From a virus, in IMG/VR virus record IMGVR_UViG_3300008262_000411, positions 1-25,403 of that record: a stretch of DNA of 25,403 nucleotides; one strand, 5' to 3'. The notes under the pieces are model-generated. The model searched no databases. It was not told the DNA's origin and saw nothing but the letters and a program-made list of their open reading frames with translations. A program made the translations under genes and the position numbers. Positions 1 through 25,403 of this stretch are shown here, one piece after another (positions within the stretch are counted from its first letter, which is position 1; every line of letters starts with the position of its first letter).

Positions 1-903
1 GGTTCCGAATCAACAGTCCGTTTTTTACCTGACGGAAATCCTGACAATACATTTTTCTGGGTCGAGAGGGCAATGATTAAACTGCCATTCGCCGGAGTAA
101 AGGGTTCTACTGACTCTAAGCCAGTGACCGTTAATGTCCCTTGTATGGAAATGTACAACGACGGCACAGCCTGCCCAATCTTGTCCGAAGTACGTGGTTG
201 GTTCAAAGATCCAGCATTAGAAGATATGGGTCGTAAGTACTGGAAGAAACGTAGTTACATCTTCCAAGGATATGTTGTTGAAGATGGTTTGAAAGAAGAA
301 AATCGTCCAGAAAATGCAATCCGTAGATTCATCATCGGACCACAGATCTTCCAATTAATCCGTGGCGCATTGCTCGATCCAGAAATGGACGACTTGCCAA
401 CTGACGCAGTAAACGGCGTTGACTTTAAGTTGATCAAGACTTCAAAAGGTGGTTATGCTGACTACTCTACATCAAAGTGGAGCCGTCGTACACGCCCACT
501 AGACAGTGCAGAGGTTGCTAATTTAGAACAACACGGCTTGTTCAAACTAAGCGATTATTTGCCTAAGAAGCCAACTGATGTTGAGTTGAAAGTTATCAAA
601 GAGATGTTTGAGGCATCAGTTGACGGCGAGCCATACGACATGGATCGTTGGGGTCAATACTTCAAACCAGCAGGCATGGGCCAGGCAACTGGTGATCCTA
701 ACTCTGCTCCTAAGGCAACTCCTGTTGCTCGTACTGCACCAGTGGCAGCACCTGCCGCAGAAGATGCAGCTCCTTGGGAAGAAGAAGTTGCTACAGCTGA
801 GAAATCATTCTCAGCACCTAAGCAAGAAACAGCACCAGCTGCCGCAGGCGGTGGTCGTGCAGAAGACATTCTTGCTATGATTCGCAATCGTAACAAGCAG
901 TAA
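1..903 (+). CDS. 32: gp32-like single-stranded DNA-binding protein (5' truncated by window edge)
   Basis: The reading frame is open from base 1. The ATG at 73 is internal, because the codons before it read GSESTVRFLPDGNPDNTFFW, the start of the OB-fold core of T4-like gp32 (T4 has VIRFLPS). 300 residues are visible and the N-terminal cooperativity arm lies outside the window. The core continues through VPCMEMY, WFKDP and GRKYWKKRSYIFQG, an aromatic and basic run typical of the DNA-binding cleft. From about residue 220 there is an Ala/Pro-rich linker, then an acidic patch (AAPWEEEVA), and the chain ends AEDILAMIRNRNKQ. In T4 the acidic C-terminal tail docks replication and recombination partners; here the last residues are basic. 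The role is coating ssDNA at forks and during UvsX-mediated recombination, whose genes follow. The family call is secure. Confidence 0.93.
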   Translation, partial: GSESTVRFLPDGNPDNTFFWVERAMIKLPFAGVKGSTDSKPVTVNVPCMEMYNDGTACPILSEVRGWFKDPALEDMGRKYWKKRSYIFQGYVVEDGLKEENRPENAIRRFIIGPQIFQLIRGALLDPEMDDLPTDAVNGVDFKLIKTSKGGYADYSTSKWSRRTRPLDSAEVANLEQHGLFKLSDYLPKKPTDVELKVIKEMFEASVDGEPYDMDRWGQYFKPAGMGQATGDPNSAPKATPVARTAPVAAPAAEDAAPWEEEVATAEKSFSAPKQETAPAAAGGGRAEDILAMIRNRNKQ

Positions 904-913
904 GTAATACGCT

Positions 914-944
914 ACGGGCCTCTACAATTTAATTGTATGCCCGT
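914..944 (+). other. stem-loop just after gp32
   Basis: Two nested inverted repeats begin 10 bases after the gp32 stop. ACGGGC (914-919) pairs with GCCCGT (939-944), and TACAATT (923-929) pairs with AATTGTA (931-937). The bulges between them are small and the tip very short. No T-tract follows, so it is not a classical intrinsic terminator. It may instead protect the 3' end of the abundant gp32 mRNA or be a processing point (inference). Confidence 0.55.
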
Positions 945-965
945 GCCGTGTCACCTAACAGCACT

Positions 966-1610
966 ATGCAAACACCATTTTCTTTAAATCGACCAATTAT
1001 CTATCCGTTGTTTTCAACGCCGATATACTATGTGCCCGATACAAAAATTCAAATAGATAGTACCTTGTTGAACAGGTTGCTAGATAGAACAGAATTTCCG
1101 GATTTTGTAGAAACTGCTGGATTAAGTAAAAATCAATTTATATTAGATAATCCAGATTTTAAAGATATTCGTAAACTCTGCGAATTACACTTACAAGAGT
1201 ACACAACACAAGTATGTGGTCTCGATAATGAATTTTACATTACTAATTCATGGTTGAGTCGTAATGACCCAAATATAGATCACCCGCCTCATGCACATAT
1301 AAACAGTATTTTTAGTGGGTGTCTGTATCTTAAAAGTTCGCAAAACAGCGAACTATCTTTTGGATCATTAGATCAATTAAGTAAAACGTGGCCATTAGCA
1401 TTTAATAGAAAACGAACTAACATATATAATGCCACTAGTTGGTCAGTGCCAGTAGATACTGGTGCAATAGTAATATGGCCTAGCAATGTGTTTCATAGTA
1501 GCAATCCGAATCCGTTAAAAGACACTAGAGTAGTAATGTGCTTCAATACATTTATACAAGGTGATCTAACTGATCCCAAAAAATACGTAACTAATTTGGT
1601 ATTAAAATAA
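966..1610 (+). CDS. 2OG-Fe(II) oxygenase family protein
   Basis: A 214-aa protein resembling the phage branch of 2-oxoglutarate/Fe(II) dioxygenases (the 2OG-FeII_Oxy_5 type). The N-terminus IIYPLFSTPIYYV is the usual family opening. HPPHAHINSIFSGCLYLK (residues 106-123) corresponds to the family H-x-H...SG-x-Y-Y block. WPSNVFHSSNPN with R188 supplies the likely distal Fe ligand H177 and the 2OG-binding arginine. Such enzymes hydroxylate proteins, nucleobases or small molecules using 2OG and O2; the substrate here is unknown. I chose the ATG at 966 because an alternative TTG at 933 lies inside the stem-loop at 914-944 and would add 11 residues unlike the family. No clear Shine-Dalgarno is visible for either start. 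It separates gp32 from the uvsX group, so it looks like an accessory insertion. Confidence 0.8.
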   Translation: MQTPFSLNRPIIYPLFSTPIYYVPDTKIQIDSTLLNRLLDRTEFPDFVETAGLSKNQFILDNPDFKDIRKLCELHLQEYTTQVCGLDNEFYITNSWLSRNDPNIDHPPHAHINSIFSGCLYLKSSQNSELSFGSLDQLSKTWPLAFNRKRTNIYNATSWSVPVDTGAIVIWPSNVFHSSNPNPLKDTRVVMCFNTFIQGDLTDPKKYVTNLVLK

Positions 1611-1622
1611 TAGGAGATTAAT

Positions 1623-1817
1623 ATGTCTAAAAAATTAAACAAACTTACAAAAGTAAATGAATCATTTACAATTAATCGTTATGACAACGGCTTCATGATC
1701 GAAGTTAGTGGTCGTGATAAAGATAACGAATGGAAAAACTGCAAAGTAATGTGCAGTACAGAAGCTGAACTATTTGAAGTAGTCAAAGAAGCGTTAGCAA
1801 TGGAAATGGATAGTTAA
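1623..1817 (+). CDS. small conserved phage protein, unknown function
   Basis: A 64-aa soluble, charged protein. The ATG has a good Shine-Dalgarno (AGGAGA at 1613-1618) and follows the oxygenase stop by 12 bases; the stop is two bases before uvsX. It has no signal peptide or membrane segment. The pattern NRYDNGFMIEVSGRD...EWKNCK looks like a short beta-rich fold ending in an acidic helix (TEAELFEVVKEALAME). Similar small genes sit upstream of uvsX in marine T4-like phages as far as I remember. The position suggests early expression with the recombination genes. I do not recognise a function. Confidence 0.8.
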   Translation: MSKKLNKLTKVNESFTINRYDNGFMIEVSGRDKDNEWKNCKVMCSTEAELFEVVKEALAMEMDS

Positions 1818-1819
1818 TC

Positions 1820-2899
1820 ATGGCAACAAAAGCATTTGACTTATCGAAATTCCGTAAAACCCTAACCAAGAGCATTGATGGTTTAGGTGTTGGCTTTAAT
1901 GATCCTACAGATTGGATCTCAACAGGCAACTATGCTCTAAACTATTTGATTAGTTCAGATTTTAACAAAGGTGTGCCACTTGGTAAAGTGACAGTCCTTG
2001 CAGGTGAATCAGGTGCTGGCAAGAGCTACATCTGTTCAGGCAACCTTATCAAAGCCGCTCAACAACAAGGCATTTATGTAGTGTTAGTTGACAGCGAAAA
2101 CGCTCTTGATGAGAAATGGCTTCATGCACTTGGCGTAGATACAAGTGAACAAAAGCTATTAAAACTTAACATGGCTATGATTGACGACGTGGCAAAAACC
2201 ATTAGTGAATTCATGAAAGAGTATAAAACAATGGATGAAGCAACTCGTCCTAAAGTATTGTTTGTAATTGACTCATTGGGTATGTTGTTAACTCCTACTG
2301 ACGTTAATCAGTTCGAAGCAGGTGAAATGAAAGGTGACATGGGTCGTAAGCCTAAGGCACTTACAAGTCTTGTTCGTAACTGTGTAAACATGTTTGGTAG
2401 TTATAATGTTGGATTAGTTTGTACTAATCACACATACGCAAGCCAGGATATGTTTGATCCAGATGACAAAATCTCAGGCGGTCAAGGCTTTATCTATGCG
2501 TCTAGCATTGTTATTGCTATGCGTAAATTGAAATTAAAAACTGATGCTGATGGTAATAAAACTACAACTGTCAACGGTATCCGTGCAGCCTGTAAGATTA
2601 TGAAAACACGCTATGCTAAGCCGTTTGAATCTGTTCAAGTTGAGATTCCGTATGCAACAGGTATGAGTCCTTATAGCGGCTTAACAGACCTGTGTGAGGC
2701 AAAAGGTTTTCTTACAAAAGATGGCAACAGACTTAAATACGTTTCTACAGATGGTACAGAGATTAAAATGTATCGTAAGGAATGGGAACGTAATGAAGAA
2801 GGATGCCTTGACAAAGTTATGTCAGAGTTTAATGATGTTCGCTCAGTTCCTACAGTACAACTTGCCATTGATGAAGAAACTGGAGAAATTATAGAATGA
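1820..2899 (+). CDS. uvsX: UvsX RecA-like recombinase
   Basis: A 359-aa T4-like strand-exchange protein that forms filaments on ssDNA and drives homologous pairing for recombination-dependent replication and repair. The ATPase core shows Walker A GESGAGKS (residues 62-69), the catalytic glutamate in DSENALDE (E93), Walker B KVLFVIDS (D151), the TNHTY segment (about 203-207) and the L2-like SGGQGFIYASS (219-229). It is close to the usual UvsX length and looks intact. The ATG at 1820 follows the upstream small gene by two bases, implying translational coupling. The stop overlaps the next ATG as ATGA (2896-2899). Partners encoded in the window are UvsY (loader), gp32 and UvsW. Confidence 0.95.
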   Translation: MATKAFDLSKFRKTLTKSIDGLGVGFNDPTDWISTGNYALNYLISSDFNKGVPLGKVTVLAGESGAGKSYICSGNLIKAAQQQGIYVVLVDSENALDEKWLHALGVDTSEQKLLKLNMAMIDDVAKTISEFMKEYKTMDEATRPKVLFVIDSLGMLLTPTDVNQFEAGEMKGDMGRKPKALTSLVRNCVNMFGSYNVGLVCTNHTYASQDMFDPDDKISGGQGFIYASSIVIAMRKLKLKTDADGNKTTTVNGIRAACKIMKTRYAKPFESVQVEIPYATGMSPYSGLTDLCEAKGFLTKDGNRLKYVSTDGTEIKMYRKEWERNEEGCLDKVMSEFNDVRSVPTVQLAIDEETGEIIE

Positions 2900-3144
2900 A
2901 CGAAAATCATATTGGTGATATTTGGATGTTGTTTAAAGAGTACGTTGATAAAAAAGTACTTGATGTATTAGCAGAAAGATACGTTGATTTGTTAGCAGAT
3001 CACGGTGTCAGCGATAAGGTTATGGCCGGCGCCTCTGGTGTTGACGATGACCTTGACAATGCTATTGACTTTTATCTAGATGAAACAAGTGACGAAGAAG
3101 AACTCGACGAAGAAGATTTAGATTCTTATGAAGATGATGAATAA
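2896..3144 (+). CDS. acidic 82-aa protein downstream of uvsX
   Basis: It starts within the uvsX stop (ATGA overlap) and so should be translationally coupled to it. The first 60 residues (DIWMLFKEYVDKK...ERYVDLLADHGV) look helical. The last 20 residues are almost entirely Asp and Glu with some Ser and Tyr (EELDEEDLDSYEDDE). Acidic tails of this kind can mimic DNA or dock to basic DNA-binding partners. Given its place between uvsX and uvsY, a role in recombination is plausible but is only inference. Similar short acidic genes follow uvsX in cyanophage-type genomes as I recall. No catalytic motif is visible. Confidence 0.8.
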   Translation: MNENHIGDIWMLFKEYVDKKVLDVLAERYVDLLADHGVSDKVMAGASGVDDDLDNAIDFYLDETSDEEELDEEDLDSYEDDE

Positions 3145-3147
3145 TCT

Positions 3148-3603
3148 ATGACTTGGTATACAAAAGTTTCAAAAGACATCTCGTATATTCCCGATGCCGT
3201 GGCGCACTATGAGCTTGAATTACAGGCAGCAAAGACAGATGCTCGCATAGCGGGGAACATTGAAAAAGCCGCTGCCAGGATGCCTGGCATTGTGGAAGAA
3301 CGATTTGGTCAGCTACAAGAAATTGAAGCAATTTTGGAATATTTGAATATTGAGTTACGTCGACTTAAGAGTCAACACTTCAGAAAATATTTAGAAAACT
3401 ATCAAAGGGCTTTATCTTCGAGAGACTGTGAAAAGTTTGTTGAAGGTGAGTCTGATGTAGTAGATTTTGAAAAAATTATCAACGAATTTGCCTTGCTACG
3501 TAACAAGTGGCTTGGCATTACTAAAGCTCTTGACCAGAAACAATGGCAAATAACAAATATTGTTAAGTTGCGAGTTGCTGGTATGGAAGACGCTACCCTA
3601 TAA
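3148..3603 (+). CDS. uvsY: UvsY recombination mediator
   Basis: A 151-aa protein. T4 UvsY (137 aa) is a ring-forming mediator that helps UvsX displace gp32 from ssDNA. The sequence is helical and strongly charged, with the landmarks of the marine T4-like branch: GNIEKAAARMPGIVEERFGQLQEIEAI (residues 36-62, shown in part), the central RRLKSQHFRKYLENYQRALS, and the C-terminal NKWLGITKALDQK...LRVAGME. The end matches T4 in having a W-x-I/L core and a terminal basic helix. It starts three bases after the acidic gene. The order uvsX-small gene-uvsY, with gp32 close by, supports the call. There is no sign of truncation. Confidence 0.88.
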   Translation: MTWYTKVSKDISYIPDAVAHYELELQAAKTDARIAGNIEKAAARMPGIVEERFGQLQEIEAILEYLNIELRRLKSQHFRKYLENYQRALSSRDCEKFVEGESDVVDFEKIINEFALLRNKWLGITKALDQKQWQITNIVKLRVAGMEDATL

Positions 3604-3642
3604 ATCAATAACACCAAAATTTAGGTATTTTTCTGTAAACTC

Positions 3643-3677
3643 TTGACTTTCTGTCAACAGTAGTATACAATTTACTT
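3643..3677 (+). promoter_or_regulatory. sigma70-type promoter giving a predicted leaderless transcript
   Basis: -35 TTGACT (3643-3648), 17-bp spacer, -10 TACAAT (3666-3671), then six bases to the ATG at 3678. The usual start point, seven bases past the -10, is the A of that ATG. The -35 box is the left arm of a small palindrome (TTGAC, five bases, GTCAA at 3653-3657), which could be an operator. Confidence 0.75.
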
Positions 3678-4856
3678 ATGATAACAACTGACTCATTGCT
3701 CATAGAGCTGTTCCAACAAGGAATCGAAAGACTGGAAATTACTATCCCAACTAGAGATAAGAAAATTTTAATCAGCCTTTCAAAACAAATTATATCGGGT
3801 CACTTTTTAACCGAAAATCAGGCAAAATTGCTGGGGAAAATTCTCAAAGAAAATTCCAAGCATTTGCCTCAGTTGACTGAAGAGCATCGTGCTGTAGTTG
3901 AGTTTCCAACATGGAGCCAACCTTTTAGAGTCATCGAACAGCTGAGAAAAATATTCATTGTCAAAGACAATGATAGTCGAATAATTGTCGAATTTACCTA
4001 TAATAAGCGACTGCGACAGGTCATTGCAGACCTTAATAAATCCATTGAAGGTCAGATGCTATCAATTAATGGGAAGCAGTACAGCATCCCACTAACTGAA
4101 CAGAATGTACATACCGTAGTCAATACCTTCAAATCACAAGGCTTTGACATTGACCCAATTTTGATGAGATTTTATGAAGAAATTTTAGAAATTTTGTTAG
4201 GTACTGCTGACCAGTTTGAAATATTCAAAATTACAAATGACAAGATGTTGTCGTTAATAAAGAAAGATGTAACAGACATCGATGAAAATAATTTAAAACT
4301 TCTTAATGATCGAAGTCATCGATTTCAATACTCGATTTATCCTAAAAATTCAGAAATTTCACTGTCAAATTCACTAGCAAACAGGCCTGGCACAAAGGTC
4401 TGGATTGACAGCAACACTACTCCTATTACAGATATTATTCAGGCACTACAGACATTAAATCGACTTCCAGTACTATTAGTATTTAATGGCCACGACTCAA
4501 AGGAATCATTGCAAAATCTGAAAAAATTAGCAGGTGCTTTAGAAAATAACAACATTAAGACTAGTGCCGGAATTTACTTTAGATTTGACAATGTCACAGA
4601 CAATAACAAAGAATTTAATCAACTCATCTCTCATCTAGGATATAACACACCCCTAGATGACACAATTTTAGTAGCAGGAATTGCTAACAATAAATTGCCA
4701 AAATTCATGTTAAAAAATGGATGGTATCCTAGCAGTGTTATTAGTTTTTCAAATAATTTTAAAAGTAATAAAACCAGTGTCTATTGCGATGCAGTTGATT
4801 TGATAGTATACTACAATGACAAACGTCCCTTAGGAGGGGTAGATGCCATCGTGTAA
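3678..4856 (+). CDS. unrecognised 392-aa protein between uvsY and uvsW
   Basis: A soluble protein of which I can name no domain. The N-terminal part (residues 27-56) contains DKKILISLSKQIISGHFLTE followed by NQAKLLGKIL, a helical pattern seen at the start of several phage replication-associated proteins. The middle is rich in charged helices. The C-terminal half alternates beta and alpha elements (VLLVFNGHD, SAGIYFRF, DTILVAGI) and ends VDLIVYYNDKRPLGGVDAIV, reminiscent of a Rossmann or helicase-like sheet but without Walker motifs. Similar genes sit before uvsW in marine phage contigs from memory. It opens a transcription unit with its own promoter, and its last 14 bases overlap uvsW and carry the uvsW ribosome-binding site. 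Those links suggest a replication or recombination role (inference). Confidence 0.85.
   Translation: MITTDSLLIELFQQGIERLEITIPTRDKKILISLSKQIISGHFLTENQAKLLGKILKENSKHLPQLTEEHRAVVEFPTWSQPFRVIEQLRKIFIVKDNDSRIIVEFTYNKRLRQVIADLNKSIEGQMLSINGKQYSIPLTEQNVHTVVNTFKSQGFDIDPILMRFYEEILEILLGTADQFEIFKITNDKMLSLIKKDVTDIDENNLKLLNDRSHRFQYSIYPKNSEISLSNSLANRPGTKVWIDSNTTPITDIIQALQTLNRLPVLLVFNGHDSKESLQNLKKLAGALENNNIKTSAGIYFRFDNVTDNNKEFNQLISHLGYNTPLDDTILVAGIANNKLPKFMLKNGWYPSSVISFSNNFKSNKTSVYCDAVDLIVYYNDKRPLGGVDAIV
4832..4837 (+). promoter_or_regulatory. strong Shine-Dalgarno for uvsW
   Basis: AGGAGG lies five bases before the ATG at 4843, inside the last codons of the preceding gene. It is among the clearest ribosome-binding sites in the window. 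It fixes the uvsW start and shows the 14-base gene overlap is genuine. Confidence 0.8.
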
Positions 4857-6849
4857 ATTAATTATCCAAGATGAGGTAAATCTTAAGGTAGAAGGGCTTC
4901 CTGTTGAAATTCGACGCAAGTTAGCAAATACTTTTAAGTATGAGGATCCAACTGCCCGATATCGTCCAGCATACAAGTTAGGACGATGGGATGGCGCAAT
5001 TACCTTATTCGGATTAGGTGGCAATGGCTATCTTAGTCAGTTGCCTAAAATCTTAGAAGTTCTGGAAAAAAGTGGTGTTGAGATAACAGAAATTGTCGAC
5101 AACCGTGCGCCTATTAATTTACAATTTCCTCGTGTTGAAACAGACTTCTGGGGAGATCAGACATGGCCTGTAGGACATCGTTTTGCAGGCGAGCCAATTA
5201 GACTACGAGAAGATCAAGTAGAAGTAGTTAACAAATTTCTCGAAAATCCTCAGTGTCTACAGGAAATTGCCACTGGCTTTGGTAAGACAATTACCACTGC
5301 AACATTGGCAAAGATTTGTGAACCTTATGGCAGAACTTTTACTATTGTGCCTAATAAGAGTCTTGTTGAACAAACAGAAGAAGACTTTATCAACTGTGGA
5401 TTAGATGTCGGTGTCTACTATGGTGATCGTAAAGATCTATACAAAACACACACTATTGCTACATGGCAAAGTCTTAACATCCTTGACAAGAAAAGCAAGA
5501 ATCACGAGCAAGATATTCTAACACTTGCTGAATTTCTTGACGGTGTTCAGACAATTATGGTAGACGAAGTACACATGGCCAAGGCTACTGTACTTAGAAA
5601 TTTACTAACGCAAAACTTTAATAATGCCGCAATCCGATGGGGATTAACAGGCACAGTACCTAAAGAAGACTTTGAAGCAGAACAGATTTTTGCAAGTCTT
5701 GGTCCAGTAGTACACGAAGTTCATGCACACGAATTACAAGCACAAGGTGTATTGTCAGCTTGTCACGTAAACATTACACAACTTATTGACTTACCAGAAT
5801 TTAAGTCATATGCCGAAGAATACAAGTATCTTGTCACTGATGAAGACAGGATGATTTTTATATCAAAACTAGTAAATGGTATTTCTAATAGTGGCAATAC
5901 TCTTGTACTAGTAAATCGAATAGAGACAGGTAAATTTATTGTCAACGAAATTCCAGACAGTGTCTTTATTTCAGGTGAAGTAAAAACTAAAGATAGAAAG
6001 AGTGAATACGATGAAGTTAAAACTGTTGATAACAAGATTATTGTGGCGACTTACGGTGTGGCCGCTGTGGGTATTAATATCCCCCGTATTTTTAATCTGG
6101 TTATGGTGGAGTCCGGAAAGAGCTTTACAAGGGTTATACAAAGCATTGGGCGAGGCATTAGACGTGCAAAGAAAGAACCTCTAAAATTAGAAGCATATGC
6201 GTCTTTAGGACAGTTAGCTGACTTATTTCCAATTGTACGTTCAAAAGAATCATTGCCTAATTGGTATCATAATATTTCATCCCTTGAAGGGCAGAAAACT
6301 GTAAGGCAGTGTCCAGGTGTAAATAATCTTTTTCATAAAGGTGTTATGATACCTGCTTGGGCCGATCATGAAATTACTATTCATCCAAATGGGAATACAA
6401 ATGTTACTTCACCCGCGTCACAACAACCAACTGGGTCTCATCGATTAGTTAATGACGCACCTGGGGCCTGGCCAGGGTATGCTAATATAAAATTTTTAAA
6501 TCCATGGATGTTTTGGTGTAATAGACCAGTTGAGTGGTTATTTTTGCCTCCTACTTGGAACCAAACAGATCCTCAAGAATTCACAGTAGTGCCAGGCATT
6601 ATTGAATTTAAAGTGATACACGAAGCAAACATTAATACGTTGTTTAAATTAAAAGACAAATCATACAACATATCAATTAAAGCTGGAGATATTCTAATGC
6701 AGATGATTCCAGTAACTGAAGAACCGTTTGAATTAGAAATAAAATTAATGACGCCACAAATTTGGGCTGAAAAATTCCAACAATGGCCGTTTTCTGCAAA
6801 TTTTCTATATCATAAAGCTATATCTAAAATAAAAAAGAGTATAAAATAA
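4843..6849 (+). CDS. uvsW: UvsW-type helicase fused to a DUF6065-like C-terminal domain
   Basis: Residues 1-445 are a T4 UvsW-type superfamily 2 helicase. After an N-terminal region typical of UvsW (RYRPAYKLGRWDGAITLF) come motif I ATGFGKT (143-149), motif II DEVH (241-244), motif III GLTGT (267-271), motif V ATYGVAAVGINIP (402-414) and motif VI QSIGRGIRR (433-441). UvsW unwinds R-loops and regresses forks, switching T4 from origin- to recombination-dependent replication. The usual 45-60 residue tail after motif VI is missing. From about residue 447 (nt 6181) the chain is instead a different family, with landmarks ADLFPIVRSKESLPNWYHNI, TVRQCPG, IPAWAD, FLNPWMFW, VVPGIIEF and ILMQMIPV. I know this as a stand-alone phage family (DUF6065-like, label from memory). 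The frame is continuous across the junction. The function of the added domain is unknown. Confidence 0.9.
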   Translation: MPSCKLIIQDEVNLKVEGLPVEIRRKLANTFKYEDPTARYRPAYKLGRWDGAITLFGLGGNGYLSQLPKILEVLEKSGVEITEIVDNRAPINLQFPRVETDFWGDQTWPVGHRFAGEPIRLREDQVEVVNKFLENPQCLQEIATGFGKTITTATLAKICEPYGRTFTIVPNKSLVEQTEEDFINCGLDVGVYYGDRKDLYKTHTIATWQSLNILDKKSKNHEQDILTLAEFLDGVQTIMVDEVHMAKATVLRNLLTQNFNNAAIRWGLTGTVPKEDFEAEQIFASLGPVVHEVHAHELQAQGVLSACHVNITQLIDLPEFKSYAEEYKYLVTDEDRMIFISKLVNGISNSGNTLVLVNRIETGKFIVNEIPDSVFISGEVKTKDRKSEYDEVKTVDNKIIVATYGVAAVGINIPRIFNLVMVESGKSFTRVIQSIGRGIRRAKKEPLKLEAYASLGQLADLFPIVRSKESLPNWYHNISSLEGQKTVRQCPGVNNLFHKGVMIPAWADHEITIHPNGNTNVTSPASQQPTGSHRLVNDAPGAWPGYANIKFLNPWMFWCNRPVEWLFLPPTWNQTDPQEFTVVPGIIEFKVIHEANINTLFKLKDKSYNISIKAGDILMQMIPVTEEPFELEIKLMTPQIWAEKFQQWPFSANFLYHKAISKIKKSIK

Positions 6850-6853
6850 CAAC

Positions 6854-7360
6854 ATGCAAATATTAACCCTAGACAATCAAGCATTTGATTTGAATAATTT
6901 ACCTGAAGAGGTAGATGACAGTATGCGATTTAGTGTACTAGATAATAGTGATGCTCAAAATCCTGACTTTTTCTTCATGCCTCTGATTTTCCTAGAAAGT
7001 TTTAATAGCCCTGCAATGGTCCTTAGAATTGGCAACGACGAAGTTACAATGCCTATTGATTGGTCAATTGCAGTAGGTGATAGCTCAAGTGCATGTGATA
7101 TAGAGATACTACCACTTACTAGCTTAAATGATAGAGGATTTGAAGCATTCTGTTTTAATCCACTAACTGGCTTTAGAGTAGAGTTTAAGAAGATTGAAAT
7201 TGTAAATTTTTATAATGATGTTAAGTGGTATTTTCCAAAGATGAAAAACGGACAACTACTGTCTATTCCTTTAAATAAAGAACCTAAACCATTGTGTGCA
7301 TATTTTGTAAAAGAAATTAGCAGACAAAGCGAACTAATTGATCTATCAAAAATATTGTAA
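6854..7360 (+). CDS. conserved marine phage protein, unknown function
   Basis: A 168-aa soluble protein starting five bases after uvsW. The most distinctive stretches are FFMPLIFLESFNSPAMVLRI, PIDWSIAVGD, RGFEAFCFNPLTGFR and DVKWYFPKMKNGQLL. I recall close relatives next to uvsW in cyanophages and pelagiphages, always without a function. The predicted make-up is mainly beta, with no cysteines placed for metal binding and no catalytic signature. A TAAAAT box lies exactly six bases before the ATG, as in the leaderless promoters elsewhere, but no acceptable -35 accompanies it. No Shine-Dalgarno is visible. Its stop overlaps the next ATG by one base. Confidence 0.85.
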   Translation: MQILTLDNQAFDLNNLPEEVDDSMRFSVLDNSDAQNPDFFFMPLIFLESFNSPAMVLRIGNDEVTMPIDWSIAVGDSSSACDIEILPLTSLNDRGFEAFCFNPLTGFRVEFKKIEIVNFYNDVKWYFPKMKNGQLLSIPLNKEPKPLCAYFVKEISRQSELIDLSKIL

Positions 7361-7632
7361 TGGGAACATTAAAACCTGGAGCAAAATATGTATACGAGCG
7401 CACGGGTGACGAAGTGTATGCTCGAGAGTTTGGAGAATCAGATCGTACACTAATTGGTTATACACACAAAGCTGATCCGAGAACTGCCGACGGCAGGCCA
7501 TTGCATGAACACATAATGGAAAGCAAACTATGGGGTGAGATTCATCGTGCTGCACCTACCAATCCCGCTTTACAAAAGGCACTGGATCGTGCTATAATGA
7601 TATATAGACTAAGCAAGGACAAACCATTATGA
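7360..7632 (+). CDS. conserved 90-aa phage protein, unknown function
   Basis: It begins at TAATG, sharing one base with the previous stop, and its own stop overlaps the next gene by four bases, so the three are translationally coupled. Landmarks are KPGAKYVYERTGDEVYAREF, DPRTADGRPLHEHI and TNPALQKALDRAIMIY. It is soluble, charged and mixed alpha/beta, with no cysteines and no membrane segment. As I remember, it travels with the upstream 168-aa gene in marine T4-like phages, which suggests the two act together. No function is known to me. Confidence 0.82.
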   Translation: MGTLKPGAKYVYERTGDEVYAREFGESDRTLIGYTHKADPRTADGRPLHEHIMESKLWGEIHRAAPTNPALQKALDRAIMIYRLSKDKPL

Positions 7633-7934
7633 GTACAGAAGCAGACAAATTTAATCATAGCAAGCGTCTCCAACAGAACGAAAACGCTGTGAAGAAACAA
7701 GTAAAAATTGCCAAGGCACACGGTCTAACTAATAAAGATAAAACAGTTATGGAACCGCATCGCTTAGAAAAACATCATGCTATGGATTGTGGCAATCCTG
7801 GATGTATGCTCTGTGGCAATCCTCGTAGGACGTGGAAAGAACTTACTGCACAAGAAAAACGTATGTTTCAAGAAACAGAAATTCTGCGTATGCGTCACAG
7901 CAACGGCATTACTCCGGAAGACACTGATGAGTGA
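7629..7934 (+). CDS. small zinc-knuckle-like phage protein
   Basis: A 101-aa protein with a compact metal-binding cluster: KHH (48-50), then C54, C59 and C62 in DCGNPGCMLCGNPRR. This gives a C-x4-C-x2-C knuckle with a nearby His pair that could complete four ligands. The N-terminus is a basic helix rich in Lys and Gln, and a second helix (ELTAQEKRMFQE) follows the knuckle. This suits a small nucleic-acid-binding or adaptor protein (inference). AAGGA at 7615-7619 is a plausible ribosome site. It overlaps both neighbours (four bases upstream, eight downstream). I recall homologues in marine phages without assigned function. Confidence 0.82.
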   Translation: MSTEADKFNHSKRLQQNENAVKKQVKIAKAHGLTNKDKTVMEPHRLEKHHAMDCGNPGCMLCGNPRRTWKELTAQEKRMFQETEILRMRHSNGITPEDTDE

Positions 7935-8397
7935 AAAGATTGAACTAAAAGATAAACTTGCAGCCGTTGATATGAACTATAAAGGCCTGTGGGATGAAAT
8001 TAATGATGAACAAAGAAAAAGTCTCAAGCAAGAATTTTTTATTCTAAATCGATACATTAGCAATGCGCAAGGTAGTAGAGATATACAAGAGCATTATGTA
8101 TTAACGGTCAATGAATATTTTAATAAGAATTGGAATCTTTTACAGAAACATCCAAAATTATTATGGCAATTGCTTTGCATGTGTGGACACGAAAGCCAGA
8201 AGATATTCTTTCATCAATGGATCGGCTTTAAGAAAAAACAAGGTAATAACAAACTATCTAAGTTTTTGTTAGAAATATATCCAAATAAAAAACAAGACGA
8301 AATTGATATGCTAAGTCAATTAATGACTACTGCTGAAGCTAAACAATTAGCACAGACTCATGGATACGATGATAAACAAATTGCTAAAATGTTTTAA
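7927..8397 (+). CDS. conserved phage protein, possibly gp62-like clamp-loader small subunit
   Basis: A 156-aa protein starting at ATG 7927, eight bases inside the preceding gene, with GGAAG (7916-7920) as ribosome site. The frame is open further upstream, but that part is read through the zinc-knuckle gene and looks non-protein-like. It is helical and basic: FFILNRYIS, VNEYFNKNWNLLQKHPKLLWQLL, WIGFKKKQGNNK, FLLEIYPNKKQDEI. The NRYIS...VNEYF...HP arrangement and the downstream W-x-G-x-KKK faintly recall T4-like gp62, which with gp44 loads the sliding clamp. The resemblance is weak, there is no gp44 next door, and the function is unproven. Its stop overlaps the next start by one base (TAATG). 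Confidence 0.78.
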   Translation: MSEKIELKDKLAAVDMNYKGLWDEINDEQRKSLKQEFFILNRYISNAQGSRDIQEHYVLTVNEYFNKNWNLLQKHPKLLWQLLCMCGHESQKIFFHQWIGFKKKQGNNKLSKFLLEIYPNKKQDEIDMLSQLMTTAEAKQLAQTHGYDDKQIAKMF

Positions 8398-9098
8398 TGA
8401 TGTTAGAATTAAATGTGAATAATAAGCCATATACTTGTCAATTCTGCGGCCACAAATATATGCAAGAAAAAACTCTTGCAGTACATGTTTGTGAGCAAAA
8501 ACGTAGATTCTTAGCCAAGGATAGTAAGGCAGCAATTATCGGTTATCAAACATTTAACAGATTCTTCCAACTGACACAGGGCAAAGGTCAGAATAAAACG
8601 CATGATGAATTTGCACGTAGTCCTTACTATAATGCCTTTGTGAAATTTGGAAGTTTTGTTAGTAACATCAATCCGTTATATCCAGAAAAATTTATTGAAT
8701 ATGTAGTGCGCAGTGGTGTTAAATTAGATCATTGGTGTAGAGATGAACTGTATGAAAAATACGTAATTAATTTAATTCATACTGAATCTGTTGAGACGGC
8801 ATTAGAAAGAAGTGTTGCACACATGCAGTCTTGGGCAAGTGAAAACAATTCATTATGGAATCATTATTTTAAGTATGTTAGCACTAATAGAGCAGTGTAT
8901 GACATTAAAGACGGCAAAGTAAGTCCTTGGTTGATATTAAATTGCTCTAGCGGAAAAGAAATGTTGTCAAATTTTAGAGACGATCAGTTAAGTGCAATTG
9001 GTACTATCATTGATCCACAAGTATGGGTTAAGAAGTTTAAAAAGCAAACTTTTGATCTTGATCTAGTAAAAAAAATTGTTAAAGAATCGAGCCTATAA
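8397..9098 (+). CDS. zinc-finger phage protein, unknown function
   Basis: A 233-aa protein with an N-terminal finger YTCQFCGHKYMQEKTLAVHV: C14, C17, H30 and C32 form a C2HC cluster. A basic segment, KRRFLAKDSKAA, follows. The remaining 190 residues are a helical domain with recurring landmarks ARSPYYNAFVKFGSFV, FIEYVVRSGVKLDHWCRDELY, ALERSVAHMQSW and IDPQVWVKKFKK. I recall this two-part arrangement from marine T4-like phages, again without a function. The finger suggests DNA or RNA binding (inference). Two ATGs in tandem (8397, 8400) make the start uncertain by one codon; the first shares a base with the upstream stop. It overlaps the following gene by one base. Confidence 0.83.
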   Translation: MMLELNVNNKPYTCQFCGHKYMQEKTLAVHVCEQKRRFLAKDSKAAIIGYQTFNRFFQLTQGKGQNKTHDEFARSPYYNAFVKFGSFVSNINPLYPEKFIEYVVRSGVKLDHWCRDELYEKYVINLIHTESVETALERSVAHMQSWASENNSLWNHYFKYVSTNRAVYDIKDGKVSPWLILNCSSGKEMLSNFRDDQLSAIGTIIDPQVWVKKFKKQTFDLDLVKKIVKESSL

Positions 9099-9679
9099 TG
9101 CCAGATATTGATATTGACTTTGCTGACAGGGATCATGCCCTTAAATTTATCAAGCATATACCTGCGTCTATTAAAGATACAAATGGTACTTTTAAAAAGC
9201 ACAATACCGGCGTATATTGTACACCTATCCCGTACAATCCTGTAAATAACTTATCCAACGTAGATTACAAAGAAGCAGAAGAAAGAGGCTATTTTAAACT
9301 AGACTTTTTAAATGTTAGTATCTATAAAGATGTAAGAGATGAAGAGCATCTTAAAACTTTAATGGAGACTGAACCACTATGGGACCTTTTAGAGCAGGAC
9401 GATTTCAGCAGTTTACTATTTCACGTCAACGGACACGGAAGCATTTTGAGACAGATGAAGCCGACGAGTATACTCCAACTAGCGGCTGTTTTGGCTATGA
9501 TAAGACCCGCAAAGAGGCATTTGATTGGAGAGACCTGGACGACAGTGATGGAGACGATCTGGACGAAACCCGAGGATGGTGAGTACTACTTTAAGAAGGC
9601 TCACGCGGTAGCCTATGCAATGGCTGTGGTAGTACAGATGAATCTGATCTGCGAAGGAGTCAGTTACGGATTTAGTTAA
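9098..9679 (+). CDS. miniature DnaE-like (C-family DNA polymerase core) protein
   Basis: A 193-aa protein that reads as a condensed bacterial DNA polymerase III alpha palm. The motifs occur in DnaE order: PDIDIDF (residues 2-8; E. coli PDFDVDF with two catalytic Asp), KHNTGVY (34-40; KHAGGVVI), DYKEAEERGYFKLDFLNV (56-73; DKSDVEYAGLVKFDFLGL, whose Asp is the third catalytic residue), LFHVNGHGSILRQMKP (107-122; VFQLESRGMKDLIKRLQP), LAAVLAMIRPAK (128-139; MIALVALFRPGP) and YFKKAHAVAYAMAVVVQM (164-181; FNKSHSAAYALVSYQTL). All three acidic positions are kept. What is gone is the roughly 80-residue block after PDxDxDF, most of the fingers, and the PHP, beta-binding and OB domains (E. coli DnaE is 1160 aa). 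It is coupled to the zinc-finger gene by a one-base TAATG overlap. Catalytic activity is unknown; it may be a regulator or host-polymerase mimic instead. Confidence 0.85.
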   Translation: MPDIDIDFADRDHALKFIKHIPASIKDTNGTFKKHNTGVYCTPIPYNPVNNLSNVDYKEAEERGYFKLDFLNVSIYKDVRDEEHLKTLMETEPLWDLLEQDDFSSLLFHVNGHGSILRQMKPTSILQLAAVLAMIRPAKRHLIGETWTTVMETIWTKPEDGEYYFKKAHAVAYAMAVVVQMNLICEGVSYGFS

Positions 9680-10053
9680 CGCTTTGGGGTTCTAACTAAC
9701 TGAACTGATTTGCGTTTAACACGCTTTAGAGTCATATTCATTAGATTTACTACTGGCCCTAGTATAATACGTACATCTTTGCTGTTGAATGTTTTAATAG
9801 CGTATTTGTAAGGTTCGATTTCTCTTCTACAAAATATGTTAATCGGTATTTGACGATTTGACTCCCACCACCATATTTCTCCTATTTCTAATAGTCCGGT
9901 TCGATCCTCTAGTGTTTTAATCATAGATAAGTCATAGAAGCTAGTAACGAATTGATCCTGATTTACCATGATTCCTACATATTCTTCCTCACCGTAGTGT
10001 ATAACCGATATAAATGGTAGTTGTTCTTGTATGTTATCTCTTAATTTAGCCAT
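9676..10053 (-). CDS. minus-strand conserved phage protein, unknown function
   Basis: A 125-aa protein, the only complete gene on the minus strand. The start at 10053 (MAKLRDN) is preferred over a longer reading of 11 residues to 10086. Landmarks are FISVIHYGEEEYVGIM, SFYDLSMIKTLEDR, IGEIWWWESNRQIPIN, SKDVRIILGPVVNL and KRVKRKSVQL. It is soluble with a basic C-terminus. I recall homologues in pelagiphage- and cyanophage-type genomes without function. It is convergent with the DnaE-like gene and the two share TTAA (9676-9679), which supplies both stop codons. A TATAAATA late-type promoter lies about 46 bases upstream on its strand, so late expression is likely. Confidence 0.83.
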   Translation of the reverse strand: MAKLRDNIQEQLPFISVIHYGEEEYVGIMVNQDQFVTSFYDLSMIKTLEDRTGLLEIGEIWWWESNRQIPINIFCRREIEPYKYAIKTFNSKDVRIILGPVVNLMNMTLKRVKRKSVQLVRTPKR

Positions 10054-10060
10054 ATAAATA
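10053..10060 (+). promoter_or_regulatory. T4-type late promoter (TATAAATA) for the virion gene at 10081
   Basis: A perfect match to the T4 late consensus TATAAATA, 20 bases before the ATG at 10081. The predicted start is near 10066, giving a leader of about 15 bases that begins with GAGG (10066-10069). The first base of the box is also part of the start codon of the minus-strand gene. Confidence 0.75.
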
Positions 10061-10080
10061 GTAGTGAGGCTTTTAACCAA

Positions 10081-10884
10081 ATGCAAAAAATTTCAAGTTA
10101 TTTATATTCAAACAAGGTTGACATTAACCTTGATTTGGCTTCATCACCTACGGAGTGGAGAATCGTGTACCAACGCAAAGTAAAAATCTACAAGGGCTAT
10201 GACAATGTCATCGAGCTCGATATAAAGAATTCACAACAGAAACGTTTCAATGTGTCTGATCTAGATATGAAATGTCTAGTAATGGACAGCTTGGGACAAG
10301 AGGTATATACAGCAAATGTAACACACTCTAGTACTCCAGGACTTGCTACATTTACTATTCCTGCTGCCAACTTAGATTACCTTTCACCGCAGTTTTTAAG
10401 ATATGCAGTCTATGTGTTAAACGATGATGATACTAAAAATGTTATCTACGGTGATACACAATTTGGTGTAACAGGTATGATGGACTTACTTGGGTCTGCT
10501 ATTGTTACCGCTGCCCCTGTGCAAGTTATCAAAACATTTACATACTTACATAGCACAACTACTGACGTTAATACTCATTATAGCGAAGCTGCTGAAATTA
10601 ACCCAAGAAATGATATTTCTGCTACAGCTGATATAGATGTTGAGTTTAAAAATCTTGGCTTGGCAGCAACCGTTAATGTTCAAGTAACATACGATAAGGT
10701 AGTACATACAGCAACTAATTGGGAAACTATTGATACGTTTACTTTAGCAGCCGTGACAGCATCGTTAACCAACACTTACTCAATCCCAACTGACTTTACA
10801 AATGAAGTTAATTGGCTAAGAATTACCTATGTTCAGAACACAGGAAACACCGGAAAGTTTGACAGAGTTAATGTAATAGTGTAA
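10081..10884 (+). CDS. virion structural protein (probable baseplate or tail accessory)
   Basis: A 267-aa, beta-rich protein without cysteine clusters or catalytic motifs apart from a lone Cys. The N-terminus SSYLYSNKVDINLDL and the block WRIVYQRKVKIYKGYDNVIELDIKN are, from memory, typical of a structural protein family in marine T4-like phages. Later parts (FTYLHSTTTDVNTHYSEAAE, VEFKNLGLAATVNVQVTYDK) look like Ig-like or jelly-roll sheets, suiting a tail or baseplate decoration. The perfect late promoter upstream supports virion use. It sits oddly between replication genes, and its last codons contain the promoter for the primase gene. No terminator separates them. Confidence 0.8.
   Translation: MQKISSYLYSNKVDINLDLASSPTEWRIVYQRKVKIYKGYDNVIELDIKNSQQKRFNVSDLDMKCLVMDSLGQEVYTANVTHSSTPGLATFTIPAANLDYLSPQFLRYAVYVLNDDDTKNVIYGDTQFGVTGMMDLLGSAIVTAAPVQVIKTFTYLHSTTTDVNTHYSEAAEINPRNDISATADIDVEFKNLGLAATVNVQVTYDKVVHTATNWETIDTFTLAAVTASLTNTYSIPTDFTNEVNWLRITYVQNTGNTGKFDRVNVIV
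10099..10106 (-). promoter_or_regulatory. T4-type late promoter (TATAAATA, minus strand) for the gene at 9676-10053
   Basis: The + strand reads TATTTATA inside the sixth to ninth codons of the virion gene, so the minus strand carries a perfect TATAAATA. The predicted start near 10093 gives a leader of about 40 bases to the start codon at 10053. It faces the + strand late promoter at 10053-10060. Confidence 0.6.
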
Positions 10885-10893
10885 AATTAGTCT
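10859..10893 (+). promoter_or_regulatory. consensus sigma70 promoter giving a predicted leaderless primase mRNA
   Basis: -35 TTGACA (10859-10864, perfect consensus), 17-bp spacer, -10 TAAAAT (10882-10887), then six bases to the ATG at 10894. The expected start point is the A of the ATG. The -35 and spacer lie inside the end of the upstream virion gene, whose stop codon forms part of the -10 box. Confidence 0.8.
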
Positions 10894-11880
10894 ATGAGCC
10901 TAATCATAGACACAGTACAGTCATACCTTCCTGCAAAACGTAAAGTAACACCTAGTGGCTGGGTTAGCTTCAATGCGGTATGCTGTCACTATAATGGAAC
11001 GTCCGCTGACAATAGACAGCGTGGCGGCATTATGGTTAATGAAGGTGTTAGCTATCATTGCTTTAACTGTGGATTCAAAGCTAGTTGGCAACCTGGTCGC
11101 AAAGTATCAGTTAAACTGAAACGCCTTATGCAATGGCTAGGTGTTGCAGACGATACCATTACCAAATGTAGCCTTGAGGCCATGCGTATCGAAGAAGACA
11201 GCAGTTATCAGGGTGAGCGCAGTCTTATACCCACGTTTATTGACAAAGCCTTGCCAATTGGTACTAAACCATTGTCAGAATGGATTAAACATCCGTCAGA
11301 TGAACTAGTACCGGTATTAGAATATCTAGCCAGCCGCAATCTATATGTAGACGACTATCCATGGCACTGGACCGACGAGGATGGATTTAACAATAGACTT
11401 ATCATTCCGTTCTATCACGAACACAGACTAGTCGGATACACTGCCCGTAAAATTACTGCCGGCAAGCCTAAGTATATCAGTGAACAGCAACCCGGTTATG
11501 TGTTTAATTTAGACAGACAACATTACGAACGTAAATATGTCATTGTAACAGAAGGTCCCATTGATGCTATCTGTGTAGACGGAGTTGCCGTTATGAGTGC
11601 TGAGATCAGCGCCAGTCAACATGCATTGATAAGTCAACTACAGAGAGAAGTAGTAGTAGTGGCAGACAGAGATGACGCTGGTTACAGGATGGTTGAACAG
11701 GCACTAGAATACGGATGGAGTGTGGCTTTTCCTGAATGGATCGAAGGCGTTAAGGACGTTAATGACGCAGTTATTAAATACGGAAAGCTGTACACCCTAT
11801 ATAGTATTTTAAGCACTAAAGAATCTAACAATTTAAAAATACAATTGCGAGCACGTAATTGGTTTAAGGAAGAAGTATGA
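10894..11880 (+). CDS. 61: gp61-type DNA primase
   Basis: A 328-aa DnaG-family primase of the T4 type, which makes RNA primers on the lagging strand with the gp41 helicase. The N-terminal zinc ribbon uses C30/C31/H32 (AVCCHYNG) and C56/C59 (YHCFNCG). The TOPRIM core has VTEGPIDA (218-225, catalytic E220), DRDDAG (258-263) and KDVNDAV (287-293). NRLIIPFYHEHRLVGYTARK (167-186) is the usual RNA-polymerase domain segment. Length matches the T4 protein (342 aa) and it seems intact. No Shine-Dalgarno precedes it, consistent with the leaderless promoter at 10859-10893. Its stop overlaps the next small gene as ATGA. Confidence 0.93.
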   Translation: MSLIIDTVQSYLPAKRKVTPSGWVSFNAVCCHYNGTSADNRQRGGIMVNEGVSYHCFNCGFKASWQPGRKVSVKLKRLMQWLGVADDTITKCSLEAMRIEEDSSYQGERSLIPTFIDKALPIGTKPLSEWIKHPSDELVPVLEYLASRNLYVDDYPWHWTDEDGFNNRLIIPFYHEHRLVGYTARKITAGKPKYISEQQPGYVFNLDRQHYERKYVIVTEGPIDAICVDGVAVMSAEISASQHALISQLQREVVVVADRDDAGYRMVEQALEYGWSVAFPEWIEGVKDVNDAVIKYGKLYTLYSILSTKESNNLKIQLRARNWFKEEV

Positions 11881-11987
11881 ATTTTATTAATTATTTATTG
11901 AAGCCGTATCTTCGTTGGAAGGAGCGCCGAGCTTTTAAAAAACGACTTGAAGAATTGCGCAAACGAGATCCGTTTATCTACAAATGA
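11877..11987 (+). CDS. 36-aa basic microprotein
   Basis: A very short gene reading MNFINYLLKPYLRW, then KERRAFKKRLEELRKRD and PFIYK. Its ATG overlaps the primase stop (ATGA at 11877-11880) and its stop overlaps the next ATG (ATGA at 11984-11987), so it is stitched between two genes. A hydrophobic and aromatic N-terminus followed by a strongly basic amphipathic helix suggests membrane-surface or nucleic-acid contact. I recall very similar short sequences ending RDPFIYK in marine phages, which supports a real gene. The function is unknown. A GGAAGGAG-like run at 11918-11924 lies inside it and too far from the next ATG to act as its ribosome site. Confidence 0.72.
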   Translation: MNFINYLLKPYLRWKERRAFKKRLEELRKRDPFIYK

Positions 11988-12937
11988 TTACCTGGGGAAT
12001 AAACGCACTTAATCACGGCAGTAGTCTTGCTGTGTTTAATAACGGCCAACTGATATTTAATAATGTTGATAAGACTCGTGACAACCCACACAACCTAATA
12101 AGTGATGCCATGTTCAAAGGTTGGGAGCCAGATCATATTTTCTGGTATGAAAATCCCTGGGTTAAGAAAGCTAGGCAAATCAAAGCCGGACAATATAAGA
12201 CAGCATTTAGATTAGATAATCTTCCCAAGCATCATCTTAAGAAATGGGGATTGGGTTATGCATCACTTAGCTATACTCCTCACCATGCTAGCCATGCGGC
12301 TGCAGGCTATTATACAAGTCCATTTAACCACTGTGCTATTGTTGTACTAGATGCTATAGGTGAGTTTGAATGTGCTACTATTTGGCAAGGCCGACACGGT
12401 GAAATGAAGAAACTTTGGTCTGCTAGGTATCCAAACAGTCTGGGACTATTCTATAGTGCATTTACTAAACTACTAGGTCTTACTCCTATACAAGACGAAT
12501 ACCTACTACAGAAAATGGCTGAACAAGGTGATCCTGCTAGATTCAGACAAGAGGTAGGGCACTATTTTGGCACGGGCATAGTCGACCTTAAGTACAATTT
12601 TCATCGAGGCGTACTCGACTGGAGTCCTGAGCCAGCCACCATTCAAGAGCAGTGTGACATTGCCGCAGCCGTACAAGAACGATTTGAATTCGAAATTAAC
12701 TATGTAATGGCTGAAGCCAAACGATTAACCAATGCTGAATGCCTAGTTTATATGGGCGGGTGTGCTATGAACAGTCGAGCCAATCAGACTCAAGTAGAAC
12801 CCATGTTTAAGTATCGATGGTCGTTAGCCGATCCCGGTGATCCCAGCAGTAGCCTAGGTGCAGTACTGTATCATACCAAACAAAGAATTAGAAAAGATGA
12901 CTGGGGTCCAGTCAAACATATTGAAATTAAAATTTAA
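11984..12937 (+). CDS. half-size carbamoyltransferase (NodU/CmcH/TobZ family, Kae1-like domain only)
   Basis: A 317-aa member of the O-carbamoyltransferase family. It has the N-terminal strand WGINALNHGSSLAVF, the metal-binding signature HHASHAAAGYYTSPF (H100, H101, H104), VLDAIGEFE (D123), LGLTPIQDEYLLQKMA, the nucleotide-binding MGGCAMNS (257-264) and DPGDPSSSLGAVLY. Relatives such as TobZ are about 550-600 aa with a second, YrdC-like domain that forms carbamoyl-adenylate. That half is absent: the chain ends 25 residues after the GDPSSSLGA block. The enzyme may rely on a host TsaC/YrdC-like protein or have changed chemistry. In phages such enzymes could modify nucleotides, DNA or sugars (inference). 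It is coupled to the microprotein upstream by an ATGA overlap. Confidence 0.88.
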   Translation: MITWGINALNHGSSLAVFNNGQLIFNNVDKTRDNPHNLISDAMFKGWEPDHIFWYENPWVKKARQIKAGQYKTAFRLDNLPKHHLKKWGLGYASLSYTPHHASHAAAGYYTSPFNHCAIVVLDAIGEFECATIWQGRHGEMKKLWSARYPNSLGLFYSAFTKLLGLTPIQDEYLLQKMAEQGDPARFRQEVGHYFGTGIVDLKYNFHRGVLDWSPEPATIQEQCDIAAAVQERFEFEINYVMAEAKRLTNAECLVYMGGCAMNSRANQTQVEPMFKYRWSLADPGDPSSSLGAVLYHTKQRIRKDDWGPVKHIEIKI

Positions 12938-12955
12938 AGATAGTATAATACACAC
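12921..12955 (+). promoter_or_regulatory. sigma70-type promoter giving a predicted leaderless helicase mRNA
   Basis: -35 TTGAAA (12921-12926), 17-bp spacer, perfect -10 TATAAT (12944-12949), then six bases to the ATG at 12956. The boxes straddle the stop codon of the carbamoyltransferase. The geometry is identical to the promoters at 3643 and 10859. Confidence 0.8.
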
Positions 12956-14422
12956 ATGACAACTAGACAAAACGCAGACTACGGATACGATATCCAGAAA
13001 CTATATCTCGAAATGATGCTTGGAGACGCAGAGACATTTGTGCGTTGCCAAGGTATTTGGGATGACAGCTTATTTGATCGTAAGCTACAAGGTGCCGCCA
13101 AGTTCTTTAAAGCATATGTAGATGAACACTCAATTATTCCTACAGCCGATATTATCAATGCCGCAACTAATAGTAGTTTTAAAGTTCCAGAAAATCTACA
13201 AGAAGCACACTATGATTGGCTATTAACTGACTTTGAAACTTTTATCAAACACAAAGGTTTAGAACGTGCTATTCTTGAAAGTGCAGACTTATTAGAAAAA
13301 GGCGACTACGGCCCAGTAGAGGATAAAATTAAGAAGGCAGTACAGATTGGCTTGCAGAAAGACATGGGTACAGATTACTTTTTAGATCCCCGTGCTCGAC
13401 TGATGAAAATCAAAGATAAAAACGGACAGATGTCAACAGGCTGGGAGGCATTAGATCAGAAACTGTTTGGTGGTTTTAATCGCGGTGAACTTAATATCTT
13501 TGCTGGCGGGTCAGGCGCAGGTAAATCCTTGTTCCTAGCTAATCTAGGTGTTAACTATGCGCTAGCAGGTATGAATGTTATCTATCTAACACTAGAACTT
13601 TCAGAAGAACTTGTGTCAATGCGTATTGACAGTATGGTTACTGGAATCTCTACTAGAGAAGTGTTTAAGCAGATCGATGAGGTAGAAATGCGTGTTAGAG
13701 TTATTGGCAAGAAATCAGGCAGTATGCAGATCAAGTATATGCCAAGTGGTAAAACAGCCAATGACGTTCGTGCATACTTGAAAGAATATGAAGTTAAAAC
13801 TGGCAAGAAGTGCGACGTACTGCTAGTAGACTATTTGGACTTGTTAATGCCAGCTGGACAGAAGATTTCAGCGGAAAACCTGTTTATTAAAGACAAGTAC
13901 GTATCAGAAGAATTGCGTAATCTAGCAATGGAAAAGCAATGTGTGTTTGTTACAGCGGCACAGTTGAATCGTGGTGCTGTTGAAGAAGTTGAATTTGATC
14001 ACAGTCATATTTCAGGTGGACTTAGCAAGATTCAAACTGCTGATAATGTGTTTGGTATCTTTACAAGTAGGGCTATGCGTGAGCGTGGTAAGTATCAAAT
14101 CCAGCTTATGAAGACACGTTCGAGCTCAGGCGTAGGTATGAAGATTGATTTAGACTTTGATGTTGATACTTTACGTATTACCAACAGTGATGAACAAAGT
14201 GACAATGACAGCGGCAATAGTGTTAGTAAGGGTTCTAGTATTTTAGCGGGACTACAACGTACTAGTCAAACTGGTGGAACTAGCGAACCTTGGGAACGAG
14301 CACAACCTAAACCTGGAGTAGATCCTCTAGCGGGAATCTCTATTAAGAAAACGCCCGCTCAAGTAGAAAGTAGCAAGTTGAGACAATTGATTAACAATTT
14401 AGGCACTGAGGACGAATTGTAA
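12956..14422 (+). CDS. 41: gp41-type replicative DNA helicase
   Basis: A 488-aa DnaB-family hexameric helicase of the T4 type, which unwinds the fork 5' to 3' and activates the primase encoded 1.1 kb upstream. An N-terminal helical domain (residues 1-130) precedes STGWEALDQKLFGGFNRGEL. The RecA-like motor has Walker A GGSGAGKS (184-191), the catalytic Glu in LELSEE (E214), Walker B VLLVDYLDLL (D292), the sensor TAAQLNR (333-339) and MKTRSSSG (385-392) with its arginine. After about residue 400 there is a disordered Ser/Gly/Pro-rich tail with a final acidic helix (LRQLINNLGTEDEL). The length is close to T4 gp41 (475 aa). The start is the ATG served by the promoter at 12921-12949; no ribosome site is present. 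Confidence 0.95.
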   Translation: MTTRQNADYGYDIQKLYLEMMLGDAETFVRCQGIWDDSLFDRKLQGAAKFFKAYVDEHSIIPTADIINAATNSSFKVPENLQEAHYDWLLTDFETFIKHKGLERAILESADLLEKGDYGPVEDKIKKAVQIGLQKDMGTDYFLDPRARLMKIKDKNGQMSTGWEALDQKLFGGFNRGELNIFAGGSGAGKSLFLANLGVNYALAGMNVIYLTLELSEELVSMRIDSMVTGISTREVFKQIDEVEMRVRVIGKKSGSMQIKYMPSGKTANDVRAYLKEYEVKTGKKCDVLLVDYLDLLMPAGQKISAENLFIKDKYVSEELRNLAMEKQCVFVTAAQLNRGAVEEVEFDHSHISGGLSKIQTADNVFGIFTSRAMRERGKYQIQLMKTRSSSGVGMKIDLDFDVDTLRITNSDEQSDNDSGNSVSKGSSILAGLQRTSQTGGTSEPWERAQPKPGVDPLAGISIKKTPAQVESSKLRQLINNLGTEDEL

Positions 14423-14443
14423 TCATATTTTAATCAAGTAAAT

Positions 14444-14451
14444 GATAAGTA
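14444..14451 (+). promoter_or_regulatory. weak late-promoter-like box before the GNAT-like gene
   Basis: GATAAGTA in the 56-base gap after the helicase. The longer context ATAAGTAGTAGT matches ATAAATAGTAGT at the clear late promoter at 10053 in all but one base. It lies 27 bases before the ATG at 14479. It deviates from TATAAATA at two positions, so it is only a candidate. Confidence 0.3.
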
Positions 14452-14478
14452 GTAGTATAAACTTCTTGGTAGCGAATC

Positions 14479-14904
14479 ATGTTAAAAATTATAACAAATC
14501 TCAACGATCCACTGATCGATCTTGTGAAGGACGACCCTGTACGCCCTTCAATCCCAACAGCAGCCCGTGTACACGATCATGCTGAAATACTAGTTTTAAT
14601 AGAAGATGAAAAACCAGCAGCAGTGGTATGTGTTGCGTATCTAGGACAAGTTCCTATTAGTGAAACAGAGCTAGGTAAAACTGGCAATACAGTAGCAGCC
14701 TTTTATACTATATGGAGTTATGCTCCGGGTGCAGGTCGTAGATTAATTCGAGAAGCTCGCATACACATAGCACAATCTCGCCCTGAAGTTATGAGTTATG
14801 TAACACTAAGTCCTAAGACTGAGATGGCTAGAAAATTTCATCTAGGTAACGGCGCACAGGTTCTAGCAGACAACGAAACTAGCATTAACTACCAATATTT
14901 GTAA
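14479..14904 (+). CDS. GNAT-like conserved phage protein
   Basis: A 141-aa protein with the look of a GCN5-related N-acetyltransferase fold. There are a central strand (AEILVLIEDEKPAAVVCVAY), a strand leading into a glycine-rich turn and helix (AAFYTIWSYAPGAGRRLIRE, residues 73-92, cf. the acetyl-CoA-binding motif A), and a late strand-helix (MSYVTLSPKTEMARKFHLGN, 105-124, cf. the motif B region). The glycine turn is short of the full Q/R-x-x-G-x-G/A consensus, so acetyl-CoA binding is uncertain. I recall homologues in marine phages placed close to structural genes. It follows the helicase by 56 bases and is followed by a stem-loop. A role in modifying a virion or host protein is possible but unproven. 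Confidence 0.78.
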   Translation: MLKIITNLNDPLIDLVKDDPVRPSIPTAARVHDHAEILVLIEDEKPAAVVCVAYLGQVPISETELGKTGNTVAAFYTIWSYAPGAGRRLIREARIHIAQSRPEVMSYVTLSPKTEMARKFHLGNGAQVLADNETSINYQYL

Positions 14905-14908
14905 GTGA

Positions 14909-14929
14909 ATTGGGCAGCAATTGCCCAAT
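14909..14929 (+). other. stem-loop after the GNAT-like gene
   Basis: ATTGGGCA (14909-14916) and TGCCCAAT (14922-14929) form an uninterrupted 8-bp stem with a five-base loop, five bases after the stop. The bases after it are AATATAG, not a T-tract. It could be a factor-dependent terminator or an mRNA 3' protective hairpin that separates this gene from the fibre genes. Confidence 0.55.
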
Positions 14930-14949
14930 AATATAGACTCACGGTTAAA

Positions 14950-14957
14950 CTAAATAC
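14950..14957 (+). promoter_or_regulatory. late-promoter-like box for the fibre genes
   Basis: CTAAATAC, 20 bases before the ATG at 14978, the same distance as TATAAATA to its gene at 10081. It resembles the T4 late consensus and the CTAAATA variant that I recall for marine T4-like phages. It lies right after the stem-loop at 14909-14929, where a new transcript would be expected. Confidence 0.5.
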
Positions 14958-14977
14958 ATAATAGCGAGTGAGTATAT

Positions 14978-16213
14978 ATGACAACACCTGTAAGATCAAT
15001 AAGGTTAACACCTAAGCCAGCATCGGAATTAGATCGATTAACTGGTTCGTCTGGTGAAATTTTTCTAGATAAAACCACACTATCTCTTCGAATCTTTGAT
15101 GGGCAAAACCAAGCTGGCATGCAGTTGCTTAAGGCTGACTTATCAAATCTTGAAACAACTGGTGGATCAGAAGTAGATTTTGGTAACAGAATAATAATAG
15201 CTGAGGAATTCCGTGGTGATTTTACAGGGCAAGTATCTGACATTTCAAATCACTCACTGAGCGAGTTAGACGATGTTAGTGATACAGCAGCAGTAAGCGG
15301 AAACGTATTAGGATACGATGGTACAAACTGGGTTCCTATTGCACTATCGGGAACATTTAACGGCGGAACAATTTCTGGTGCGCTAATACTTAATAATACA
15401 ACAGCATCAACAAGTACTGCAACAGGTGCGCTAAGAGTCGGTGGTGGCGCAGGCATCGGCGGCGAATTATTTGCCAACGGTGTAAATGTTAGCTCTAGGA
15501 ATATTTTAAAATTATACGATACAGATAATACAAACTTTATTGGACTAAGAGCTGCAACAAGCGTAGCAAACGATCTAACATTTACACTACCGTCAACAGC
15601 AGGAACAGCAGGTCAATTATTAACAACCAACGGTCTTGGCGGATTATCTTGGACTACAGTTACCGGTGGTGGCGGCGAAGGGGTATCGAATCCGCCAGGC
15701 GGCGCTGATACAAATATTCAGTATAACAATAACGGAAACTTTGGCGGTGTTTCGACCTTTACTTATGACGAAGAAAGTGATACTGTATCTATAACTAATC
15801 TAACTGTGACTGATACTATTAGCGGAGATGTTACAGGAGATCTTACAGGTAATGTTACTAGTACAAATGTAACTATCACCGGCGGCGCAATCAACGGAAC
15901 TCCAATAGGCGCACAAACTGCAAGTACTGGAGAGTTCACAACATTAACTGCATCTAATAATGTAACGTTTGAAAGGACAACAAATAGTACAACCTCAACT
16001 ACTGGCGCAGTAGTAGTGTCGGGAGGAGTAGGAGTTGTCAAAGATATTAATGTTGGCGGAGCCGTTTCAGTAAATACAACTATCAATGCAGTAGGAAATA
16101 TTACAACTAGCTCTAATGTCATAATTAGTCAACTGCCGACACAAACTAGTCATGCAACTAACAAACAATATGTTGATGTAAGATCTATTGCTATGGCAAT
16201 AGCAATGAGTTAA
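14978..16213 (+). CDS. tail-fibre-like virion protein (411 aa)
   Basis: The N-terminus PVRSIRLTPKPASELDRLTG followed by GEIFLDKTTLSLRIFDGQ is a common opening of phage fibre and structural proteins. The body is rich in Gly, Thr, Ser, Asn and Val with low-complexity beta repeats: a GALRVGGGAGIGGELFANG block (residues 146-164) is echoed by GAVVVSGGVGVVKDINVGG near residue 345, and VTDTISGDVTGDLTGNVTST is a typical fibre-shaft sequence. The C-terminal SHATNKQYVDVRS is also widely seen at the ends of fibre proteins. There are no enzymatic motifs and no cysteines. It precedes the giant virion protein by 17 bases, presumably in one late operon from the box at 14950. It probably forms part of a fibre or its connector. 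Confidence 0.82.
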   Translation: MTTPVRSIRLTPKPASELDRLTGSSGEIFLDKTTLSLRIFDGQNQAGMQLLKADLSNLETTGGSEVDFGNRIIIAEEFRGDFTGQVSDISNHSLSELDDVSDTAAVSGNVLGYDGTNWVPIALSGTFNGGTISGALILNNTTASTSTATGALRVGGGAGIGGELFANGVNVSSRNILKLYDTDNTNFIGLRAATSVANDLTFTLPSTAGTAGQLLTTNGLGGLSWTTVTGGGGEGVSNPPGGADTNIQYNNNGNFGGVSTFTYDEESDTVSITNLTVTDTISGDVTGDLTGNVTSTNVTITGGAINGTPIGAQTASTGEFTTLTASNNVTFERTTNSTTSTTGAVVVSGGVGVVKDINVGGAVSVNTTINAVGNITTSSNVIISQLPTQTSHATNKQYVDVRSIAMAIAMS

Positions 16214-16230
16214 AACAAGGAAAATTTTAA

Positions 16231-19200
16231 ATGGCAAAAAAGCAGATATCAAACTATAAGTTCTTTCCAGGAGTTATTCCTCCAGCGTTTGATCAATATC
16301 CAGATGCCGTAGCACTAATAGAAGCAAATAAAACATATGTAGTTCAAGAAATTATGGGATTCCTTGAATATGCTTCCGGTACACCCCTAGTAGCACCTAC
16401 CCCTTTACCAGATGCTATAGCATTATTAACTGCAAATAAAGAATTCATTAAAGAGGAAGCAAATGCCTGGACATTAGATCAAATCGCTGATGCGCTAACG
16501 CCGTTTGTATATGATGCTGAAAAATGTGAAAGAGATTTAGGATATATCCTTACAGGCATTGCGTACGATATACCTTTAGGTACAAATTATAATTCTATAT
16601 TTTTAGGAAAAGCTGAATCAAACAGTTTAAATTTTACACAAGATGTTCTTAATGTAATTAACGTATCAAGAAATCAGGTAAAAGAATTATCAGCAATTGC
16701 ATCTAACCCAACTATATCAGCAGCAGTTACTACAGCATATGCTACTATTGGTACTGTAGCCAACGGTGGTGTCGTTCCGCTAACATTTACAAATCCCACA
16801 TCAGCAAGTGTGTTTCGTATTGCTGCAAAAGATCAGCTAATTATAAACAAGGCATTTATCCAAGCCGAAGTCAATGCATGGGTTGCTTCTGAGTTTCCTG
16901 CTTATGATCACGACGTTGCTAAATGTACTAGGGATATTGGATATGCTGTAGATGCAGCCTGCTATGACATTTTGTACGGTGGCAACAGTGCAAGTTACGA
17001 TCAAGCAAAGTTTTTCTTCTATGCAAGTGCCGCAGGTGCACCTGGAATTGCTCCTGTACACAAAATACAAACTCTTAGTGCATATTTTAGATTTAAAAGT
17101 ATTATTGATGACATTGTTGCTGGCGTGCCTATAACAAAAACAACAACTGGCGCAACTCCTAACCTATTAGATCAAGATATTTCTGGAAATACCGCCAACG
17201 AAATTACAGCAAACCTTGTTGCAGATTTAATTCAAATAACAATTGACGTAGTTACTGCTGACACACAAGCCCAAGCTGCCGCAGCTCTTGCATTGTACGT
17301 AAAAGAAACTCCTAGTATTGCATGGGCAAGTCCTGCACAAATTGCAGCTAGTCAGGCTATTTTAACAAACAGTATTACAATACAAACTACCACAGTGTCG
17401 GGTAGCTATACTTACGATTTAGTAAAACAAGCTAAATGCAAGAGAGATATAGGTTATCTAGTTGATGCATTTATTGTAGACTTGGTCGGTGGTGGTAATG
17501 CTGAAACAATTCGTATTGCCCGTATGTTCTACCTTAACGGCGAAGCACAGTTATTAAATGCAGTCCAAGAAGAAGCTGTACACACATTTGTTAAGAACTT
17601 AATTACTAATTTTGTGTTAACAAACACACCCTATACAACAGATCAAAGTCCAGTTATTGCTGCTCAAGTATTACTAGCTTCAGATGGAGAAGCTAGTGCT
17701 ATTACTAAACTTGCAGATCTTAACGATATTGTTATCAATTTAATTAGAGACGGACTAATTAGTCTTCCTGCAATTAGTTATAATTATAATGCACAATTTG
17801 TTGGATATACCTATAATGCTGCAAAATGCCAAAGAGATTCTACTTATATTGTTGACAGTTGGATATACGATTTAACGTACGGTGGCAATTCTTTAACACA
17901 TTATGTTGGATCAAGATATTGGATTACTGGATTACCTCAAATTGACGGAGATAGGCAACCTGAAATTTTAGCTCATACATTTTCGAGAGATCTAATCAAC
18001 GAATATATTTTATTAAACAAGTACCATGCATCATACCAATATGATGTATATCAAACTGTTGACTTGTCATTGACTAGTGAAACTGGAGCAATTGGACAAG
18101 TTACTGTGTTATCAGATATTATCATCGACACTATTGATCAAGGATTAAGCGCATTACCTGCGCCAGTGGCTCCTAGCTCACAGGGCGGAAGTTTGATGTT
18201 TAACGCAGTCGCATTGTTAAATGCCAATAAGAGATTCATTCAAGAAGAAACTATTGCATATATTCAATACAATGTAGATAATAACATTGCTCCGTATGTA
18301 TTCTATACATACAATGCAGAAAAATGTAGACGAGACGTAGCGTATATCCTTGAAGGATATATTGGTGATCTTAGCTTTGGCGGCAATAGAGAAACATACT
18401 TTAATGCTAGTAGATACTGGGACAAAGGTGTTGCTCAAGTTGACGGTGATAGACAACCCGAAATCTTTGCGCACACGTTTATTAGAGATCTAATTGAAAA
18501 CTATATTTGGACTAACATTGCGTTTACTCCAAAACAAATACTAGTCAGCCAGTACATTAACAATTCAGTTGTAGCTGAAACTTTTGCAAACACGCGAATT
18601 AAAGAACTTTCAAATACTATCTTAGATGTTATTGCAGAAGGAGTATTGTTACTACCAACTAAGGTATCTAATCGTGGCTACTTGAAAATACCAGGATTCT
18701 ATAAATTAAAAGACTTCTTGTTAATTACTAACTCAAGTCGCAATATTATCATGTATAATTTTGCAGACACTAACTCTGGTGCAGATGCAACCTACACTAC
18801 TGACTACGATAATGACTTTCCAGCAGCATTGTACGGGTTCAGCGATGTTACCACATTGGTATTTGATGTAGATACCAGTAACATGATGATTACTGACAGC
18901 ATTCAAATTTTTGTTGAATCAAAAGAACAAGCTGTTAGATTAAATCCAATTGCTACAGATGCAATGGAACGTATGAAAGTTGGTATTCCACAGTCCATGC
19001 TTGACGCTGACTTTGAGTACGGACTACAGCCAACTAAGTGGCAGGCAATTGCCATGATGAGAAACTATCCAAGTATCTATGAAATACCTGGATCAGACAT
19101 TGCAGTAACTAACGTAGTTACAGATGCATCTATTGGCACTGGTAATGCTGGTGCAAGTTCTATCACAGTTACTACACAAAATGCCCATGGACTTGTAGCC

Positions 19201-22200
19201 GGTGATCCAATTACAATTAAGGCGTTGGCTAACTCAATTAGCGGATTTAGCCGTGCTGAAGGAAGTTTCTTAGTATCTTCTGCTCCCAGCCTAACACAAT
19301 TTGTCTACTTTGCCAAATCTAAAGTAGGTACAAGTAACGGTCAAGTGTTGGCCAGTACATATACACAGTTACGCCGAGGCGGATTCTATACAGGATCAGC
19401 AATTGGCAATCCAGCATTTACTGTTTTCTCTGCAGGTAGCAGTGGTACTATTACAACTTCGTTGATTACTGCATCGGGTAGAGACGTAATTGGCTTTACT
19501 GGATCACCTCCCCCAGTCGGATCACCGTTAGCAGGCACAGGCATAAGCCCAGGTGCACAGGTTACTGCGGTAACTGGCGGTGGTGGTATTATTGCAACAA
19601 CTACACTAGTTTCAACTGCGCCAGTTGGTGCAACCAGTCTTCTTGTTACTTCAACTACTGGAATTAGTCCAGGTCTACTTATTGATAGGGGAGATGGATT
19701 TTCAGCACTAGTTACTGATGTAACTGGCAATACTGTAACTTTAGGATCTGCGTTAACTGCTGAAATTATTGGAGCAACTGACAATTATCTTTCACTAACA
19801 CCGGACACTACAAGCGGTACAGGTACAGGTGCAATTGTTAGTATATCTAGAAGTGGCGTATTGTATTCAGTTACTGTTAATAACAGCGGCGAAGGATACG
19901 TTGCTAATGATACTCTTACAATTCTAGGCACACAGTTAGGCGGAACAACTGCAACTAATGATGCAGTTGTTACAGTAGAGACAGCCAGTGCTATTAATTC
20001 AGTAGCATCATTTAACAACAGCACATTGATTGGCGGCGCTGGCTATTCTACAGGCACTGGAGTAAGTACCAGTGGCGGCTCTGGAACAGGTCTTACAGTT
20101 AACGTTACTCAAACTAGCGGAGTTGTTACTGCTGTATCAATTAACAATTCTGGTGCAGGATATACTGTAGGTAATCTTATTACTATTACTCAGCCACTGG
20201 GATCAGTATTAACATTTAATCAAACTGCTGCGGGTACAGGATACTCAACGGCTAACGGACTATCAACTACTACAAGTGGTAGTGGTACTGGACTTACTGT
20301 TAATGTAGTTGACGACGGCCTCGGCGGCATTGCTACTATAACTGTTGTTAATAAAGGAACAGGCTATGCACCTTCAGACGAAGTTACTATTGTAACTGCT
20401 GCTGCTAGAGGTGCCCTTACCTCTATAGATTTCTTATTCACAGGAACAGGATATACTGCTGCTACTGCCGTCCCTATTACTACGGGCTCAGGCACAGGCG
20501 CAACTGTAAGCATCTTTGCTAATACTATTGGTAAAATTACTGGTGTTGGAAGTATAGTTGCTGGTACAGGGTACACTGTTGATCTATTTGGTCTTACACC
20601 TTCAGGCGGTAGTGGTACTGGTTTGACAATTGATGCAATTTTTGACGGCGCATCTGGTATACAATCGGTTGCTGTTACCCAAGGTGGAGAAGGTTATACT
20701 ATTGGAAATACATTTATTGTTCCAGGCGGAAACAATGATGCAACCTTCACAGTAGCTAGTATAGAACAAGGTCAAATCACAAGTATTATCATAGCTAGTG
20801 GCGGAACTAACTTTGTAGTTGGTGATACATTGGATATTCCAGGCGGAAACAATGATGCTTCAGTTGAAGTACTAGCCGTTACAACCTATGACGCTACATT
20901 TGATGTATTAACAGTGTCAACATCGGCAACTATTGAAGTAGCAACAGTAAGTGCAGGCGGAGTTATACAAAGTGTTAGTGTAGCAGGTACTCCAATTAGT
21001 TCTCCTGCTAAAACTTTTGTTAGTGCGTTTACAATCAGTGAACCTACTACTGCTGAAATTGCCAGTGGAAGTACAGGTATTACCTACAGTGCGATTTCTG
21101 TAATTCAAGTTAACTTTGCAAGTGCTCACGGATTTATTCCAGGTGACACTATTACTGTTGCTATTAGCTCATCAGGAACTGGAGCACAAAATGCAGCAGG
21201 ACCGTTCTTCGTAGAACAAGTTCCAGATGCAAATACTATTAGATATACTGCAAGAGCAGCTGGTACAATTGACAATACCTTAGTTGGTGTTATCTACGGT
21301 CGTCCAGATAGCTTCTTTGTACACAGACCGTTCGACGGTGGTGTACAGTTAGGTACAGCCAGCCCGAGTCACGGTGCTACTGCGATTCGTATGAGTAAGA
21401 AATACATTCGTTACCAGTCTGGTAAAGGTGTTATGTATAACACAGGTGCGCTATTTGCACCATCATATGATATTCGTTCGTTAACTGCTACTGGTACAGC
21501 AGTAGGAAGCGTTATCACTCTGGTTACAGATGATACTGATCACGGATGTCAAGTTGGTGGTATTATTCAAATCAGCGGATCGTTGACTAGTGGGTATGAC
21601 GGCACATACACTGTTGCTGATATAACTAACGAACGACAGTTATCAATTATTGCAAATAAAACACTAGCTGCCACAACTGCCTTATTAGGAAGCCCGTGCC
21701 TAATGAGTATTCGCAACTGGCATGGCGCAACAATTCGCGCAGGTATTTTTGATGATCAAAACGGCATGTTCTGGCAGTATGACGGTCAGCGTATGGCGGT
21801 GGTACGTCGTTCTAGTACATCAGTGATCGCAGGTACTATTGCCATTGCCGCTAACAGTAACCTAGTAACAGGTACTAATACTAGATTTACCAGTCAATTG
21901 GCTGCTGGAGATCGAGTTGTTATTCGTGGTATGACTCACATTGTAAGTCAAGTTACAAATGATACACAGATGTTTGTAACACCTGACTTCCGTGGTGTTT
22001 CTAACGTTACTGAGGCTAAAATTGTTAAGACCATTGACATTCAAATTCCACAAAGCGATTGGAACTTAGATACATTAAATGGTGCTGGTCCTAGCGGCTA
22101 CAACATTGACGTTACTAAGATGCAGATGATTGGCTTACAACACACATGGTACGGTGCGGGTTTTATTGACTTTATGCTACGTGGTCCTGAAGGTAACTAT

Positions 22201-25143
22201 ACTTTTGCACATCGTTTCCGTAACTCAAACGTTAACACTGAAGCCTATATGCGTACTGGTAACCAGCCAGTTCGTTACGAAGTTATCAACGAAGGTGCCA
22301 AGGATAAGCTAGTATCAGCAATGAACGCTACACAGACTACTATCCCACTAGAGAACGCCTATTGGTTCCCTAACAGCGGTACAGTAATTATCGATGCAGA
22401 ACTAATTCGATTTACAGGCAATACTGGAACAACCTTAACTGGTTGCACACGTGGTACAGTGCTAACACAATTTACAGCTGGTAGCCAACGTAGTTTCTCA
22501 GGTGGACCTGCTACTACACACAATGCCCTAGCAGGTGTTATTCTAGTCAGTAATACTATTACTCCAAACATTAGTCACTGGGGTTCAGCGTTTATGATTG
22601 ACGGTCAGTTTGACAGCGATCGTGGATACATCTTTAACTATGCATCTACTGCTATCAGTGCCAGCGTTGATAAAAATACAGCTTTCTTAATTCGTCTAGC
22701 ACCTAGCGTTAGTAACGCACAAGTTGGCGACTTAGGTGAAAAAGAATTGCTAAACAGAGCGCAGTTGCTATTATCTGGTATTTCAGTGACTACTGACCCT
22801 GTAGACTCTGATGATCCGTTTGTTGGTAATACTTGGTCTAGTGGCGGTACTGCTACCAGTGGACAATATTACACACGTACAACCGCATTAGGTGTTAAGA
22901 ACTGGTACCAAGCTACTAGCTCAGGAACATTTAGTTCAACTGCACCAGAGTTTGCATCAGGTACAGGTGCTAGCGGAACATATGGTGTTAACCTAACGTG
23001 GGCAGGTGTAACTCCTAATAACAACGGTGCTATCGTTGTTGAAGGTGTATTGAACCCAGCTAACTATCCAACAGATCCAACTAAGATTACCTGGACTGGA
23101 TTGTCAGCATCAGCTGCTGGTGGACAGCCAAGTTTTGCACAGATTGCGTCAGGTGGTTCTGTAACATGGAGTGGAAATGCCAGTACAAGTACTGCTTCTG
23201 TACAAGGTGCCTTCACTACTACACTAACTGCTAAGAGTTTCAACTTGGCTACTGCTTCGTTGACTGCTACTTCGTTTAGTGCAGTTACACAGAATATCAT
23301 AGCAAGATCCTTTGCTCCTGCTACTAGTGGTACATACATAAACGCATTGAGTACCTCAAGACAAGACTTCTTAGTTCTACAAAGTGATCTTGCTACATTA
23401 AATGGTTCTACCGCTGTAGTAGCTGGTGATACACTGACTGTACAGGGTAATGGCGGTACCTTGTCCGGTCTTACTATCAATGGACTAGAAGGTCAGATAT
23501 CGTTTACTGCATACGCCAACACCTTGTATGTAGGACAGACAATTACCATAACTGGTTCAATTAGCAACAGTAATTTTACTCTGGCAAACCTTACAATTAC
23601 AGGCACGACGGGTCAGTTTAGCTGTAACTTCGCTGGTCAAACTCTTCGTGTGGGGCAGCGTATAACGTTCAGTGGTAACCAAACAGGTATTGGTAATATT
23701 TCAGGTTACTCTAACCCAACTACCTACTTGATCAGTGCAACCAACGGTTCAACAACCTTTACTATAACTACCACAGCTGGTGCCACAGTAAATACAAGCA
23801 CTGGCGCTTGGACATCAGCAGGCGGTAGCGTTACTGTGCTTGCACCGAGCATTACTGGTTATATCAGCGGCACAACCTATAGAATTGCAGCAACCAACGG
23901 TTCAACAACAGCCACATTGACTACTACTGGTGGCGCTGCTATTACAACGTCAGGAGGCCTACCAACTGGATTAACCTATACAGTGGCTACGTTTATTAAT
24001 TCAACTACTATTAACACAGTAACGCAGAATTATATTTCATTAGCTGGGCAGACTTATGCGCGAATCATAATGAATGCGTTCCCGCAAAGAACTTCAGGTA
24101 CTGCCACTGTCAACGGTGAATTCAACGTGGTAGTAAGGATAACCAGCAGTTTAGCAGCAACCTATAACTCAGCTATCAGTAATGCTCGTACAGACTTCTT
24201 AATACCAAATGCGCAGGTGTCAACCATTGCTCTAGCTGACGTACTAAGTGCCACTACCTTTATCACTGGTGGACAAAGTATCAGTACGTTCACAGCCAGT
24301 TATGCAGTTATCAACAGTGTAACCTATGCTCGAGTCGTTATGACCGGTGCAGGGTCAGCGTCCAGTACAGCTGGCTCAGGTAACAACGTTGCGGTAACCA
24401 GTGCTAGTAGCGCAACCAACACTTACAATAGAGCATTTACCACTGCACGTAGTGATTTCTTAATTACAGACGCACAGTTTGCAGGATCTGGTATTCAAGT
24501 ATCAGATATATTAAGTGCTGCTTCTTTTATCACTGGCAGCCAGACTATCAGTTCAATAACAAATAGCTATGTGAATATTGGCGGAACACTGCATACTCGT
24601 ATTGTTATGAGCAGTTTAGCCAACGCTAACAGTACAGCTGGCGCGGGCAATGATGTAACTGTCACAGTGAGAGCAGCTGGTACAGCAGCCACCTATACCA
24701 GCACAAACTTTGTGTTCTTCACAGCAGCCTCATGGGTAGCATCAGGAGCCACAGTGAGTACTAGGGTTGCTACCATTGTTTCACAGTTCCCAGCTGGAAC
24801 TTCAGTGGCAGCAACTAGCACACGTACATTTGGTGCAACCACTGTATATCGTGTTACGTTCACGCAGACATCTAGTGGATCATTCAACGGCGGTGATACT
24901 ATCACATTCCAGTTCGGTGCTAGCTACGCACTACCAGGTGAGCAGGTATTCTCTTTCATTGCCAATCCCGGCAATACTGAACTATTGGATCTAAGTGAAT
25001 TGAAAGAACTTACTGCCACTGCAATTGGTGGACGTGGTACATTCCCAAATGGTCCTGACGTATTAGCCATCAACGTGTACAAGGTTTCAGGAACTCCTGT
25101 GCCAAGTAACGTGATTCTACGTTGGGGAGAAGCACAGGCCTAA
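16231..25143 (+). CDS. giant modular virion protein (2,970 aa), probable tail fibre or baseplate-associated
   Basis: The ATG has an AAGGA ribosome site (16216-16220). Regions in order: residues 1-780 hold five divergent copies of a module marked KC-x-RD...GY and a following YD...GGN (KC at 98, 231, 402, 532, 698). Residues about 960-1060 hold the first AHGLVAGDPITI segment. Residues about 1190-1555 are Gly/Thr-rich beta repeats (GSGTGLTVNV...GYT). A second AHGFIPGDTITV lies near 1632. Residues about 1700-2190 are the most distinctive part (GGVQLGTASPSHGATAIRMS, DDQNGMFWQYDGQ, LQHTWYGAGFIDFMLRGPEG, GSAFMIDGQFDSDRGYIFNY), known to me from large structural proteins of marine T4-like phages. Residues about 2370-2900 are further Ser/Thr/Ala-rich repeats, and the end is VPSNVILRWGEAQA. 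There are no signal peptide or membrane helices. It makes up over a third of the window and ends just before a strong terminator. Host recognition is the likely role (inference). Confidence 0.9.
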   Translation: MAKKQISNYKFFPGVIPPAFDQYPDAVALIEANKTYVVQEIMGFLEYASGTPLVAPTPLPDAIALLTANKEFIKEEANAWTLDQIADALTPFVYDAEKCERDLGYILTGIAYDIPLGTNYNSIFLGKAESNSLNFTQDVLNVINVSRNQVKELSAIASNPTISAAVTTAYATIGTVANGGVVPLTFTNPTSASVFRIAAKDQLIINKAFIQAEVNAWVASEFPAYDHDVAKCTRDIGYAVDAACYDILYGGNSASYDQAKFFFYASAAGAPGIAPVHKIQTLSAYFRFKSIIDDIVAGVPITKTTTGATPNLLDQDISGNTANEITANLVADLIQITIDVVTADTQAQAAAALALYVKETPSIAWASPAQIAASQAILTNSITIQTTTVSGSYTYDLVKQAKCKRDIGYLVDAFIVDLVGGGNAETIRIARMFYLNGEAQLLNAVQEEAVHTFVKNLITNFVLTNTPYTTDQSPVIAAQVLLASDGEASAITKLADLNDIVINLIRDGLISLPAISYNYNAQFVGYTYNAAKCQRDSTYIVDSWIYDLTYGGNSLTHYVGSRYWITGLPQIDGDRQPEILAHTFSRDLINEYILLNKYHASYQYDVYQTVDLSLTSETGAIGQVTVLSDIIIDTIDQGLSALPAPVAPSSQGGSLMFNAVALLNANKRFIQEETIAYIQYNVDNNIAPYVFYTYNAEKCRRDVAYILEGYIGDLSFGGNRETYFNASRYWDKGVAQVDGDRQPEIFAHTFIRDLIENYIWTNIAFTPKQILVSQYINNSVVAETFANTRIKELSNTILDVIAEGVLLLPTKVSNRGYLKIPGFYKLKDFLLITNSSRNIIMYNFADTNSGADATYTTDYDNDFPAALYGFSDVTTLVFDVDTSNMMITDSIQIFVESKEQAVRLNPIATDAMERMKVGIPQSMLDADFEYGLQPTKWQAIAMMRNYPSIYEIPGSDIAVTNVVTDASIGTGNAGASSITVTTQNAHGLVAGDPITIKALANSISGFSRAEGSFLVSSAPSLTQFVYFAKSKVGTSNGQVLASTYTQLRRGGFYTGSAIGNPAFTVFSAGSSGTITTSLITASGRDVIGFTGSPPPVGSPLAGTGISPGAQVTAVTGGGGIIATTTLVSTAPVGATSLLVTSTTGISPGLLIDRGDGFSALVTDVTGNTVTLGSALTAEIIGATDNYLSLTPDTTSGTGTGAIVSISRSGVLYSVTVNNSGEGYVANDTLTILGTQLGGTTATNDAVVTVETASAINSVASFNNSTLIGGAGYSTGTGVSTSGGSGTGLTVNVTQTSGVVTAVSINNSGAGYTVGNLITITQPLGSVLTFNQTAAGTGYSTANGLSTTTSGSGTGLTVNVVDDGLGGIATITVVNKGTGYAPSDEVTIVTAAARGALTSIDFLFTGTGYTAATAVPITTGSGTGATVSIFANTIGKITGVGSIVAGTGYTVDLFGLTPSGGSGTGLTIDAIFDGASGIQSVAVTQGGEGYTIGNTFIVPGGNNDATFTVASIEQGQITSIIIASGGTNFVVGDTLDIPGGNNDASVEVLAVTTYDATFDVLTVSTSATIEVATVSAGGVIQSVSVAGTPISSPAKTFVSAFTISEPTTAEIASGSTGITYSAISVIQVNFASAHGFIPGDTITVAISSSGTGAQNAAGPFFVEQVPDANTIRYTARAAGTIDNTLVGVIYGRPDSFFVHRPFDGGVQLGTASPSHGATAIRMSKKYIRYQSGKGVMYNTGALFAPSYDIRSLTATGTAVGSVITLVTDDTDHGCQVGGIIQISGSLTSGYDGTYTVADITNERQLSIIANKTLAATTALLGSPCLMSIRNWHGATIRAGIFDDQNGMFWQYDGQRMAVVRRSSTSVIAGTIAIAANSNLVTGTNTRFTSQLAAGDRVVIRGMTHIVSQVTNDTQMFVTPDFRGVSNVTEAKIVKTIDIQIPQSDWNLDTLNGAGPSGYNIDVTKMQMIGLQHTWYGAGFIDFMLRGPEGNYTFAHRFRNSNVNTEAYMRTGNQPVRYEVINEGAKDKLVSAMNATQTTIPLENAYWFPNSGTVIIDAELIRFTGNTGTTLTGCTRGTVLTQFTAGSQRSFSGGPATTHNALAGVILVSNTITPNISHWGSAFMIDGQFDSDRGYIFNYASTAISASVDKNTAFLIRLAPSVSNAQVGDLGEKELLNRAQLLLSGISVTTDPVDSDDPFVGNTWSSGGTATSGQYYTRTTALGVKNWYQATSSGTFSSTAPEFASGTGASGTYGVNLTWAGVTPNNNGAIVVEGVLNPANYPTDPTKITWTGLSASAAGGQPSFAQIASGGSVTWSGNASTSTASVQGAFTTTLTAKSFNLATASLTATSFSAVTQNIIARSFAPATSGTYINALSTSRQDFLVLQSDLATLNGSTAVVAGDTLTVQGNGGTLSGLTINGLEGQISFTAYANTLYVGQTITITGSISNSNFTLANLTITGTTGQFSCNFAGQTLRVGQRITFSGNQTGIGNISGYSNPTTYLISATNGSTTFTITTTAGATVNTSTGAWTSAGGSVTVLAPSITGYISGTTYRIAATNGSTTATLTTTGGAAITTSGGLPTGLTYTVATFINSTTINTVTQNYISLAGQTYARIIMNAFPQRTSGTATVNGEFNVVVRITSSLAATYNSAISNARTDFLIPNAQVSTIALADVLSATTFITGGQSISTFTASYAVINSVTYARVVMTGAGSASSTAGSGNNVAVTSASSATNTYNRAFTTARSDFLITDAQFAGSGIQVSDILSAASFITGSQTISSITNSYVNIGGTLHTRIVMSSLANANSTAGAGNDVTVTVRAAGTAATYTSTNFVFFTAASWVASGATVSTRVATIVSQFPAGTSVAATSTRTFGATTVYRVTFTQTSSGSFNGGDTITFQFGASYALPGEQVFSFIANPGNTELLDLSELKELTATAIGGRGTFPNGPDVLAINVYKVSGTPVPSNVILRWGEAQA
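16522..18345 (+). repeat. five divergent KC-x-RD-x-GY protein modules
   Basis: Coding repeats spaced 130-171 residues apart: KCERDLGYIL, KCTRDIGYAV, KCKRDIGYLV, KCQRDSTYIV and KCRRDVAYIL, at residues 98, 231, 402, 532 and 698. Most are followed by YD or VD and then GGN, and several are preceded by A-x-L-x-ANK-x-FI. Copies 4 and 5 also share DGDRQPEI plus a following AHTF helix. The DNA has diverged, so this is old tandem duplication. Confidence 0.85.
19800..20890 (+). repeat. Gly/Thr-rich beta-repeat array in the giant virion protein
   Basis: About six units of 35-60 residues, each with GSGTG(L/A)TV near the start, a T-x-V-x-V strand, then G-x-GY-x-x-(G/N)-D and an (L/V)TI strand. Two neighbouring units share a near-identical DNA stretch: TTCCAGGCGGAAACAATGAT at 20720-20739 recurs at 20837-20856, 117 bases (39 codons) apart, encoding PGGNNDA. 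The array looks like a beta-solenoid or shaft segment. Confidence 0.75.
23980..24702 (+). repeat. three tandem ~87-residue modules near the C-terminus of the giant virion protein
   Basis: The units carry (A/T)(T/S)FI-x-(S/G)...Y...(T/Y)(A/T)R(I/V)(I/V)M...NVVV/NNVAV/NDVTV, then an ARTDFLI or ARSDFLI segment. The two DFLI copies begin near residues 2647 and 2734, and a more distant SRQDFLV lies near 2371. The DNA is diverged but the order is constant, so this is a duplicated beta domain of a fibre. Confidence 0.7.
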
Positions 25144-25161
25144 GGGCTCGTTACCCAAAAG

Positions 25162-25190
25162 AAAGCCCCTCTTAAACCAGGGGCTTTTTT
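25162..25190 (+). terminator. intrinsic terminator after the giant virion gene
   Basis: AAAGCCCCT (25162-25170) pairs with AGGGGCTTT (25179-25187) around an eight-base loop, and the T-run continues to 25190. It begins 19 bases past the stop at 25143. Read on the minus strand, the stem is followed by a T-rich stretch interrupted by one C, so it may also stop transcription arriving from the minus-strand gene on the right. Confidence 0.9.
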
Positions 25191-25249
25191 CACCTTGACT
25201 TAAACTAACCCAAGCTAACGAACCCCACCCTAGCGGCACCCGAGTCGTA

Positions 25250-25262
25250 GCCGCGAAGCGGC
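25250..25262. other. GC-rich hairpin in the 3' intergenic region
   Basis: GCCGC, GAA, GCGGC: a perfect 5-bp GC stem with a three-base loop, in a locally GC-rich stretch (about 25224-25270) that contrasts with the A+T-rich genome. It lies 22 bases beyond the stop of the minus-strand reading frame. No T-tract follows on either strand at terminator distance. The rest of 25191-25283 shows no gene. Confidence 0.4.
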
Positions 25263-25283
25263 GTAGCGCCAAAAGAGATTTTT

Positions 25284-25403
25284 TCAACCCTCATTATCCA
25301 CGCATATTATATGCTGCCAAGCGGTATAGAACCTAGCGTAGTCCTCAGTGTGCGTGAAGGTAATGGCCCGCATGTCCTGTATGTGTACATACGAGTAGTC
25401 AGT
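25284..25403 (-). CDS. 3' end of a possible minus-strand gene (partial)
   Basis: Reading leftwards from the window edge, 39 codons are open before a TGA at 25284-25286. They encode DYSYVHIQDMRAITF, then THTEDYARFYTAWQH and IICVDNEG. The composition (Asp, Glu, Tyr, Trp, His) looks like a real soluble protein, and the terminator at 25162-25190 lies between it and the convergent giant gene. The opposite strand is also open over the same stretch (a frame from ATG 25311), so the direction is not certain. I do not recognise a family. Confidence 0.42.
   Translation of the reverse strand, partial: TDYSYVHIQDMRAITFTHTEDYARFYTAWQHIICVDNEG

Follow-up and report, generated by a model that had tools for sequence, protein, structure and literature searches.

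A conserved phage carbamoyltransferase reduced to its transferase half and encoded with an overlapping microprotein gene between primase and DnaB

How does a carbamoyltransferase (CTase) obtain its activated donor when the half that forms carbamoyl-adenylate is missing from the protein? The question is raised by a short CTase gene in a 25.4-kb virus record, itself a fragment, which was analysed over its whole length (25,403 nucleotides) and is called the window here. The window carries a T4-like replication set composed of a gp32-like protein, a RecA/UvsX-like protein, UvsY, a UvsW-like helicase, primase and DnaB. Compared with phage records, its UvsX, DnaB and primase are matched best by jumbo phages such as Sinorhizobium phage Phosso, Atu_ph07, CBB, GAP32 and PA5oct/Paride, which are myoviruses. 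The short CTase is located between primase and DnaB of this jumbo-phage-like replication module (Table 1). In four phages that rank among the best cultured relatives by the neighbouring genes (Paride, Atu_ph07, Phosso and Vibrio phage 2.275) primase and DnaB adjoin, and no CTase was found between them. A search of phage records with P0001 gave only two matches, both to distant proteins of greater length (446 and 505 aa), and none of 107 pattern-matching bacterial or archaeal stretches encoded a relative. A promoter scan placed an 11-of-12 site before the primase gene and another at the end of the CTase gene; with nine sites found and 6.7 (sd 2.9) expected, we draw no inference from them.

Table 1. 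Position of the short CTase gene and its neighbours in the window
Feature	Position	Strand	Remarks
DNA primase	10894..11880	+	PHROG 47, E 1.7e-40; TGA 11878-11880 overlaps the microprotein ATG
Microprotein gene	11877..11987	+	36 aa, MNFINYLLKPYLRWKERRAFKKRLEELRKRDPFIYK; C-terminus RDPFIYK
Short CTase, Kae1-like half only	11984..12937	+	317 aa; ATG 11984, TAA 12935-12937
DnaB-like replicative helicase	12956..14422	+	Pfam DnaB_C, E 5.3e-20; begins 18 bases past the CTase stop

Elsewhere in the window, a 193-aa protein with the motif PDIDIDFADR (9098-9679) matches the phage DNA polymerase family phrog_11778 and is read as a DnaE-like fragment beside primase; similarly placed genes of Paride and Phosso are annotated as DNA polymerase. 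The C-terminal stretch (residues 459-634) of the UvsW-like helicase (4843-6849) corresponds to family phrog_7084. A 2OG-Fe(II) oxygenase gene is found at 933-1610, and in many loci such genes occupy several positions of the replication region across phages. The 2970-aa open frame at 16231-25143 perhaps encodes a tail or fibre protein.

The signature motifs of a Kae1-like domain, described as intact in the original prediction, are indeed present (HHASHA at residues 100-105, GGCAMNS at 258-264 with GGCAMN at 258-263), and the YrdC-like half is absent as had been stated: a Pfam search of the protein matched Carbam_trans_N (E 4.7e-21, residues 91-294) and detected no Carbam_trans_C, PF16861 or PF01300. 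NCBIfam gave a weak NodU match only, and the protein covers just the first 326 of the 528 positions of PHROG 1601. In the predicted structure (pLDDT 83.9, pTM 0.84), residues 1-312 match GdmN, NovN, VtdB and TobZ with Z scores of 24-27, while the scores against TsaD/Kae1/Qri7 are about 15-18. Since the CTase matches extend over almost the whole length, the protein is a complete Kae1-like domain that is nearer to CTases than to TsaD. The resemblance to TsaD that had been proposed therefore stands in part: the Kae1 fold is common to both, but TobZ, GdmN and NovN are closer and the CTases at sister loci are full-length. With respect to TsaD/Kae1 membership, the Kae1 fold is seen in the model, while the TsaD family PF00814 scores 13.5 bits, under its cut-off of 24.8.

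Functional residues can be assigned by comparison with GdmN. According to PMC9633730, H27 of GdmN is the general base and H133, H137, D156 and D333 are metal ligands, all acting in the Kae1-like domain, where alone nucleotides and carbamoyl-adenylate were observed; the same text describes class III carbamoyltransferases as two fused catalytic domains. In the printed GdmN alignment, H100, H104 and D123 of the short CTase coincide with the iron ligands H133, H137 and D156. D286 was assigned from the NovN alignment, in which it faces the matching NovN Asp (GdmN D333), and H11, the counterpart of GdmN H27, from its motif and the alignment to full-length phage CTases. The short CTase has the Kae1-like domain with His base and four ligands expected of a class III O-carbamoyltransferase. 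Because the YrdC half that defines the class was searched for and is not there, we file the protein as a derived variant of this class and not as a full member.

A first scan of viral contigs yielded 37 loci, and all 37 relatives are 312-319 aa long, each with a stop codon. In a second scan, based on a profile, relatives turned up on 460 viral stretches; the best 80 of these were retained and, joined by the window, make up the window-type set of 81 loci and 63 distinct proteins. In this set of the best 80 of 460 plus the window, H11, H100, H104, D123 and D286 are invariant in 63/63 distinct proteins, and the length is 312-319 aa in 80 of the 81 loci, the exception (L073, 309 aa) running off the end of its stretch. 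The five invariant residues together with the conserved length confirm that the ORF is real and complete and no artefact. Loss of the metal-binding His in homologues, named beforehand as an argument for inactivity, is not what we find, as His is kept in all 63. Two odd lengths were met among window-type CTases at microprotein-pattern loci, 307 aa (L294) and 338 aa from an upstream start (L301). The residue that follows the general base is a warning: it is Gly in 63/63 window-type proteins (best 80 of 460 plus the window), in contrast to a conserved Asp/Asn elsewhere, and other short CTases that are not of window type retain Asp after the general-base His. From this substitution, the chemistry of the window type may be altered.

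Full-length CTases of 484-501 aa are encoded at the same primase-microprotein-CTase-DnaB locus of sister phages (e.g. L172, L179, L185, L190 and L207), which were found by searching for the microprotein tail. Those of L172 and L179 have PF02543 and PF16861 within 489 aa, and PF16861 is present at the locus in eight large contigs too. As sister phages hold a full-length enzyme at the same locus, we read the short form as one that has lost its YrdC half there. Further short CTases (321-339 aa, His-Asp intact) occur at the primase-DnaB locus. In a tree of the Kae1 columns, which omits L157, L289 and L213 and is limited to 17 window-type and 16 non-locus full-length rows, the window-type CTases form a single clade (100/99), to which the short L288 is joined, and six other short CTases are placed among full-length ones, requiring two changes. 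Constraining all short forms together made the tree worse by no more than 0.53 log units (AU p 0.499), so that a single loss is not rejected and one or two losses would both be compatible with the tree. The cultured T4-like phages S-SSM6a (L522) and HTVC008M (L523) have a full-length CTase without microprotein in their replication module, the sites in these cultured phages being after UvsW and between the gp41-loader and SSB genes. Cyanophage CTase genes of 1524-1803 bp are listed in PMC3037559.

If the missing half is not fused to the short CTase, it could be encoded separately. A YrdC-like gene in the rest of the genome had been proposed as the point to check, and the search detected no separate YrdC gene (PF01300) in 36 records, the window included, while a YrdC/TsaC-family protein was found in 14/14 control genomes. 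Likewise, PF16861 was never standalone in 64 records, every match lying within a 491-624 aa frame; the window itself gave no match to it. With no separate YrdC found, the earlier suggestion that the donor is borrowed from the host or another phage protein remains the best reading, and the carbamoyl donor for the short CTase is probably made in trans.

A candidate source is a second, full-length CTase encoded elsewhere (frame of 544-624 aa, about 32-63 kb from the short CTase). Among contigs of known state that reach 74 kb, 22 have the short form and 16 of these encode the second CTase, against none of the eight that have a full-length enzyme at the locus (Fisher p 0.0005, a value that ignores shared ancestry and follows a 74-kb cut set after seeing the data). 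It is missing in six of the 22, including the 383-kb G003, every record possibly being a fragment. Contigs below 74 kb stand outside this count, among them G058 and G060, where a long second CTase is present, and smaller ones without it, as does G057, where the contig ends within the CTase and PF16861 gives no match. G025 and G026 were kept though the short CTase of each belongs to a radical-SAM cluster; dropping both gives 16/20 and 0/8. The counts are not independent, as G024 and G030 have identical second CTases and the pairs G047/G059 and G025/G026 look closely related. The partly seen G054, G056, G059 and G061 were classed as short by their NHGSS motif and because PF16861 matched nothing at the locus; G053 and G055 were classed as full-length because PF16861 matched immediately after the fetched stretch. 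An origin of the short CTase from the phages' own second CTase is not favoured, the subfamily of the latter standing apart in the tree. In three loci inspected by eye (L132, L133 and L138), the second CTase is surrounded by SGNH-like and by glycine/cysteine-rich, tail-fibre-like genes, a setting that suggests a decoration of tail fibres or glycans.

The CTase start is not isolated, since its ATG is overlapped by the TGA of a microprotein gene (ATGA overlap) that the original prediction did not mention. From this arrangement, translation of the microprotein is probably coupled to that of the CTase. The microprotein is present in 81/81 window-type loci, 74 times directly upstream and seven times with one inserted gene, and the 74 adjacent copies share the C-terminus DP(F/Y)IYK (best 80 of 460 plus the window). 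Codon-position entropies of 0.65/0.47/1.17 over 55 distinct segments, with third positions the most variable, support a coding ORF. The mean net charge is +7.5 (27 distinct sequences), and the model shows a single helix spanning residues 2-30, from which the C-terminal tail extends freely (pLDDT 86.8, pTM 0.43). No Pfam or PHROG match was obtained, and two microprotein queries against 50,697 phage records retrieved nothing even with E values as high as 10 allowed, a search in which short basic queries can be missed.

The association extends to full-length CTases. When these were found by protein and not by motif, the microprotein motif occurred at most 2.5 kb upstream in 46/60 and 60/65 distinct loci, of which 32 and 33 have it immediately at the CTase start, compared with 1/235 control windows. 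Conversely, a scan with the tail pattern (at least 120 matches) gave 50 distinct places with 3.5 kb of room downstream; a CTase follows in 47 of them and is directly adjacent in 37. This count uses the first DNA pattern alone, the 62/65 obtained when the second was mixed in being set aside because that second pattern encodes a CTase start. In genome_contigs the pattern was found in two places, one apparently by chance and the other on a MAG contig of 14.7 kb that also has an SGNH-like gene. The microprotein is absent at L366-L370, L374 and L438, near-identical sequences in which the primase stop overlaps the start of a full-length CTase directly, and none was seen at the seven cultured or single-cell phage CTases examined. 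In L055, L056, L058 and L073 a gene is inserted exactly between microprotein and CTase, a methyltransferase (Pfam MTS) in the case of L055, which marks the junction as an insertion hotspot; L105 has a gene of the phrog_7084 family there, the family also seen at the C-terminus of the window UvsW-like helicase. Subscription papers being mostly outside the search, we found no literature on a CTase-linked microprotein and no paper uniting carbamoyltransferase, YrdC and phage.

Primase lies just upstream of the CTase in 73 of the 81 window-type loci and DnaB downstream in 51 of the 59 with room, the same eight loci being without primase and DnaB (best 80 of 460 plus the window). In these eight off-replication loci, about five of them distinct, the microprotein is still directly upstream; seven are near genes of the radical-SAM set and the eighth (L085) is near SGNH-like genes. 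The microprotein and the CTase move as a unit. Around another full-length CTase type (80 loci), a radical-SAM-like ORF was found within flanks of about 4 kb in 75 loci and two or more in 41. By Pfam, two proteins of L445 pass the Radical_SAM cut-off, another narrowly misses it and two have SPASM, while L484 has a tryptophan halogenase and an AMP-binding enzyme. At the replication locus, none of 24 loci with a full-length CTase showed radical-SAM-set or halogenase genes; radical SAM was not found in the first 38 window-type loci either, where the halogenase query matched in two (L035 and L037). Somewhere in the contig, 8 of 15 large contigs have radical-SAM matches, six of them above the cut-off. 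No microprotein was detected in the radical-SAM regions L525-L532, nor beside the 487-aa CTase of G036 (L531), which indicates that it accompanies some CTases and not radical SAM as such. One of these regions (L525, about 220-237 kb of G003:C1, a 383-kb phage contig) holds about a dozen radical-SAM genes without CTase or microprotein. In a comparative study (PMC7824862), cyanophage clusters of carbamoyltransferases, halogenase and a HemK-like methylase are read as systems for secondary metabolites or for the decoration of polysaccharides. Neither PMC12619734 nor PMC9723584 uses the word stem carbamoyl in its main text.

We favour, with moderate confidence, the view that the short CTase is the active transferase half of a NodU/TobZ-type O-carbamoyltransferase that is fed in trans and works with the microprotein. 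Its NodU/TobZ-type ancestor would have lost the carbamoyl-adenylate-forming half. The remaining protein would most likely bind carbamoyl-adenylate at the iron site and pass the carbamoyl group to an acceptor, with H11 as general base. The adenylate could be produced by the second full-length CTase that most large contigs encode, or by a host enzyme, and the microprotein might serve as a docking subunit, an anchor or the acceptor itself. Feeding by the second CTase has against it that this enzyme belongs to a different subfamily in the tree and that its gene is about 32-63 kb away.

The short CTase could also be a non-catalytic subunit, a TsaB-like partner that binds and regulates another enzyme, for instance the second full-length CTase, without transferring anything itself. 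The second CTase in 16 of the 22 large short-form contigs and the change from Asp/Asn to Gly after the general base would fit such a role, but the second CTase is missing in six of these contigs and a pseudoenzyme would not be expected to keep its general base and four ligands invariant in 63/63 proteins (best 80 of 460 plus the window), so that we regard a non-catalytic role as rather unlikely. We are equally tentative about a reading in which the microprotein serves the CTase as substrate or carrier: its DP(F/Y)IYK tail would be carbamoylated or bear a carbamoylated group in a phage-encoded peptide-modification pathway, with the window-clade CTase again fed in trans. Related pairs that have radical-SAM, SGNH-like, amidinotransferase-like and occasionally halogenase genes nearby provide the context for it; the window-clade pair is mostly found in the replication operon, its CTase reduced to the transferase half.

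It is distinctly unlikely that the protein uses the host TsaC product, threonylcarbamoyl-adenylate, as a phage TsaD-like transferase acting on tRNA or another acceptor. The YrdC/TsaC-family protein in 14/14 control genomes suggests that this donor would be available in most hosts, and the modelled fold does match TsaD/Kae1 (Z about 15-18). Against this, CTase structures match clearly better, PF00814 stays at 13.5 bits with a cut-off of 24.8, and the sister enzymes at the locus have a carbamoyltransferase C-terminal domain.

Carbamoylation of a hydroxymethylated base of the phage DNA was the first reading considered, prompted by the phage 5-hydroxymethylcytosine (5hmC) carbamoyltransferase known from PMC8670742, and it would explain the position in a replication operon with primase just upstream in 73/81 loci (best 80 of 460 plus the window). 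That enzyme, as described there, is phage-derived and has a PF02543 half like the short CTase; unlike it, it is a 63-kDa protein of a family that also has the PF16861 half, and such families co-occur with thymidylate-synthase homologues. We found thymidylate-synthase-family proteins in 0/21 and 1/16 records (overlapping and possibly incomplete sets), the only match in a record with a window-type CTase being that of G026. The 5hmC CTase groups with three relatives in a clade of its own (100/100); two of the three are close to annotated thymidylate synthase/hydroxymethylase genes, the third not being so annotated. Moreover, 8/81 short CTases lie away from replication genes (best 80 of 460 plus the window). 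A search for TET/JBP dioxygenase (PF12851) gave 0/16 records, the control search matching nowhere either. With the thymidylate-synthase counts and the separate clade, DNA carbamoylation, one of the possibilities raised in the original prediction, was set aside as very improbable: no hydroxymethylpyrimidine route was found in these possibly incomplete records. Finally, a degraded enzyme on its way out, as might be supposed from the missing half that sister phages keep, is hardly credible given the near-constant length, the intact start and stop, 110 invariant columns among 29 aligned sequences and 460 viral stretches with relatives.

Our preferred reading of a transferase half supplied in trans places the short CTase between known systems. 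With the class III enzymes NodU, TobZ, GdmN and NovN it has in common a Kae1-like fold over its whole length, the general-base His, the metal ligands and the GGxxxN motif, but it differs in being without the YrdC-like half, in the Gly that replaces Asp/Asn after the general base, and in the overlapping microprotein gene. The NodU-like CTases of uncultured phages such as L172 and L179 have the same primase-microprotein-CTase-DnaB order and Kae1 halves that align with it, but they retain the YrdC half (PF16861 in 489 aa). TsaD/Kae1/Qri7 are likewise single Kae1-like domains of the same fold that receive their adenylate from a separate YrdC protein; the short CTase differs from these in remaining below the PF00814 cut-off and in its expected donor, carbamoyl-AMP.

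A conserved transferase-only family beside two-half sisters at the same genomic position represents a natural test of whether one protein can pass carbamoyl-adenylate to another. Such a hand-over would parallel that of TsaC, which passes its product to TsaD, and the microprotein provides a concrete handle on the acceptor of these phage CTases.
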